Shown: piece after piece, positions 1-64,000 of the stretch | Numbering within the stretch: the stretch's first letter is position 1 | Layout of the letters: every line of letters starts with the position of its first letter | Notes under the pieces: model-generated | What the model was told of the DNA's origin: nothing | The model's input: only the letters and a program-made list of their open reading frames with translations | The model's database searches: none | Assembly (NCBI RefSeq): GCF_900177805.1 | Contig: NZ_FXAX01000001.1 | Coordinates: 1,240,001 to 1,304,000, forward strand | DNA from: Fibrobacter sp. UWB13 | GTDB taxonomy: Bacteria; Fibrobacterota; Fibrobacteria; Fibrobacterales; Fibrobacteraceae | Direction of reading: 5' to 3' | Length of the DNA stretch: 64,000 nucleotides | Made by a program: the position numbers and the translations under genes

Positions 1-1340
1 TTGTAGTGGTTATCGGAATCACCACCATTATATTCTGCAACGATAAATTCCAAATTTGAATACTTTGTTGTAATCGTATTGAACAAATTTTTCCACTTAT
101 CGGGAGTGCCGTCACCATATGCTGTGTAAGCAGAGAAACCCATCACGTCAGCAGGGATTTTATAGTCATCAAAGATGACGCCCATCCACCATTTTACCGT
201 TTCTGCCTGGCGGATACGTTCAATGTGAAGCACCGTTTTCGTTGTCGGCGAAACTTCCTTGACCGCCTTGATGCCCGCATTGAAATACTTGGCGGCATTC
301 GCCTTGCCCGCCGAAGTCCCCATATCGCCATTGACGGAAGTTGCAGCCTTATCGACGCCATTACCCCAGCAATCTGTTTTGCTGTTTGGCTTGTGAATCA
401 AGATGCCCGGAGTTGTTTCATTGCCCACTTGCACCATGTCCGGCGTTGCGCCAGCATTCTTAAGTGCAATCATCAAATCCTTGGTGTATGCGTACACGGA
501 ATCCGCCATCGCATCAGCGTTGTTCACGTTACGCCAGCGTTCGGGGATAATCTGTTTGCCAGGATCCGCCCAGACATCGCTGTAATGGATATCAACGAGA
601 AGCCCCATGCCAGCCGCTTTGACTTTCTTGGCAAAAGCAACAACGTGGTCTTTGTCACCATACGCTTCGGAATCATGACCGCAACCGCTCGCCGCATAAC
701 CGTACTTTGCCTTGGGCGAAACAAACGTGCGCAAACGAATGGAGTTGAATCCGTGTTTTTTCAGAATTGTGAAGATATCGCTTTCTTTGCCATCGACATC
801 GTAAAACTTCGTATTATTTCGTTCGTATTCCTGGACTTCGGAAATATCGGCGCCATTGTAGAAATCAATTTTTATAGGTTGTGCAGAAGATGAACTAGGT
901 GTTTCCGAAGAACTGATCGCTTGCGATGACGAGGATTCTATTGCAGAAGAGGGTTGCGACGCATTAGAAGACGACGATGATTCAGCCGCCGATGACTGAG
1001 CTTCGGACGAGGAGGAACTCTGCAACGTTTCAGACGACGTCGGTTCTACCGCAGACGATGTCGCCACGGCTGAAGACGATTCCGTCCCTGCCGACAAAGA
1101 AGTTTCCGAGGACGAGGGGCCACCCACATTTTGACTAGAGGACGATAAATTTTCAACAGACGACGAGGATTCTTGAGCCGAGGACTCCGGCACGCTCGAT
1201 GAAGATTCTAACGATTCCTGCGCAGACGAAGAACTTAAAGCATAAACAGGTGACAATGCCGTATCGTCACCACAAGATTGCATTAGCAAAGCAACAGAAG
1301 CGCAAGACACGCACGCCGCAAGATTTTTCAAAAACTTCAT
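1..1340 (-). CDS. GH53 endo-beta-1,4-galactanase lipoprotein (3' part outside window)
   Basis: Reads leftwards from an ATG at 1338-1340 and runs off the window edge, so about 446 residues are visible and the end is missing. An N-terminal signal ending LLMQSCGDD suggests an outer-membrane lipoprotein with Cys about residue 23. Residues 35-155 are a Ser/Glu/Ala-rich linker. The catalytic domain starts near residue 158 (YNGADISEV). It carries GH53 landmarks: FNSIRLRTF, LLVDIHYSDVWADPGKQ, VQVGNE with the acid/base Glu near 308, and FIVAEY with the nucleophile Glu near 436. GH53 enzymes cut beta-1,4-galactan side chains of pectin. Family assignment is firm; extracellular surface location is inferred from the lipobox. 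It stands alone and is transcribed divergently from the methyltransferase gene at 1469. Confidence 0.9.
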   Translation of the reverse strand, partial: MKFLKNLAACVSCASVALLMQSCGDDTALSPVYALSSSSAQESLESSSSVPESSAQESSSSVENLSSSSQNVGGPSSSETSLSAGTESSSAVATSSAVEPTSSETLQSSSSSEAQSSAAESSSSSNASQPSSAIESSSSQAISSSETPSSSSAQPIKIDFYNGADISEVQEYERNNTKFYDVDGKESDIFTILKKHGFNSIRLRTFVSPKAKYGYAASGCGHDSEAYGDKDHVVAFAKKVKAAGMGLLVDIHYSDVWADPGKQIIPERWRNVNNADAMADSVYAYTKDLMIALKNAGATPDMVQVGNETTPGILIHKPNSKTDCWGNGVDKAATSVNGDMGTSAGKANAAKYFNAGIKAVKEVSPTTKTVLHIERIRQAETVKWWMGVIFDDYKIPADVMGFSAYTAYGDGTPDKWKNLFNTITTKYSNLEFIVAEYNGGDSDNHY

Positions 1341-1357
1341 ACCAACCCAATCCTATT

Positions 1358-1392
1358 AAAGGAGATTTCCGCTCAGAGGCGGGAATGACATA
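1358..1392. repeat. REP-like palindrome, degenerate copy
   Basis: AAAGGAGATTTCCGC followed by GCGGGAATGACA forms a short stem between the divergent GH53 and methyltransferase genes. It resembles the clearer copies at 2803, 10351, 39993, 40034 and 59599. Confidence 0.55.
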
Positions 1393-1468
1393 CATAAAAA
1401 TACATCTTAATCGCTAATCCTCAAAATTTTAAATTGTAAAATTCCCGCATAAAAATTAAATTTCTAGC

Positions 1469-2863
1469 ATGTTCAACGCGGATTTACTCACTTCGGCTAA
1501 AGTTCAGGATTTCATCAAGCTTGCAACCAAGAAAAAATTGGATGCATTGCAAGTTTCGACGCAGCTAGCCAAGGAATTCAGCAATGAAGAACGAGCCGCC
1601 ATTATGGATTATATGGCGCTTGTGCCGAGATTCCGCGAAAAATTCGGAATCGAGAGTACCGCGTTCCTCCTTTGCGATAAACTAGCGCTGGAACAGAGCA
1701 CCGCGCAAGATATCGGACGCTGGAAAGCAAACTTGTGGCCAAGCGGCCCCGAAGCCGTCGGCAATACTGTTCATGACCTTTGCTGCGGCATGGGAGGCGA
1801 TTCCTTCTTTTTGCCGAAGGAACTGACTGCAATTGGCGTTGACCTCGACGAAAACCGACTTGCAATGTACCGCTACAACAGCAGCGTGATGCGAGGAGTT
1901 TCGCCAGAAGCCAGCAACGCACATACCATCCTCGGAGATGTCCGCGAAGTCGCCAAAGAAAACGATTCCAAGAATGCGACGCCCGCCCGCCCCAAAGCCG
2001 GCTATTTCACGATTGACCCCGCCCGCCGAGCCATCGAAGGCGAGAACCAGCGCGATCTGCGCAATCTTACGCCCACATTCGAAGAAGTCATCGAGATTTC
2101 GAAGCATTACAAAGGCGGCATGGCAAAAATCCCGCCCGGCTACCCCATTTGCGAAATTCCGCGAGGCACAGAAATCCTGTACATTGGCTCCCGCACGGAC
2201 TGCCGCGAATGTTTGGTGCTGTTCGGCGAACTCGCCAAGAATCCCGACCATGTCCGCGCCGTGATGGTCGACAAAACAGGGAACGAAATTGCCAACTGGA
2301 CGTTCGCCCGCGACGAGAAGCGCGAAGCCCGCAACGAGAGCGAACAATCGCAATACGACCACAATTACGAGCTCGAAGGCCGCGACCGCATTTACCGCAC
2401 ATCGAGCAGCGAATCCGACTTGCCTCTCGGCGGGATTTCAAAGTTCATCGCAGAACCCGCACCGGTGTTGCTCCGCAGCCACCTCTTTGGAGTGGTCGCC
2501 CTCGCGCACGACGAAACCACGCATCTGATTTCGCCGGGCATAGCTTACGTAACCAGCGAAAAACCACTCCCCTCGCCCGCCTTCGCCAACTACGAGATTT
2601 TGGAATCGTCCGAGATTTCGACAGGCGCCGTCCGCGCGATGCTCAAATCGCACGACATCGGAAAACTCACACTCAAACTCCGAGGCGTCAAAGTCGATCC
2701 CGACCAAGAAATCAAACGCCTCAAGCCCAAAGGCAAAAACTCCGCAACGCTATTCTACACACGCCTCGACGGCGAGAAAATCGCGATACTCGCGAATCCT
2801 GTAAAGGAGATACCCGCCTCCGCGGGCATGACAAGCGGCGGAGCCGCCCCTAAAAACCTATAA
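1469..2863 (+). CDS. THUMP-like class I SAM-dependent methyltransferase
   Basis: 464 residues. An N-terminal helical region is followed by a Rossmann methyltransferase domain: SAM motif I VHDLCCGMGGDS at residues 101-112, acidic loop GVDLDENRL near 123-131, and the motif TIDPARR at 181-187. The C-terminal third (LKLRGVKVDPDQEIKRLK) resembles the THUMP-like domain of the PG_1098-type family, suggesting an RNA substrate, although the substrate is not known to me. The last ~19 residues (EIPASAGMT...) are encoded by an intact REP-like palindrome at 2803-2833 and the stop lies in a heptamer array, so the original gene probably ended earlier. It may be co-transcribed with ung, 15 bp downstream. Confidence 0.8.
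   Translation: MFNADLLTSAKVQDFIKLATKKKLDALQVSTQLAKEFSNEERAAIMDYMALVPRFREKFGIESTAFLLCDKLALEQSTAQDIGRWKANLWPSGPEAVGNTVHDLCCGMGGDSFFLPKELTAIGVDLDENRLAMYRYNSSVMRGVSPEASNAHTILGDVREVAKENDSKNATPARPKAGYFTIDPARRAIEGENQRDLRNLTPTFEEVIEISKHYKGGMAKIPPGYPICEIPRGTEILYIGSRTDCRECLVLFGELAKNPDHVRAVMVDKTGNEIANWTFARDEKREARNESEQSQYDHNYELEGRDRIYRTSSSESDLPLGGISKFIAEPAPVLLRSHLFGVVALAHDETTHLISPGIAYVTSEKPLPSPAFANYEILESSEISTGAVRAMLKSHDIGKLTLKLRGVKVDPDQEIKRLKPKGKNSATLFYTRLDGEKIAILANPVKEIPASAGMTSGGAAPKNL
2803..2833. repeat. REP-like palindrome inside coding sequence
   Basis: AAAGGAGA-TACCCGC-CTCC-GCGGGCA-TGACA. Stem TACCCGC (2811-2817) pairs with GCGGGCA (2822-2828). Same family as the intergenic copies at 10351 and 59599, but here read through as the C-terminal codons of the methyltransferase. 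Confidence 0.8.
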
Positions 2864-2879
2864 CCTACAACCTATACTA
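2855..2879. repeat. short heptamer array
   Basis: AACCTAT-AACCTAC-AACCTAT repeats with 7 bp period and includes the stop codon of the upstream methyltransferase gene. Small member of the heptamer family seen at 7265, 37571, 46231, 46725 and 59542. Confidence 0.5.
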
Positions 2880-3556
2880 TGTCCGTTAAACTTGAAGAAT
2901 CTTGGCTGAAACTGCTCGCCGACCAGTTCGAACAGCCGTATTTTAAGCAAATCAAGGCAAAACTTTTGCAGGAACACGCGGAACATCACGTGGTGTACCC
3001 TCCCGGACCGCAGATTTTTGCAGCACTCGACTATTGCCCTGTCGATAAAGTCAAGGCCGTCATCATCGGACAAGACCCGTACCACAATCCAGGTCAGGCT
3101 CACGGGCTTTGCTTCTCGGTGCCGTTTGGCATTGAACCGCCGCCATCCCTCGTGAACATTTTCCAAGAGCTGCACGACGATCTCGGCATTACACCGCCGC
3201 CACACGGGAACTTGGAAGGCTGGGCTCACCAGGGAATTTTGCTGTTAAACGCCTCGCTCACGGTGCGCGCCCACATGGCGGCAAGTCACGCAGGCATTGG
3301 CTGGCAGCAGTTCACGGACACAATTATCCAGCGCCTTTCGCAGGTTCGCGAGAACCTCGTCTTTTTGCTCTGGGGCAGTTTCGCTATCAAAAAGCAAGTG
3401 CTCATCGCACCCAATCGTGGCCATCTGATTCTCACCGCCCCGCATCCGAGCCCGCTCTCAGCATACCGCGGATTCTTCGGTTGCAAGCACTTTAGCAAAG
3501 CAAACAACTATCTTATCAGCAAGGGGCTCGAACCCATCGACTGGAGCATTAAATAA
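2879..3556 (+). CDS. ung: uracil-DNA glycosylase (family 1)
   Basis: 225 residues, the normal length for family 1 UDG. It removes uracil from DNA, starting base-excision repair. The water-activating motif GQDPYHNPGQAHGLCFSV and the DNA-intercalation loop HPSPLSAYRGFFGCKHFS are both intact, with the catalytic Asp in GQDPYH and His in HPSPLS. ATG start directly follows a heptamer array. Downstream gap to the CDF transporter gene is 14 bp, so the two may share a transcript. Confidence 0.97.
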   Translation: MSVKLEESWLKLLADQFEQPYFKQIKAKLLQEHAEHHVVYPPGPQIFAALDYCPVDKVKAVIIGQDPYHNPGQAHGLCFSVPFGIEPPPSLVNIFQELHDDLGITPPPHGNLEGWAHQGILLLNASLTVRAHMAASHAGIGWQQFTDTIIQRLSQVRENLVFLLWGSFAIKKQVLIAPNRGHLILTAPHPSPLSAYRGFFGCKHFSKANNYLISKGLEPIDWSIK

Positions 3557-3570
3557 ACAAGAGGTTCATC

Positions 3571-4707
3571 ATGGCAAAGAACTGCAATGAAGAAAAGCAC
3601 AACGAAGAAAACCGCAATAAGGTCATCGTCAAGACTAGCGTTGTCGGGATTGTCACCAACGTCATTCTCGCGAGCGTCAAGGCGGTTATCGGCCTTATGG
3701 CTAATTCCATTGCCGTTGTTCTCGATGCCGTAAACAACCTCTCGGACGCGCTCTCGTCCATCATCACAATTGTCGGCAACAAGCTCTCGCGAAAATTGCC
3801 CAACGAAAAGCACCCGCTCGGTTACGGTCGCATTGAATACCTGACCGCCATGCTCATCGCCTCCATCGTGATTTACGCGGGCATCACCTCTTGCGTGGAA
3901 TCGGTCAAGAAAATCATCCACCCCGAAGAAGCCGACTACTCCACCGTTTCGCTTATCATCATCGCCATCGCCGTGGTCGTGAAATTCGTCCTCGGTCGTT
4001 ACGTGAAATCGCAAGGCGAGCGCGTGAATTCCGGTTCACTCATCGCCTCCGGCTCCGATGCTCTCTTTGACGCCATCCTCTCCCTTTCCGTTCTCGCCTC
4101 CGCACTCATCTTCATTTTCACAGGTCTCTCGCTCGAAGCCTACGTCGGCGTTCTGATTTCCATCTTCATTATCAAGGCCGGCTTTGAAATGTTGAAGGAC
4201 ACCGTGAGCGACTTGCTCGGCAAGAAAAATGATAACGAACTCACCAAGCAAATCAAGAGCCTCATCCGCAGCGAAGAAGGCGTCCACGGAGCATACGATC
4301 TCGTCATCAACGATTACGGTCCCGAAAAGAAACTTGCCTCCGTGCACGTGGAACTCCCCGACACCATGACTGTCGCCGACCTGGATTCCCTCACGCGCAA
4401 GCTCGAAAAGAAGGTCTATTGCGAAACAGGCGTCATCCTCACCGCTATCGGCGTTTACTCTTACAACACCCAAAACGACGAATCCGCCAAAATCCGCGAC
4501 ACGATTTTAGACAAAGTCAAGTCACACGATTGGGCGCTCCAGATGCACGGTTTTTACGTGGACATCGAAGCCAAGGAAATGCGCTTTGACGTGGTCATCA
4601 AATTCGGCGTGAACGCACAGGAAGCCCTCGATACAATCAAGAGCGAAGCGGCTGAGCTCTACCCCGACTTCACGATACAGGTTTCACCCGATATCGATTT
4701 GGGGTAA
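3571..4707 (+). CDS. cation diffusion facilitator (CDF) family metal transporter
   Basis: 378 residues. Cytoplasmic-membrane antiporter that exports divalent metal ions in exchange for protons. It has about six hydrophobic segments from residue 20 to 215. Signature LDAVNNLSDALSS at 51-63 supplies the Asn/Asp metal ligands, followed by HPLGYGRIEYL at 81-91. The second metal site is in the helix around SGSDALFDAILS (GSDALFD). The C-terminal cytoplasmic domain (VHGAYDLVINDYGPEKKLASVHVE) is the usual metal-sensing dimerisation fold, followed by an additional C-terminal segment of about 80 residues. Metal specificity cannot be read; the NxxxD first site is typical of Mn/Fe-type or mixed members. 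ATG preceded by AGAGG. Confidence 0.92.
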   Translation: MAKNCNEEKHNEENRNKVIVKTSVVGIVTNVILASVKAVIGLMANSIAVVLDAVNNLSDALSSIITIVGNKLSRKLPNEKHPLGYGRIEYLTAMLIASIVIYAGITSCVESVKKIIHPEEADYSTVSLIIIAIAVVVKFVLGRYVKSQGERVNSGSLIASGSDALFDAILSLSVLASALIFIFTGLSLEAYVGVLISIFIIKAGFEMLKDTVSDLLGKKNDNELTKQIKSLIRSEEGVHGAYDLVINDYGPEKKLASVHVELPDTMTVADLDSLTRKLEKKVYCETGVILTAIGVYSYNTQNDESAKIRDTILDKVKSHDWALQMHGFYVDIEAKEMRFDVVIKFGVNAQEALDTIKSEAAELYPDFTIQVSPDIDLG

Positions 4708-4727
4708 CGCAATTTACGCTCCGTAAT

Positions 4728-5471
4728 TTACTCTCCGCGACTCAGTTTTTCTTCCTGTTCGCGGAGCTTTTTGTATCCAGGGCTTTCAAGCGGAAGGATG
4801 GACGAATCGAGTTTCAGGGGCTTGTAGCCTTTATGATCCTTGGGATCGGTGCGAACAGTCAAAGAGAAAACAGGCTCATTTAATGGAATATCAAATTCAT
4901 AAATGGGGCCTTGCAAAGTTTCTCGAATTCGTCCTTGTTCATCTTTCACAGCGAGATAATTTTGTTCTATTCTTTTGTGGTTTCGAACTTGTCCAGACTC
5001 AATAAGAAGGCTATCACCCGCATAGAAAACACGAACATTCTCATCTGTTGTATCCAGCACTATATTTCGTCCAAACACAGCACTCATAACATTTCCCAAA
5101 GTCAAAGGAGTCATTTCATATACGCACTCCGCATCTAAACCTTCATGATTTTGATTAGAATCAAACAATTTTTCACCTAAAAGAACAGACCTTTGCAAGC
5201 AAAAACTGGGATTATAAAGACCATCTTTATTCCTTGATGCTTGACCAAATGAATAAACAAGTGCTTCCTTGTCAATATTCCCAATCATTCTAAGCGAAGA
5301 ACAGACCAATCGCAGCATATTCCATTCCGCATAAACGTCAATTGTTTGTTTTTCAGGAATCAAAAACGGTTCTTCGGAAGAAAGCCGAGAATGAAGCCAT
5401 TCGCCAGAAACAGGCTTATTTGCACATCCGCAAATAAGTAAAATAAACATTAAGGCAATAATTTTTCTCAT
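4728..5471 (-). CDS. hypothetical lipoprotein, last gene of a three-gene operon
   Basis: 247 residues beginning MRKIIALMFILLICGCANK: a signal peptide with lipobox LICGC, so likely a lipid-anchored envelope protein. The body is soluble and shows no motif I recognise. Its ATG overlaps the stop of the upstream gene as ATGA at 5468-5471, indicating translational coupling. AT-rich (roughly 37-40% GC by eye) relative to the neighbouring ung/CDF genes, which could mean recent acquisition. Convergent with the CDF gene, with a 20 bp gap. Confidence 0.75.
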   Translation of the reverse strand: MRKIIALMFILLICGCANKPVSGEWLHSRLSSEEPFLIPEKQTIDVYAEWNMLRLVCSSLRMIGNIDKEALVYSFGQASRNKDGLYNPSFCLQRSVLLGEKLFDSNQNHEGLDAECVYEMTPLTLGNVMSAVFGRNIVLDTTDENVRVFYAGDSLLIESGQVRNHKRIEQNYLAVKDEQGRIRETLQGPIYEFDIPLNEPVFSLTVRTDPKDHKGYKPLKLDSSILPLESPGYKKLREQEEKLSRGE

Positions 5472-6097
5472 TCGCAGCCATCCATATAAACATCAAACGG
5501 ATACTTTTTTAGCATATCATACAAAGGAATCAGCATATCCAACGGTTTCTTTAACACGACACCATTGCTCCGAAAATCATTGAAATAGAAATTTTTGATA
5601 AAAGAGCCTTCTTTTACAAACCCTAAATATTGAATATTTTCTATTTGCGGTAATTCAGGCCAATCTTTCATAACAGATATTTGAGGATACCGTTCAAAAG
5701 TAATTTTTTTCAAAAAAGAAAAAGCGTTCCCATCATCATTAATTCTTTGCAAACATTTACCAATATTTAATCCACGAATTTTCTTTTTTCGTTCATCCAT
5801 ATACTCTTCGGGATTTGTCCAACGAGATTCTTTCATTTTCGGATATTGAAACAATTCTACACCAGATTCATTTATAAAGAAAAGTTTCAGAGATTCCTTT
5901 TGAGATACAAAAAGGTATATTCCATCGCGGTTCCAATTATACAAGGAATCCTTAAAAAACATTTCCATCGAACCTTTTTTTAGTGTTATTTCGCGATTCA
6001 TCATTTTCTTTGGAACTTCATCAAAAGAACTTTGATTTCCCATTGCTGAATTCACTAAAAAGAAAAAAAGAGACACAATAAACTTTATCTTTTTCAT
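5468..6097 (-). CDS. hypothetical exported protein, middle gene of operon
   Basis: About 209 residues from ATG 6097, chosen because it makes an ATGA overlap with the upstream stop and begins with a clean signal peptide (MKKIKFIVSLFFFLVNSAMG). An in-frame GTG at 6109 is the longer alternative. No Cys follows the signal, so it is probably periplasmic or secreted rather than lipidated. Aromatic- and Lys-rich body without recognised domain. Coupled at both ends to the flanking hypothetical genes, so the three proteins probably act together. Confidence 0.72.
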   Translation of the reverse strand: MKKIKFIVSLFFFLVNSAMGNQSSFDEVPKKMMNREITLKKGSMEMFFKDSLYNWNRDGIYLFVSQKESLKLFFINESGVELFQYPKMKESRWTNPEEYMDERKKKIRGLNIGKCLQRINDDGNAFSFLKKITFERYPQISVMKDWPELPQIENIQYLGFVKEGSFIKNFYFNDFRSNGVVLKKPLDMLIPLYDMLKKYPFDVYMDGCE

Positions 6098-6840
6098 AAA
6101 TCCGAGCACCTTATTTCTTTAATTTTGCCTTCATTCGAACGAATGGAGAAATGTTCGGGATTATCCACAAGTTTATCCCACCAGCATTGCGGAAACTCAT
6201 AATTTGCAAACTCACTAAGCAACAGATAAACTTCTCTATAATAATCTAAAATCACAGATTGAGATTCTTTCTTTATTTTCGAAAAGTCGGGAATTGTAAA
6301 GATCTTTTCTTTTCCACTCTGATCAAAAGCCAACACATAAACATCGTCACCACTACCAGCAGACAGTATCTCAGAATAATTTTTACTCAACAATTCAATC
6401 CATTCCCTGAGTTTAGGCTTTAAAGGAAATGCTTTCGCACAAGCATTTCGATATCTTTCGATATGCTGCAAAAAATGCTGTTTCATGCAATTACCGATAC
6501 GAGTAGATAAAGAAGGATCCGCAGAATATTCCGACGGATCTACAGCAAAATAGAGAGAATCTTCTTCAAATGAAAAATATGCATATTTGTAAACAAAGAA
6601 ACCATCTTTTCGATAAGATGTATAAAAGAAAGTTCCTTGATTGCCAATATTCTTTTCTGGGAACAAAGGACTGACAGCATTAGCAACGCTTTTTGAAATA
6701 TCAAAATATTTGTATAATTCGCTAGCGTCATCTCTATACGAAATATTATGCGAAAAAGATTTCTGAACAAACAGAGTGTCATTCGCACATAAACAAGTCA
6801 CTAATACAAGAATCGTTAACAAAGTTACAATTTTCGCCAT
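6094..6840 (-). CDS. hypothetical exported protein, first gene of operon
   Basis: 248 residues, N-terminal MAKIVTLLTILVLVTCLCAND is a signal peptide, possibly with a weak lipobox (TCLCAN). The rest is Tyr/Phe-rich and soluble, with no family I recognise. It is the promoter-proximal gene of the 4728-6840 operon; its upstream region is the AT-rich spacer holding the triple inverted repeat. The operon's three products all carry export signals, pointing to an envelope function, but nothing more specific is supported. Confidence 0.72.
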   Translation of the reverse strand: MAKIVTLLTILVLVTCLCANDTLFVQKSFSHNISYRDDASELYKYFDISKSVANAVSPLFPEKNIGNQGTFFYTSYRKDGFFVYKYAYFSFEEDSLYFAVDPSEYSADPSLSTRIGNCMKQHFLQHIERYRNACAKAFPLKPKLREWIELLSKNYSEILSAGSGDDVYVLAFDQSGKEKIFTIPDFSKIKKESQSVILDYYREVYLLLSEFANYEFPQCWWDKLVDNPEHFSIRSNEGKIKEIRCSDL

Positions 6841-6969
6841 GCATACCTCAAAAAAATTTCATAAAAAATACACAGCAAAAATCAATATAGGTAATTCGAC
6901 TGCAAGCGAAAATAATCATCCTCCAAAATCCAAGTTGAACAAGTAAAAAAAGCAATTTTTGCATTTTTA

Positions 6970-7006
6970 TGCTACCAAAATCAATTTTTAGTCGTGTTTG
7001 GTAGCA
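6970..7006. repeat. inverted repeat, copy 1 of 3
   Basis: Arms TGCTACCAAA (6970-6979) and TTTGGTAGCA (6997-7006), perfect over 10 bp, separated by exactly 17 nt containing a T5 tract. Confidence 0.85.
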
Positions 7007-7055
7007 TATTTTTTTACTTTGTTCTACAAAATATTTAGCTAACAGGCTTACATAA

Positions 7056-7092
7056 TGTTACCAAATCTAATTTTTCACCCCAATTGGCAACA
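7056..7092. repeat. inverted repeat, copy 2 of 3
   Basis: Arms TGTTACCAAA (7056-7065) and ATTGGCAACA (7083-7092), 8 of 10 paired, again with a 17 nt spacer containing T5. Confidence 0.8.
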
Positions 7093-7150
7093 CATTTTCC
7101 ACAAACAATCTCATATTTAACGATTTTTCATTAAGTTTATCTACAATTTA

Positions 7151-7187
7151 TGCTACCAAAAGGGGATTTTTCACACATTTGGTAGCA
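7151..7187. repeat. inverted repeat, copy 3 of 3
   Basis: Arms TGCTACCAAA (7151-7160) and TTTGGTAGCA (7178-7187), identical to copy 1 in both arms and with the same 17 nt spacing. Copy-to-copy offsets are 86 and 95 bp. Confidence 0.85.
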
Positions 7188-7264
7188 AATTTTCACATTT
7201 TTCCGCACCAAACCACCATATTCGCCTCCCCCTCAAAAAAAAACGCTTAAGAAAGCTTTAACCG

Positions 7265-7379
7265 CCGACCACCAAGCAACACCAATGACAAAAAACAACG
7301 ACTAACGACCATTGACCAATGACCAACAACCAAAGACAAAAATTCCCTAGTAACTAGTAACTAATAACTAGTAACTCAT
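7265..7379. repeat. heptamer repeat array
   Basis: Degenerate units of 7 bp in one orientation, such as ACGACCA, TTGACCA, ATGACCA, ACAACCA, then CTAGTAA, CTAGTAA, CTAATAA, CTAGTAA. Lies directly upstream of the DUF4321-gatA start and may be part of its leader or promoter. Confidence 0.75.
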
Positions 7380-7402
7380 TTCCAAAATACTATATTTGCG
7401 GC

Positions 7403-7729
7403 ATGACTCACAAGAACTCATTGGCACGTGTCGTCCTCTTTATTTTTGTCGGCCTCATTTTAGGCGGCATCATGAGCGAAGCTCTCGGAGCTTTGTTTGG
7501 CGAACTCGGAGTCCTCTTGAACGCCGGTGGATACGATAACAGCGTTCACCACATTTTTACTGCGGCTGCCGATTACAGTATCGGTTTTTCTGGCGATACC
7601 CCGCAGCCCGTCGTCATTGATTTGTACCTCGTCAAATTTGCGCTTGGTTTTGGCTTCAAGGTGAATGCCCTAAGTGCAGTTGGCATGGGTTTAGCTCTTT
7701 ACATCATGAAATGGTCCGGAGAAAGATAA
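7403..7729 (+). CDS. DUF4321 family small membrane protein
   Basis: 108 residues with two hydrophobic segments: residues 9-30 (VVLFIFVGLILGGIMSEALG) and about 84-103. The layout, an N-terminal Gly-rich helix, a polar middle and a C-terminal helix, matches the DUF4321 family, whose function is unknown. The TAA stop overlaps the gatA ATG (TAATG at 7727-7731), so gatA is translationally coupled to it. There is no gatC or gatB next to it in this window. Confidence 0.7.
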   Translation: MTHKNSLARVVLFIFVGLILGGIMSEALGALFGELGVLLNAGGYDNSVHHIFTAAADYSIGFSGDTPQPVVIDLYLVKFALGFGFKVNALSAVGMGLALYIMKWSGER

Positions 7730-9147
7730 TGCAGACTATTCAGGAACTTCAGGCTCAACTTGCAAACGGCAGCACCACTGCCGAAAAGCTCGCACAGGCC
7801 TCCCTCGAAAAAATTGAATCTACAAAGAATTTGAACGCCTATATCTCGGTGCTGAACGACCGCGCTCTTGAACGCGCTAAGGAAAGCGACAAGCGCCGCG
7901 CCGAAGGCAAGTCTCTGGGCGCCCTCGATGGCATCCCGGTCGCCGTGAAGGACAACATGTGCTTGAACGGCACCCGCACTACAGCCGCCTCCAAGATTCT
8001 CGATAACTTCGTTGCCCCCTACACTGCAACAGCACTCGAAAAGCTCGAAGCCGCAGGCGCCATCATCGTCGGCAAGACGAACATGGACGAATTCGCCATG
8101 GGTTCCAGCAACGAAACCTCTTACTACGGCCCGGTCAAGAATCCGCTCGACGAATCCCGCGTTCCGGGTGGCTCCTCGGGTGGTTCCGCAGTCGCCGTCG
8201 CCTCTGGCACGGTTCCTTGCGCTCTCGGTTCCGACACGGGTGGATCCATCCGCCAGCCGGCTGCCTGCACGGGTGTCGTCGGTTTAAAGCCGACTTACGG
8301 CCGCGTTTCCCGTTACGGTCTCCTCGCCTACGCAAGCTCTCTTGACCAGATTGGTCCGTTCGGTGCAACCGTTCGTGACTGCGCAACGCTCCTCGGTGCA
8401 ATTTGCGGCATTGACCCGCACGACAACACCACCAGCACTCGCCCGACCGAAGACTTTACCGCAAAGCTCGGCACCGGAGTTAAGGGCAAGGTCATCGGCG
8501 TTCCGAAGGAATACTTTGGCGAAGGCCTCGATGCAGAATGCAAGGCCGCCATCGAAAACATGCTTAAGAAGATGGAAGCCGAAGGCGCCACGATCAAGGA
8601 AGTGAGCCTCCCGCACATCAGCTATGCAGTTTCGAGCTACTACATCATTGCAACGGCAGAAGCAAGCTCCAACCTCAGCCGCTACGACGGCGTGCGTTAC
8701 GGCTACCGCAGTCCCGAAGCTCGTAAGCTCTTCGACCTTTACGCCAAGTCCCGCAGCGAAGGTTTCGGCAAGGAAGTGCAACGCCGCATCCTCCTCGGAA
8801 GCTACGTTCTCTCCGCCGGTTTCTATGACGCTTACTACGTGCAGGCCCAGAAGGTTCGCCGCCTCATTACGGACGACTTCACCGAAGCCTTCAAGACTTG
8901 CGACGTGATTGCAAGCCCGACGATGCCGGGTCTCCCGCTCAAGTGCGGCATGAACGAATCTGATCCTATGGCCGTTTACCTCTCCGACATCTACACCGTT
9001 AGCTTGAACCTCGCCGGTCTCCCGGGCGTGAGCGTTCCGTGCGGTATGGCAGGCGGACTCCCGGTTGGCCTCCAGTGGATTGGCAAGCCGTTCCAGGAAG
9101 CAGACTTGCTCGCAGTCGCCGAAGCAACCGAGCGTTTGAACAAGTAA
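7729..9147 (+). CDS. gatA: Asp-tRNA(Asn)/Glu-tRNA(Gln) amidotransferase subunit A
   Basis: 472 residues from the ATG at 7729 (an in-frame upstream GTG at 7711 lies inside the previous gene and is less likely). Amidase-signature subunit that hydrolyses glutamine and channels ammonia to GatB for transamidation of misacylated tRNA. The Ser-cisSer-Lys triad is visible as Lys74 (IPVAVKDN), Ser149 (VPGGSSGGSA) and Ser173 (GSDTGGSIRQP). The presence of tRNA-dependent amidation fits a genome lacking GlnRS and/or AsnRS. GatB and GatC must be encoded elsewhere. Followed by two hairpins. Confidence 0.95.
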   Translation: MQTIQELQAQLANGSTTAEKLAQASLEKIESTKNLNAYISVLNDRALERAKESDKRRAEGKSLGALDGIPVAVKDNMCLNGTRTTAASKILDNFVAPYTATALEKLEAAGAIIVGKTNMDEFAMGSSNETSYYGPVKNPLDESRVPGGSSGGSAVAVASGTVPCALGSDTGGSIRQPAACTGVVGLKPTYGRVSRYGLLAYASSLDQIGPFGATVRDCATLLGAICGIDPHDNTTSTRPTEDFTAKLGTGVKGKVIGVPKEYFGEGLDAECKAAIENMLKKMEAEGATIKEVSLPHISYAVSSYYIIATAEASSNLSRYDGVRYGYRSPEARKLFDLYAKSRSEGFGKEVQRRILLGSYVLSAGFYDAYYVQAQKVRRLITDDFTEAFKTCDVIASPTMPGLPLKCGMNESDPMAVYLSDIYTVSLNLAGLPGVSVPCGMAGGLPVGLQWIGKPFQEADLLAVAEATERLNK

Positions 9148-9152
9148 AAAAA

Positions 9153-9212
9153 GCGCGGCTTTAAAAGCCGCGACTCTCGCAAAAAACGACGCCCACCAAG
9201 GCGCCGTTTTTG
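9153..9212 (+). terminator. tandem hairpins after gatA
   Basis: First hairpin is a 9 bp stem (CGCGGCTTT / AAAGCCGCG, 9154-9172) without a T run. Second (about 9183-9212, AACGACGCC...GGCGCCGTT) is followed by TTTTTG and is the likely intrinsic terminator. Confidence 0.7.
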
Positions 9213-9245
9213 TTTCTGCAAGCATCGAAGATGCGCTGCGATTTC

Positions 9246-10334
9246 CTATTTCTTCCGGTGTTCGTACAAATAAAGGTTCGCTTCCGGCACCGCCAAATCA
9301 GAACCCTTTAAAATCCATTCGTCATCGGTACCGCTACGATAAGTAACGACCACACTGTAACTTTTTTCTGATTGCAGAACTTCCTTCGGAACAGTCCAGA
9401 AGTTTTCCGTCCCGACGACAAATTCAAGCGGATAAGTCTTGTCGCCATCTACCTCGTTGAACACGATTTTGCGGACAGCATCTTTCGGGTTACGAACCTG
9501 AATAATGCTCCAGTACGAGCTAGCGCCTTCCTTAACCCAGATGGATGTGGAATCGCCCCACACGCCTTCGATTCCTTCGCAACTCACGAATTCCCATTCG
9601 CCGTAATAACGACCGACCTGGATTCCCATGATGTCGCTAGCGGGCGCACCGCCCAAATCCACACCGCAGTTTGCATCCGGGCAACGGTCCGTAATGCGCA
9701 CAGTCACCTCTTTCCAGCCATCCGGCGTCTTCGCCTTCACGTGAACGCAGCCGCCACATGCCATGCCACCATCCCACGGGCCCTTATCATCCCCCGGAGA
9801 AACATTCACATGGATTGCCGCATAATACTGGATATTCGTCTGTCCGTAATTGCAGGCGCCACCGAGACTCGTTTCTTTCGCAGTGATGCTCCCGTAAGTT
9901 GTCACAGAGCCCTTACCGCCGTTTTCCACAAGCGTCGGGTCTGCCGCCGTATAGCTATCGCAGTTCGTGCAAACACCGCTATCCGACGATTCCGCAGGCT
10001 TCTCGGAAGAAGACGATTCTGCGGCCTTCTCGGCACTAGAGCTTGATGATTGCGTGACCTTTTCAGAAGAAAATTCCGCAGACTTTTCCGAGCTCGAGCT
10101 TTCGGACTTCACCGACGATGAACTTGCGTTTTTTTGGGCAGAGCTGCTCAATGGCTTCGCGGATTCTTGAGAAGACGAAGATTCAGCCAGCATCTCAGAA
10201 GAAGAGGAGCCCTCACCCACCGCAACCGGCGAGCCATCAGACGAATCGCCACACGCCACAAACGCAAACGGCACCACAAACGAACCTGCGAGCACAGCCG
10301 CCAACAACCAACTCGAACGTGACCTTTTATTCAT
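9246..10334 (-). CDS. expansin-like cell-wall-loosening lipoprotein
   Basis: 362 residues. Signal peptide with Cys28 (FAFVACGDSS) suggests a lipoprotein. Residues 30-118 are a Ser/Glu/Lys-rich linker. Residues ~120-240 match the double-psi beta-barrel of bacterial expansins (EXLX1 type): GSVTTYGS, GGACNYGQ, CGGCVHVKA, and ITDRCPDANCGVDLG with the conserved Asp. Residues ~245-362 fit the CBM63-like second domain (WSIIQVRNPKDAVRKIVF, aromatic residues for glycan stacking). Expansins loosen cellulose-matrix contacts without hydrolysis. Surface anchoring fits a fibre-attached rumen organism. A REP-like hairpin (10356-10375) lies 22 nt before the ATG. Confidence 0.88.
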   Translation of the reverse strand: MNKRSRSSWLLAAVLAGSFVVPFAFVACGDSSDGSPVAVGEGSSSSEMLAESSSSQESAKPLSSSAQKNASSSSVKSESSSSEKSAEFSSEKVTQSSSSSAEKAAESSSSEKPAESSDSGVCTNCDSYTAADPTLVENGGKGSVTTYGSITAKETSLGGACNYGQTNIQYYAAIHVNVSPGDDKGPWDGGMACGGCVHVKAKTPDGWKEVTVRITDRCPDANCGVDLGGAPASDIMGIQVGRYYGEWEFVSCEGIEGVWGDSTSIWVKEGASSYWSIIQVRNPKDAVRKIVFNEVDGDKTYPLEFVVGTENFWTVPKEVLQSEKSYSVVVTYRSGTDDEWILKGSDLAVPEANLYLYEHRKK

Positions 10335-10350
10335 AAAAAACGCTACCTTG

Positions 10351-10382
10351 CTGTCATGCCCGCGAAAGCGGGCATCTCCTTT
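10351..10382. repeat. REP-like palindrome
   Basis: CTGTC-ATGCCCGC-GAAA-GCGGGCAT-CTCCTTTT; perfect 8 bp stem (10356-10363 with 10368-10375) and GAAA tetraloop. Located in the probable 5' leader of the expansin-like gene. Confidence 0.85.
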
Positions 10383-10411
10383 TCAAAAAGCTCTTTTTCC
10401 TAATATATATC

Positions 10412-10438
10412 AAAAAAACGCAGCCTGGAGAAGCTGCG
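10412..10438 (-). terminator. intrinsic terminator of the 10447 lipoprotein gene
   Basis: On the minus strand CGCAGC-TTCTCCAG-GCTGCG is followed by seven T residues, a classic rho-independent signal just after the stop codon. Confidence 0.85.
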
Positions 10439-10446
10439 ATCCTTAT

Positions 10447-11202
10447 TTAAAACTGCGCAATTGGAGTTTTCTCGATCATGTGTAAAATCAATTCTCGTAA
10501 AACATTTACCCAGTCATGCTCGATTACCCGTTCCTTGGAACATTGATCTTCATCCAAGCGTCCAAAATCCATTCGTTTTCCAGCCTTTGCATCATAAAAA
10601 GCGTATGAAGCTGAAATCTTGACGCAGTTGTTTGTTCGATACCCCATAACCGGGATTGGAAAAGCAGGCGTGCTTAAGCCCGAATTATAAAGATTCAAGT
10701 TCTGGTAAGACTTCATTTCGATACTGTCTAGCACAAAATAAACTTCGGCACCATCAGACATCGAAACCGGCTTTGGCACACGAAGACTATCGCCATCCAA
10801 GACCTCTACAGAATACGTGACTCTATCTTTCGAGATACAATCCAGTTTATAATGAACATTCGAGTTAAACTTAAGCGTATTGTCCACATTGCTCGAGAAC
10901 CACTCCTTCATTTTTTCCATATTTTCAGACATCATGAGCGTGTCTCTCGAATCCACAGTTTTTTCGGAAAATGTTGACATTCCAGAAGCATCATTCGCAC
11001 TTGTATAAAACCACGGGAAAACGGTCCATTCCTTAGAGTCTTCAGAATCTTTTTCTTTGTTCAAAACTACAGGTTCCGTAAACAAAACGTTCATGCTAGC
11101 CGGTTTTTGTGTCCAGGACGCATCCTTGTGTTGCTTTGTCCCTGAACAACCCAAAATTGCAGTTGCAAGAACCATAGGAATCATCAACTTCACTAATCTC
11201 AT
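10447..11202 (-). CDS. hypothetical lipoprotein
   Basis: 251 residues from ATG 11202, preceded by GAAGGAG at good spacing; a TTG two codons upstream is possible but the SD favours the ATG. Signal peptide MRLVKLMIPMVLATAILGCS with lipobox AILGCS. The mature protein has no motif I recognise; it contains charged stretches and ends with the helix-like VNVLRELILHMIEKTP. A terminator follows at 10412. Probably a single-gene unit downstream of the large lipoprotein gene at 11420, separated by a hairpin at 11248. Confidence 0.75.
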   Translation of the reverse strand: MRLVKLMIPMVLATAILGCSGTKQHKDASWTQKPASMNVLFTEPVVLNKEKDSEDSKEWTVFPWFYTSANDASGMSTFSEKTVDSRDTLMMSENMEKMKEWFSSNVDNTLKFNSNVHYKLDCISKDRVTYSVEVLDGDSLRVPKPVSMSDGAEVYFVLDSIEMKSYQNLNLYNSGLSTPAFPIPVMGYRTNNCVKISASYAFYDAKAGKRMDFGRLDEDQCSKERVIEHDWVNVLRELILHMIEKTPIAQF

Positions 11203-11247
11203 TTTCAACTCCTTCTAAAATTTGTTCAAAAAAAATATAACAAAAAT

Positions 11248-11270
11248 CCGGCACGCTTTTTGCGCACCGG
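11248..11270 (-). terminator. hairpin between two lipoprotein genes
   Basis: Minus-strand CCGGTGCGC-AAAAA-GCGTGCCGG followed by ATTTTTGTTATATTTTTTTT. Likely terminates transcription from the 13714 lipoprotein gene. Confidence 0.65.
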
Positions 11271-11385
11271 TTTTCATAGGATATCCTTCGACTTCGGCTA
11301 ACGCCTCCGCTCAGGATGACATGTAAGGCCCATCGACAACACTTCGATAAACTCAGCGCTTCGGCAACAAAAAATATTCAAATGA
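11271..11385. repeat. intergenic dispersed-repeat remnants
   Basis: Contains CTTCGACTTCGGCTAACGCC...GCTCAGGATGACA and CAACACTTCGATAAACTCAGCGCTTCGG, segments with the look of dispersed GC-rich intergenic repeats rather than genes. No other function seen. Confidence 0.4.
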
Positions 11386-11419
11386 GAATCCCGATAGTTG
11401 TATTTCTCAACCATCAATT

Positions 11420-13714
11420 CTACAGCTTAAGAACTTCGATAATTTGTCTAATACGTTTCATCTGGTAATCGTAAAGGTCCGTATGACCTTTCATCTTGCT
11501 TTCGTAAGGTTTTGTCTTTTTAACAGCCGCCTCAAAATCTTTCGCGTTATACGACTTGATATCCGGCAAGTAATTTCGACTGAGAATGATCAAGCCATCT
11601 CTATCCTTCATCTTAATTCGAACCTTCACGTTGACTTCAAGGAAAGGAAGACTTATACCATTTTCTCTCCACATGGTTACATACTGGGGCTCTATAGCAA
11701 AGCCATTCGCGCCACGCCCTCTAATATAGTTTTCCATGGTAACATACAATTCCGCCTTATAACCACCCATGTTATATTCTTCGCTCTCATAGAGCAAAGT
11801 GTCTGACTCCTGCATTCCATACTTGTCTTCACTTGCATAAAGAAAATCAAACAGTTCCTTTGGACTGTCGGGCCACATGCTATCGCTATATGGAGCGTGA
11901 TAATTGGAGTGCGTTCCAAGTCCGAACGCACTACGTATTTTATCATTTTTGGGCTGCATATTCTTTCTAGCCCCGCAAATAGCCTCAACCTCAAGCCATT
12001 CTATTTTGTCTTCCGAAAAGATATTCGGATTCAATTCCAATTCAATGCTATTGGGATCAAAAAAGTAGGGTGCATAATACTCTTCATAATTATACACCAT
12101 CCGTTTCATGTACGAATTATCCCAATAAACCACGGGCGAAGTCTTTAGATTCCACACCCCCTGCCCCATCGTAGAATTTTCCAGATTAAAACTGGACATA
12201 TAAACAGTCGGCGAAGCAATATTATGGTTGGCCTTGGAACCACTAACAATTCCCTTGGTATCAATAGAACCATCAAGTCCAAGGTTAATCGTACCATTAA
12301 GCGAGCCCTTGTAATTTGTGGGACCTCCACCTCCTAGCCCAGCCAACTGCGTTCCCGTACCGAACATCTGACCAACGGAGCCAAGTCCTTGGGCAACATT
12401 GCCCGTGTAAAAATTAGCGATGGCACTACCCGCCTGCGCAACAGCCTGAAGTCCAAGCAAAATTCCCTTTGCGGTACTTGACGATTTCTGCTGCACCTGT
12501 TCCAGTTTTAAATCAGCCTTGAAACCACCATCGATAGCCGCTGCCATGGCACTATAAAGTGAAGTTTGGTTTTTCTCCCAAGAGCGCATCTGCAACCTGA
12601 TATAATCCTGGTCAAGATCAATCCTAGCATCTTTCCGATAAATAGAGAGGTCAACGTCAAAAGCCCACCATCCGACATTAGGAGTAATAAAGCCATCGCT
12701 ACTCCTATAATCCACCCAAGGAGTCACATAATCCATATACGTTCCCCGAACAGTCTGTCCCAGGGCATCCTTGTCCACAATTTTACGATCCGATGGTACA
12801 CCATAACTCCAGTTACCAAGCTGTGCCAAATTGTCGGGCATAGACACCTGCCACACATGGTCATTACCCGTCAAAGTATTATAGGGCTGATAGAAGAAAA
12901 AGCGAAGGATGCCGGTATACTTATTGTAAACGGCAAAGAAATTGTTATTGACATCCTGGAAACGGCCGCACAAGTTAAGCACCCATTCCCATCCGTTTTC
13001 AGGCGTAACATCATCTGTAAAACGATCCGGAAGATTCGATGCAACAACTTTCTTATTCCAAGGAAGGTTCACCAACGTATAACCGTCGTAGCCACGGTCA
13101 TCCTTAATTCGGCCCACGCCGTCGTATATGTAGATGGCGTCCTGCCGCCTCCAATTTTCGCGCGTAAAATCCTTGTCATTAATGTTGTAATTATCGGACA
13201 TGGCTCCACCAGTCGACATCCTTTCCAACAAGACAGCCATTTCGTCTAATGGGCGCTCCATTTTGAAAATTTTTCCGTCAGCGGTAAACACGATAGTATC
13301 ATTGTCGTATTTTGCAGAGAGCTTTCGAGGATAAAAAGTCGAATCCCAGTCTTCGTTGACACTTATTTTGATTGAATTATCATGATGCGATGTGTAAGCG
13401 AATCCCCCATCGGAACTTTTTCCGCCAAAACGGTCCACCGGATCCGTTTCTTCGTCGTTGAAGAAAAGCCTACTCCACCAACCGGAGCCATCTTCATTAA
13501 ATTGCAGGATTTCGACAACGCGGGAGTACTTCACCTCATCGCCAAACGAACAGGTTCCCTCCTCGTCGTATTCAGTCCACCACATTCCCTTAAGCTGCGA
13601 AGCCAAGGGATTTTCGGCCCGAGCCTCCCCAGTAGGACTCGAACTGTTAGAACAAGAGGTCAATACTAACGGAAAAAGCATTAGCATTGCGCTTAAAAGA
13701 GCCCATTTTCGCAT
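11420..13714 (-). CDS. large hypothetical lipoprotein with glycine-zipper-like segment
   Basis: 764 residues; ATG preceded by GAAGGAG. Signal peptide ends LVLTSCSNSSS, a lipobox. Residues ~35-130 include WWTEYDEEGT and look like a lipocalin-type beta domain, but this is weak. Around residues 415-465 there is a small-residue-rich, Gly/Ala-repeating hydrophobic stretch ending in GLGGGG, flanked by QVQQKSSS and TNYKGSLNGTINLGLDG. The rest is rich in Trp, Tyr and Asn, typical of envelope beta proteins. No family recognised. Large for a lipoprotein and not part of an obvious operon. Confidence 0.75.
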   Translation of the reverse strand: MRKWALLSAMLMLFPLVLTSCSNSSSPTGEARAENPLASQLKGMWWTEYDEEGTCSFGDEVKYSRVVEILQFNEDGSGWWSRLFFNDEETDPVDRFGGKSSDGGFAYTSHHDNSIKISVNEDWDSTFYPRKLSAKYDNDTIVFTADGKIFKMERPLDEMAVLLERMSTGGAMSDNYNINDKDFTRENWRRQDAIYIYDGVGRIKDDRGYDGYTLVNLPWNKKVVASNLPDRFTDDVTPENGWEWVLNLCGRFQDVNNNFFAVYNKYTGILRFFFYQPYNTLTGNDHVWQVSMPDNLAQLGNWSYGVPSDRKIVDKDALGQTVRGTYMDYVTPWVDYRSSDGFITPNVGWWAFDVDLSIYRKDARIDLDQDYIRLQMRSWEKNQTSLYSAMAAAIDGGFKADLKLEQVQQKSSSTAKGILLGLQAVAQAGSAIANFYTGNVAQGLGSVGQMFGTGTQLAGLGGGGPTNYKGSLNGTINLGLDGSIDTKGIVSGSKANHNIASPTVYMSSFNLENSTMGQGVWNLKTSPVVYWDNSYMKRMVYNYEEYYAPYFFDPNSIELELNPNIFSEDKIEWLEVEAICGARKNMQPKNDKIRSAFGLGTHSNYHAPYSDSMWPDSPKELFDFLYASEDKYGMQESDTLLYESEEYNMGGYKAELYVTMENYIRGRGANGFAIEPQYVTMWRENGISLPFLEVNVKVRIKMKDRDGLIILSRNYLPDIKSYNAKDFEAAVKKTKPYESKMKGHTDLYDYQMKRIRQIIEVLKL

Positions 13715-13817
13715 GATTTCTCCTTCTTATAAGAGTCAATCCTCTCTAAATATATTTTTTTTGCGCAAGAACGAGGAAATTTTAAAGCAAATAACATTCC
13801 AGCTTGGAGTGTAAATG

Positions 13818-13848
13818 ACAAAAACGGCGAGCTGATGCCCGCCGTCTT
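13818..13848 (-). terminator. intrinsic terminator of guaB
   Basis: Minus-strand GACGGCGGGCATCAGCTCGCCGTTTTTG: 6 bp stem ACGGCG/CGCCGT and T5 run beyond the guaB stop. Confidence 0.75.
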
Positions 13849-13901
13849 TAATTCTTGGATCCTATCGCATCTTCACGGACACTCCAGGATGACTCTTCCG
13901 A

Positions 13902-15413
<1,512 letters not shown>

Positions 15414-15436
15414 TTATTTGTCAATAGATTGTAAAA

Positions 15437-15520
15437 AAGGGGGAAGTCTCCCCCTGGTTCGCACTACGTCGCTCTCCACCCCTTCGAACGGGCGCTCAGT
15501 CGCCGCCCCGTAACGCCCCG
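15437..15520. other. GC-rich spacer hairpin
   Basis: AGGGGGAAGTCTCCCCCT is a strong short hairpin downstream of the xylanase stop (minus strand), followed by a GC-rich block with GTCGCTCTCC and CAGTCGCCG motifs that resembles a dispersed repeat. May act as the xylanase transcript 3' end, but lacks a clear T run. Confidence 0.4.
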
Positions 15521-15527
15521 GCTTGTA

Positions 15528-16631
15528 TTAGCGCTCGACAGCAATCGTCTTGGCAAAGGCCCCTCGCTTGACCAGATAAACGGACGAACGAGCAAACTTG
15601 TTTGCTACAGCCTGCTTAAGCGACAAACCACTCTTCAGTTCAACCTTGCCGAGGAAATTTCCCTGCATATCGAACACTTGATAAATCCCCGCCTTGTCAA
15701 AGCGCTGTACCGTAAACGGAATCGCATCGGTCCCCGAACTCGAAGAACCGCCAACACTGCTCGAAGATTCTGCGAGCACATCCGATGACGAACTCGGCAC
15801 AGTTTCAGAGGAACTCGACGCCACAGAACTTGAACTTAAAGCAACAGAACTGGACGACGGAACTTCGTCGCCTTTGACATAAACCTTTATATGCGGAAAA
15901 TCGGCCGTACCGGAAACGCCGTTACTCATGCTCCCCGCTTCGCCAAGCACCTTAGCTTCGTAGAGCTTACCCATTTCCATGCCCAGCTTTTCCCACTGTC
16001 TCATGTGAGCGCTAATATTGATGACTCCGCAATCACGGGCATTTTCACGAATGCTGAAATACTGCAAAAAAGTCGTATTGCCCTGTGTCTTGATGGCCGG
16101 CCCCGTATGTTCACCCCAATAAACGGAGTATTTGGCACCATCGATTGTGTAATCGCCCATCTTATGGCTAGCGACCCAATCGCCAGGCCTCCACCCCGTC
16201 AGCCAGTTATCGACAACATAATATTCGACCAGTTTGCTCGGGGATTTCGAGACTTCTTCCATCCAACCATAGACGCCGACATAGGAGTAATCGGCACCAT
16301 TGATATTCTGCTTCACGAGTTTGAATTCTGCAAGCATATCGCCGCCAAGTTCGTTATACTTCTTGTCGCTATCGAACGAAAGCCCCGCACGGCAAAGGTA
16401 GTCTCCAGCACTCTGGAAAGAACAAGACATGGATCCGTCTTCATAAATCGTAAGCGAACCCGAAGTAGCCCTATCGTACCAAAGCTCGTAACCGACACCG
16501 TTGTACGAGCTCACTTCGTTTCCATTCACTTTTTTGCTTGCACCTGTATGTTTAGCTGCATTGCAAAAATCCTGTGCCAAGACCCCCGCCGTGAGTCCCA
16601 TACTCAAGGCGATAATAATTTTATTCACCAT
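15528..16631 (-). CDS. GH11 endo-1,4-beta-xylanase with Ser-rich linker and C-terminal sorting-type domain
   Basis: 367 residues from ATG 16631, preceded by GGAGG; a TTG five codons upstream is the alternative. Signal peptide to about residue 20 (MVNKIIIALSMGLTAGVLAQ). GH11 jelly-roll at ~25-252: VGYELWYD, GSLTIYEDGSMSC, nucleophile Glu136 in KLVEYYVVDNW, and acid/base Glu231 in LGEAGSMSNGVSGTADF. Residues ~258-305 are a Ser/Val linker. The last ~60 residues (GIYQVFDMQGNFLGKVEL ... VYLVKRGAF) resemble C-terminal domains of secreted Fibrobacter and T9SS-type proteins. Hydrolyses xylan backbones outside the cell. Single catalytic domain, unlike two-domain GH11 xylanases known from Fibrobacter. 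Confidence 0.92.
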   Translation of the reverse strand: MVNKIIIALSMGLTAGVLAQDFCNAAKHTGASKKVNGNEVSSYNGVGYELWYDRATSGSLTIYEDGSMSCSFQSAGDYLCRAGLSFDSDKKYNELGGDMLAEFKLVKQNINGADYSYVGVYGWMEEVSKSPSKLVEYYVVDNWLTGWRPGDWVASHKMGDYTIDGAKYSVYWGEHTGPAIKTQGNTTFLQYFSIRENARDCGVINISAHMRQWEKLGMEMGKLYEAKVLGEAGSMSNGVSGTADFPHIKVYVKGDEVPSSSSVALSSSSVASSSSETVPSSSSDVLAESSSSVGGSSSSGTDAIPFTVQRFDKAGIYQVFDMQGNFLGKVELKSGLSLKQAVANKFARSSVYLVKRGAFAKTIAVER

Positions 16632-16737
16632 ACATACCTCCACCAAAAGGTTACTTTCAATATAATAAAAAAGCCCGACAAGTTAATCACTAGTCGAGCT
16701 CATAACAATTTTAATGTATCAGTTGCATATAGCGGCG

Positions 16738-17292
16738 TCACTTTCCGTTATAGCGCTCCATGCACTTCTCGATGCCGAGCTTAAAGTAGCATTCCACAAG
16801 CGCTGGGACCTTCGCAATCGCTTCATCGAATTTCGGGCGGTCTTCGGGCGAGAACTTCGCCAAGACCCAGTTGCTGAGGTCAAATTTCGGAGGGCATTTG
16901 CCAACGCCAAAACGGATGCGCGGGAACTTGTCGCCCACATGTTCAATAATGTTGCGGAGTCCATTCTGACCGCCATGGCTACCGTCCTTGCGGCAACGGA
17001 TACGGCCTACATCCAAATTAATATCATCGCTGAAAACGAGTAAATGATCGACCTTGACCTTGTACCACGTCATCAGAGCCTGCACTGCTTCACCAGAGAG
17101 ATTCATATAGGTTTGCGGCTTCACGAGGAGGCATTCCTCACCTGCAATGTTCACCTTCATGGTGAGCGCCTTATGTTCCGATTTCCAGTCCTTGCTCGGG
17201 TCAGCGAGCTTTTCAACTGCCATAAAACCGGCATTGTGGTGCGTGTTCGAATACTGCGTTCCAGGATTTCCAAGACCGACGATTAAATACAT
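16738..17292 (-). CDS. pth: peptidyl-tRNA hydrolase
   Basis: 184 residues, standard size. Recycles peptidyl-tRNA dropped by ribosomes. Shows LIVGLGNPGTQYSNTHHNAGF with catalytic His19 and Asn20, KPQTYMNLSGEAVQ, SDDINLDVGRIR with the catalytic Asp, and GSHGGQNGLRNI. The gene sits downstream of rplY as in many bacteria, but here a RhuM-family gene and a small lipoprotein gene are interposed. Confidence 0.97.
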   Translation of the reverse strand: MYLIVGLGNPGTQYSNTHHNAGFMAVEKLADPSKDWKSEHKALTMKVNIAGEECLLVKPQTYMNLSGEAVQALMTWYKVKVDHLLVFSDDINLDVGRIRCRKDGSHGGQNGLRNIIEHVGDKFPRIRFGVGKCPPKFDLSNWVLAKFSPEDRPKFDEAIAKVPALVECYFKLGIEKCMERYNGK

Positions 17293-17314
17293 AATAAAAC
17301 CTTAAAAAATATCG

Positions 17315-17467
17315 TTACTTTTCCGCATCGAGTTCGCTATACGCTTTTGCGGCATTTGCACGAACTTCATCTGCATTGCTATCCTGCTGCTGTACGACAG
17401 GTTCAGAACTAGCACACCCTAAAAGTGCGATAAAAGAAAGGCAAGATAAAAGCTTGAGTAATTTCAT
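17315..17467 (-). CDS. small (50-residue) lipoprotein
   Basis: MKLLKLLSCLSFIALLGCASSE... from ATG 17467: a signal peptide with lipobox ALLGCA and a mature part of only 33 residues rich in Gln, Asp, Ala and Glu (QQQDSNADEVRANAAKAYS). A longer in-frame reading to 17635 runs through the 3' end of the RhuM gene and has no signal peptide. Located 22 bp upstream of pth, so likely co-transcribed. Function unknown; it resembles the many short lipoproteins of Gram-negative envelopes. Confidence 0.7.
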   Translation of the reverse strand: MKLLKLLSCLSFIALLGCASSEPVVQQQDSNADEVRANAAKAYSELDAEK

Positions 17468-17489
17468 ATCTAGAATATACAAAAATCGG

Positions 17490-18437
17490 CTACGGCTTGT
17501 ATTGAGCCATTTTTTCATGAAGCTCAAGGAAGTAATCAAAATCGCTATGGAATAGCTTATCCTGCACAATGCGGTACTTTTCCCATTCTGTAATCGCATG
17601 AGCCTGAGCCACTTCCATCGAAATCTTTCCCGCATTAGTCAAAAGTTCGTGTTGTGTAGCTTCTAGAATCCGATCAAGATGTTTTGCCCAATCTTCCATC
17701 GTCATCGGGATATGCCGATTCGCTTGCATTTCAGCAAAGTCTAAATAACCCGAAACAATCAGTTCCAACGCCTTAAGTTCATCCTTTTCTAAATAGTTTT
17801 TGGCAATAATAACATCGGATTTCAAAAATTTGTTCTGCACTTTCTTGAAAAAATCTTGTGTAATCTTAGCCGACGAATCGTAATCTAATGCCGTTGAATA
17901 AATATCCGTCACTTTTTGATAAAAACGCCGTTCGGATACGCGTATTTCACGTATAACTTCCAACTGACGTTCAAAGTAATCTTCGGTAAGAATTGTCCCA
18001 AAATTTTTGAGACGTTCCTTATCCATAACCCATCCCTGGATGGTGTAATCCTTAACGATTTGCCCCGCCCACTTGCGGAATTGCACCGCACGTTCATTAT
18101 TGACTTTAAAGCCCACAGCGATAATCATTTGGAGATTGTAATGCAATACATCACGGGATACTTGCCGAGAACCTTCGGTTTGAACTATCCGGAAATTCCG
18201 GATAGTTGGATCTTCAGGCAATTCTCCATCACTCAAAATCTTGGAAATATGCTCGTTTATCGTTCGAACATCAACCCCATACAGTTCCGCCATCATCTTT
18301 TGCGTCAGCCAGACGTTTTCATCTTCATAACGCATCTCGACACTCTGCTCAGAACCACCTACCGCAGAAATATAGGTCAAATACTCCGCAGCCGAGCTGC
18401 GAATCGATACAGGATTTATCTTCTTATCTTTGCTCAT
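17490..18437 (-). CDS. RhuM-family protein
   Basis: 315 residues. The N-terminal part VEMRYEDENVWLTQKMMAELYGVDVRTINEHI and the block VLHYNLQMIIAVGFKVNN followed by FRKWAGQIVKDYTIQGW are hallmarks of the Virulence_RhuM family, soluble proteins with a DNA-binding-like N-terminus that are patchily distributed on genomic islands. The biochemical role is not established. It separates rplY from pth, which are normally adjacent, so it is probably an insertion into a housekeeping locus. No partner toxin, antitoxin or integrase is adjacent. Confidence 0.88.
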   Translation of the reverse strand: MSKDKKINPVSIRSSAAEYLTYISAVGGSEQSVEMRYEDENVWLTQKMMAELYGVDVRTINEHISKILSDGELPEDPTIRNFRIVQTEGSRQVSRDVLHYNLQMIIAVGFKVNNERAVQFRKWAGQIVKDYTIQGWVMDKERLKNFGTILTEDYFERQLEVIREIRVSERRFYQKVTDIYSTALDYDSSAKITQDFFKKVQNKFLKSDVIIAKNYLEKDELKALELIVSGYLDFAEMQANRHIPMTMEDWAKHLDRILEATQHELLTNAGKISMEVAQAHAITEWEKYRIVQDKLFHSDFDYFLELHEKMAQYKP

Positions 18438-18499
18438 TTGAACACTAATATAAAATTAGAAGTCAAGATTGTCAATAGACTCAGAATTTTCAACGAAAA

Positions 18500-18534
18500 A
18501 AGACCCGCCCCAATCGGAGCAGGTCTCTTAAAGC
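18500..18534 (-). terminator. intrinsic terminator of rplY
   Basis: Minus-strand AGACCTGCTCCGATTGGGGCGGGTCTTTTTT: stem AGACC.../...GGTCT with a run of six T. It isolates rplY from the RhuM gene downstream. Confidence 0.85.
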
Positions 18535-18554
18535 CTTTCAGCTTGTTGCCAGAA

Positions 18555-19175
18555 TTAGTTGGCAGCCGGAGCAGCGGCAGCGGCGTCAGCAGCCGGAGCA
18601 GCAGCAGCATCCTTCTTCTTGGACTTAGAAGAAATCGTGAAGATAACGGTGCGCGGGCCAGAAGCGAGCGTAACGTTTTCCGGGAGCTTGAAATCCTTAG
18701 CGTAGAAGGTCACGTTCGTTTCGAAGTTGGAGATATCCAATTCGAGAACAGACGGGATGCTTGCCGGCTTAGCAGCGAGCATGAGATAACGAGCTTCCTG
18801 AGAGAAGAGACCGCCCTGAGTCTTCACGCCAACCGGGAGACCGGAAAGCTTGACCGGGATGCGAACCTTAACGAATTCGTCATCAGCGATCTTGATGAAG
18901 TCAACGTGCGTAATCTTCTGGGTGAGAGCGTCCTTCTGGACACTGTAGACGAGAGCCGGATTGCCAGCCTTGCCATCGATTTCGAGGTCAAGAAGCGTGT
19001 AACGCTTGCCCGGAGCAAGAACCTTGCGCAAGTCGATTTCGCTGACGCTGATGTTCTTAGCTTCGATACCCTTACCATAATAGACGGCCGGAATCTGACC
19101 AGCCTTACGCAAACGGGCGTTGTCGCGGTTTGCACCTAGCACTCTCGAGGCAGCTTTGAGCGTTGTGAGTTCCAT
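18555..19175 (-). CDS. rplY: 50S ribosomal protein L25 (general stress Ctc type)
   Basis: 206 residues, the long two-domain CTC form. Binds 5S rRNA in the large subunit. N-terminal 5S-binding domain: LGANRDNARLRKAGQIPAVYYGKG and LDLEIDGKAGNPALVYSVQ; then THVDFIKI and the C-terminal domain with VLELDISNFE. The tail is a low-complexity Ala/Pro run (AAAAPAADAAAAAPAAN). tRNA-Gln lies just upstream and ispE beyond it, the classic ispE-tRNA-rplY-pth neighbourhood. Confidence 0.95.
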   Translation of the reverse strand: MELTTLKAASRVLGANRDNARLRKAGQIPAVYYGKGIEAKNISVSEIDLRKVLAPGKRYTLLDLEIDGKAGNPALVYSVQKDALTQKITHVDFIKIADDEFVKVRIPVKLSGLPVGVKTQGGLFSQEARYLMLAAKPASIPSVLELDISNFETNVTFYAKDFKLPENVTLASGPRTVIFTISSKSKKKDAAAAPAADAAAAAPAAN

Positions 19176-19206
19176 TGTGTTATCTCCATTAGATAAAAAA
19201 AATTCA

Positions 19207-19278
19207 TTGGGGTAGCAGGATTCGAACCTACGAATAACGGAATCAAAATCCGTTGTCTTACCACTTGACGATACCCCA
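19207..19278 (-). tRNA. tRNA-Gln (anticodon TTG)
   Basis: Minus-strand TGGGGTA acceptor stem pairs with TACCCCA; D-arm ATCGTCAAGTGGTAAGAC, anticodon loop ATTTTGATT with TTG, T-arm with TAGGTTCGAATCCTG. 72 nt, discriminator A, no encoded CCA. Lies between ispE and rplY on the same strand. Confidence 0.96.
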
Positions 19279-19382
19279 ATGGTGCGACAAAGATAGTAAA
19301 AAAGTCCCTTTTGTCAAAGACAAACGTGCAAAAAAAGAGCTGAAAAAAGTCATTTTTCGCACATTTTGACAAAAAAGCGGCA

Positions 19383-20288
19383 CTACCTATGCCAGAATTT
19401 GGTGACGGTCTGGTAGCGGGAAATCGGTTTCATTGCAGCGGCAGCCTTTTCCGCCTGTTCCCGAGTCTTGAAAATTCCGAAAACGGAGGCGCCCGAACCA
19501 GACATCAAGGCGACATCAGCCCCGAGTTCAATGAACATCTGCTTCATTTCGGCGACAAGCGGGTGCGTCGGGAATACGGAAATTTCGAAAGCATTGAAAC
19601 ACATTTCGGGATTGACAATCTGCTTAAACGTTTCCGAAGGCGGTTCAGCAATAGGATCTCCACACAACGGAGGATTCATTTTTGATTCCCACGCCGCTTT
19701 GTACTGCTCCCAGCGGTCCGGGCCAGACTTCGGGACTCCGGCATAAGCGTCCTTGGTCGGGACCGCATCAAGCGGAGTTGCGATGAGGAGAGCGGCCCCC
19801 TCCGGGAGTTCGAGCGGTTCCACGAACGTCAAACGCTCGCCAATACCTTCAGCAAAAGCAGTTCCACCACGAACGAGGAACGGCACATCCGCACCAAGAC
19901 GGGCACCGATGGATTCCAAAGTTTCGAACGGGAGGTTCAAGTTCCACAAGTTGTTGAGCAAACGGAGCGTCGCTGCGGCATCAGCACTGCCACCGCCAAG
20001 CCCCGCCCCAAGCGGCATGACCTTCGTGAGATGGATGTCGGCACCAAGAGAGCAATTGGCATATTCCTTGAGCGCTTTCGCAGCCTTGAACACGAGGTCG
20101 GATCCCAGCGGATAGTTCTGCGGTTCGTTATAGGTCAGGTGGATTTCGCCATCTTCGCGGAGCGTCGCTTCAACCGTATCGCCAGCGTCAATCGTCTGGA
20201 AAACAGTTCCAAGATCGTGGTAACCATCTTCGCGCTTGCGGATGACATCTAAAAACAAATTGATTTTTGCAGGAGCGTATTCTTTCAT
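19383..20288 (-). CDS. ispE: 4-diphosphocytidyl-2-C-methyl-D-erythritol kinase
   Basis: About 301 residues from ATG 20288 (MKEYAPAKINLFLDV); a GTG two codons upstream is possible. GHMP kinase of the MEP isoprenoid pathway. ATP loop MPLGAGLGGGSADAAA and substrate motif PAKINLFL are intact, with MSGSGASVFGIF near the C-terminus. It lies 26 bp after the PP2C gene and may be read from the end of the 20.3-29 kb operon, although it is functionally unrelated and probably has its own promoter. Confidence 0.95.
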   Translation of the reverse strand: MKEYAPAKINLFLDVIRKREDGYHDLGTVFQTIDAGDTVEATLREDGEIHLTYNEPQNYPLGSDLVFKAAKALKEYANCSLGADIHLTKVMPLGAGLGGGSADAAATLRLLNNLWNLNLPFETLESIGARLGADVPFLVRGGTAFAEGIGERLTFVEPLELPEGAALLIATPLDAVPTKDAYAGVPKSGPDRWEQYKAAWESKMNPPLCGDPIAEPPSETFKQIVNPEMCFNAFEISVFPTHPLVAEMKQMFIELGADVALMSGSGASVFGIFKTREQAEKAAAAMKPISRYQTVTKFWHR

Positions 20289-20314
20289 GACCACAAACCT
20301 AGCAAAAAAAATTT

Positions 20315-21775
20315 TTAGTCCACCTTAATTACCATCATCGTAAGGTCATCAAAGGGATCTGTTCCTTCAGAGAATACATTCACGTCATCCGAGATTTCCC
20401 TCAAGAATTTTTCACCGCCACGAATTTTGATGGAATTTAATTTTTTCAAAAGTCGTTCTTCACCATAAAGTTCTGCGGAAGCATTGTGAGCTTCAGTAAG
20501 TCCATCCGTATAGAGGAACAAGCAATCTCCGCTTTCAAACTGGATGTCAGTTTCTTTATATTGCGTAGTGTCAAACCCGGCGAGGAACACCCCATGGCGT
20601 TGCCGCAGGAACTCGAACGAGCCGTCTTTTTTGGCAAAGCATACGGCATTATGCCCCGCATTGGTACATTTCATAATCCTGGTGTTAGTATCGAGAATAC
20701 CAATCCAGGCTGTCGCAAACATTTCTTCAGCATTGTTTTCGCACAAAAGGCGATTCACGTCATTAAAAATCTCTGCCGTAGAAAGCTTCATGTATGCATG
20801 GTCACGAATCATCGTTTTAACAACCATCATGAACAAAGCAGCAGGAACACCCTTGCCCGATACATCGGCAATCACAAAGCAAATATGCGAATCATCTATT
20901 TCAAAGAAATCGTAAAAGTCGCCGCCCACTTCTTTTGCCGTGGTCATTGATGCAAAAACATTGAGTTCGGGATGCTTCGAGAACGCATGCACCACCGTAG
21001 GGAGCGCACCCGACTGGATATTTGCGGCCAACTGTAAATCGGACTCCACCGCAGCCATTTTTTCACGGCTTTTTACAAACCTATCCGTATTCACGTTTGT
21101 CGTAAAGAACACAAAACCTATTGCCCAGGAAAGACTCGTCACCACATAATTCTCATCAATTTCAAGGATATAACCCTGCAATAATTGTACCCCCACACCT
21201 ATTACAGCAAATATCAGCAAATTCCTTGCATAAGCAACCTTTTCTTTTTTCTTTTCACGATGCATTATTACGTAATAGATTGCAAGAAAAAACGAAGAAC
21301 CCATATAAAGAAAACATACAGGAGCAAGAAAATATTCAAACAAGTTCATGTACTGAATACTACAACTTTCATCAAGAGAATATATTAAAGCAGTCCATGG
21401 AGTCGAAAGACACAAAAACACGGTAAGAATAGTAGGGGCTACAAAAAGTAGGGCATACATTTTTTTTGAACTTAAAGTCAATTCAAAACGTTCTAGGCTG
21501 AACCACGCAAACATCGATGTAGCAAAAACGAAACTGATCGCAAAAACATAGCCACAGGCATAATTCAACAGCCTAAGTTCAACATTCCCATCGACAAAAT
21601 GCCAAATTCCATCAAAAACCGCAAGTACAATAGACGATATAAGGACAACAGATAGCTTATCCTTCAAGCTTATTTTATACAATACAATATTGTTATACAG
21701 CAAAAACACAAGCAACAGCGTTGAGAATAGAGAGACCTCTACGAACAATGTTTCTGCAATTTCATTATAAAGCAT
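20315..21775 (-). CDS. membrane-bound PP2C/SpoIIE-type serine phosphatase
   Basis: 486 residues. The first ~230 form about six to seven hydrophobic helices, then a short linker leads into an RsbU/SpoIIE-like PP2C phosphatase domain at about 240-486. Metal-binding Asp residues are present: KEVGGDFYDF (Asp286), IADVSGKGVPAAL (Asp304), YTDGLTEA (Asp424) and FDDLTMMVIK (Asp476/477). Such enzymes dephosphorylate STAS antagonists in partner-switch circuits. The STAS gene two genes upstream in the same operon is the obvious substrate. The 1 bp gap to the MATE-ATPase gene implies tight coupling. The membrane part presumably senses a signal, which is not identifiable. Confidence 0.9.
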   Translation of the reverse strand: MLYNEIAETLFVEVSLFSTLLLVFLLYNNIVLYKISLKDKLSVVLISSIVLAVFDGIWHFVDGNVELRLLNYACGYVFAISFVFATSMFAWFSLERFELTLSSKKMYALLFVAPTILTVFLCLSTPWTALIYSLDESCSIQYMNLFEYFLAPVCFLYMGSSFFLAIYYVIMHREKKKEKVAYARNLLIFAVIGVGVQLLQGYILEIDENYVVTSLSWAIGFVFFTTNVNTDRFVKSREKMAAVESDLQLAANIQSGALPTVVHAFSKHPELNVFASMTTAKEVGGDFYDFFEIDDSHICFVIADVSGKGVPAALFMMVVKTMIRDHAYMKLSTAEIFNDVNRLLCENNAEEMFATAWIGILDTNTRIMKCTNAGHNAVCFAKKDGSFEFLRQRHGVFLAGFDTTQYKETDIQFESGDCLFLYTDGLTEAHNASAELYGEERLLKKLNSIKIRGGEKFLREISDDVNVFSEGTDPFDDLTMMVIKVD

Positions 21776-21776
21776 A

Positions 21777-23501
21777 TTAAGCCTCGTATTTAATCCTGAA
21801 TGTATTACGGTTATAGCTCATAGTGGTCAGGTATTTCTTGTTTTCCTTCAATTTCTCCATGTAGCCAGAAACCATAAATTCAATAATCGAACCCGCAATA
21901 ACATCTTCACTGGACAAATCAAACAGAACACCATCATCCTTAGTAATAATCTGCACACCCGTTTCTCGAATAATGACAGTACATTCCGCATAAACGGCTT
22001 TATCCACGCCATTTTTTTCATAAATGAGCATATAAAGGTCTTCTATAAGCAACTTCGCTTTCGAAATGGTTTTCTGTTCAATATTATTTTCTACAAGGAA
22101 TTTTTCTACTTGATGCTGAGTCCCAACAATCGACTCCGGATTTAGTTTAAACTCATAAAATTTATGTTTAAAACCCTTTAACTTTTCCGAAAGCAATAAA
22201 GGGTAATTATCTTTTCCATACCGGAAGCGGATGTACAAGACCGTAATCACGTAGGTCAATGCAGGGCCAATAGCAACTCCGGCAAACATTCCATATATAC
22301 CAAAGAAATACCCCAGAACTACACAGACAGGGGTCACCACAAGTACATCACGGAGAGCACTCATCACAAAACCAAGCTTAATCTTGTCAATGAGCAAATA
22401 GTAAGAACTCAACAGATACAGCAAACTCAAGAACACAAGTCCAAACACTTCGATTCGAACACCAAGAACCGCATAAGAATAAACCGCCGGATCAGAAATA
22501 TCATAAAGTTCAACAATAAAAGGAGCAACAAAAATCATCAACAACGTCAAAGCCAGGCCTTCAACAACAGCGGTTTTCAAAGAAAGGTTATAACATTTTT
22601 TGACAGCATCATAAGATTCTTCGCCTAGATAGATATTCATTAACGGAGTAAACGCCTCCCCTACGCCATCAAACACAATTTGAATCTCTTTAACAAAAAG
22701 GATAACGGCTCCAAGTACAAGCATTTCGGGACCATAGGCGAAGGTGATAAAACGGTTCATTGCAGCGGTGAAACAAGCCAAAAAGAGATATGTACCCGCA
22801 TCAATTGCACTATACTTCACGACATCGACAAGCCATTTGAACGAAAAATAAAAACCCAATTTCAAGGAATTGCCTTTACGAAGAAGATGCGCAAAAGCAA
22901 CAAGTAACGCAACCAAAGTTCCAATAAACGATCCAAACCCAATTCCCTCAATACCTACAAATTTTGCAAGAACAATCGAGCAGACGATGTTTCCGACAAT
23001 CTGAACAATCCCTGAAACCATCGACAAAGTTTCATCGCCGTCGGCAAGGACCATTTCGTCCATTAACGTCATAATAGGCAACAACAAGATTGTGTACTTA
23101 TACCAAAAGAAATAATCCTTTGCCGCATTGAAAACGCTTGTAGAAGGCTCATAGAAACGAAGATAGGCATCCCCAAACAGCATAAAAACGGTATACAGGA
23201 TTAATCCCATCACCACAGCCATAAAGAGTCCAAACGCAAAACAACGATCCGCCTTTTCCTTATTAAACTCCCCCATGGCCCGATTATAGAGGATTGGAAT
23301 CCCCAAAGCAACCACACAAGCACCAAAGCCAGCCAAAGAATAGGCGGGGACAACAAGGCAAATGGCCATAACGGCATCTTCGCCAAGCATCACACCCGCA
23401 ATCACCGAATCCGAAAGAGCAAGTACCGAAATAACGAGAATGCTAATCGAACTCGATAGTAAGAGGGAAAAGAATTTTCTTGAAAGGAATGTCTTGAACA
23501 T
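21777..23501 (-). CDS. MATE-family transporter fused to an RsbW-like ATPase domain
   Basis: 574 residues. Residues 1 to ~435 are a MATE-type transporter with about 12 hydrophobic segments (for example SISILVISVLALSDSVIAG and the second half beginning near 225). Residues ~450-574 (FKLNPESIVGTQHQVEKFL, KAKLLIEDLYMLIYE, IITKDDGVLFDLS) resemble the GHKL fold of anti-sigma kinases. The N-box Asn position reads Met in IEDLYM, and the G1 region is DDG, so kinase activity is doubtful. It sits between a STAS and a PP2C gene, which suggests the ATPase domain is the switch partner and that transport is regulated by it. Substrate probably the product of the upstream biosynthetic genes (inference). Confidence 0.82.
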   Translation of the reverse strand: MFKTFLSRKFFSLLLSSSISILVISVLALSDSVIAGVMLGEDAVMAICLVVPAYSLAGFGACVVALGIPILYNRAMGEFNKEKADRCFAFGLFMAVVMGLILYTVFMLFGDAYLRFYEPSTSVFNAAKDYFFWYKYTILLLPIMTLMDEMVLADGDETLSMVSGIVQIVGNIVCSIVLAKFVGIEGIGFGSFIGTLVALLVAFAHLLRKGNSLKLGFYFSFKWLVDVVKYSAIDAGTYLFLACFTAAMNRFITFAYGPEMLVLGAVILFVKEIQIVFDGVGEAFTPLMNIYLGEESYDAVKKCYNLSLKTAVVEGLALTLLMIFVAPFIVELYDISDPAVYSYAVLGVRIEVFGLVFLSLLYLLSSYYLLIDKIKLGFVMSALRDVLVVTPVCVVLGYFFGIYGMFAGVAIGPALTYVITVLYIRFRYGKDNYPLLLSEKLKGFKHKFYEFKLNPESIVGTQHQVEKFLVENNIEQKTISKAKLLIEDLYMLIYEKNGVDKAVYAECTVIIRETGVQIITKDDGVLFDLSSEDVIAGSIIEFMVSGYMEKLKENKKYLTTMSYNRNTFRIKYEA

Positions 23502-23509
23502 AGAAGTCG

Positions 23510-23809
23510 CTACAAAATTCCGAACGCAACATCCAATCCGGTTGCTTCGAGAACTTCCTTAAAATTGGGGCCCACATTTTCAAGTCGCATATCGCCCTGG
23601 TTCTTTTTTAACGTCTTAAACGAAGAGAGCAGCACGCGGATCCCTGCCGACGAAACAAAATCACATTCCTTAAAGTCAAAAACAAGGGATTTTATCTTTT
23701 CAAGATGCGGAGCGAGGAATGTCGAAAGCTGTGGAGCCGTCATTGCATTCAGCTCCCCCGAAAGTTCCACCGTCAATTCTTCACCATTCAAATTAGACTT
23801 AATTTCCAT
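23510..23809 (-). CDS. STAS-domain anti-sigma-factor-antagonist-like protein
   Basis: 99 residues, a stand-alone STAS domain of SpoIIAA/RsbV type. The conserved segment DFVSSAGIRVLLSSF (50-64) contains the usual phosphorylated Ser, likely Ser54. ATG preceded by AAGGAG. In partner-switch systems a STAS protein is phosphorylated by a GHKL kinase and dephosphorylated by a PP2C enzyme; both domain types are encoded by the next two genes downstream (gaps 8 and 1 bp). No sigma factor is present, so the output is likely the fused transporter itself or something encoded elsewhere. Confidence 0.92.
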   Translation of the reverse strand: MEIKSNLNGEELTVELSGELNAMTAPQLSTFLAPHLEKIKSLVFDFKECDFVSSAGIRVLLSSFKTLKKNQGDMRLENVGPNFKEVLEATGLDVAFGIL

Positions 23810-23833
23810 ATAGACTCCTTACTCTCTCAAAAG

Positions 23834-26782
23834 TTATATTTTTTGCCATTGTTTTTTTACTTCCCCAATCGTAAGCCCGGCATTTTCTTCTATTTGTAAA
23901 ATCATCTGGCAGCAAAAGACAAATACTTTCGAAAAAGTCGCGATACTTTCTCTCTTGTATTTTCCGCCGTCGTAGTCAAAAGAAACTTCGGTTTTTCCAT
24001 CATCTACCTTAACCTCGATGTCCATGATGCTTTCTGCAGCCCTATCCGAATTTTCAATCCATTTGGCAGAAGTGAAAAAGCCGTGGGTGTTCGGAACGTA
24101 CATTTCACCCTGAAAAATAAAGCAGATTTTATTTTCATCTGGCAGAACCCTCTTTTGGGACATGTCATTTGCACTGGAAAGGGATTGTAAAATTTTATTT
24201 TTGCAAGTTATAAGAGCGTCAAGAACGGGGGTACTTTGAGGAAGTTCCAGCGCAATAAAACATTCCTTCAAGAAATAACCAATGGTATCTGCATATTTTG
24301 CAGAATCTCTACCATTCCAAATCCAGTCAAAAGCAACTTGTTCACAGTCATTGTAAAGGGCAAGGGAAAGAGCCGTGGCAAAAAGATAAAACTCGTTCTG
24401 GCTGACGGAATGCGAGAAACAAAAATCTCTTATTTTTTTTGTACAAGGGATTGCTATTTCTTGACAAGCGGCCTTATCTTCTTTTTCAAAATCATGCTTT
24501 GGCGCACAATAACAGATTTTGCCATTTGATAAAGTGAGTGTGGAATTTTGGTTTGCAGTCAATGAAAGCAGGGATGTATCTTTTTCGGCTGCGAAGATTT
24601 CTTTTATAAACTCATTGTAGCAGTCTTTTGTAAGAACTTCGCCTCGATAAGCCTTTTCTATATCGGAAAGGAAAATATGCAGGGAAAGTCCGTCTACAAT
24701 AGCGTGATGAACTTCTAAAAGAAGAACAAGCCGTTTTTCTGTTCTGATGATGCGGCATCTGAAAAGTGGGCTTCCATCAAGAGGGAAGATTTCTCCAAAG
24801 TTTTCGACGATAGCGTCAAGTTCTTTTTCTGACATAGCCTCTACGCTTATTGCATCGTCAATATTCTGTTTTTGATACTGCACATAGCCTTGTTCCCTGT
24901 CCTTTTCAATCACGGTGCGTAAGGCCGGGTGCGCCTCAATCACTTTTTTCAGAGCTTGATAGAGTTTTTTTTCGTCAAGATCCGAACGTAAAGTCAAATA
25001 CAAGGGAACATTGTCTACGATGGTGTCTGGGAGACAAGCTTCATAATCAAGCACCTCCTTTTGAGAAAGGATAAGGGGGAGTTTTTCTTCTGGAGTCTCT
25101 TTTGCTGTGGCTGGGGAACTTAAAGATATCTTCTTATCTAGCACTTCGGCAAGAGCACGGACAGTACGTTTTTCATAAATAAGCGGCACGGTCAACTTTA
25201 ACTCCTCACAAGCAAGCATAAGCTCCATGGCACTTACGCTGTCGCCTCCCATTAAAAAGAAGTCATCGTCAATGCCGATTTTTTCAATTTCCTCAAAGTC
25301 TTCAAGGGCTTCCTTGAATGCATCGCAGAGTATTTTTTCACATTCTGTCCGAGGTGCAACATATGTATTTTGAGAAACAAAATTAGGGATGAGTAGATTT
25401 TTCCTGTCGATTTTTCCGTTTGTATTCAGGGGAATCTTTTTCATCTGCACAAAAAATGAGGGGATCATATAGGCGGGGAGCAAGGGCTTTAGCGAGGCGC
25501 GGATGGTTTCCACAGGAATAGAGTATTCTTTCTGATAATAGGCGCAGAGATAATATTTTCCCTTTTTTTCAAAGGCTTTTACAGCAACCATTTTTGTTTC
25601 CAGAACTTTTTTCAGTACTGTCTCTACTTCGGCTGGTTCCACCCGGTTTCCGTTAATCTTTACCATATCGTCTGCCCGACCCAGCACATACAGAAGTCCG
25701 TCTTCTCCGCGGCGGGCAACGTCCCTCGTGCAGAAGAACTTTTTCCCGCCAATCGAGACAAAAGCCTTCTCTGTCTCTTCCTTTTGGTTCAGGTAGCCGC
25801 GGAAATAAGGCAGATACAGACAGATTTCCCCTTCTTTTTCCGAAACTTTACCGTCATCGAGCAAAAGCATATCCGTGTATGTACAGCCTTTCCCAATGGG
25901 TGTGTTGGGATAGGATTTGTCGAGTTTAAAAAGACAGGCCGTAGACATAAGTTCCGTATTGCAATAAAGATTCAATATGTCAAAGGACTTTGAGAAAACA
26001 TTGCTTACCCGCTCGGAAGAAAGGGCAATTGCTTTAAGCGAGAGATTTGGTGCTTCTGAAAATGTATTTACGAGAGATGCTGTTAAAAACATGATTTCAA
26101 TTCTATTTTTGACCAGATACTGCATGTAAAGCGCAGGATTTTTCAGCAGGGGTTCTGAAACAAGGCAGACTGTTCCTTGAAAATACAGCACACTAAATGA
26201 GATAATATTGAAGGCGGAAAAAGTTACCGGTGCCACATTTGCAAATCGTAAATCATCATCTTCTTTATGGTACGGTGAGAGTACAGGCAATGCAGTTCCT
26301 GTAGTGATAAATCTATACGCACCATATTCTTCTACAACTCCCTTCGGCGTTCCGGTGCTTCCGGATGTATAGATGACGAAGGCAAGATCGTGCTCGTCAG
26401 AATCCGCCCAAGCTTCAGTGCTGAGAGGCTCGGCTTCCATAGCTTTTTCCAATGTGTCCGCATCAAAAACAAGTTTTGCACCAGAATCTTTTAATACATG
26501 CTCAATTCTTTCCTGCCCCATGCTGTCAGAAAGCGGCACATAGGCAATTCCCGCTTTCATCACGCCTAATTCCACGGCAATATATTCCATGGATTTTTCA
26601 AGATGTATGACAATCAAGTCTTCTTTTTGAAAACCTTTGCTTTTTAAGAAAGCTGCTACACGGCTTGAAAGTTCATCAAGTTTTTTGTATGTAGTGCTGC
26701 GATCACCGTCTTTATCTAAAACAGCTACACGTTCAGGGTAAGCAGCAACGGTTTCTTTAAATTTCTGCAAATAATCAATCAT
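23834..26782 (-). CDS. NRPS-like protein, adenylation-carrier-condensation (A-T-C)
   Basis: 982 residues. Adenylation domain 1-470: A3 VIYTSGSTGTPKGVV (136-150), A5 NTEL (275-278), A7/A8 LGRADDMVKINGNRVEP (367-383), A10 NTNGKIDRK (453-461). Carrier domain about 475-550 with phosphopantetheine Ser515 in DDDFFLMGGDSVSA. Condensation domain 565-982 with HHAIVDG at 692-698. The A4 position where alpha-amino acid activators have Asp reads TFSAF, so the substrate may not be a standard alpha-amino acid (tentative). No thioesterase; release is probably by the terminal C domain onto an amine or alcohol acceptor. Single-module architecture, neighbours supply candidate substrates. Confidence 0.9.
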   Translation of the reverse strand: MIDYLQKFKETVAAYPERVAVLDKDGDRSTTYKKLDELSSRVAAFLKSKGFQKEDLIVIHLEKSMEYIAVELGVMKAGIAYVPLSDSMGQERIEHVLKDSGAKLVFDADTLEKAMEAEPLSTEAWADSDEHDLAFVIYTSGSTGTPKGVVEEYGAYRFITTGTALPVLSPYHKEDDDLRFANVAPVTFSAFNIISFSVLYFQGTVCLVSEPLLKNPALYMQYLVKNRIEIMFLTASLVNTFSEAPNLSLKAIALSSERVSNVFSKSFDILNLYCNTELMSTACLFKLDKSYPNTPIGKGCTYTDMLLLDDGKVSEKEGEICLYLPYFRGYLNQKEETEKAFVSIGGKKFFCTRDVARRGEDGLLYVLGRADDMVKINGNRVEPAEVETVLKKVLETKMVAVKAFEKKGKYYLCAYYQKEYSIPVETIRASLKPLLPAYMIPSFFVQMKKIPLNTNGKIDRKNLLIPNFVSQNTYVAPRTECEKILCDAFKEALEDFEEIEKIGIDDDFFLMGGDSVSAMELMLACEELKLTVPLIYEKRTVRALAEVLDKKISLSSPATAKETPEEKLPLILSQKEVLDYEACLPDTIVDNVPLYLTLRSDLDEKKLYQALKKVIEAHPALRTVIEKDREQGYVQYQKQNIDDAISVEAMSEKELDAIVENFGEIFPLDGSPLFRCRIIRTEKRLVLLLEVHHAIVDGLSLHIFLSDIEKAYRGEVLTKDCYNEFIKEIFAAEKDTSLLSLTANQNSTLTLSNGKICYCAPKHDFEKEDKAACQEIAIPCTKKIRDFCFSHSVSQNEFYLFATALSLALYNDCEQVAFDWIWNGRDSAKYADTIGYFLKECFIALELPQSTPVLDALITCKNKILQSLSSANDMSQKRVLPDENKICFIFQGEMYVPNTHGFFTSAKWIENSDRAAESIMDIEVKVDDGKTEVSFDYDGGKYKRESIATFSKVFVFCCQMILQIEENAGLTIGEVKKQWQKI

Positions 26783-26797
26783 ATTTATGCCCCCTGA

Positions 26798-27925
26798 TTA
26801 CTTCTCGGTATTTTTTATGTATTCAAGGACAGCCTTCAGCCCGTTTTCAATATCATTGCTATTTAAAAGCATATTTATTCGAAAACAAAAACACTTTTCT
26901 GGGTCAAAGCCCTGCAAAATGCCGGGATAGACAAAATAGCCTTTTTCCTTCATCAGGCGTTTCATCGCCTCTACAAAGGATGCATCGTCTACAGCGCAAC
27001 GGATAAAAATCATGGCATAGTGGCCAAAGGTTTCCGGCGAGATTCGGGCAAAATCATAGTTTTTTACAATGTTTTTCACCTTCAGAATGTTATCCTGCCA
27101 AAAGGCTGTGTAAACATCCCGGCAGTCGTCGAAATTCTTTGAAACAAAATGTCTTGCTCCTTCCTGGCAGGAATAGCACAAGGAGCCTCCGTAGATATCT
27201 TCAAGGTTGTTGATGTCATCATAGTATTTTGTATGACACACAACGTAAGAGAATTTTATTCCTTGGAGTCCCAAAGCCTTATGAGGGCTATAAATGTAGA
27301 GGAGATTTTCCTGAACTCCAAAAACTCTTGAAAGTTCATATCCGTTTACGCATAGGGATTCATCTAAGATGACTATTTTACCTGCATCCAGGAGTTTTTG
27401 AATTCCTTTTGTAACGCGCTCCTTAAAATAAATGCTGCAAGAGTTGACCGGAGACGTAAACCAAAATGCAGTACAGTCAGACTGTAGGAGTTCTTCTACA
27501 TCAAAAGTACTGTTTATGTTTTCCATGTAATCGCTAAAAAGGCGATAAGGTATGCCAATGTCATCAACGCAACTTTGTACAGAAAAATAAACCGGCTCTA
27601 CAATCCCCACCTTTTGATTATGCTTTTTTAAGAATATAGCGAGCGTTACGATAGAAAGGGTGCTTTGAGATACAGGCGCAAAAAAAGAATTTTCATAAGC
27701 TTCATCAGAAAATCCCAATTTATGGGCAAGGTCTTTTTTTATGCAGTCAGGAAAGAAATACTGATAATCAAACAAGTCAGACTTTTTACCAAGCTTTACA
27801 ACTGATGCAAGCTTTTCCTTATAGTCAGAACCAGAATTCCAGTCGGAAAGATTTACCGGCGGATTTTCTTTTGGTAATGCTTCTAAAGCAGCTTCCAATT
27901 CCATTTCAATTTCATAATCAGTCAT
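26798..27925 (-). CDS. fold-type I PLP-dependent enzyme (aminotransferase class I/II-like)
   Basis: 375 residues. Class I/II aminotransferase fold: VEPVYFSVQSCVDDIGI, FTSPVNSCS (~156-164, equivalent to the substrate/PLP Asn motif), VILDESLCVNG with Asp188, and Schiff-base Lys216 in YSPHKALGLQGIKFS. The N-terminus (first ~75 residues) is shorter and more acidic than in typical aspartate aminotransferases, and sequence is well diverged, so it may be an aminotransferase, a C-S lyase or a decarboxylase. ATG overlaps the preceding decarboxylase-like gene by 8 bp and the NRPS-like gene starts 15 bp after it, so all three are one transcript. Confidence 0.82.
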   Translation of the reverse strand: MTDYEIEMELEAALEALPKENPPVNLSDWNSGSDYKEKLASVVKLGKKSDLFDYQYFFPDCIKKDLAHKLGFSDEAYENSFFAPVSQSTLSIVTLAIFLKKHNQKVGIVEPVYFSVQSCVDDIGIPYRLFSDYMENINSTFDVEELLQSDCTAFWFTSPVNSCSIYFKERVTKGIQKLLDAGKIVILDESLCVNGYELSRVFGVQENLLYIYSPHKALGLQGIKFSYVVCHTKYYDDINNLEDIYGGSLCYSCQEGARHFVSKNFDDCRDVYTAFWQDNILKVKNIVKNYDFARISPETFGHYAMIFIRCAVDDASFVEAMKRLMKEKGYFVYPGILQGFDPEKCFCFRINMLLNSNDIENGLKAVLEYIKNTEK

Positions 27926-29060
27926 AGAGAGCCTCGTAGTTCATGTAATCGAAGGATTTTATCTGCTGGAATCCGTTTTTTTCGCTGTAAAAACAGATAT
28001 CAGGATAATTGATGCCGTTGAAATAATTCATCTGTGCAAAGGAATAAGAACCCATGTCACCAAAGACGATTTTGTCACCCGGCTTTAAGGGGGCAGAAAA
28101 AGAGTACTCGCCAAATACATCGCCAGAAAGACAGCTGTTTCCTGCAAGCAGATAGGAATAGCCCTTTTCCCCGGCCTGTGGATAAATTACGGGCAGCTGA
28201 TAGTAATTTTTAAGGACATCCAAGGCATGGCACGAAATAGAACTGTCCAAAATGGCGATGTCCTTTCCATTATGCACCACGTCCAAAACAGTGGTCAGAA
28301 GAAAGCCCGCATCCATCACCAAATACTCGCAGGGTTCAATGTGGGTTTTTAAGTGATACTTTGAATGCAGGATGTCCAGATTTTCGGCGAAGTCAGCAAA
28401 ATCAAAATCGTCTTCGAGAAGAGCCTGTCCTCCTCCAAGATTTATCCAAGATACAGAAGGAAGGTAGTCAGAAAATTTATCCAGAACGGCAGAAATCAAA
28501 TTGTTAAAATCTTTTGAGGAAGATCCGCACAAGGCGTGAATGTGAAAACCAGAAATTTTGTCAAAAAAGCGACCATCTACAGCCGAAAGCATTTCTTTTG
28601 TAAGGCCAAAACGGGAATACGGGGCGCATGGATTGTAAACCGGTTCTTCTACGATAGAAACCTCGGGATTCAAGCGGAGGGCAAATTCGTTTTTAGCAGT
28701 AGCGACGTGACTAAAGACCTCTTGCTGATGAGGTGAGTTTAAGACAATGTGAGAGCAATGGGCTGCAATTTCTTCCGCATCTTCTTTTTTGTACGCCGGG
28801 GTATGGACATGAACTTCTTTTCCGAGCTTTGACCCCAACTTTGCCTCAAAAAGCCCAGACGCGGAAACTCCGTCAACATAGGGTTTGATAAAGGGGAACG
28901 ATTTTGCAAAGGGAAAACCTTTCATGGCTAGCAAAAGAGAAAGGCCTGTTTGATCTGCTTTTGCCCGTATGTTCCGGAAATTTTCGGCAAGTACATCAGT
29001 GTTAACGATGTAGCAAGGGGTTGAAAGCTCCTCAATAAAACTGTTCTGATAAAAACACAT
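27918..29060 (-). CDS. carboxynorspermidine-decarboxylase-like fold-III PLP enzyme (NspC paralogue)
   Basis: About 380 residues from ATG 29060; a GTG at 29072 is also possible. Alanine-racemase-fold decarboxylase. Lys in LLAMKGFPFAKSFP is the PLP Lys; GFHIHALCGSS, WINLGGGQAL, HIEPCEYLV, and AGNSCLSGDVFGEYSF (catalytic Cys) match the nspC-type protein at 45083 almost block for block, but overall identity is low. It is therefore a paralogue recruited to the NRPS-like operon, probably decarboxylating an amino-acid-like or amine-containing acid to an amine. First gene of the six-gene operon. EPCE replaces EPGE of the canonical copy, so substrate may differ. Confidence 0.85.
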   Translation of the reverse strand: MCFYQNSFIEELSTPCYIVNTDVLAENFRNIRAKADQTGLSLLLAMKGFPFAKSFPFIKPYVDGVSASGLFEAKLGSKLGKEVHVHTPAYKKEDAEEIAAHCSHIVLNSPHQQEVFSHVATAKNEFALRLNPEVSIVEEPVYNPCAPYSRFGLTKEMLSAVDGRFFDKISGFHIHALCGSSSKDFNNLISAVLDKFSDYLPSVSWINLGGGQALLEDDFDFADFAENLDILHSKYHLKTHIEPCEYLVMDAGFLLTTVLDVVHNGKDIAILDSSISCHALDVLKNYYQLPVIYPQAGEKGYSYLLAGNSCLSGDVFGEYSFSAPLKPGDKIVFGDMGSYSFAQMNYFNGINYPDICFYSEKNGFQQIKSFDYMNYEALYD

Positions 29061-29229
29061 ACACTTCAGCACACACCTTTACAATATTACTACGAAAATA
29101 TAAACAATATTATTACAAAGATGTGGTAAAAAGCTGCTGAAATAAAATAAAAACGAATAAACCCTATACCCACAGTTTTACTGATGGCATATTGAGGTCA
29201 AAAACCTTTTAGTATAGTATCAAATAAGT
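29061..29229 (-). promoter_or_regulatory. upstream region of the six-gene operon with direct repeats
   Basis: AT-rich 170 bp between the decarboxylase start and the ftsK stop. Two near-identical 13-mers, ACAATATTACTAC (29081-29093) and ACAATATTATTAC (29104-29116), are spaced 23 bp apart, suggesting a two-site operator near the promoter. Exact -10/-35 not assigned. Confidence 0.45.
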
Positions 29230-32200
29230 TTACCCAAATCTTCCGGAGCGTTCGAGTTGCATGAGTTCGTCCATTCCAATGAGCATGGCACGCGGTTTCG
29301 AATTGCCCTTGCTGGGGCCGCACACGCCAAGGCCATAAAGCTGGTCCACAATCTTCCCTGCTCGGCTGTAGCCCACACTAAAGTGGCGCTGTACCGCCGA
29401 AGTCGATAGACCGTTCACGCTAATCGCCCATTGAGCCACTTCGAACAGGAGCTTGTCGAGTTTCTCGTTCTTGAGAGAACCACCGCCTTCTTCATCGCCT
29501 TCTTCGCCACCCGAGACATCGAACGATTCCACCTGCGGGTAGAACACGTTCTGGTCGGAGCATGCGTCGGCCAAGCGTTCGGCTTCTTCGTCGCTGAGGA
29601 AAGCACCATGCACGCGCACCGGATCCGGGTCGTTCACAGCCTTGTAAAGCATGTCGCCACGACCCAAAAGTTTTTCTGCACCGGCATGATCCATCACCGT
29701 GCGGGCGTCAATCTGCGATGCGACCTTGAAGCTGATTCGCGTCGGCAAGTTCGCTTTGATGATACCCGTAATGACCTTCACAGACGGACGCTGCGTGGCA
29801 AGCACCAAGTGGATACCCACAGCACGAGCCTTAGCCGCTAAACGAGCCACGGACTTTTCGATTTCCTTGCCCGCGACCATCATGAGGTCCGCCATTTCGT
29901 CGATAATCACGACGATAAATGCCATACGGTGACCGCGATCTTCTTCAGGGACTTCATCCGGTAATTCACCCGCTTCGAACTTTGCGTTGAAACCGCCAAT
30001 GTTACGCACCTTCGCAGAAGCCAAAACTTCGGTACGGCGGTCCATCTCATAGCAGAGCCACTGGAGCGCCTGGATAGCAATTTCGGGTTTCGTGATGACA
30101 GGCGCCAAGAGATGCGGGATGTTTTCGTACATCTTGAGTTCCACCGCCTTCGGGTCCACGAGAATCATGCGGAGTTCATCCGGAGTCTTGCTAAACAGCA
30201 TCGACGCCATAAGCGCGTTAATGCAAACAGACTTACCGGAACCCGTCTGACCTGCAATCAGCAAGTGCGGTGCCTTCGCCAAATCCATCGTGAACGATTC
30301 ACCGGTGATGTCCTTCCCTAGCGCCACAAGAATCTTGTCATGCGCGGGCTTGAACTTTTCGCTCATGAACACATCGCGGCAGAACACGGTCTGGAACTTG
30401 CGATTCGGGATTTCAACGCCAACGGCAGCCTTGCCAGGAATCGGCGCCAAAATGCGGATGGACGAGACCTTGAGCGGGAGCGCCAAGTCTTCTTGCAAAG
30501 CCGAGAAGCGGCTTACTTTCACACCTGGACCCGGTTCCACTTCAAAACGAGTAATCATCGGGCCCGTTTCGCAACCAATTACACGACCCTTGACCTTGAA
30601 GTTTTCAAGCTTTTCTTCGAGCATCTTACCGATGGCGTTCAGCTCTTCTTCGGTGTAATCCGCAGTCTGCGCTTCGTGCGTGTCAAGAATTTTTGCGATT
30701 TCAGGAATCTTGTATTCGTCGTAAGACGCCGTCGGAGCCACAGGAATCGGAGCAGAATGAACAGCCGGTTTAGATGCCGGGCGAGCTTTTCCACCAAAAT
30801 CAGATCCAAAGGTCGGGTCCTCGCCCGCTTCATCAGCACCGACAACAACCGGGGCAAAAGATTCATCATCTTCGACCGCCGGGCTTCCCGGGAAGTCCTC
30901 TACGTAGGCGCCATCGCCGCCCAAAAGCTCTTCGGCATGGATTGCCGCACGAGTTTCCACAGAATCCGAAAGCGTAGCATCACGGACAATCGTATTCGCG
31001 CTCGTTGAAGAATTCGTAGCCCCCGCAGGTTTAGCCGTTTTCGAAGATTTCGGTACTTCAACTTTTCCAACAACAGTTCTCTCAGAGGTTCGACGAGCAG
31101 CCCCGCCAACATTTGCCGCATTTACGCCAGCATTCGCAGCAGTATTTCCAGCAATAGCTGCATCCACAGTTTCAGAGCCCGCCGTACGGCGCACATCGCC
31201 CTTCACCTGCATACGACCCTTATGACCCTTTTCCCAGTCAATCAAGTCGCGGGCACGGCGAAGCGCGCCAATGCGTTCCTTGATTTCCAAAATCTGGAGT
31301 GCATTCATGTGGCGTTCATTCAAACGCAATTCTTCTTCCAAGCGACGGATTTCCGGATCTTCATAGACGCCATCACTGTCCGTTCCGCCCAACGTTCCTC
31401 CCACTGGAACATTCCCGGCATTACCTATCGTCGCATTTGGCAAATCGCCCGGTCGCGCATTCCCCGCAGCATTTTTAGGCAAAAAATTCCCCGTCGCATA
31501 CTGGGGCAAACCAAACGAATCCCCGACTTGCGTCTGCATCTCCGAGCGATTCACATCTAAATCGTCCGTGAGCCAGTTATGGCGACCGTTAAACGGTTCG
31601 ACTTTCCCGCGCCTACGCATTTTCACGGAATCCGGAACAAAAATCATCGTCTCGTCTTCCATGACCACGCCACGGCGGAGCGTCTTTTTCTCTTCGACCT
31701 TTTCGCTCTTCTTATCGCTCTTAACGGCAGGGAAATCGAGCGTTTCAATTTCAATCTTGCCCATCGAACGGCGCTGTCCAAAAACACCACACACATAACG
31801 CATCGCCTGCGCGATAAACTTAAAATGCCTCGGTCGCACACCAAATGAAAGCACAAGAATCAAGGCAAGCGCCACCAATAGCAAAATCAGTGGAGCCACA
31901 TACGAAACTTTCCCAAACACAGGGATCGCCAAGTTCTGCAAAAAGAACTCGCCCAACACGCCACCGCTCATCGAAAGAGTTTCATTCGAGACATGCTTAT
32001 CGCCAAAATTTTTAAGCGACATGAGGAACGACACATTCACAGCAAGCAGGCTCGCTCCCACTGCAAAACGCAGCAACTTTCCACGAAGCGAAGCAATCGC
32101 AATAAAAACACCCCAAAGGATAAGCGCCGCCGTAAAGATAACGACAGCCACACGCCCAAACAGGAACGTCATAAAGCTCGGGAACATGACGCCAAAATAA

Positions 32201-32394
32201 TCCCCAAGCCAGTTTTCTTGCTCGCCCACAATCGAAGTCGTGATGCAGCCAAGCAGCAGAATGACACCGGCAAGCATAACCAGGTAGCCCACCATCATCG
32301 TAATAAAATACGAATCTGGCTCCTGAATGTCCTTTTTCGGTTCGACTTTAGGCTTCTTCGTTTTCTTTACAGTTTTTTTCTTTTGTGCAGCCAA
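29230..32394 (-). CDS. ftsK: FtsK/SpoIIIE DNA translocase
   Basis: About 1054 residues. Septal DNA pump that moves chromosome dimers and sisters apart during division. Four or so N-terminal membrane segments (~30-190), then a long low-complexity Asn/Ala/Glu linker (~200-600), a motor domain with Walker A LIAGQTGSGKSVCIN near residue 713, VDPKAVELKMYENIPHL and IVVIIDEMADLMM, and a C-terminal gamma winged-helix domain (LSTSAVQRHFSVGYSRAG). No ATG fits the start: two TTG codons occur, and the second (32392-32394) is preceded by AGGAG at 7 nt, so I chose it. Confidence 0.95.
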   Translation of the reverse strand: MAAQKKKTVKKTKKPKVEPKKDIQEPDSYFITMMVGYLVMLAGVILLLGCITTSIVGEQENWLGDYFGVMFPSFMTFLFGRVAVVIFTAALILWGVFIAIASLRGKLLRFAVGASLLAVNVSFLMSLKNFGDKHVSNETLSMSGGVLGEFFLQNLAIPVFGKVSYVAPLILLLVALALILVLSFGVRPRHFKFIAQAMRYVCGVFGQRRSMGKIEIETLDFPAVKSDKKSEKVEEKKTLRRGVVMEDETMIFVPDSVKMRRRGKVEPFNGRHNWLTDDLDVNRSEMQTQVGDSFGLPQYATGNFLPKNAAGNARPGDLPNATIGNAGNVPVGGTLGGTDSDGVYEDPEIRRLEEELRLNERHMNALQILEIKERIGALRRARDLIDWEKGHKGRMQVKGDVRRTAGSETVDAAIAGNTAANAGVNAANVGGAARRTSERTVVGKVEVPKSSKTAKPAGATNSSTSANTIVRDATLSDSVETRAAIHAEELLGGDGAYVEDFPGSPAVEDDESFAPVVVGADEAGEDPTFGSDFGGKARPASKPAVHSAPIPVAPTASYDEYKIPEIAKILDTHEAQTADYTEEELNAIGKMLEEKLENFKVKGRVIGCETGPMITRFEVEPGPGVKVSRFSALQEDLALPLKVSSIRILAPIPGKAAVGVEIPNRKFQTVFCRDVFMSEKFKPAHDKILVALGKDITGESFTMDLAKAPHLLIAGQTGSGKSVCINALMASMLFSKTPDELRMILVDPKAVELKMYENIPHLLAPVITKPEIAIQALQWLCYEMDRRTEVLASAKVRNIGGFNAKFEAGELPDEVPEEDRGHRMAFIVVIIDEMADLMMVAGKEIEKSVARLAAKARAVGIHLVLATQRPSVKVITGIIKANLPTRISFKVASQIDARTVMDHAGAEKLLGRGDMLYKAVNDPDPVRVHGAFLSDEEAERLADACSDQNVFYPQVESFDVSGGEEGDEEGGGSLKNEKLDKLLFEVAQWAISVNGLSTSAVQRHFSVGYSRAGKIVDQLYGLGVCGPSKGNSKPRAMLIGMDELMQLERSGRFG

Positions 32395-32495
32395 AAACAA
32401 GCTCCTCTATTTTTCTTCATAAATATAGTTTTTATGGTTCATTATTTTAGCACAAAAAATGACACCCCTTACTCAATTATTATCTTTTTTATGTC

Positions 32496-35400
32496 ATGGC
32501 ACAGAAAAATTCAAAAAATCAAAAAAAGCTTTTTTTCGGGGTAGCATTTTCGGCAATCGCCGTCTTGCTCATTCTCATTTTTGGTAATTCACACGAAAAC
32601 TATATCGCTGAATCGGCAGAAAACATTTTTTACGACCAGTTCTTTAAATGGAATACCGAAGTCATGGACACCACAGGTGTCAAAGATGGAATTACACTAG
32701 AAACCAATTCCTACAACGACCCCAACATCATCATCGCCGATATCGATGAAAAATCGCTGCAAAAACTCGGGCACTACTATAGCTGGGACAGATCCATCCA
32801 TGCCAAGGTCATCGAAAACCTGGGTAAAGGCGGAGCCGCAGCTGTCGCATTCGATATTCTGTTTAAAGATGCCGACTTCGGCAAAAAGAAGGCTACACAG
32901 TGCCAGCAAATTCTTACGGAACTCGATCCAGATACAAGCCATACCAAATTTTTCACCCAAATCCAGTCCTATTACAACTACGATTCCATGCTCGTCGAGG
33001 CAACGCATAATTCTAACATTTGCATCGTCAGCTTTTTGATGCCGCACGTCTCGTACTACAAAAACAAAAGCGACTGGGAACCCCTGAGTACCTGGGAGCG
33101 CGCCAAAGAAGTCGGCTTTTCATCGACGTTCCAGTTAAACCAAGTCGACAAGCCTCAAGATATCGAATCTCGCCAGTTGCTCGACAACGTATTCCCGGAA
33201 CTTGCTAACGCAGGCGCCCGCCTCGGAGCAGTAAACGCCTATCCCGATAACGACGGTACGGTTCGCCGCATCAAAATGTTATACAAGTTCCCCTATGTCG
33301 AAAACGACAAACTCGCGCCGCAACGCATTTACTCGACTCTTTCGCTAATGACCATTTTGCACCTGTTCCACAAAGATCCCAAAGACGTGAAAATCAAGAT
33401 GGGACAGTACATCGACATCGGAAAGCCTTTCGGGATTTACCGCGATACCCTCGGCGAATACCACACGACATACCCGAACTTCACTTACCCCATGTTTACC
33501 GCCTTGCGCGACAAGATGAAACAGATTAAAGCAAGCGGTGTAAAAAAGGCAAACCTCGTCGAGACCTCCTCCAAAATCATCGCCAAACGAAACGAAGACG
33601 GGCATATCGTTTTTGACATTTTTATCGATGACGAACAGCAACTCGATAGCAAGCTTTCCCGCATTTTACGAAGACTTCCAATCGGCATATTCGACAAGCT
33701 CGAAGGAACCAGTTCCATCGACCTGAAATTCGGCTACAAAATATCAAAGAGCGAAGACGACGAAGGCGTCTACGTCATCACAGATGAAAACGACGAAGAA
33801 TTCTTTATCACGCCAAGTATTCTCAAGACGATTCATTTTTACGAACCCAGCTATCGGCACATAAAAATTGGCGAATACATAAATTTATCCAGACACATGG
33901 ATATCAGTTACAATAGGGAAAAAGACGAGTGGTCTGCCTCCAACAGCTTTTTCACGAATAATATTCTACAGGAAATCGCCAAGGCAACGGATGAGCAAAT
34001 CAGCAACTTAAAGGCCGGTGAAGAATTACGATTCGGTCCATACAAAAAAATCCCCATCGACAAGGAAGGTCAATTTTTAATCAAGTTCAAGGGAAGATTC
34101 AATAAAGTCACACCGAATACGAGAACATTCAAGCACGTTTCCTACTATGATATTTACAGAGATTCCATAAATCTTGACCAGTATGCCGGCAAAACCATCA
34201 TTCTCGGTTCCTCAGTTTCGGCACTTTTCGATATTGTGAACGGTCCGCACGAAGAAAACCTCCCTGCGATTCTTGTGCACGCAAGCACCATCAAAAACAT
34301 TCTTGAAGACGACTATCTGACCATAATGAAAGAACGTTACCAGCGTTATGCCGTGATTTTGCTCGCCCTGATTTGCACGTTCGTCGGTCTTTACTTCAGA
34401 AGTTTTGCCTCGCTCCTTTTTGTAATTGGCATTTCCGTTCTTTATACACTTTTTGCGTTCTTCTGCTTCAAGCACAATATTTACATCGGTGTTTCAAAGC
34501 AACTTTTGGCAATCATTTCGACCAACATGTTTGCCATGGTCGTGCAAGCGTATTTCGAAAACAAGGAGAAAAAATTCATTGAAAGTTCATTCAAGCAATA
34601 CATTTCTCCGGAACTGATTGACGAAATGGTGGCAGGCGGCATCACCCCGGAACTCGGTGGCGAAGAATCCAAGATTACCGCTTACTTTACCGACATCCAG
34701 GGATTCTCGACATTCTCCGAAAAGATTGGAAGCGCAAGCAAGCTAGTCGAACTGTTAAACGAATACCTGACCGCCATGACGGATGTCTTGATGAAAAACA
34801 AAGGCACGCTGGACAAGTACGAAGGTGATGCCATTATCGCATTCTTTGGCGCTCCTAAGCCTTACACCGAGCACGCCCAATGCGCTTGCGACACCGCACT
34901 CGACATGCAAAGCGAACTCTTAAGATTACGCAAAAAATGGCACAGCGAAGGCAACAAATGGCCACAAGTCGTCCACGACATGCACATGCGCATTGGCATC
35001 AACACAGGCAACATCGTGACTGGAAACATGGGTTCAACCATGCGTAAAAACTACACAATGATGGGCGACGAAGTAAACCTTGCCGCACGCCTTGAAAGTG
35101 CAGCCAAACAGTACGGAGCCTACATCCACATCTGCAAGAACACCATTGACCAGCTTGTCGAACAGGGAATCAACGACCAGTACATCTACCGTACACTCGA
35201 CATCATCCGCGTTGTCGGTAAAGACGAACCCGTTGAAACATTTGAACTTATCGGCTACACCAACGACGAAAATGCAGATACGCTCAACAAGCTCTGTAAG
35301 CTTTGGGAACAAGCCCGCACTGCCTATCTCGACATGCAATGGGACAAGGCAATTGAGCTCTTCACGCAATGTCTTGAATTCGAGCCGCACCTGCCTGGGC

Positions 35401-35525
35401 GCGATCCGGGCAGCAAGACTTGTCCGAGTGAAGTCTACATCAAGCGCTGCAAAGCCTATAAACAAAATCCGCCCGCTCACGCAGGCGAAAAATGGGATGG
35501 AATCTTTACCGCTACAGAAAAGTAG
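32496..35525 (+). CDS. CHASE2-domain class III adenylate/guanylate cyclase
   Basis: 1009 residues. N-terminal membrane anchor (15-30), then a large periplasmic CHASE2 sensor (~40-610) with VAFDILFKDADFGKK and the later GKTIILGSSVSALFDI; three membrane helices near 620-690 (VILLALICTFVGLYF and following); catalytic domain ~725-905 with metal Asp in YFTDIQGFSTFS and YEGDAIIAFFG, and MRIGINTGNIVTGNMGS. The C-terminal ~90 residues form a TPR-like helical tail (WEQARTAYLDMQWDKAIELF). Likely makes cAMP in response to an envelope signal. Divergent from ftsK. Confidence 0.93.
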   Translation: MAQKNSKNQKKLFFGVAFSAIAVLLILIFGNSHENYIAESAENIFYDQFFKWNTEVMDTTGVKDGITLETNSYNDPNIIIADIDEKSLQKLGHYYSWDRSIHAKVIENLGKGGAAAVAFDILFKDADFGKKKATQCQQILTELDPDTSHTKFFTQIQSYYNYDSMLVEATHNSNICIVSFLMPHVSYYKNKSDWEPLSTWERAKEVGFSSTFQLNQVDKPQDIESRQLLDNVFPELANAGARLGAVNAYPDNDGTVRRIKMLYKFPYVENDKLAPQRIYSTLSLMTILHLFHKDPKDVKIKMGQYIDIGKPFGIYRDTLGEYHTTYPNFTYPMFTALRDKMKQIKASGVKKANLVETSSKIIAKRNEDGHIVFDIFIDDEQQLDSKLSRILRRLPIGIFDKLEGTSSIDLKFGYKISKSEDDEGVYVITDENDEEFFITPSILKTIHFYEPSYRHIKIGEYINLSRHMDISYNREKDEWSASNSFFTNNILQEIAKATDEQISNLKAGEELRFGPYKKIPIDKEGQFLIKFKGRFNKVTPNTRTFKHVSYYDIYRDSINLDQYAGKTIILGSSVSALFDIVNGPHEENLPAILVHASTIKNILEDDYLTIMKERYQRYAVILLALICTFVGLYFRSFASLLFVIGISVLYTLFAFFCFKHNIYIGVSKQLLAIISTNMFAMVVQAYFENKEKKFIESSFKQYISPELIDEMVAGGITPELGGEESKITAYFTDIQGFSTFSEKIGSASKLVELLNEYLTAMTDVLMKNKGTLDKYEGDAIIAFFGAPKPYTEHAQCACDTALDMQSELLRLRKKWHSEGNKWPQVVHDMHMRIGINTGNIVTGNMGSTMRKNYTMMGDEVNLAARLESAAKQYGAYIHICKNTIDQLVEQGINDQYIYRTLDIIRVVGKDEPVETFELIGYTNDENADTLNKLCKLWEQARTAYLDMQWDKAIELFTQCLEFEPHLPGRDPGSKTCPSEVYIKRCKAYKQNPPAHAGEKWDGIFTATEK

Positions 35526-35535
35526 CGGGAAACTC

Positions 35536-36387
35536 CTAGTTCAGTTCCATATTGTCGATGAGACGGGTCTTTCCGAAGAAGGCGGCGGCGAGAATCACAA
35601 CCTTGTCTTCTGCAGCGAGAGCGCCATTGCACTTCTGCAAGTTCTTCTGGTTAGCCACTTCCACATACTGCACAATGCCACGGGCAGCGACAATAGACTT
35701 CACGACGATATCGCGAATCTTCGTAACGCTGCGTTCGCCAGCTTCGTAGGCAACCTTAGCAGCCTTCAAGCCGTTGTAAATGCCGAGAGCCTGAGCGCGT
35801 TCTTCTTCCGTCAAGTATTCGTTACGGCTAGAACGGGCAAGCCCGCTTTCTTCACGCACGATCTTCACACGATGAATCTTGATGTTGAAGTTCAAGTCCT
35901 TCACCATTTTTTCGATCAAGAACACCTGCTGGTAATCCTTCTCGCCAAAGTAAGCGTCATTTGCACCAGAAATGAGGAAAAGCTTAGAGACAACCGTCAA
36001 GACACCACGGAAATGTCCCGGACGGTAAGCACCGCAATACATGCCTTCGAGCTGTTCATCACGAACAAGCGTCATCGGGTCGCCATCGGGGTACATTTCA
36101 GCAACAGACGGAGCAAAAACGTAATCTGCACCGATAGATTCGGCAAGCTTAGCATCAGCTTCTAAACGTTTCGGATACTTGTCCAAGTCTTCGTTTTTAC
36201 CGAACTGGATTGGGTTCAAAAATACACTTACAACAGTCACATCGCACTCGCTCACGGATGCCTTGATAAGAGCGCCATGACCTTCATGGAGCGCACCCAT
36301 CGTTGGAACGAGACCGATTCTTTTCCCTTCCTTTGCAAGAGGAGCAAGCGTTTGACGTAGGGAATCGATAGACTTAATTATCTGCAT
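35536..36387 (-). CDS. panC: pantothenate synthetase
   Basis: 283 residues. Condenses pantoate and beta-alanine with ATP to give pantothenate. HIGH-type motif VPTMGALHEGHGALI, FLNPIQFGKNEDLDKYP, GAYRPGHFRGVLTVV and FGEKDYQQVFLI are all intact. Third gene of the folK-dNK-panC operon; 2 bp after the kinase gene stop. panB and panD are not in the window. Confidence 0.97.
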   Translation of the reverse strand: MQIIKSIDSLRQTLAPLAKEGKRIGLVPTMGALHEGHGALIKASVSECDVTVVSVFLNPIQFGKNEDLDKYPKRLEADAKLAESIGADYVFAPSVAEMYPDGDPMTLVRDEQLEGMYCGAYRPGHFRGVLTVVSKLFLISGANDAYFGEKDYQQVFLIEKMVKDLNFNIKIHRVKIVREESGLARSSRNEYLTEEERAQALGIYNGLKAAKVAYEAGERSVTKIRDIVVKSIVAARGIVQYVEVANQKNLQKCNGALAAEDKVVILAAAFFGKTRLIDNMELN

Positions 36388-36389
36388 GT

Positions 36390-37040
36390 TTAGTTACCTT
36401 CTGGAACAAAATAAGTCGTTTGACTTGGGCAGGACGCAATCGCGTTCAATACCATCTGCAAATGGCTTTCGTTATGGACAAAATCGATATTATCCGTATT
36501 AATAATCAGCACAGGAGCATCCGTGTAATGCCAAAAATGATGGTCATAACGGTCCTGCAAATCGCTCAGGTAGTTACCGTCAATGGTCTTTTCCATCGCG
36601 CGACCACGACCCCTGATGCGTTGTAAAAGCGTCGAGACGCTCGCCTGTAAATAGACAACGTAATCCGGCTTGCGGATATCGTGGTTCAAGGCGTTCGACA
36701 CCTGGTCGTACATGGCAAGTTCGTTTTCGGTGAGGTTCTGCGAGGCAAAGATGCGGTCTTTGTCAAACGTGTAATCGCTCACCAGCAAATCGTGGAATAA
36801 ATCACTCTGCAAAGCGGAATTCTGGAGTTGCTTAAAACGGTCGAGCAAAAAGAAAAGCTGTGTCTGGAAAGCGTATGCCGAGCGGTTTTCATAAAACTTC
36901 GGGAGGAACGGGTTTTCGGCAAAGTTTTCTTCGATGAACATGGCGTTCCAACGTTCACAAATGGCTTTGGCAAGTGAAGTCTTTCCGACACCAATTACAC
37001 CTTCAATCGCCATAAAATGAATTTTCTTGTCCAAAAGCAT
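36390..37040 (-). CDS. deoxynucleoside kinase (dNK family)
   Basis: 216 residues. Salvage kinase phosphorylating deoxynucleosides. P-loop EGVIGVGKTSLAK at 13-25, followed by EENFAENPFLPKFYE, LVSDYTFDKDRIFAS (the DRS/DxF-type motif) and RGRAMEKTIDGNYL, the LID region. Its ATG overlaps the folK stop. The folK-dNK pairing is common in the Bacteroidetes-Chlorobi-Fibrobacteres group. Substrate preference (dA/dG versus dT) cannot be read confidently. Confidence 0.9.
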   Translation of the reverse strand: MLLDKKIHFMAIEGVIGVGKTSLAKAICERWNAMFIEENFAENPFLPKFYENRSAYAFQTQLFFLLDRFKQLQNSALQSDLFHDLLVSDYTFDKDRIFASQNLTENELAMYDQVSNALNHDIRKPDYVVYLQASVSTLLQRIRGRGRAMEKTIDGNYLSDLQDRYDHHFWHYTDAPVLIINTDNIDFVHNESHLQMVLNAIASCPSQTTYFVPEGN

Positions 37041-37549
37041 CAGGGTTCCTCCCCTTCAATGACGCGGAACGGAATCTTTTCTTCTTTTTCAAGCAATTCC
37101 GTTAGCAAGTCCTTCACGGTCTTGTTCGTCTTCGGGTCCACCCAGTCCGGCGCAATGTCGCACAGCGGCACCAGCACAAACTGACGGTTATAAATCTGCA
37201 AATGCGGAATATTCGGGCGTCCAGAACACACTTCGCGACCGAAGAACAGCAAATCCAGGTCGACCTCCCTAGAATTCCAATGTCCACGGTCCTTACGCCC
37301 AAGAATAAGCTCGGAGCCCTTCAAATAATAGAGTAACTTTACGGGATCGCCATCGTACCAGAAGCTCACCACCTGGTTAAAATAAGGACCCTGACCCGCC
37401 GGTCCAACAGGAGGCGTCTCATAAATCGGGCTTTCAACCCAGCCACCTGCGCTTATACGGCGAAGCATATCTCTCCCGGCTTTCAAGTGAGCCGAGCGGT
37501 CAGGAAGATTGCTTCCGAGTGCTATATATACTCTATTTAAGGAATCCAC
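37040..37549 (-). CDS. folK: 2-amino-4-hydroxy-6-hydroxymethyldihydropteridine pyrophosphokinase
   Basis: 169 residues. Transfers pyrophosphate from ATP in folate synthesis. Family signatures: IALGSNLPDRSAHL (8-21), ETPPVGPAGQGPYFNQVV, and RGHWNSREVDLDLLFFG with the metal Asp pair. GTG start at 37549 with a weak ribosome site. First gene of the three-gene operon; upstream lies the heptamer-rich spacer. Confidence 0.95.
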   Translation of the reverse strand: MDSLNRVYIALGSNLPDRSAHLKAGRDMLRRISAGGWVESPIYETPPVGPAGQGPYFNQVVSFWYDGDPVKLLYYLKGSELILGRKDRGHWNSREVDLDLLFFGREVCSGRPNIPHLQIYNRQFVLVPLCDIAPDWVDPKTNKTVKDLLTELLEKEEKIPFRVIEGEEP

Positions 37550-37858
37550 GCCCCAAATATAGTCAATTTCTAGTTATTAGTTATTGATTATAGGTCGTTA
37601 GTCATTGGTCATTAGTTACTAGTGATTAAAAAATTTTTCTAACAACTAATAACTAGTGACTAAGAACTCCCAATATTTTTCATAAAAAAAAATTTTTTTA
37701 TGACATTTCACAAAATTTAATGTATCTTTTAAGCCGTTCCGCAGTTTCGGGACATAATATTAATTATCAATAAAATTTATGGGGCAACAAGCCCTTATTG
37801 TCGTTTCAATTATATCGTCTATTTCATTTTTTGAAATATGTAATTATAGGACGCTATC
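37550..37858. other. 309 bp divergent spacer folK / rho
   Basis: No gene. Holds opposed heptamer arrays (37571-37670), then an AT-rich rho leader with a small hairpin (GGGCAACAAGCCC, 37782-37794) about 65 bp before the rho GTG. Leader hairpins could be involved in rho autoregulation, but this is inference. Confidence 0.6.
37571..37670. repeat. heptamer arrays in opposed orientation
   Basis: Left arm TAGTTAT-TAGTTAT-TGATTAT-AGGTCGT-TAGTCAT-TGGTCAT-TAGTTAC-TAGTGAT, then after a 12 bp A/T-rich centre the reverse orientation CTAACAA-CTAATAA-CTAGTGA-CTAAGAA. The two arms can pair imperfectly. Confidence 0.8.
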
Positions 37859-39928
37859 GTGCCCAGAACACCTAAAAATCAGAATTTAGAACAAAACGTT
37901 CAAACACAGTCTTTGACAGATCTCGTTTACCCCGAAAGCACAGGCATCCCTGTTCCCGAATATTTAGGAACGGTTGACAAACTGCCGGACAATACCGAAG
38001 AAGTTCCTCAACCTAAACGCCGAGGCAGAAAACCAAATCCTAAGACGAAGGCACGCAAAGGACCTGCATTAGAACAGAACGTCCAAGCCGAAACCGAACC
38101 AGAATTTCAAGAAAAGAAACAGCCGGTCGATGGTATAGCAGCTGCTGAAAAGCGCCTCGCCGAGCAGTACGGTGTCGCAAACATCGATGCCATCACAGAA
38201 CCGATTTACACCGGCGAACAGAACTACAAACCAGCCGAATCTACCGAAGAAAACGCATTCGTAAGCGAAAACACCAGCGAAGCCGTTATCCCGCAGAATG
38301 GCGATATGGCTCAAGCACAAGCAGAAAACCAAGGTGAAGTTGCCACCGATCACAATGCAGATCCGAACGCCCAGCAGCAAGGTGAAGCCCAAGCTCAGAA
38401 CGGTGAAGGTCAAGATGACCGCCGCTTCAATAACCAGAACGGTAAATTCAACAAGTTCAATAAGAACAACAAGTTCAACAAGAACAACCGCAACAACCGC
38501 AATTTCCAGCAGCAAGAAGAATTTGTCGACGACTCTGCAACGCTCCCGGCACCGGGTTCCGAAGCTATTTTAAAGGCAAAGGAAAACTGGCTCAAGTTCC
38601 GCAAGCTCTCCATGAGCGAACTCCAGGAACTCGCCGTGCAGAAGGAAGTGGACTTCCGCAGAATGAGGAAGCAGTCCCTCAACTACATTTTGCAGAGCCT
38701 CGAAAATGAAGGCAATATAATTTATACGGAAGGCGTTCTCGAAGTCACGCCACAGGGTCACGGGTTCCTCCGCATGCCGGATCAGAACTACCAGACAAGC
38801 ACCGACGACGTTTACGTGAGCCAAAACCTTATCCGTAAATTCAATCTCAAGATTGGCGATACAATTGAAGGTCTCGTCCGCACGCCTCGCGAACAAGATA
38901 AGTACTTTTCCATGCGCCGCATCGACCGCGTGAACTTTGAAGAACCGGACAAGATGCGCCGCCGTGTGGCATTCGAATATTTAACGCCAATCCACCCGGA
39001 AGAAAAGATCCACCTCGAATGGAACGAAACGGAATTCAGCACCCGCATCATGGACGTTTTCTCCCCGATCGGTAAGGGTCAGCGCAGTATCATCCTCGCC
39101 CCTCCGCGTACCGGTAAGACCGTTCTCTTGCAGAACATAACCCGCGCTATTGCGAAGAACCATCCTGAAATCATCCTGATTACACTCCTCATCGACGAAC
39201 GTCCGGAAGAAGTCACGGAAATGCGCGACATCATCACAGACATTAAGGAAAAGGCTGCTGAAAAAGGGATCGAAATCAAGGCTGAAGTTGTTGCATCGAC
39301 GTTCGACGAACCGCCTGAGCACCACACCCGCGTCGCCAACATGGTTTTGGAAAAGGCAAAGCGCCTCGTCGAAAGCCAGAAGGACGTTGTGATCTTGCTC
39401 GACTCCATCACGCGTTTCGCCCGTGCAAACAACGTTGTCATCCCGCACTCCGGCAAGATTTTGTCTGGCGGTGTGGACGCTAACGCCATGCAGTTCCCGA
39501 AGAAGTTCTTCGGTGCCGCCCGTAAGATTCAGGACAAGATTCGTACCATCAAGAACGAAGACGGCTCGATTAGCGAAGAAGTCCAGAAGAACGGTTCCCT
39601 TACCATCATCGGTACAGCCCTTATTGAAACCGGCAGCCGTATGGACGAAGTGATCTTCGAAGAATTCAAGGGCACCGGCAACATGGAACTCGTGCTTGAC
39701 CGCCGCATCGCCGAAAAGCGCATTTGGCCCGCCATTGACGTGTTTAAGTCCGGCACCCGTAAGGAAGAACGTTTGCTTACGATGCTTGAACAGAATGCCG
39801 CCTGGAACTTCAGACGCGGTAGCCAGAACGAGACGGAAACGGGCATCATGGAGAACCTGCTCAAGCTTTTGAACAAGTTTAAGACAAACTCTGAGCTTAT
39901 GAGCGCTCTTTCTAAACCCAAAGACTAA
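37859..39928 (+). CDS. rho: transcription termination factor Rho with long Asn-rich N-terminal extension
   Basis: 689 residues; GTG start preceded by AGGA. Residues 1-240 are low-complexity and predicted disordered: Lys/Pro-rich start, Gln/Glu/Ala middle, then a run of Asn/Lys/Phe (~190-217, KFNKFNKNNKFNKNN). Core Rho follows: RNA-binding N-domain (SMSELQELAVQKEVDFRR; GVLEVTPQGHGFLR), Walker A APPRTGKTVLL near 414, IDERPEEVTEM, LLDSITRFARANN, Q-loop GGVDANAMQFPKKFFGAARK. Hexameric helicase that ends untranslated transcripts. The extension is much longer than in E. coli Rho (419 residues). Terminator downstream. Confidence 0.97.
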   Translation: MPRTPKNQNLEQNVQTQSLTDLVYPESTGIPVPEYLGTVDKLPDNTEEVPQPKRRGRKPNPKTKARKGPALEQNVQAETEPEFQEKKQPVDGIAAAEKRLAEQYGVANIDAITEPIYTGEQNYKPAESTEENAFVSENTSEAVIPQNGDMAQAQAENQGEVATDHNADPNAQQQGEAQAQNGEGQDDRRFNNQNGKFNKFNKNNKFNKNNRNNRNFQQQEEFVDDSATLPAPGSEAILKAKENWLKFRKLSMSELQELAVQKEVDFRRMRKQSLNYILQSLENEGNIIYTEGVLEVTPQGHGFLRMPDQNYQTSTDDVYVSQNLIRKFNLKIGDTIEGLVRTPREQDKYFSMRRIDRVNFEEPDKMRRRVAFEYLTPIHPEEKIHLEWNETEFSTRIMDVFSPIGKGQRSIILAPPRTGKTVLLQNITRAIAKNHPEIILITLLIDERPEEVTEMRDIITDIKEKAAEKGIEIKAEVVASTFDEPPEHHTRVANMVLEKAKRLVESQKDVVILLDSITRFARANNVVIPHSGKILSGGVDANAMQFPKKFFGAARKIQDKIRTIKNEDGSISEEVQKNGSLTIIGTALIETGSRMDEVIFEEFKGTGNMELVLDRRIAEKRIWPAIDVFKSGTRKEERLLTMLEQNAAWNFRRGSQNETETGIMENLLKLLNKFKTNSELMSALSKPKD

Positions 39929-39953
39929 TACAAATTCGGCTAAAACCCAGCCA

Positions 39954-39988
39954 AACAGCCCGCCAAAAGCGCGGGCTGTTCTTTTTTA
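39954..39988 (+). terminator. intrinsic terminator of rho
   Basis: AACAGCCCGC-CAAAAGC-GCGGGCTGTT (10 bp stem, 39954-39980) followed by CTTTTTTACG. Confidence 0.92.
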
Positions 39989-39992
39989 CGCT

Positions 39993-40062
39993 TGTCATGC
40001 CCGTCTCCGAACGGGCATCGCCTTTTTATCCCCTGTCATGCCGGACTTTGTTCCGGCATCGC
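39993..40062. repeat. two tandem REP-like palindromes
   Basis: First: TGTC-ATGCCCGT-CTCCGA-ACGGGCAT (39997-40018). Second: TGTC-ATGCCGGA-CTTTGT-TCCGGCAT (40038-40059), with stem bases changed in both arms so pairing is preserved. Confidence 0.88.
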
Positions 40063-40119
40063 CATTTGGACATCGAAAATATTTTTACGTTTACTACGAA
40101 ATTTTAAAAAGGAATAAAA

Positions 40120-40926
40120 ATGAACACTACGATTTTCTTTGCCGGTACTGGTAACATGGGCGGAGCCATCCTCCGCGGTCTTTTGAACGCAGGCACAGAC
40201 GCCAAGAACATTTTCTTCTTTGACCCGAGCGACAAGGCTGCCGAAGCCGTGAGCGCCCTCGGTTGCGTCCGCGTCAAGAGCTTTGCCGAAGGCATCGAAA
40301 AGGCTAACGTCACGTTCCTCTGCGTCAAGCCGCAGATTTTCAAGCTCGTCGCCGCCGAATGGAAGGCAGCCGCATCCGCTCTCAAGAGCGAAAAGACGTT
40401 CATCAGCATCATGGCAGGTGTTGCCCGCAAGAGCCTCATCGAAGTGCTCGGTGAAAAGAACCAGGTGCTCCGCGTGATGCCGAACTTGCCGCTCACTGTT
40501 GGCAAGGGCTCCGTTGGCCTTGCCACCGACGGCGTCTCCGAAGAAACGCTCAAGCTCGCCGAAGAAATCTTTGGCAACATCGGCGTGACCTGCCGCGTTG
40601 CAGAATCCCTCATCGACGCCGTGACCGGACTTTCCGGCAGCGCCCCTGCTTACGTCTTTGAATTCATCGAAGGTCTTACCCGCGGCGGCGTAAAGGCTGG
40701 TCTTACCCGCGATGTCGCTTTGAAGCTCGCCCTCGGCACCATCGAAGGCAGCGTCGAACTCGTCAAGCAGTCTGGCAAGAGCCCGAGCGACCTCTGCGCT
40801 ATGGTTTGCTCTCCGGCAGGCACGACAATCGCAGGCATCGACGCCCTCGAAGAAGGCGCATTCCGCAGCACGCTTATCAAGGCTGTTGTCGCCGGCACAA
40901 ACCGCAGCAAGGAATTGGGCAAGTAA
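40120..40926 (+). CDS. proC: pyrroline-5-carboxylate reductase
   Basis: 268 residues. Last step of proline synthesis, NAD(P)H reduction of P5C. Rossmann motif FAGTGNMGGAILRGL (7-21), LCVKPQ, MAGVARKSLIE, VMPNLPLTVGKG, and the P5CR signature LSGSAPAYVFEFIEGLTRGGVKAGLTR. C-terminal GTTIAGIDALEEGAFRSTLIKAV is standard. Followed after 3 bp by a sigma-54 activator gene. Confidence 0.97.
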   Translation: MNTTIFFAGTGNMGGAILRGLLNAGTDAKNIFFFDPSDKAAEAVSALGCVRVKSFAEGIEKANVTFLCVKPQIFKLVAAEWKAAASALKSEKTFISIMAGVARKSLIEVLGEKNQVLRVMPNLPLTVGKGSVGLATDGVSEETLKLAEEIFGNIGVTCRVAESLIDAVTGLSGSAPAYVFEFIEGLTRGGVKAGLTRDVALKLALGTIEGSVELVKQSGKSPSDLCAMVCSPAGTTIAGIDALEEGAFRSTLIKAVVAGTNRSKELGK

Positions 40927-40929
40927 CAA

Positions 40930-42300
40930 GTGCGCCCGTCCATCGACTTTTTCACAAAAGAAACTTCGACGTCCTCGTTCATCTTGGACGTCCTTTCTTC
41001 TGTGGATAACACCGTCGATGTCCACACTCCCACAAGCGACGAGGCACCCGAAATCGCAGAAAATTTGCGTTTTCCACTCGCGCCCATCGTCATTTGGGAC
41101 CTTGATTCTTTCACTGCAAAAAACGCAGAACTGCTTTCGAGACTTCGCGACTTTAGCCCAGATTCCATGATTCTCGCCTACGCGGAATCTCCCGAAAGCT
41201 ACACCGAAGTTTCAAGCAAACTCTACGACACGATTCTCTCCGTCGAAGCACTTCGCCTCCACTTGATGAGCAAGATTGCGAGGCTCAAGGAAATCTACAA
41301 CGCAAAGCGCATTTTCCGCGAAAGAATGTCGCACCTCGTTGGCAAAAGCGATGCCATGCAGCGCCTCCGCAAGAACGTAGAACGCGCCATTTTGCACACA
41401 GGCCCCGTCCTTATTCAAGGCGAATCGGGCGTTGGCAAGGACCTGGTCGCAAGAGCTATCGCCTGCGTTTACGACAAATTCGTCACTGTCAACTGCAGCG
41501 CCATTCCGGAATCACTTTTCGAAAGTGAACTTTTCGGTCACACGCGCGGAGCATTCACAGGCGCCCAAAACGAACGCATCGGTCTTTTCGAAGATGCAAA
41601 CGGTGGCGCCATCTTCCTGGACGAAATCGGCGACATGCCGCTCCACGCTCAAGTCAAGCTTTTGCGCGTCATCCAGAATCACGAAATCCGCCCCATCGGT
41701 GCAAACAAGACGCGACACATCGACGTGCGCATCATCGCCGCTACAAACCGCGACCTCCGCGAAGAAATTCGCGAGAAGCGTTTTCGCGAAGACCTTTATT
41801 ACCGCCTGAACGTGATTCCGATGCAGCTTTCACCGCTCCGCGACCGCAAAGAAGACATCGAAGACTTGGCGAATTACTTTATCCGCCAGTACTCGCCTGC
41901 AGGCGAACCTTATACGCTCTCGCCTGAAGCGTTGCAAAAGCTCCAGAATCACAACTGGCCAGGCAACATTCGCGAACTCGAAAACGTCATCCAGCGCGCC
42001 CTCTGCTTTACCGACCCAGGCGTTTTACGCGCTGAAGATTTGCAAATTGACGAAAATTCCGACAACAATTCAGTGAGTTTCACAAGTGCAGATCGCGCAG
42101 CCATAAAAGCATTCAACGCGAGCAATTACGAAGAATTTCGCGAATTGCAGCTCGACGAAGAACGAGAATTTTTGAAATCGACCATCCGCAATTGCGATGG
42201 TTCCGTAAGCCTTGCCGCCGAACGGCTCCGTATGAACCGCACAGCCCTTTACAACCGACTCACACGACTCGGCTTAAGCGTTAAAAACGTTCAATCTTAA
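40930..42300 (+). CDS. sigma-54-dependent transcriptional activator with atypical receiver-like N-terminus
   Basis: 456 residues, GTG start 3 bp after proC and without clear SD. Residues 1-120 look receiver-like (APIVIWDLDSF, LILAYAES region) but the standard phospho-acceptor Asp pattern and Lys are not evident. AAA+ domain ~135-375: Walker A IQGESGVGKDLVARAIA (~163), GAFTGAQ (~207), IFLDEIGDMPLHAQ, RFREDLYYRLNV. C-terminal Fis-type helix-turn-helix: GSVSLAAERLRMNRTALYNRLTRLGL. Binds an enhancer and opens sigma-54 promoters. No histidine kinase adjacent. Tail overlaps the convergent TraB/GumN gene by 20 bp. Confidence 0.93.
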   Translation: MRPSIDFFTKETSTSSFILDVLSSVDNTVDVHTPTSDEAPEIAENLRFPLAPIVIWDLDSFTAKNAELLSRLRDFSPDSMILAYAESPESYTEVSSKLYDTILSVEALRLHLMSKIARLKEIYNAKRIFRERMSHLVGKSDAMQRLRKNVERAILHTGPVLIQGESGVGKDLVARAIACVYDKFVTVNCSAIPESLFESELFGHTRGAFTGAQNERIGLFEDANGGAIFLDEIGDMPLHAQVKLLRVIQNHEIRPIGANKTRHIDVRIIAATNRDLREEIREKRFREDLYYRLNVIPMQLSPLRDRKEDIEDLANYFIRQYSPAGEPYTLSPEALQKLQNHNWPGNIRELENVIQRALCFTDPGVLRAEDLQIDENSDNNSVSFTSADRAAIKAFNASNYEEFRELQLDEEREFLKSTIRNCDGSVSLAAERLRMNRTALYNRLTRLGLSVKNVQS

Positions 42301-43234
42301 AACCGCGCTTGCGAAGCGCATCAATCACGTTGTCTTTTTCAAGCGCCAAGTGCGCTACACCGACCACAACAAAAACGTTTCTATCTTCGCGCAAGAAAGT
42401 CGCAATTGATTCCGCCATTTTGGCATTGCGATTCACATAAACACGTTGTTCAAAACCATCCTTGAACTTTTGATCGCTAGACAACGATTCATCGCTTTCG
42501 TCTTCTTCATCATCTTTGTTCAACAAGCTACGCAATAAATCGTCATCACCCGTTTTCCAGGCATGAATCAAATTACCCACAAGCGTTTCAAAATCTGCAA
42601 TTTCACGTAAAGTCGTCTTTAAGTAATACACACCCGCCGAATCCGATTCCGTCGTATCTGCAAGCGCGCCAATCTGTTCTTCTGCAGTTTCCAAGCCGAC
42701 AATGGCCTTGCCATCTGACGCCGCTCTATCCAAAAGCACATAGTCAATCCCATATTCAGGATTCAATCCGGCCTGTTCAAATGCATACGCACTAAGCGTT
42801 GTCGCTACAAGCCAGGGGCGCATTTTTTCAAACACCACCATAGGAATATCCCAGGCCGCACAAAGGCTATCTAAAGACTTCCACATTTCTGGCGGCAGAA
42901 TATCTCGAAGCAACCTATCTTCAAGCATTCCCTGCGAAACCGATTCCTTGCCAATCTCCTTCACGACTTCTTCATCGTTCATGTTGAGTTCGACGGCAAG
43001 CTCATCCGAACGTGCAAACGCAGAATCAATCACAGGAGCAAGCGGGTACAAAGTCGAATCCGCCAAATGGATACTCCCCAGCACCCACACCGAAGAATTC
43101 TCATCGGACACTTTCCAAAAGAAATGCTTTTGTTCCGATGAACCTGCCGTACTCCGGTTACCCGCACACGATGACAAGCATAGCGCAACACAAAACACAC
43201 CAATAGCGTAAAATAAAATCAAAGAGCGTCGCAT
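42281..43234 (-). CDS. TraB/GumN family lipoprotein
   Basis: 317 residues; signal peptide ends ALCLSSCAGN, a lipobox. TraB/GumN hallmarks: VWVLGSIHLADSTLYP (GxxH), the central GLET (IVGLETAEEQ), and VFVVVGVAHLALEKDNVI. The family (erythromycin-esterase/Tiki-like fold) includes metal-dependent peptidase-like proteins, substrate unknown here. Its ATG lies 16 bp inside the ABC ATPase gene, implying that the three genes are one operon. Contains an acidic insert DDEEDESDESLSSD. Confidence 0.88.
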   Translation of the reverse strand: MRRSLILFYAIGVFCVALCLSSCAGNRSTAGSSEQKHFFWKVSDENSSVWVLGSIHLADSTLYPLAPVIDSAFARSDELAVELNMNDEEVVKEIGKESVSQGMLEDRLLRDILPPEMWKSLDSLCAAWDIPMVVFEKMRPWLVATTLSAYAFEQAGLNPEYGIDYVLLDRAASDGKAIVGLETAEEQIGALADTTESDSAGVYYLKTTLREIADFETLVGNLIHAWKTGDDDLLRSLLNKDDEEDESDESLSSDQKFKDGFEQRVYVNRNAKMAESIATFLREDRNVFVVVGVAHLALEKDNVIDALRKRGFKIERF

Positions 43235-43971
43235 ATTTCCGTCCAGTCTAAAAGTCCATTTTTTCGAGCATCCGCAGCCGAAGCCACCTTTACCGTTCCG
43301 CCATTTACAACCATAATCTTATCGCAATAGCGTTCCGCGTATTCCACGGAATGCGTCGAAACAACAATGCCCATTTGGCGTTCCACGGCGATTTTCTTGA
43401 GCAACCTAAAAAGCGCATGGCTACGCGGAATATCCAAAAACGCATTCGGTTCATCGAGCAACAAGATTTTCACCTGCTGCGCCACAGCCTCTGCCAAAAA
43501 CACGCGGCTGCGTTCACCATCGCTCAATTCTGCAATCGGGCGATTTGCAAAATTTGCCACATCCAAAAGCGCCATCGAATTTTCGACAATGCGATTATCT
43601 TCTTCTGTGCGGCTGTCAAAAATTCCAGAATACGGCGAACGTCCCAAGCGCACAAATTCACTCACGCTCATTCGCGGGGGCACCGCACTCGACATTCGAA
43701 CAAGCGAGATTTCCTGAGCACGTTCACGAGGCGCCCATTCCGTAAGAGATTTCCCTTCAAGCGAAACCTCGCCTGCCACCGGCGCAAGTAAGCCTGCAAA
43801 CGTTTTCAAAAGAGAACTCTTGCCGCAACCATTCTCGCCCATCAAAGCTACAACATTTCCCGATGCAAGCGAAAAATCAAACGGGAATTTCATCGACGGG
43901 AGCGCTTTACCATAGCCGACAAGCAAATCCTTACATTCCAGCAAAATGTTCTGCGATTCAACACTGGTCAT
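43219..43971 (-). CDS. FecE/BtuD-type ABC transporter ATPase
   Basis: 250 residues. Walker A ALMGENGCGKSSLLKT (43-58), signature LSDGERSRVFLAEAVA, Walker B KILLLDEPNAFLDI, and switch His in VVSTHSVEYAERY. It powers uptake of an iron complex, heme or corrinoid with the FecCD permease encoded 9 bp upstream. No substrate-binding protein or TonB receptor is present in the window, so the substrate remains unknown. Confidence 0.93.
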   Translation of the reverse strand: MTSVESQNILLECKDLLVGYGKALPSMKFPFDFSLASGNVVALMGENGCGKSSLLKTFAGLLAPVAGEVSLEGKSLTEWAPRERAQEISLVRMSSAVPPRMSVSEFVRLGRSPYSGIFDSRTEEDNRIVENSMALLDVANFANRPIAELSDGERSRVFLAEAVAQQVKILLLDEPNAFLDIPRSHALFRLLKKIAVERQMGIVVSTHSVEYAERYCDKIMVVNGGTVKVASAADARKNGLLDWTEICDAL

Positions 43972-43980
43972 AAAAGCCCC

Positions 43981-44952
43981 CTAAAGACGCGCACCGGAAC
44001 CGCGCACAAGCACCCACAAAATCACAGGTACGCCCACCAGCGAAAGCACAGCATTCAACGGCACCGAAGCCGGGAAGAGCCCGCCCAAAAGCGCAAGTGC
44101 CACACCGCACAACGCGGCCCCGGGCAAAAGTACGCGATGGTTCGTCGTCTTGAAAAGCAGATAAGCTAAATGAGGCACCGCAATTCCGATGAACGCGACA
44201 GGCCCGCAAAACGCTGTCGTAGCACCCGCCAAAAGGCTCGCCCCGAGCAACACGCAAATCTTGGAACGCTTCACGTTCAACCCAAGCCCATGTGCAAAAT
44301 CATCGCCCAAAAGCGCCGCATTCAAGTACCGCAGCGAAACGCCTATCATCACCAATCCCACAAGCACTGCCGCCACAAAAATCCAGACATCACCGAGCGT
44401 CACGCGCCCAAAGCTACCCATGCCCCACGCCACATAAACGCGCAGCGATTCCGAAGAATTCCCTGCAATCAAGACGCTCACAATTGAATCGATAAAGTAG
44501 CCCGTCAAAAGTCCAACAATCAAAAGCACGCCCGTCTGCGCAAAACGCGTCGCCGCAAACATCACGACAAGCGTCACAAGCAAAGCCCCAAGCGCCGCCG
44601 AGCCCAACACGCCGACACTACCAAAGCCAATTCCCGCCAAAAGCGCAAGCGCCACACCCAAACTAGCACCACTGCTAATGCCAAGTACAAACGGTCCCGC
44701 CAGCGGATTCCGGAACACCGTCTGTAGCGACAAGCCCGACACCGCAAGCGACGCACCCGCCAAAATCGCGGCAATCATTCGCGGGATTCTCAAGTTCCAC
44801 AAAATGTTCGACGAAACATCCGCACCCGGGCTAAACAGCGCCTGCACCACCGACGAAAACGGAATGTTCACCGCACCAAAGCAAAGCGTCGCCACGCACA
44901 GCAACACAATCAAAATCACCAACGCAATAAAACCAATCAATAAACGACGCAA
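43981..44952 (-). CDS. FecCD-family ABC transporter permease
   Basis: About 323 residues; start chosen at TTG 44952, preceded by GGAGG at 5 nt; an earlier in-frame TTG at 44964 overlaps the SD. Eight to ten hydrophobic segments. FecCD landmarks: RIPRMIAAILAGASLAVSGL, NPLAGPFVLGISSGASLG, AFCGPVAFIGIAVPHLAY, and LLPGAALCGVAL. First gene of the permease-ATPase-TraB operon. Likely imports a siderophore, heme or vitamin B12. Confidence 0.93.
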   Translation of the reverse strand: MRRLLIGFIALVILIVLLCVATLCFGAVNIPFSSVVQALFSPGADVSSNILWNLRIPRMIAAILAGASLAVSGLSLQTVFRNPLAGPFVLGISSGASLGVALALLAGIGFGSVGVLGSAALGALLVTLVVMFAATRFAQTGVLLIVGLLTGYFIDSIVSVLIAGNSSESLRVYVAWGMGSFGRVTLGDVWIFVAAVLVGLVMIGVSLRYLNAALLGDDFAHGLGLNVKRSKICVLLGASLLAGATTAFCGPVAFIGIAVPHLAYLLFKTTNHRVLLPGAALCGVALALLGGLFPASVPLNAVLSLVGVPVILWVLVRGSGARL

Positions 44953-45082
44953 GCGAACCTCCAATTATTCAAAAACAACCATAGAAAATTTCAACAAATT
45001 TATAAAAAGCTCCGATTCAATACATCTGAATAATACAAAAAAGCATTTGAGCGACAAGACAATAATTTCTATCTTTCCCACC

Positions 45083-46210
45083 ATGCTCGACTATTCTCAA
45101 GTTCCAAGTCCCTGTTTCGTACTTGACGAAACGCGTCTCCGCCGCAATATGGAAATCCTCGACGATATCCAGAAAAAGACCGGCGTCAAAATCATCTGCG
45201 CTCTCAAGGGTTACAGCTTCTGGCGTTCCTTCCCGCTCATCGGCGAATACCTCGCCGGCGCCACCGCCTCTAGCCTCAACGAAGCCCGCCTCGCGCGCGA
45301 AGAGATGAACAAGGAAGTCCACGTCTTTGCACCCGTCTACGAAGACGACGAAATCGACGCCATCCTCGATGCAGCGGACCACATCACGTTCAACAGCTTT
45401 TCGCAGTGGCAGCGTTACAAGGACAAGACGCTTGCCCACGGTGTGAGTGCCGGCATCCGCGTGAACCCGGAATTTTCGACAGTCGAAACCGACCTTTACA
45501 ACCCCTGCGGCAAGTTCTCCCGCCTCGGCGTGACCGAAAAGGAATTCAAGCCCGAACTCCTCGATGGCATTGACGGACTCCACTTCCACGCGCTTTGCGA
45601 ACAAGACGCCGACGCTCTCGAAGGCGTTCTCGCCGCATTCGAGCGTCACTTCGGCAAGTACCTCCCGCAAATGAAGTGGGTGAACTTCGGCGGCGGTCAC
45701 CACATCACCCGCAAGGACTACCACCGCGATGAACTCGTGCGCATCCTCAAGGATTTCTCCGCACGCTACCCGCACTTGCAGGTCATCATGGAACCGGGCG
45801 AAGCCATCGGCTGGCAGACCGGTGAACTCGTCACAAGCGTTGGCGACATCGTCCACAACGAAATGGACATCGCAATACTCAACGTTTCCATCAGCGCCCA
45901 CATGCCGGACTGCCTCGAAATGCCGTACCGCCCGAACATCATCGGCGCCGCATTCCCGGGCGAAAAGGCTCACACCTACAAGCTCACGGGCAACTCCTGC
46001 CTCGCCGGCGACCAGCTCGGTGATTTCTCGTTCGACGAACCGCTCAAGGTCGGCGACCGCATCATCTTCGAAGACATGATCCACTACACCATGGTCAAGA
46101 CCACGTTCTTCAACGGTGTACGTCACCCGAGCATCGGCAAGTTCGACGAAAACGGCAAGTTCCACCTACTGCACAAATTCACGTACGAGCAGTTTAAAGA
46201 GAAATTGTAA
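45083..46210 (+). CDS. nspC: carboxynorspermidine decarboxylase
   Basis: 375 residues from ATG 45083 (MLDYSQVPSPCFVLDE); a longer open frame upstream has no support. Fold-III PLP enzyme that turns carboxyspermidine/carboxynorspermidine into the polyamine. Lys42 in CALKGYSFWRSFP, FHALCEQDADAL, VNFGGGHHI, MEPGEAIGW and LTGNSCLAGDQLGDFSF with catalytic Cys306 are all canonical. The carboxynorspermidine dehydrogenase gene usually next to it is absent here. A diverged paralogue is at 27918. Confidence 0.92.
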   Translation: MLDYSQVPSPCFVLDETRLRRNMEILDDIQKKTGVKIICALKGYSFWRSFPLIGEYLAGATASSLNEARLAREEMNKEVHVFAPVYEDDEIDAILDAADHITFNSFSQWQRYKDKTLAHGVSAGIRVNPEFSTVETDLYNPCGKFSRLGVTEKEFKPELLDGIDGLHFHALCEQDADALEGVLAAFERHFGKYLPQMKWVNFGGGHHITRKDYHRDELVRILKDFSARYPHLQVIMEPGEAIGWQTGELVTSVGDIVHNEMDIAILNVSISAHMPDCLEMPYRPNIIGAAFPGEKAHTYKLTGNSCLAGDQLGDFSFDEPLKVGDRIIFEDMIHYTMVKTTFFNGVRHPSIGKFDENGKFHLLHKFTYEQFKEKL

Positions 46211-46230
46211 TTGACAACGCCACAGTAATT

Positions 46231-46318
46231 AGTTAGTAGTCATTAGTTCTTAGTCGCATAATCGCGCCATAGGCGCCAAATATAAACTACAGACCTACGA
46301 CCATTGACTAACAACTCC
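46231..46318. repeat. opposed heptamer arrays nspC / tsaE
   Basis: Left arm AGTTAGT-AGTCATT-AGTTCTT-AGTCGCA (46233-46260), right arm in the opposite orientation ACTACAGA-CCTACGACC-ATTGACTAACAA (46286-46318). Fills the 116 bp spacer. Confidence 0.65.
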
Positions 46319-46326
46319 ATTTCATT

Positions 46327-46740
46327 ATGCTATTCCATTCTGAACAAGACACATACAACTGGGCGCTTGGTTTTGCGAAGGAACTCAAGGTCGGCGACAA
46401 AGTCGCCCTCTACGGGAACCTCGGCGCAGGCAAGACCGTCATCAGCCGCGGCATCTGCAAAGGGCTCGGTTTCGAAGGCACGGTCTGCTCCCCGACCTAC
46501 ACCATCCTCCACGAATACCCGAACAACCCGCCCATTTTCCACTTCGACCTGTACCGTCTCGAAGGCGGTGCAGACCTTTATGAAGTCGGCATGGATCCGG
46601 ACTATCTCGAAAGCGGCATCAGCCTCATCGAATGGCCCGAGCGATTAGAAGAAAACGACGCAGGCATCACCCACGTCGTTAAAATCCAAATCGTATCCGA
46701 GACCGAACGCGAAATTACATTAACAGTCGTTGGTCATTAG
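46327..46740 (+). CDS. tsaE: tRNA threonylcarbamoyladenosine synthesis ATPase
   Basis: 137 residues. Small P-loop ATPase needed with TsaB/TsaD for t6A at position 37 of ANN-decoding tRNAs. Walker A LYGNLGAGKTVISRGI (28-43), SPTYTILHEY, HFDLYRLEGGADLYEVGMD, IEWPERLEE. The final residues (LTVVGH) and the stop are formed by the start of a heptamer array, a second example of such repeats eating into a gene end. Confidence 0.95.
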   Translation: MLFHSEQDTYNWALGFAKELKVGDKVALYGNLGAGKTVISRGICKGLGFEGTVCSPTYTILHEYPNNPPIFHFDLYRLEGGADLYEVGMDPDYLESGISLIEWPERLEENDAGITHVVKIQIVSETEREITLTVVGH

Positions 46741-46793
46741 TCGTTAGTTATTAGAAATGCTATTGACCAATGACCATTGACTACAGACTAAAA
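46725..46793. repeat. opposed heptamer arrays after tsaE
   Basis: AGTCGTT-GGTCATT-AGTCGTT-AGTTATT (46725-46752), short centre, then CTATTGA-CCAATGA-CCATTGA-CTACAGA-CTAAAAC (46760-46794). The first unit includes the tsaE stop codon. Confidence 0.8.
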
Positions 46794-46794
46794 C

Positions 46795-47487
46795 TTATTG
46801 CGCCTTCTTGCGCTTACCCTTACGAGCAAGTTTCTTGTTCGCTTTTTCAATAGAATCGGCAACAGCCTTTGCGCGGAGTTCAGCAGCAACCTGAGCCAAG
46901 GAATCCGCAATTGCCTTTTCTCTAGCAATCGAATCGGCGCGAGCAGCGGCAGCAGCAACACTAGCCTTGACAGCTTCGTTTTCGGCAATGTTGTTCCAAT
47001 CCTTGCGGTCACCCTGATTCAAAAGCATCGGGCCCTTGTATTCCTTCACAATGTTGTATGCAGCAACGGTATCGCGAGCAGCCATGGCGCCCATGGCGTC
47101 GGCATACAAGTCCTTCTGCTGGTTGCGCAAGTCTTCGATAGCACCCAAGCGGTTCTGGCGGAGGATTTCCATAGTATCGCTCACAAAACCCAAATCCCAG
47201 GTTTCGTTGTAGCAAGATTCAGCTTCGACATACTTTGCCGCATCCGTTTCTGCAGCTACAAACAAGGCGTCGCACTTAGCAAATGTATCGGCACTTTTTT
47301 GCTTAGCATACTGGTAGTAGTAATAACCACCTACGATTAAACCGATGAGTACGAGCAAGAACACACCGTCCTGCCAGCCCATAATCGGCGCCTGCGGAAG
47401 CTTCGGTCTACCATTGATTGTTTCACCGGCTTCCAGTTTTTCTTCAGCCTCGTCAAACGGGCTTTTTCCATTCAAGAAACTAAACAT
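46795..47487 (-). CDS. hypothetical membrane-anchored coiled-coil protein
   Basis: 230 residues. N-terminal ~40 cytoplasmic residues, one hydrophobic segment at 43-60 (GVFLLVLIGLIVGGYYYY), and a periplasm-facing domain with DAAKYVEAESCYNETW and a long Ala-rich helix (~170-222, AAAAARADSIAREKAIAD) that fits a coiled coil, ending in a basic KKLARKGKRKKAQ tail. No family recognised. 9 bp downstream of sufE on the same strand. Confidence 0.75.
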   Translation of the reverse strand: MFSFLNGKSPFDEAEEKLEAGETINGRPKLPQAPIMGWQDGVFLLVLIGLIVGGYYYYQYAKQKSADTFAKCDALFVAAETDAAKYVEAESCYNETWDLGFVSDTMEILRQNRLGAIEDLRNQQKDLYADAMGAMAARDTVAAYNIVKEYKGPMLLNQGDRKDWNNIAENEAVKASVAAAAARADSIAREKAIADSLAQVAAELRAKAVADSIEKANKKLARKGKRKKAQ

Positions 47488-47496
47488 AGAGTCGTC

Positions 47497-47949
47497 CTAT
47501 TTTTTTGAAATTGCGTCAAAGACGCGTGCGTATAAATAAATCTGTTTCAAAAGGCTCGCAAAACCGTTCGAGCGCGTCGGCGAAAGCCCGACATTGAGTC
47601 CAATCTTCTGGAAAAACGTCGGATCCACCGAAAGGATATCGGCAGGAGCCATGTCGTTGAAAATCTGCAAGGCAAGCGCACCGAGACCACGGCTAATCAG
47701 CGGGTTCGTCGTACCGCCTTCCACATCCATCTCAAAATGAATTTTTGCACCATCAAACTTCGGCACCAGATACATTGTCGAGGCGCAGCCCTGGATAATG
47801 AACTTTTCTGCCTTGAGGGAGGCGTCCATTCCCTTGTGTTCACGAGCCAAATCCAAGAGGAATTTCCACTTGTCATCCGGGTCTGTGAACGATGCAAATT
47901 TTGCTCTAATCTTTTCTTGACGATCAACAATACTTTCAGACATAATCAT
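47497..47949 (-). CDS. sufE: SufE-family Fe-S assembly sulfur acceptor
   Basis: 150 residues (148 if ATG 47943 is used; both ATGs lack a clear SD). SufE takes persulfide sulfur from the cysteine desulfurase SufS. Conserved Cys in FIIQGCASTMYLVPK, helix EKFIIQGC, and GLGALALQIFNDM with LSPTRSNGFASLL (SxxRxxGxxxLL), the standard tail. SufS/SufBCD are not in this window. Only 1 bp separates it from the flavoprotein gene stop upstream. Confidence 0.92.
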   Translation of the reverse strand: MIMSESIVDRQEKIRAKFASFTDPDDKWKFLLDLAREHKGMDASLKAEKFIIQGCASTMYLVPKFDGAKIHFEMDVEGGTTNPLISRGLGALALQIFNDMAPADILSVDPTFFQKIGLNVGLSPTRSNGFASLLKQIYLYARVFDAISKK

Positions 47950-47950
47950 A

Positions 47951-49147
47951 CTAATGCAAAAAAGAACGCATTTTCCAAATTACAGACGGGCAAGACCAAA
48001 GCACCGCCCAGAAAATTCTAAGTAGAGTCTGCTTTTCACGCGGGAGCTTCGAGAGGCGCATAGCCGCCTTGTCAAACTGTTCATCCTTGATTTTTGCAAG
48101 CCCGGGCTTTGCTCTCGCAATTTGCAAATGAGACTTTCCGAGCTTAGCCATCCAACGATCAAGGACAGAAGCTTCAATACGGGCACGAGCGCCATCGTCC
48201 GTTGCATTCAGCCATTCATGAACCGCTTCTGCAGTAATCTTTCCGCTAAGGAGCGCTTCAACAATTCCCGAACGGCTCAACGGATTCACGCAACTAGCCG
48301 CATCGCCCGCCTTAAAAAGACCACACTTGGCAAGTGGCTTATCAGACTGCCCGCAGGCAATCATGCCACCATAAATCGCCTTGATTTTGGCATTCGGGTA
48401 ATGCGTCGCAATAAAATGCTTGAGTTTTTCACGCAAAGGCATATCCGGCTTTGCATCCTTCGAAAGCACAAAACCGACATTCACTTCCTTGCCATCACGC
48501 GGGAAAATCCAACCGTAACCGCCTTCAAATTCGCTTCCGTAAAGCAAATCGATATGGTCACGTTCGTGTTCAATACCTTCAGCCACAGCAAAAATGCCCG
48601 GTTCCAAATCAGTATCACCCGATTCAATCCCTTCAAGGCACGGAATACCACGCGTCAGGCGACAGCCAGGACCACTGGCATCAATAAAAGCCTCAGCCGA
48701 AAGCAAAAACTTTTCTCCGCCCACCTGGACATTCAAATTCCAGCCTTTTTCAGCCTTTTCGATGCTTTTCACAAGCGCATCAAAACGGCATTCCACGCCC
48801 GCTTCGACGCAAGCATCGGCAATCGCATGGTGGAATTTCGAACGATCGAGCAGACGACCGCAGTCCTTGCTGTAAAATTCAGCCTTATAACCCTTAGGCG
48901 ACGTAAAATAGATACCCGAAAGGCTTCCACGCACCCAAGATTCATCAATAGGCCACAAATCGTTCAAACGATGGGTCGATACTGCTTCGGCACAAAAAAT
49001 AGGTTCCTTCCAGGGTTCCTTTTTGTCCAAAAGCAGGATTTGTCCAGCACCGCCCGTCAATTTTCCAAGCTGGTAAGCAGCCATAAGACCGGCCGGACCT
49101 GCCCCGCAGATCACCACTTTGTAAGAATTTGAACGAAAACAAGTCAT
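47951..49147 (-). CDS. FAD-dependent oxidoreductase, geranylgeranyl-reductase-like
   Basis: 398 residues. Dinucleotide-binding motif VVICGAGPAGLMAAYQLG (11-28), second-motif SAEAFIDASGPGCRLTRG, and a C-terminal FAD motif GLFKAGDAASCVNPLSRSGIVEALLSG. This arrangement belongs to the geranylgeranyl reductase/FixC group, which reduce isoprenoid double bonds or act in menaquinone/lipid metabolism. Exact substrate unknown. First gene of the flavoprotein-sufE-coiled-coil transcript. Confidence 0.88.
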   Translation of the reverse strand: MTCFRSNSYKVVICGAGPAGLMAAYQLGKLTGGAGQILLLDKKEPWKEPIFCAEAVSTHRLNDLWPIDESWVRGSLSGIYFTSPKGYKAEFYSKDCGRLLDRSKFHHAIADACVEAGVECRFDALVKSIEKAEKGWNLNVQVGGEKFLLSAEAFIDASGPGCRLTRGIPCLEGIESGDTDLEPGIFAVAEGIEHERDHIDLLYGSEFEGGYGWIFPRDGKEVNVGFVLSKDAKPDMPLREKLKHFIATHYPNAKIKAIYGGMIACGQSDKPLAKCGLFKAGDAASCVNPLSRSGIVEALLSGKITAEAVHEWLNATDDGARARIEASVLDRWMAKLGKSHLQIARAKPGLAKIKDEQFDKAAMRLSKLPREKQTLLRIFWAVLWSCPSVIWKMRSFLH

Positions 49148-49269
49148 TTCAACGTAAAATTAGTATTTATTTGGTCACTTTTTATTTTTAGTTGTTAGTT
49201 TTGCAAATTTTTTAGTTATTTTAGGGCTATCCGTTATTTGATTTACTTTTTCATAAAGGGAATTTGACT

Positions 49270-50586
49270 ATGAATATGAAGAACGTCTATAAATTTGGTC
49301 TCTGCCTCCTTGGTGCTCTCGCGCTCAACGTGTCAGCACAGGATTTCAGAGGTAAGGACCTGAACACCTCCTTCCGTGACAAGCGTATCGACAACTACCA
49401 GTTCCAGAAGGCAAGGGCCATCAAGGGCGTTACGGACTTCCAGCGCTCTGCCGGTGAATCTCCGGACTTCGAAGAAGCAAACCTTCCCGAAGTCTCTTTC
49501 CGCAATGCTGTGATTAGCGGAGCCAACTTCGAAAAGGCAAACCTCAAGGGCGCAACGATTAGCGGTGCAGACATCCGTTCTGCAAACTTTGAAGGCGCAA
49601 ACCTCGAAGGCGCAAACCTCTATCGTGCAACGCTTCTCGATAGCAAATTCCCGAAGGCAAACCTCAAGAGTGCTCGTCTTGACGCTATGAAGGTCTCTGA
49701 CGAATGCGATTTCAGCAAGTCAGACCTCACTCAGGCATCTGTGATGGACATGGACCTTACCCGTGCTGACTTCAGCAAGGCAAACCTCACCAACACGAAC
49801 TTCTCCCGTTCCTTGATGGCTAACAGCGACCTCCGCAAGACCACCATGGAAAAGACGGACTTCACAGCTTGCAACCTCATCGCTGCAAACTTCTCCGGTG
49901 TGAAGCTCAACAACGTAAACTTTGCTAAGGCAGGTCTTTCTCAGGCTGACTTCGACGGTGCAACGTTCAACAACGTGAACCTCCAGGAAGCTGACCTTTC
50001 CTTGACCACGTTCAATGATGTCGACCTCTCCAGAACCCAGCTCCAGAAGGCTAAGTTCGCCCAGTCCAAGGTCAAGAACATGAAGTTCAACAACCAGGAC
50101 TTGAACGGCGTCATCTTCGACAAGGGCGAAGTTTCCAAGAGCTCTTTCGACAAGACCAAGCTCAACAAGTCTTCCTTCTTCGATGCGAGCGTCAGCAAGA
50201 ACGTGTTCAACTACGCTGAACTCATGAAGGCAGTCTTCGACGGTGCTTATGTATTCAAGGACATCTTTGATAACGCAGACCTCACCAAGGCAAACTTCGC
50301 AAACTCCACCATCGAACGCTCTGCATTCAACAACGCTCAGCTTTCTGGTGCAAATTTCTCTGGTGCTAAGCTCATCAAGGTTACCTTCACCAACGCCAAG
50401 ATGGAAGGTGTCAAAATCGACGCCGACACCAAGATGGAAGACGTAGACTTCTCTGGTGCAGACCTCACCGGTGCAAAGATTGAAAAGTTCACCGCCAAGC
50501 GCGTGATCTACAACGAAAGAACAAAGTTCCCCAGCGGTTTCGATCCGCGCGCATTCGGTTTCTCTAGACCAGGCGAAAAGCGCTAA
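49270..50586 (+). CDS. exported pentapeptide-repeat protein
   Basis: 438 residues from ATG 49270 with AAGGG upstream; a TTG two codons earlier is less likely. Signal peptide MNMKNVYKFGLCLLGALALNVSA, then about 70 five-residue repeats of A(D/N)LXX type (NLKGATISGAD, NLEGANLYRATL, DLTGAKIEKF) forming a right-handed beta-helix. The central repeats (~180-330) are degenerate and Lys/Asn-rich. C-terminal cap ERTKFPSGFDPRAFGF is typical of pentapeptide proteins. Exported pentapeptide proteins are less common than cytosolic ones; role unknown. Confidence 0.9.
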   Translation: MNMKNVYKFGLCLLGALALNVSAQDFRGKDLNTSFRDKRIDNYQFQKARAIKGVTDFQRSAGESPDFEEANLPEVSFRNAVISGANFEKANLKGATISGADIRSANFEGANLEGANLYRATLLDSKFPKANLKSARLDAMKVSDECDFSKSDLTQASVMDMDLTRADFSKANLTNTNFSRSLMANSDLRKTTMEKTDFTACNLIAANFSGVKLNNVNFAKAGLSQADFDGATFNNVNLQEADLSLTTFNDVDLSRTQLQKAKFAQSKVKNMKFNNQDLNGVIFDKGEVSKSSFDKTKLNKSSFFDASVSKNVFNYAELMKAVFDGAYVFKDIFDNADLTKANFANSTIERSAFNNAQLSGANFSGAKLIKVTFTNAKMEGVKIDADTKMEDVDFSGADLTGAKIEKFTAKRVIYNERTKFPSGFDPRAFGFSRPGEKR

Positions 50587-50610
50587 TAAAGCCTTTCAAT
50601 AACGGAATAT

Positions 50611-50640
50611 AGGGACGCTCACTTGAGCGCCCCTTTTCTT
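50611..50640 (+). terminator. intrinsic terminator after pentapeptide gene
   Basis: AGGGACGCTC-ACTT-GAGCGCCCCT stem followed by TTTCTTTT. Also sits at the radA 3' end on the opposite strand. Confidence 0.8.
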
Positions 50641-50664
50641 TTGCCCTTTTGCGTCAAAGGAGCC

Positions 50665-52056
50665 TTACTTCTTGTCCATGAGCCAGCTTATCGCTTCGGA
50701 CAGAGAATGAACCCGCACAACCTTCATCGAACCCATATTCTCAGAAAGCTTGCAGCTCGCCGGCACAACCGCCTCCGTCATCCCAAGGCGGCTCGCTTCC
50801 TTGAGCCTCTGGTCTAAAAGACTTACGCCACGCACCTCGCCCGACAGTCCAAGCTCTCCAATCGCAATCGTCTGCCGCGAAAGCGGGATTCCCAAATGAT
50901 TGCTCGCCACCGCTAACGCAAGCGCCAAGTCCGACGAAGCATCATTTACCTTCATGCCACCAGCTATGCTCGCAAACACATCCGAGGCGCCAATCGTCAC
51001 ACCACCGAACTTTTCCAAAAGCGCAAGGATAATCGTAAGTCGTTTCGGGTCTATCCCTGCCGCTACACGCTGCGGCACTGCAAAATTCGTCTGGTTCACA
51101 AGAGCCTGAGTTTCGAACAGGAGCGCCCGAGAGCCTTCCATTGTACAGCAGACAGCACTCCCCGGAGTCGGCGGAACCCCCTCCTGCAAAAAGACCTTGC
51201 TCGGGTTCAGCACAGGATTCAACCCATGACTCGTCATTTCAAAAACGCCAATTTCATCGGTAGCGCCAAAGCGGTTCTTGATAGTCCGCAAAAGCCTATA
51301 CTGGTGATTACGGTCGCCTTCGAAATAAACAACCGTATCGACCATGTGCTCCAAGATTCTCGGTCCAGCAATCTGACCGTCCTTCGTCACATGACCAATG
51401 AGAATCGTGATGCATCCGGAATTTTTGGCAAAAACCATCAAGTCCAAAGTGCATTCACGCAGTTGTGTTGCACATCCGGGCGTCCCAGCAAGGTCGCTCT
51501 TGTAAACAGTCTGGATGGAGTCTATCACAAGAACCTGAGGCTTTACCTCTTTTGCCTGTTCCAAAATCTTTTCGAGATTCGTTTCGCAGAGGAGCATCAT
51601 GTCGCTCCCCGAAACATTCAAGCGTTCACTGCGAAGTTTTACCTGGCACGCACTTTCTTCACCACTCACGTATAAAGCCTTGACTCCCGCCGCATTCATC
51701 GTCGCAAGTGTCGTGAGCACAAGCGTCGACTTACCGATTCCCGGGTCACCCCCAATCAGCACCAGGCTTCCCGGCGCAAAGCCACCACCAAGCACACGGT
51801 CAAATTCCGAATTCGCCGTGCTCAAGCGCCGCGTATCTTCTGTCGCCACATCCTTGAGCAGCACCACCTTATGGACAGGCCCGCCAAGCCCACGTCCCGT
51901 GCGCCCAGCCCCTTCAGTAATCCGTTCAATGACATGTTCCTTAAGCGAACTCCACGCCCCGCAAAACGGGCACTTGCCAGCCCACTTCGGAGTTGTATTG
52001 CCGCATTCCGTACAGAGATACTCAATTTCTTTCTTCGACTTGTTTAGTGCTACCAT
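50665..52056 (-). CDS. radA: DNA repair protein RadA
   Basis: 463 residues from ATG 52056; a GTG two codons earlier is possible. RecA-like helicase for branch migration. N-terminal C4 zinc finger CTECGNTTPKWAGKCPFCG, Walker A GGDPGIGKSTLVLT, Walker B VLVIDSIQTVYKSD, RadA-specific IKNRFGATDEIGVFEM, and C-terminal Lon-like domain with SSDLALALAVASNHLG. Length is canonical. Its start lies about 70 bp before the downstream gene boundary of the GGDEF-EAL gene on the same strand. Confidence 0.97.
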   Translation of the reverse strand: MVALNKSKKEIEYLCTECGNTTPKWAGKCPFCGAWSSLKEHVIERITEGAGRTGRGLGGPVHKVVLLKDVATEDTRRLSTANSEFDRVLGGGFAPGSLVLIGGDPGIGKSTLVLTTLATMNAAGVKALYVSGEESACQVKLRSERLNVSGSDMMLLCETNLEKILEQAKEVKPQVLVIDSIQTVYKSDLAGTPGCATQLRECTLDLMVFAKNSGCITILIGHVTKDGQIAGPRILEHMVDTVVYFEGDRNHQYRLLRTIKNRFGATDEIGVFEMTSHGLNPVLNPSKVFLQEGVPPTPGSAVCCTMEGSRALLFETQALVNQTNFAVPQRVAAGIDPKRLTIILALLEKFGGVTIGASDVFASIAGGMKVNDASSDLALALAVASNHLGIPLSRQTIAIGELGLSGEVRGVSLLDQRLKEASRLGMTEAVVPASCKLSENMGSMKVVRVHSLSEAISWLMDKK

Positions 52057-52156
52057 GAGCACTAATATAATAAAAGTAGAATGTCAAAAGGTGACAATAT
52101 ACGGAAAATTTCCCGTCCATAGGACGGGAAATTGACTTTTGCATGGAGGAAAAGCT

Positions 52157-55100
52157 TTATATCAATTCATTTTTGGCATGCGTAACATCCGAAACGGTAA
52201 TGATGTACTTGTTAGAACCATTATACAGCGCTTTTGCGCGAACGAACTTCACATGTCCATCTTCAAGCGTCAGAGTTCTGCCATAAGTTTCACCAGAAGC
52301 ACTATTTCGATTAGCCCGTTCCATAAACGCTTCCACAGAGCAAAGCGGCATCTGGAACAACTTGCAGAGATTCTCTATCGAATCAGAAATAGACCTTTGG
52401 ACATACATAGGCTTACCTTCAAGGCAAGAAAGACTCAGTAGCCTATCCGTATTGCCATCGAGGTAGATGATCTGGTCATACAGATTCAAAACGACCGCAT
52501 CCGTCAATTCCTTGTAGGCTTCGACATCCGTATTATTTTCATTCTGGAGTTTCAAAATCACGTCACCCGTATCCGGGTCTGCCATCATGTCAAAAGTCGA
52601 TTTGATGGAGAACCAACCATTCTTAAAATTGTAATTCAAGTTCAGCGAAGGGACCGCTCGCTTATTCGCATAGGCAAGAATCAACTTTTCACGGGTATAG
52701 GCAGTCGTTTTTTGAATATTGACGCTATCCTTTGACATCAATTTCACCAAATAGTCAAAGTGGGCGTCATAAGTGTACTTACCCGTAAGTTCTTTCGGAA
52801 TATACGAAATACCGTCCATCCTGATTACCGGCGAATTCCTCGTGAGATTCCAGAACAAGTATCCCTTGTATCCCGGCTCATACGACTTGGTATGAGTAGC
52901 CTCGCCCGACGCCATAAATATCTTGAACGCATTCTTGCGACCAAAGTAATTTTTCAAAGCCATATCGTCTTCAGAGACAAACACCGACAAAATGCGTCCA
53001 TACGGTGTATCCCTAAAATAACGACCCACATGGTAAATACGTTTGACAAATCCCTTCTTGGTCCTGACTCTGTATGTCGTTTGTGAAGGCAGAGCACTCC
53101 TACTCCGGAACAGAGTTTCAAGAGTTTCACCAACGGCAGCATAATCTTCTGGAAGAACAGCCCCCTCAAACTTATTACCCGCCAAGCTGCGGAAATCGTC
53201 AACGTTATCGCAATCGAAGATTTCTAGCGCACGGCCATTCACATACAGGATATCCCCACTGACAGCTTCCAAAAGGATAACTCCACCCGGGACGTATTCC
53301 ATATAGTTCAGCGCAAGCTGGTGGAGCAGTTCCGTATTCTTGATGGCATCGTCAATTTTCGACTTGACCTGATCCTTATTCTTAATCGGCGTAAGGATTG
53401 ACTGATAAGCCCCCAAGCGGACACTTTCCTTTGCCAATTCTTCGTTATCGGTCATCACGATAAACGGCATCTGGAATTCATGCTTGTCGCCATGGAATTT
53501 CTGAATAATCTTGAAGCCATCGATTTTCGGAAGAGCGGCATCCACCAGCGCTAACGAAATACGGTTACCATACTCCAGCAAGAAATTGAGCACCTGTTCG
53601 CCATCCTCGGCAAGCAGCAAGTTGTAATTCGATCTCAAGACACTTTCAAGGAAAGCGCGGTTCTGCGGATTCGTATCGGCAAGCAAGATTGTCTTTGCAT
53701 CTGTCGGGAGCGACGTAATCTTACTACTCGATGAAGAGATATCAAAGGCGCTCACATGCGTATTGCGCAACGACATGTCGTAAATATGGGTACCTTCGAT
53801 ATCGGCAATCAGGTATCCACTCAAGAAGACATACGAACCACGAGCGGCATACGTTATTTCACGCGGACCCGTATAAGCCGCCTTTTCAGCTTCGTGCAGC
53901 GTGTAGTATGCAGGATCCTTTGGGTCATTGATAGCCTTTTCAACATCTTCAATATGGGCAAAGCCAAGGCTCGATATCTGCTCTTCGAGCTGCTTGTTCA
54001 CAAACAAGAACTTAAACAAGCCATCCTTATAAGAGAGAATTCCCTTAGGAGAATCCACAAGGTAGTCTAAGCTTCCCAATTTGGAATAAACCACACGTGC
54101 ATTATGGTCTTCGACAGCCATACCAATGGATTCCATGTGTTTCATGGTATCCTTTAACGGCTGAGGTTTTCCGTAATAGTACCCCTGGACCTTTTCGCAA
54201 CCGATGCCCTTCAAGAAATCCATCTGTTCCTTGGTCTCGACACCTTCGGCAAGAGTCTTTAGCCCAAGATTTTTCGCCATGCGAACCGTGGAACTGATAA
54301 TCGTGCGAGAGGCATCGTTAAAGTTCGAAAGGAACGCCATGTCGATTTTTAGCTCATCGAACTTGTAATCCTTAAGCGTATTGAGCGAAGAGTATCCACT
54401 GCCAAAGTCGTCCATCCAGACTTCGTAACCGACCAAACGGAATCTCTGGATTTCGCTTTGGACATAGGAATCCGAAGCCATGATGCTTTCTGTAATTTCG
54501 ACTCGGATGTATTCTCGGTCAATGCTGTATTTTTTAAGAGCTCGTTCCACGACATCAAAGATATCGCAGCCGATAAAGTCCAGACGCGAAAGGTTAAAGG
54601 ACACAGGGACAATCGGTTTGCCAGCATCCAGTTCCGCTCGCATTTCCTTACAGACAATGTTAATGACGTGGCTATCAAGCTTATGGATCTGGCGAGATTC
54701 TTCGAGAGCGCCAATAAAGACCGCCGGATTCAAAAAACCATATTGCGGATCCACCCAACGGGCCAGCGCTTCCATACCGCAGAAAGTTTCCGTAATCGTA
54801 CGGACCACCGGCTGGTAGTAAACCTTGATGTAACCATTATTTATAGCCTCGTCAATGTGGTTTACCACGTAGTTCTGCAGCACAAGCGTCTTGCGCAAAT
54901 CTTCATCGTAATAACGGAAAAAGTTATCACTAGACTGTTTCTGAACCTTGCATGCAATCTTAGCCTTTTCGCAGGCATCGACCATCGTTTCAAAATCATC
55001 AATCTTACAGACCCCGATGTTCACATCCATCGAAATCTTGGAAACGACACTCTTGACATATTTGCGGATTTCACAAAGTTTTTTCTCGATGTTTTTCATG

Positions 55101-56122
55101 TCAGCAACGACCGTAAAATGGTCATTCGCCATGCGACAAATCAAGTTATTCGGGAATATTTTTTTTAGCGTTGCCGCAAAATTGAGCAAAAATTCATCGC
55201 CCTTGCCGTAGCCATTGGCGTTATTGTAGAGTTTCATCCCGACAATGTCAAAGAATATGACCGAAGGCGTTCCGCCAGCAATCCTGATATCAGTAACATA
55301 ACTTTCGCCACGCATGCGGCAATATTCCATATTCGGAAGTCCCGTCAATGTATCAAAATAACGGTCCGTCCTTTCGCTTATTCTATGGAAAATCGCATCC
55401 TTGCCATGCCACTTGATTAAGGAAGCTTTCAAAATCAAGTCACCGCCGGTACGGGAATTCGGAACAAGGACTTCTCCTTTTTCAAGAACCTCGTCAAGTG
55501 TGATAAGCTGGACTTCATTGGGGTCAAAGAAATACTCTTCAAACGTAATGCCGGAATCAAAAGCTTTTACAGGCGTCCAAACTTTATCAACAGACGCACT
55601 GAGCATATAGATTTCATGAGTTTTGGCATCGACAATGACAAAAGGCTCTACGCTGTCATTGTTCAAGAACTCCATCAAGCCATTATCGAATTCATTGCGA
55701 AAATCTCTACATGTTTCACAAGCGGAAGTCACATCGTCATAAATAACGATTGCACATTCTGAGCCATCATCCAAAACACGATGGTAACCTTGAGCATGCA
55801 ACGTACGGTATTCGTCCTTGCCATACAATTTTTGACGGTAAACAACCTCGTAACGACCATCCTTGGATTTTGCAAATTCTTTAGCCTTAGTCGCTACAAA
55901 AACAATGTCTTCACGATGGACATCCCTGTACATGTCCGTATCGAGGAACTTCAACAAATCTTCACGTGTACAACCAGGAGCCTGCCAACGAACAAGTCCA
56001 TCAGAAACAAGAATAGTCTGAATATGACCATCTACAAATCGGTAGACAGCAAGCGGAACTTCGGAATGCTCTAATTCATTCCGTATCCCCTCAGGAATCT
56101 TTTTTTCACCAGCATCAGACAT
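52157..56122 (-). CDS. PAS-GGDEF-EAL-REC-PAS multidomain c-di-GMP signalling protein
   Basis: About 1321 residues from ATG 56122, preceded by GGAGG at 9 nt. N-terminal PAS-like sensors (1-270), GGDEF-like domain near 275-380 whose signature reads RMANDHF, so cyclase activity is probably lost, then an EAL domain (~410-670) with GMEALARW near 448, VEITESIMASD, MDDFGSGYSSL and LAEGVET intact, so it probably hydrolyses c-di-GMP. After ~720 follow a PAS-like part, a receiver-like domain near 805-930 (TILLADTNPQNRAFLE, LALVDAALPKIDGF) and further PAS-like domains to the end. No signal peptide. Controls biofilm or surface behaviour by inference. Confidence 0.88.
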   Translation of the reverse strand: MSDAGEKKIPEGIRNELEHSEVPLAVYRFVDGHIQTILVSDGLVRWQAPGCTREDLLKFLDTDMYRDVHREDIVFVATKAKEFAKSKDGRYEVVYRQKLYGKDEYRTLHAQGYHRVLDDGSECAIVIYDDVTSACETCRDFRNEFDNGLMEFLNNDSVEPFVIVDAKTHEIYMLSASVDKVWTPVKAFDSGITFEEYFFDPNEVQLITLDEVLEKGEVLVPNSRTGGDLILKASLIKWHGKDAIFHRISERTDRYFDTLTGLPNMEYCRMRGESYVTDIRIAGGTPSVIFFDIVGMKLYNNANGYGKGDEFLLNFAATLKKIFPNNLICRMANDHFTVVADMKNIEKKLCEIRKYVKSVVSKISMDVNIGVCKIDDFETMVDACEKAKIACKVQKQSSDNFFRYYDEDLRKTLVLQNYVVNHIDEAINNGYIKVYYQPVVRTITETFCGMEALARWVDPQYGFLNPAVFIGALEESRQIHKLDSHVINIVCKEMRAELDAGKPIVPVSFNLSRLDFIGCDIFDVVERALKKYSIDREYIRVEITESIMASDSYVQSEIQRFRLVGYEVWMDDFGSGYSSLNTLKDYKFDELKIDMAFLSNFNDASRTIISSTVRMAKNLGLKTLAEGVETKEQMDFLKGIGCEKVQGYYYGKPQPLKDTMKHMESIGMAVEDHNARVVYSKLGSLDYLVDSPKGILSYKDGLFKFLFVNKQLEEQISSLGFAHIEDVEKAINDPKDPAYYTLHEAEKAAYTGPREITYAARGSYVFLSGYLIADIEGTHIYDMSLRNTHVSAFDISSSSSKITSLPTDAKTILLADTNPQNRAFLESVLRSNYNLLLAEDGEQVLNFLLEYGNRISLALVDAALPKIDGFKIIQKFHGDKHEFQMPFIVMTDNEELAKESVRLGAYQSILTPIKNKDQVKSKIDDAIKNTELLHQLALNYMEYVPGGVILLEAVSGDILYVNGRALEIFDCDNVDDFRSLAGNKFEGAVLPEDYAAVGETLETLFRSRSALPSQTTYRVRTKKGFVKRIYHVGRYFRDTPYGRILSVFVSEDDMALKNYFGRKNAFKIFMASGEATHTKSYEPGYKGYLFWNLTRNSPVIRMDGISYIPKELTGKYTYDAHFDYLVKLMSKDSVNIQKTTAYTREKLILAYANKRAVPSLNLNYNFKNGWFSIKSTFDMMADPDTGDVILKLQNENNTDVEAYKELTDAVVLNLYDQIIYLDGNTDRLLSLSCLEGKPMYVQRSISDSIENLCKLFQMPLCSVEAFMERANRNSASGETYGRTLTLEDGHVKFVRAKALYNGSNKYIITVSDVTHAKNELI

Positions 56123-56332
56123 AACCACACGCCTCCGCAACGAAGGATTTTACATCCCATAACGGTCCAAAACCACTCCCCTCCCAAAATCCCCCCTAAA
56201 AGCTAAAAATAACCTTTATTTATTAAAATAGCATAAATTTTTAAAAATCGCAAGTTTTACAAAATATTTTTGTATCAAAATTAAAGCATTATTGTGACCG
56301 GCAGCACATGTTGTAAATCAAGAAAATCTAGC
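56123..56332. other. 210 bp AT-rich spacer
   Basis: Between the GGDEF-EAL start and the SDR terminator. Presumably holds the promoter for the former. No other structure seen. Confidence 0.5.
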
Positions 56333-56362
56333 ATTAGAAAAATCCCGCATTCCATGCGGGAT
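56333..56362 (-). terminator. intrinsic terminator of the SDR gene
   Basis: Minus-strand GATCCCGCA-TGGAA-TGCGGGATTTTTC: 8 bp stem ATCCCGCA/TGCGGGAT and T5. Confidence 0.9.
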
Positions 56363-56398
56363 CAAACATTCGCCATTCAGGCAAAAAACTAATAACGA

Positions 56399-57136
56399 TT
56401 AAGCGAAGACGTTGCGACCAGCGTCTACAGCATCAGCTACGCTTTTGCCCACGTAATCCTGAGCGCTAAACCAGCGACCGCTCTTCTTGTCATCGAGGAG
56501 CACGCTCACGAGAGCCCCAGGAACAACAGTTTCCGGAGCGTTCGGGGCATTCGGACCACCGAGATCCGTACGGAGCCAACCCGGATCCATAACATTCATC
56601 ATCACGTCGGTACCGTTCAGCTTGCAAGCAAAATCCTTCACGAACTTCGTGAGAGCAGCCTTAGCACAGGCGTAAGCGGCAAGTTCCGGTTCATTGGCAA
56701 TACCGCTCGTCGTGAGCTGCATGCGACCAAAACCGCGCTTGATCATGCCCGGCAAAAAGTGATACACAATTTTCATCGGCGCAAAGAAGTTCACCGCCAT
56801 CGCCTGGCGGAAGTCATCCATCGTGTTCGTCGTATAATCGGAAAAATAGTGGCTCATGAGACCGGCATTATTAAATACGAGGTCCACCTGTACGCCAAAG
56901 GAATCGATTTCGGCAAGGGCAGCATCAATTTCAGCTTCGTTTTCGAGATTACAGCCCACAGCCTTCACTTGTACACCATACGGAGCAAGTTCTGCAATGA
57001 CCTTTTCGGCATGGCTCTTGTCGCGCCCCTGCAAAATGAGGTTTGCACCGAGTTTAGCCATTTCGATAGCGATGAGACGACCGACACCACGGCATCCACC
57101 TGTTACCAAGCACCATTTTCCTTTTACATCAATCAT
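56399..57136 (-). CDS. short-chain dehydrogenase/reductase
   Basis: 245 residues, SDR length. Cofactor loop LVTGGCRGVGRLIAIE (10-25), Asn-containing VFNNAGLMSH, catalytic Ser in QLTTSGIANE, and YACAK active-site Tyr/Lys. The cofactor Arg/Lys after strand 2 (QGRDKSHAE) favours NADPH. Substrate unknown. Divergent from the XRE gene at 57443, separated by 306 bp. Confidence 0.9.
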   Translation of the reverse strand: MIDVKGKWCLVTGGCRGVGRLIAIEMAKLGANLILQGRDKSHAEKVIAELAPYGVQVKAVGCNLENEAEIDAALAEIDSFGVQVDLVFNNAGLMSHYFSDYTTNTMDDFRQAMAVNFFAPMKIVYHFLPGMIKRGFGRMQLTTSGIANEPELAAYACAKAALTKFVKDFACKLNGTDVMMNVMDPGWLRTDLGGPNAPNAPETVVPGALVSVLLDDKKSGRWFSAQDYVGKSVADAVDAGRNVFA

Positions 57137-57442
57137 TCCGTATCCCTTTGCGCAACGCGCGATAAATATGTCCCTACGGAAAAATAATCAAACCTTTTTG
57201 AATAAAAACAAACGAATGAAACGTTTCTGTATACAAACGTAAAAGATACCCAAATTTTTCACTCGTTTTTCGATACGAAAATTCCCGTTTTTTAGCCAAA
57301 ACAAGTGTTTTCCGAGGAAAAAAACTCATCGTCATTTTATGACATATGTTTTTAAGAAAATCAAAAGATTTCAAAGTTTTACGTCTTTTGCAAACTATCG
57401 CATGCACAAAAATTTTGTGTTTTTTCGTAAAATTATAGCCCG
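57137..57442. other. 306 bp divergent spacer SDR / XRE
   Basis: AT-rich, with no gene. Contains a perfect 15 bp palindrome CACAAAAATTTTGTG (57405-57419) 24 bp before the XRE start. Confidence 0.6.
57405..57419. promoter_or_regulatory. candidate operator palindrome
   Basis: CACAAAA-A-TTTTGTG, perfect over 7 bp arms, placed between a likely promoter and the XRE ATG. Autoregulation by the adjacent helix-turn-helix protein is the simplest reading. Confidence 0.4.
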
Positions 57443-57808
57443 ATGAATTACGAGACACTCCTATTCCATGAAGCCATACGGCTTCTTATAATTTCGGTTC
57501 GACAAAAACAGCAGCACACGCAACAATCGCTGTCCATCGAATCAGGAATTTCTAGACAGTTCATATCGCAATTGGAATGCGGGAAGCGAATTCCATCGAT
57601 AGATACACTCTGCCAACTCGCAATTGCGCTGAAGACAAGCATCAGTTGTCTTTCAGTCGAACTTGACCGAATCTACCAGCAACTTTTTTGGCAAAGGCAT
57701 GCACAGCGAAACGAAACATCCACGGATTGTTCAGCAGAAAATGCCGCCGAAAACAGGAATTTTGGGCTAGAATACATACGCAAGACAGGAGGGTTAGACA
57801 GGCTTTAG
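57443..57808 (+). CDS. XRE-family helix-turn-helix regulator
   Basis: 121 residues. HTH_3 domain at 10-75: SVRQKQQHTQQSLSIESG, SRQFISQLECGKRIPS, DTLCQLAIALKTSISCL. The C-terminal ~45 residues (QRNETSTDCSAENAAENR) are low-complexity. Small stand-alone regulator upstream of rlmN, 40 bp gap; not certain that they are co-transcribed. Target unknown. Confidence 0.88.
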   Translation: MNYETLLFHEAIRLLIISVRQKQQHTQQSLSIESGISRQFISQLECGKRIPSIDTLCQLAIALKTSISCLSVELDRIYQQLFWQRHAQRNETSTDCSAENAAENRNFGLEYIRKTGGLDRL

Positions 57809-57848
57809 CCCTTAACAAGAAGCTTAAAATTTTCTATCTTTACAGGAT

Positions 57849-58922
57849 ATGGAATGGCAGCGCAATATAAAAACTTTGACAACCGACGAGCTCAAAGCTT
57901 GGCTTCGGGATGTTGACGAAAAGCCCTACCGCGCCGACCAAATTCAAAAATGGCTATTCTGCCAGCAGGTGCGTAGCTACGATGAGATGGTAAACATCTC
58001 CCCTGCCCTCCGCGAAAAAATGGCAAAACAGTTCACGCTTTGCGGTCTCAAGGAAGACCAGCGTTCTGTTTCTGTCGATGGAACGGTCAAGTGGCTTTTT
58101 GAGACCGAAGACGGTCACCATATCGAAACCGTGATGATCCCGGCAAACGGTCGCTATTCCGTTTGCGTTTCGACCCAGGTCGGCTGCGCCATGAACTGCG
58201 CATTCTGCCGCACCGCCAAGATGGGATTCACGCGTAACCTCGAAGCAGGCGAAATTCTCGAAGAAATCATCAACGTCAACTGGTACTTGAAGGACAACGG
58301 CTTCATGAACGAAGAAGGCGGAGTCGCCCAGGTGACGAATATCATTTTCATGGGCATGGGCGAACCGCTCAACAACCTCGAGAACGTCCACCGCGTCTGC
58401 TGCACGCTGCACAACCAGAAACTTTTCAACATGGGCGCAAAGCGCATGACCGTGAGCACTTCGGGTGTCGTCCCGAAGATCAAGGAGCTCGTGGACAGGA
58501 ACACGCCCTGCTGCCTCGCGGTAAGCCTCAACAGCACGAACAACGAATACCGTTCGTCCGTGATGCCGGTAAACAAGACTTGGCCTATCGAAAAACTTTT
58601 GGAAGCGGTTGACGAATACATCCGTCGCACCGATAATTATGTGACGTTCGAGTTCGTGCTCATCCAGAACATCACCTGCACGCCCAAGGCTGCAAAAGAG
58701 CTCATCCGCATCTGCGCCCCGCGCCGCGTGAAGGTAAATGCCATCGTGCTAAACGACGGCGATGACCCGACGCTCCACGCCCCCACCCCCGAAGAGGTGG
58801 AAGATTTCCTCGCCGCCGTGCGAGCAGCTGAAATTCAAATAACGATCCGCAATCCGCGCGGTAGGGATATCCTTGCTGCGTGTGGACAATTAGCGTACAA
58901 AAAGGAAGGTAAAGAATGTTAA
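57849..58922 (+). CDS. rlmN: 23S rRNA (adenine(2503)-C(2))-methyltransferase / tRNA m2A
   Basis: 357 residues. Radical-SAM enzyme that methylates A2503 of 23S rRNA and A37 of tRNAs. Cluster Cys in GCAMNCAFCRTAKMGF (113, 117, 120); FMGMGEPLNNLENV; substrate-Cys region NPRGRDILAACGQLAYK near the end. ATG 57849 follows AGG. Stop overlaps the next gene's ATG (58916-58922). Confidence 0.96.
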   Translation: MEWQRNIKTLTTDELKAWLRDVDEKPYRADQIQKWLFCQQVRSYDEMVNISPALREKMAKQFTLCGLKEDQRSVSVDGTVKWLFETEDGHHIETVMIPANGRYSVCVSTQVGCAMNCAFCRTAKMGFTRNLEAGEILEEIINVNWYLKDNGFMNEEGGVAQVTNIIFMGMGEPLNNLENVHRVCCTLHNQKLFNMGAKRMTVSTSGVVPKIKELVDRNTPCCLAVSLNSTNNEYRSSVMPVNKTWPIEKLLEAVDEYIRRTDNYVTFEFVLIQNITCTPKAAKELIRICAPRRVKVNAIVLNDGDDPTLHAPTPEEVEDFLAAVRAAEIQITIRNPRGRDILAACGQLAYKKEGKEC

Positions 58923-59536
58923 CGCAAAACCTCCCGGAATTCTGGGATAATCTTTATGCCGAAGGCAAGGACTACTGGAATTTCAAGAAGGCGACTCCAG
59001 CCCTGATTGAATTTTTTAAGCACCCATCCTGCCCTGCAGAGGGCTCCGTGCTGATTCCAGGTGCCGGGTTCGGCTACGATGCCGAAGCATGGGCTTTGCG
59101 TGGACACGAAGTTTTGGCAGTCGACTTTGCTCCGACCGCTGTTGATGAACTGGACCACTTGAGCCGCAAGCACAAGAACTTGCGCTCCCTCGACCTCGAC
59201 TTGTTCACCCTTTCTCCGAAGGATGCCAAGCGCGGCGGTCAGCAGTTCGACATCATTTATGACTACGGCACGTTCTCGGCTATCCATCCGGGTCGCCGCG
59301 ACGAATTCTTCGAAGTCTGCTACAAGATGATGAAGGACGATGGCGTGTTCATCTGCCTCATGTACCCGCTCATGAACGGCAAGACCATGCAGGGCCCTCC
59401 GCACTGCATGAGTGAAGGCGAACTCATGGCTCGTCTGGACGGTGTGTTCGACATTGTTGAACGCATCAAGCCCACGAACAGCATTCCGGGCCGCGAAGGC
59501 AAGGAAGAGTTCTGGCTCATGAAGAAGTGCCTGTAA
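58916..59536 (+). CDS. TPMT-family SAM-dependent methyltransferase
   Basis: 206 residues. Thiopurine-methyltransferase-like fold: FWDNLYAEGKDYWNFKKATPALIEFF (positions 9-34), SAM motif VLIPGAGFGYDAEAWALRG, VDFAPTAVDEL, and IIYDYGTFSAIHP. SD GGAAGGTAAAG within the rlmN end; translational coupling (7 bp overlap). Substrate may be a small thiol, halide or sulfide, but this cannot be read. Confidence 0.88.
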   Translation: MLTQNLPEFWDNLYAEGKDYWNFKKATPALIEFFKHPSCPAEGSVLIPGAGFGYDAEAWALRGHEVLAVDFAPTAVDELDHLSRKHKNLRSLDLDLFTLSPKDAKRGGQQFDIIYDYGTFSAIHPGRRDEFFEVCYKMMKDDGVFICLMYPLMNGKTMQGPPHCMSEGELMARLDGVFDIVERIKPTNSIPGREGKEEFWLMKKCL

Positions 59537-59541
59537 AGCCT

Positions 59542-59578
59542 TTGGTCATTAGTCAATGGTCTTTAGTTATTAGAATTT
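59542..59578. repeat. heptamer array after TPMT gene
   Basis: TGGTCATT-AGTCAAT-GGTCTTT-AGTTATT with 7 bp period. Confidence 0.7.
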
Positions 59579-59598
59579 GAGTCCGTTGTAATTTTAGC

Positions 59599-59634
59599 TG
59601 TCATGCCCGCCTCCGAGCGGGCATCTCTTTTTCT
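59599..59634 (+). repeat. REP-like palindrome with terminator-like tail
   Basis: TGTC-ATGCCCGC-CTCCGA-GCGGGCAT-CTCTTTTTC: perfect 8 bp stem (59603-59610 with 59617-59624) followed by five T. Probably serves as the terminator of rlmN-TPMT. Confidence 0.85.
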
Positions 59635-59724
59635 AGACTTTGTGCTTGTAAAAAAAGCGCGATAGACTCCACAGGCGCACCATTTTTTTGTATTTTTAGC
59701 CCAGTTTTTTATAAGGATTTTACT

Positions 59725-60222
59725 ATGGCTAACGATTTATGCCCGTGCGGTTCTGGCAAAGCATATTGCGACTGCTGCGAACCGATTATTAAGAAGACAA
59801 CTCTCGCCCCGTCCCCGGAAGCTTTGATGCGCTCCCGTTACACCGCTTACGCCAAGCACGAAATTGCATGGCTTAAGGAATCCCTCGAAGCCACCCAGCG
59901 TGACGACTTTGACGAACCGAGCGTAGAAGCTTGGAGCCGTGAATCTGAATGGCTCGGCATCGAAATCAAGCAGACCAAGACCGAAGAAGAAAAGAACATT
60001 GGCTGGGTCGAATTTGTCGCTCGCTTCAAGCAGGGCAACATCACCCGCAACCACCACGAACTTGGCGAATTCCACAAGGTCGGCGGTGCATGGTACTTCT
60101 ATGATGGTCGTGCCGTGAAGCAGGAAACTGTCCGCCACGAAGGTCCGGTTGTCGGTCGTAACGACCCGTGCCCGTGCGGTTCCGGCAAGAAGTACAAGAA
60201 GTGCTGCGGCGCTAACAAGTAA
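59725..60222 (+). CDS. ychJ: YchJ-family SEC-C motif protein
   Basis: 165 residues. Two SEC-C zinc-binding motifs bracket the protein: [15 protein letters not shown] (4-18) and [16 protein letters not shown] (near 147-162). Between them is the NTF2-like YchJ middle domain ([19 protein letters not shown] and [10 protein letters not shown]). ATG preceded by AAGGA. Function of the family is not well defined. 26 bp before argC. Confidence 0.93.
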
Positions 60223-60248
60223 TTAAACTCTAACCCCGATACCTAAAA

Positions 60249-61214
60249 ATGTTCAAGATATTCGTAGATGGCGAAGCAGGGACCACTGGCCTGCAAATTT
60301 TCGAGAGACTTGCCAAGCGTAACGACCTGGAAATTCTCAAGATCAATCCAGAACTCCGCAAGGACGTGAACGAACGCCAGAAGATGATCAATGAATCAGA
60401 TGTGACGTTCCTTTGCCTCCCGGACGCAGCGTCCATGGAAAGTGCCGCCCTCTGCACGAATCCGAACACGCGCATCATCGACGCCTCCACGGCTCATCGC
60501 GTGAACCCGGCTTGGACATACGGTATGCCGGAACTTTCTGCTGAACAGCGCGAAGCGATTTCCAAGAGCAAGCGCATTGCAAACCCCGGTTGCCACGCCT
60601 CGGGATTTATCCTCGGCGTCCATCCGCTCGTTGCCTCGGGAATCCTCCCGAAGAGCGCAAACCTTGCCGCTTACAGCATCACCGGTTACTCCGGCGGCGG
60701 CAAGAAGCTCATCGCCGAATATGAAGCCGAAGAAGCCCTCAGCCACAAGGCTGGCGAATCGAAGGCTATCATGGCTCCCGCCCCGTACGCGCTTGCGCTC
60801 GCCCACAAGCACCTCCCCGAAATGAAGAAGTACTGCGGACTCGAAAACGTCCCGTTCTTCAACCCGGTGCTTGGCCCCTACTACAAGGGTATGGCCGTGA
60901 CGGTCGCCATCTTCCCGAACATGCTCACGAAGAAGGTCGGTCCGCAGGACTTGACCGAAATCCTCGCCAAGCATTACGAAGGTTCGAAGTTCGTGAAGGT
61001 TTTGCCGTACGAAGCCGCTCCGGTACTCTTCAACGGTCGCTTGGACCCCACGGTCTGTAACGACACGAACAACGCTCGCATCCAAGTTTTCGGCAACGAA
61101 AACATCATGCAGGTCACGACGATCATCGACAACCTCGGCAAGGGTGCTAGCGGCGCAGCTATTCAAAACATGAATATCGCGCTCGGTCTCGACGAAACGA
61201 TCGGTTTGGTCTAG
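60249..61214 (+). CDS. argC: N-acetyl-gamma-glutamyl-phosphate reductase (short, type 2)
   Basis: 321 residues. Arginine synthesis, NADPH reduction of acetylglutamyl phosphate. N-terminal VDGEAGTTGLQIFERL, catalytic Cys115 in IANPGCHASGFIL, ITGYSGGGKKLIAEYE, and HKHLPEMKKY. Length fits the ~310-residue type 2 enzymes rather than the ~345-residue type 1. Strong terminator follows. Confidence 0.95.
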   Translation: MFKIFVDGEAGTTGLQIFERLAKRNDLEILKINPELRKDVNERQKMINESDVTFLCLPDAASMESAALCTNPNTRIIDASTAHRVNPAWTYGMPELSAEQREAISKSKRIANPGCHASGFILGVHPLVASGILPKSANLAAYSITGYSGGGKKLIAEYEAEEALSHKAGESKAIMAPAPYALALAHKHLPEMKKYCGLENVPFFNPVLGPYYKGMAVTVAIFPNMLTKKVGPQDLTEILAKHYEGSKFVKVLPYEAAPVLFNGRLDPTVCNDTNNARIQVFGNENIMQVTTIIDNLGKGASGAAIQNMNIALGLDETIGLV

Positions 61215-61236
61215 TCCACAGAATTATTCTAAAACG

Positions 61237-61267
61237 AACACCGGCTCACTAGCCGGTGTTTTCTTTT
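61237..61267 (+). terminator. intrinsic terminator of argC
   Basis: AACACCGGCT-CACT-AGCCGGTGTT (10 bp perfect stem) followed by TTCTTTTT. Confidence 0.95.
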
Positions 61268-61311
61268 TATACAAAAACAGACCATTAGACTTTGAAACGT
61301 TACAAACAAAA

Positions 61312-61337
61312 AAAACGGCACCGTCAGGTACCGTTTT
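61312..61337 (-). terminator. intrinsic terminator of tkt
   Basis: Minus-strand AAAACGGTACC-TGAC-GGTGCCGTTTT followed by TTTTG; 11 bp stem with one mismatch. Confidence 0.88.
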
Positions 61338-61361
61338 CAAATTTTCGTTTGTACTCGCTAA

Positions 61362-63437
61362 TTAAGCGTTAGCTTTCTTGAAGTCTTCGACGTTCTTGGC
61401 GTATTCAGCGAGGTATTCCTTAGCAGCTGCAGCAACAGCTTCCGGAACGTAACCGAATTCCTTTTCGAGGACGCCTGCCGGAGCAGAAGCACCGAAGCGT
61501 TCGAGACCGGAGACCTTACCGAAACCACCCACGACCTGGGCGAACAGGAGCGGAAGACCGCTAGACTTTGCAAACACAGGAGTCCACGGAGTGATGATAC
61601 TGTCGCGGTAGGATTTCGGCTGCTTGAGGAAGAGAGCCGGGCTAATCATGGAAACTACGCGCACGGACTTGCCTTCGTCGCGGAGGAGTTCAGCAGCCTG
61701 GTGTTCGAGGAGAACGTCACTGCCGTTTGCAACCAAAGTAAGATCCGGCTTCTTGCCTGCGGCAGTGTTGTCGCTGACAATGTAAGCGCCCTTTCGGCAA
61801 GCCTTGGCAGCTTCGTAGCGGTTTTCACCCGGAAGCGTGTTCACGACCTGGCGAGTGAGGATGAGAGCCGTCGGGCTGTCGTTGTTTTCAAAAGCCATTT
61901 CCCATGCAGCGAGAGTTTCGTATGCGTCTGCCGGGCGGAGCACGAGCATTTCGGCCTTGCCGCTAGCCTTCGTGAGGCTTTCGAGCAAACGAATCTGCGT
62001 TTCGTGTTCGATCGGCTGGTGCGTCGGGCCGTCTTCACCCACGCGGAAGCTGTCGTGCGTGAACACGTACTTGACCGGGAGGCCCATGAGAGCGGCCATA
62101 CGGATTGCCGGCTTCATGAAGTCACTGAAGACAAAGAACGTTGCGCAAATCGGATAGAGACCGCCGTGGAGAGCGATACCGTTTGCAATGGCACCCATCG
62201 TGAGTTCAGCAACGCCGACCTGGACAAATGCACCCTTGAAGTCGTTAGCGCGGAAGATGCCCGTCTTGTCGAGGAATGCCTGCGTGTTGTCGGAGTTCGA
62301 AAGGTCTGCAGAGCTGCAGATGATGTTGTGATAATTTTCGGCGAGGTAGCCAAGAACTGTACCGCTCGTGACGCGAGTGGCAACACCTTCCTTGATGTTG
62401 AGCTTGGAGAGGTCGATTTTGAGACCCTTGCCCGAGAGCCATTCGTTGAGGGTAGCGGACTTTTCGGCGTTAGCCTTGTCCCAAGCAGCCTTAGCCTTCT
62501 TCCATTCGGCGACCTGCTTGCGGAGTTCGTTTGCGCGAGCTTCGAAGCCAGCCTTCACATCGTCAAAGACCTGGAACGGATCATCCGGATTGCCACCGAG
62601 ATTCTTGACCGTAGCAGAAGTAGAAGCACCTGCGGCATTGAGCGGCTGACCGTGCGTAGAGACAGCGCCTTCGTAGCTCTTGCCATCTTCGGCGATTGCT
62701 CCCTTAGCCATCGTGGTGTGACCGTAGACGAGCACCGGCTTTTCGGTTTCAGCCCAAGCGGCCTTGAATGCCTTGCGAAGTTCTGCAATGTTGGAACCGT
62801 CGCATTCGATAACGCGGAAGCCCCAGGATTCGTACTGCTTCACGAAGTCGTGGTCCATCACGTCTTCAGTCTTGCAGCTAAGCTGGACCTGGTTTGCGTC
62901 GTAGAAGAAAATGAGGTTCGAAAGCTTGAGGTGACCTGCAATGCGGCCCACGCCGTATGCAATTTCTTCTTCGAGACCGCCGTCAGAAACGAGGCAGACG
63001 GTCTTGTGTTCGAGGATAGAGCCAAAGCGTTCGACCATGAAGCGTTCAGCGATAGCGCCACCGAGAGCAATGCCGTGGCCGATACCGAGCGGGCCCGAGG
63101 AGTTTTCAATACCGAGGGCGACATCGACTTCCGGATGGCCCGGAGTGCGGCTGCCAAGCTGGCGGAAGTTCTTCACGTCTTCGAGCGTGAGGCGGTTCGT
63201 GAGGACGAGTTCGGAGTAGAGGAGCGGACTCATGTGACCCGGGTCCATGAAGAAGCGGTCGCGAGCCATCCAGTTGGCATCGTCCGGATCGTAACGCAAG
63301 AATTCAGCAAACAAAAGCGTGATGGCGTCTGCGGCGCCCATGGCTCCACCCGGATGTCCGGACTTGGCCTTCTGCACCATTGCGGCAGAAAGGATACGGA
63401 CGTTGTCAGCTGCTTTTGTAACTAATGAATCTTGCAC
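61362..63437 (-). CDS. tkt: transketolase
   Basis: 691 residues, GTG start preceded by AAGGGG. Thiamine-PP enzyme moving two-carbon units in the pentose phosphate pathway. KAKSGHPGGAMGAAD, TPP/Mg motif SDGGLEEEIAYGVGRIAG with NLIFFYDANQVQ, catalytic region ELTMGAIANGIALHGG, FVFSDFMKPAIRMAALM, HDSFRVGEDGPTHQP. A Lys/Ala-rich insert at ~305-345 (VAEWKKAKAAWDKANAEK) is helical linker. Monocistronic with its own terminator. Confidence 0.97.
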   Translation of the reverse strand: MQDSLVTKAADNVRILSAAMVQKAKSGHPGGAMGAADAITLLFAEFLRYDPDDANWMARDRFFMDPGHMSPLLYSELVLTNRLTLEDVKNFRQLGSRTPGHPEVDVALGIENSSGPLGIGHGIALGGAIAERFMVERFGSILEHKTVCLVSDGGLEEEIAYGVGRIAGHLKLSNLIFFYDANQVQLSCKTEDVMDHDFVKQYESWGFRVIECDGSNIAELRKAFKAAWAETEKPVLVYGHTTMAKGAIAEDGKSYEGAVSTHGQPLNAAGASTSATVKNLGGNPDDPFQVFDDVKAGFEARANELRKQVAEWKKAKAAWDKANAEKSATLNEWLSGKGLKIDLSKLNIKEGVATRVTSGTVLGYLAENYHNIICSSADLSNSDNTQAFLDKTGIFRANDFKGAFVQVGVAELTMGAIANGIALHGGLYPICATFFVFSDFMKPAIRMAALMGLPVKYVFTHDSFRVGEDGPTHQPIEHETQIRLLESLTKASGKAEMLVLRPADAYETLAAWEMAFENNDSPTALILTRQVVNTLPGENRYEAAKACRKGAYIVSDNTAAGKKPDLTLVANGSDVLLEHQAAELLRDEGKSVRVVSMISPALFLKQPKSYRDSIITPWTPVFAKSSGLPLLFAQVVGGFGKVSGLERFGASAPAGVLEKEFGYVPEAVAAAAKEYLAEYAKNVEDFKKANA

Positions 63438-63631
63438 GGTCTAACCCCTTTAGAGTTTTGTTTTTACGCGGCAAATTTAGTTTTTTCTTGCGAAACTCTC
63501 AAGGTATATTGTCAAATGAAAAGCCCAAAGCAATAAAAAGTTATATTTTCGCAACAACTTAAAATAATCCCTAAACGCCCCAAAAGAAGCGATTCTTGGA
63601 GCGCTTTTACGTGTTATCGAGAAGGAACCAA

Positions 63632-64000
63632 ATGAATATTAAAGACGCTATCTTGAGACTATTCAAGAACTTAGCTCACCCCACAGGCATCTTAGGCACC
63701 CTCATTGCCATAGCCATTCCCTTTCTTATTTACCTCGCCCCCAACATCAAGCACAGGGAAACCATCCGCCAACTGGATATAAACCTCCCACTCCCACTTT
63801 TTGGGATCCAGTTCATTCTTGGAATCGTTATTTTCTGTTTTTTGAGTAAAGATTTTAGAGAATGGCTCAAGGGAATCCTCCCCGCAAAGTCCGTGAGCAT
63901 CATGACTCTCGTATTCGCCGTCGCGGTTTCGATTTTTGCAGGCACCCAAATTGAAGCCCGGCACCGCGTCCAAAGTGACGAAAGCGTATTCATGTCGGTC
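63632..64000 (+). CDS. multi-pass membrane protein, probable glycosyltransferase-39-like (3' part outside window)
   Basis: ATG 63632 with AAGGA upstream; 123 residues visible before the window ends. Three hydrophobic segments: ~20-38 (GILGTLIAIAIPFLIYLA), ~58-78 and ~100-112. The last visible stretch GTQIEARHRVQSDESVFMSV places an acidic pair after a membrane segment, as in GT39/ArnT-type membrane glycosyltransferases (DEs/DES motif in the first outer loop). Assignment is tentative, since most of the protein is missing. Confidence 0.55.
   Translation, partial: MNIKDAILRLFKNLAHPTGILGTLIAIAIPFLIYLAPNIKHRETIRQLDINLPLPLFGIQFILGIVIFCFLSKDFREWLKGILPAKSVSIMTLVFAVAVSIFAGTQIEARHRVQSDESVFMSV

Follow-up and report, generated by a model that had tools for sequence, protein, structure and literature searches.

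Three inverted repeats of like geometry lie close together in the window, the 64,000 nucleotides of Fibrobacter sp. UWB13 DNA analysed here, and raise the question whether they are a chance duplication or a site under selection and, in the latter case, whether they act as DNA or as RNA. The repeats, each of 37 bp (10-nt arm, 17-nt spacer, 10-nt arm) with starts at 6970, 7056 and 7151, were recovered where the original prediction had placed them (6970-7006, 7056-7092 and 7151-7187), with start-to-start offsets of 86 and 95 bp, and the gap that holds them, between the ORF at 6094-6840 on the minus strand and that at 7403-7729 on the plus strand, is indeed free of genes. The exact copies are those at 6970-7006 and 7151-7187, for which shuffles gave a chance expectation of 0 matches. 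The two mismatches reported for the middle copy hold for it as a palindrome, but compared to the other copies it shows four differences. The triple inverted repeat is one copy of an element without earlier description that occurs at two dozen or more intergenic Fibrobacter sites.

The three repeats form one single element of about 255 bp (6949-7203, plus strand), which matched end to end a 258-position nhmmer profile with 163 bits. This profile was built from 28 elements, the triplets of alignment A1, which extends over about 300 columns and also defined the conserved parts outside the repeats. All on the plus strand, these parts comprise a left end with consensus TTTTTGCGATTTTA (6954-6969; divergence 0.135 versus 0.225 outside), inverted repeat 1 (6970-7006, TGCTACCAAA-N17-TTTGGTAGCA) followed by a conserved AT-rich motif 3' of it (7007-7024, consensus TATTTTTTACTTTGTTC), the partly decayed inverted repeat 2 (7056-7092, TGTTACCAAA-N17-ATTGGCAACA), a conserved AT-rich motif 5' of repeat 3 (7127-7150, consensus TTAATTTATNTAAAAATTA), inverted repeat 3 (7151-7187, TGCTACCAAA-N17-TTTGGTAGCA) and a right end with consensus TTTTTTCGCAATTT (7188-7203). 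The outer ends are approximately inverted copies of one another, with TTTTTGCGATTTTA on the left and TATTTTCGCA on the right.

The exact arm pair occurs in the UWB13 genome only at the window locus, and a narrow exact-arm search alone would have made the window element seem a local oddity. When bacterial genomes were scanned for the exact arms, 36 stretches came up, nearly all from Fibrobacter; the matches in Uhrbacteria, Bdellovibrio, Amycolatopsis and Sporosarcina were single hits without a triplet. With relaxed arm patterns, for which reversed-pattern controls were almost empty, most of 80 Fibrobacter genomes gave zero repeats, and the richest gave up to 62 (G038), 45 (G074) and 36 (G006). 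The family is limited to one clade of the genus. The close relatives G014 and G050 were essentially free of elements, and no triplet came up in 400 kb of the distant Fibrobacter G033 searched de novo. A second subfamily has arms TGCTAC[T/A]AAA and a spacer of 16, and eight such copies in the UWB13 genome account for 24 repeats of this type, as compared to 20 in G045, 20 in G052 and nine in G001. The window element is therefore one of nine in its own genome and the sole member of subfamily 1 there. Absence elsewhere and lack of conservation would have spoken for chance duplication; instead, the triplet was dispersed in other Fibrobacter, with eight variant triplets in the same genome. A literature search found no published description of the element, and the main text of the S85 genome paper mentions no such repeat.

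The arrangement of the repeats is rigid. A profile search of the fetched regions allowed us to align about 90 copies from about 25 loci, with about 1 to 20 copies per genome, nearly always as triplets and in the constant order of 85 then 95 bp. Among the 58 complete copies, the spacer was 17 nt in 165 of 174 repeats and the offsets were 85 bp in 45 copies and 95 bp in 49, values of 84-86 and 94-96 covering nearly all. The AT-rich blocks flanking repeats 1 and 3 were conserved, and in one group repeat 2 was lost in three species whereas repeats 1 and 3 stayed intact. Identical repeat spacers were seen at L040 (G035 C1) and L108 (G006 C126), though the G035 genome is otherwise distant; the L040 contig, 3 kb with the repeats at its end, is probably misbinned in the G035 assembly.

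In 91 orthologous pairs, divergence was 0.077 for the arms, 0.178 for the spacers and 0.225 for the flanking intergenic DNA outside. The arms were the less divergent in 82 of these pairs, at about half the spacer rate, copies at orthologous loci not being independent of one another. This slower divergence supports the selection on the arms that the original prediction had assumed.

The two subfamilies replaced one another in place. Both CCAAA/N17 and C[T/A]AAA/N16 elements were present within five orthogroups, in one of which a single L017 copy may be mis-typed, and at the miaB locus genomes seemingly without an element, UWB13 included, hold a subfamily-2 ortholog. Since these five orthologous loci hold both subfamilies, half-site and spacer length appear to have changed together at several dispersed loci, which is the signature of sites that track a trans-acting factor. 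Such joint switching between sister lineages would offer a direct route to the cognate protein, which should have altered its DNA-binding surface on the branches where the sites switched.

At the window locus itself, the left flank of the element is 99.5-100% identical to G068 and the stretch was therefore probably acquired recently from a subfamily-1 lineage. The three-ORF operon on the left, for which no Pfam match was found, occupies 2.2 kb of inserted DNA (about 4712-6907) that separates the element from a gene for a CDF transporter; its part near the element shows the same identity to G068, and it too probably represents a recent horizontal transfer. In G074 the CDF gene is directly followed by the orthologous element and the insertion is missing; G045, G001, G004, G014 and G050 have neither operon nor element at this locus. 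The operon had been proposed as target or partner of the repeats, a role left without support by its being a separate insertion, missing beside the G074 ortholog, and by the ordinary genes that flank other copies. Just upstream of the DUF4321 gene, window positions 7280-7380 contain degenerate short tandem repeats (GACTAACGACCATTGACCAATGACC..., CTAGTAACTAATAACTAGTAAC), and those at the same place differ in other species (e.g. GACGAGAGACGAGAGA in G001). Farther along, at 20001-28000, the GC content falls to about 0.41 and the skew is disturbed, possibly reflecting an acquired island.

All copies examined lay within, or at the edge of, intergenic DNA between transcription units. Gaps between convergent genes were enriched (37 of 90 copies versus a background of about 21%) and tandem gaps depleted, and the flanking genes, among them those for release factor 3 (RF3), purL, miaB, trmO, Fe-ADH, lysS, fmt, an ABC-2 transporter and FISUMP-domain proteins, are unrelated. 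On these grounds a regulon was rejected.

The elements show one predominant polarity relative to replication. GC skew of the flanks, taken in element direction, was negative at 22 of 25 loci (P=1.6e-4), the pattern that polar sites mirrored on both arms would give; the other three loci were inverted, one such group lying about 220 kb from the terminus. All nine UWB13 elements have one polarity. Along its 2.34-Mb contig C1, sampled GC skew was positive to 0.55 Mb, about 0 between 0.60 and 0.66 Mb and negative over the rest, with elements on the minus strand to the left of this single flip (0.6-0.7 Mb) and on the plus strand to its right. G068 and G045 have the same mirror pattern of skew and strand. 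Provided that the leading strand is the G-rich one, this skew pattern is that of a terminus. In support of this assignment, the G-rich strand holds three rRNA operons, with all three 16S genes seen, and the ribosomal protein L2 gene (rplB); it is also T-rich and carries 56% of the long ORFs. Against this assignment, four of six tRNA clusters are on the C-rich strand. Genes with a DnaA domain were found about 0.1-0.3 Mb away from the flip in skew and not at the presumed origin; two were present in each of the eight genomes checked, and those at G000 C1:749876 and C1:952387 are nearer the presumed terminus than the presumed origin.

Together with loci on the contigs above, fifteen other loci were positioned on the UWB13, G068 and G045 genomes by their flanking fragments, assuming that the G045 contigs C1 and C2 adjoin at the terminus. 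The arms measure about 1.8-1.9 Mb, and 21 of 23 placed loci were no farther than about 1 Mb from the terminus as defined by the skew, on both sides of it as a fork trap would require, these positions resting on sampled GC skew; one locus was about 1.4 Mb away. The bias was significant (KS P 0.0009-0.0045). L133, near an rRNA operon, could not be placed, and when it was counted as origin-proximal the preference for the terminus half gave P=0.011. No usable canonical dif site came up when the fetched sequence was scanned. Were the flip the origin, the polarity would not be affected, but the preference would turn towards the origin and the fork-trap reading would fall.

Since the copies recur between genes, have one replication polarity and fall mostly in the terminus half, the element is probably a docking site for a chromosome-organising or fork-stopping protein. 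The rigid multi-dyad geometry, the polarity mirrored on the arms, the terminus bias and the co-switching of the subfamilies, all computed along with the family itself and the arm constraint, together suggest a polar complex of protein and DNA in the terminus half, from which we infer the binding of a protein, its multimerisation and the function of the complex. In this model, a putative sequence-specific protein would dock on double-stranded DNA at six half-sites TGNTACCAAA, read toward the dyad centres, that make up three dyads. Spaced at near-integral helical phase (85 and 95 bp), the dyads could bring several dimers into one asymmetric nucleoprotein complex, which would most likely serve the terminus domain of the chromosome in a polar way, in mirrored orientation on the two arms. 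Such a complex might either stop forks leaving the terminus, as in Tus-ter or RTP-ter, or orient a segregation or nucleoid-organising machine. We favour a polar protein-binding element of the terminus half with moderate confidence because of the orientation exceptions and because no binding protein was found in the gene neighbourhoods and element-bearing promoters examined: no DNA-binding gene was recognised beside the elements and, though Tus and RTP are autoregulated, no element within the promoter of a gene for a DNA-binding protein came up as a candidate. A fork trap in particular, suggested by analogy, is a less likely version of this reading, and a strong fork trap should not tolerate the inverted group close to the terminus.

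The alternative that most needs to be excluded is a replication-coupled mobile element. A non-autonomous (MITE-like) element or its remnant could owe its orientation and terminus bias to insertion coupled to lagging-strand synthesis, as is known for TnsE-directed Tn7 and single-strand transposons, and its arm conservation to recent common ancestry or to former transposase binding. Dispersed and multi-copy occurrence in one clade only would fit this explanation, as would copies clustering at some loci, and several copies were duplicated in tandem neighbourhoods, hinting at past mobility. The window element, moreover, looks horizontally acquired in a genome whose other eight copies belong to subfamily 2, and relatives lack it at this locus. 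Large insertions were over-represented at the element junction, with 43 of 108 events versus about 1/9 expected, a count uncorrected for junction type or relatedness. However, most copies occupy orthologous loci in several species, and their subfamilies switch in place there. No clear jump of a single copy with a short target duplication was seen; presence and absence between genomes at the window locus came without a clean target duplication. The arms, finally, remained slower than the spacers after divergence, and most element-rich genomes lack the Y1 transposase family. A RAYT/REP system was rejected, the REP-associated Y1 transposase being absent in G038, G006, G070, G027 and G045. Overall, we regard a mobile element as unlikely, though as deserving serious attention.

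Less probable still is a role in site-specific recombination or in the attachment of gene cassettes, after the manner of res, attI or integron sites, in which crossover would take place at one repeat and the others would be accessory. Phased multiple dyads do resemble resolvase res sites, and genes were often gained or lost beside the element. At L225 (G006 C55, oriented 5200-7980), a 2.7-kb three-gene segment lies inside repeat 3 of a subfamily-2 element, the right half-site remaining beside miaB at its far end, as a recombination site would allow. Precise cassette boundaries were, however, lacking: the junctions were not exact, the one in the window falling about 60 bp to the left of repeat 1 and those elsewhere varying. 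No cassette was found in two contexts and the flanking genes are mostly housekeeping. A crossover in the spacer of repeat 1 as cassette boundary, considered from the comparison of the window with G068, was dropped, the repeat-1 type elsewhere not tracking the extra gene. A search for tyrosine recombinases gave only genus-wide ones and none specific to element-bearing genomes, and a clade-specific one as partner was rejected. In G006 only, a XerC/D-like recombinase gene adjoins an element (L104, G006 C55:48291-48803); its probable UWB13 counterpart is about 90 kb from the nearest element.

Three small hairpin RNAs, which the original prediction had offered beside protein-binding sites, or a terminator or regulator acting as RNA, would be expected to maintain pairing between the arms, which was often broken by single changes. 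On the strand shown, C:A and A:C mismatches numbered 77 versus 34 for the G-U-compatible T:G and G:T. Arm position 3 is free, and it correlated between repeats (1R-2L, 1R-3L) as strongly as within one repeat, relatedness inflating all these correlations; compensatory stem changes beyond shared ancestry were thus not apparent. In repeat 2, the left arm favours C at this position and the right arm T, so that the pair is broken. The pattern would fit a half-site preference common to the six arms rather than base pairing. Both the single changes that break pairing and the equal correlations between and within repeats favour double-stranded protein half-sites over a hairpin RNA, and the protein-binding alternative is supported by them and by the arm constraint. 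Although 10-bp inverted arms would pair into a hairpin around an unpaired spacer and pairing at positions 3 and 7 exceeded that of shuffles, an RNA is very improbable given these changes, the lack of a constant relation to the direction of neighbouring genes and an Rfam search of the element that gave chance-level matches only, with no family near its cut-off.

The polar protein-binding element favoured here shares features with several known systems. REP/BIME sequences are likewise extragenic palindromes in lineage-specific subfamilies, but they differ in geometry and in their association with RAYT-type transposases. The res sites of the Tn3 type also have three phased dyads, whereas the Fibrobacter dyads are equal in length and farther apart, have no adjacent recombinase and occur in copies genome-wide. 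MatS sites are palindromic protein sites of the terminus region, each a single short palindrome without polarity, which the present element is not; the function of MatP is treated in PMC6549158. AIMS/KOPS are strand-biased and rise toward the terminus (PMC5993296), as the elements do, but are abundant leading-strand 8-mers in contrast to a 255-bp composite in few copies per genome.

Only two fork-trap systems have been described; they are unrelated and limited to few clades, neither Tus nor RTP being found outside gamma-proteobacteria and Bacillales, and RTP only in a subgroup of the latter (PMC6549158). Why fork traps exist is debated. Tus-ter of E. coli resembles the element in that its polar sites are limited in number and scattered over a broad region on the terminus side of the chromosome, but its ter is non-palindromic (PMC6549158) and bound by a Tus monomer (PMC10331603), and the Fibrobacter elements have their three orientation exceptions. 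RTP-ter of Bacillus likewise has several polar sites flanking the terminus in mirrored orientation, and each of its ter sites consists of sub-sites that take up more than one protein dimer (PMC10331603); there, however, the sub-sites are two and adjacent, compared to three separate 37-bp dyads over 217 bp in Fibrobacter. It is conceivable, if doubtful, that the element is a composite ter site at which three dimers stop forks leaving the Fibrobacter terminus, with a terminator protein unrelated to Tus and RTP that changed its specificity between lineages, and hence a third, independently evolved bacterial fork trap. Maintained in a distant phylum, a multi-dyad element that is polar and on the terminus side would be either such a third fork trap or a chromosome-organising site of a new kind.
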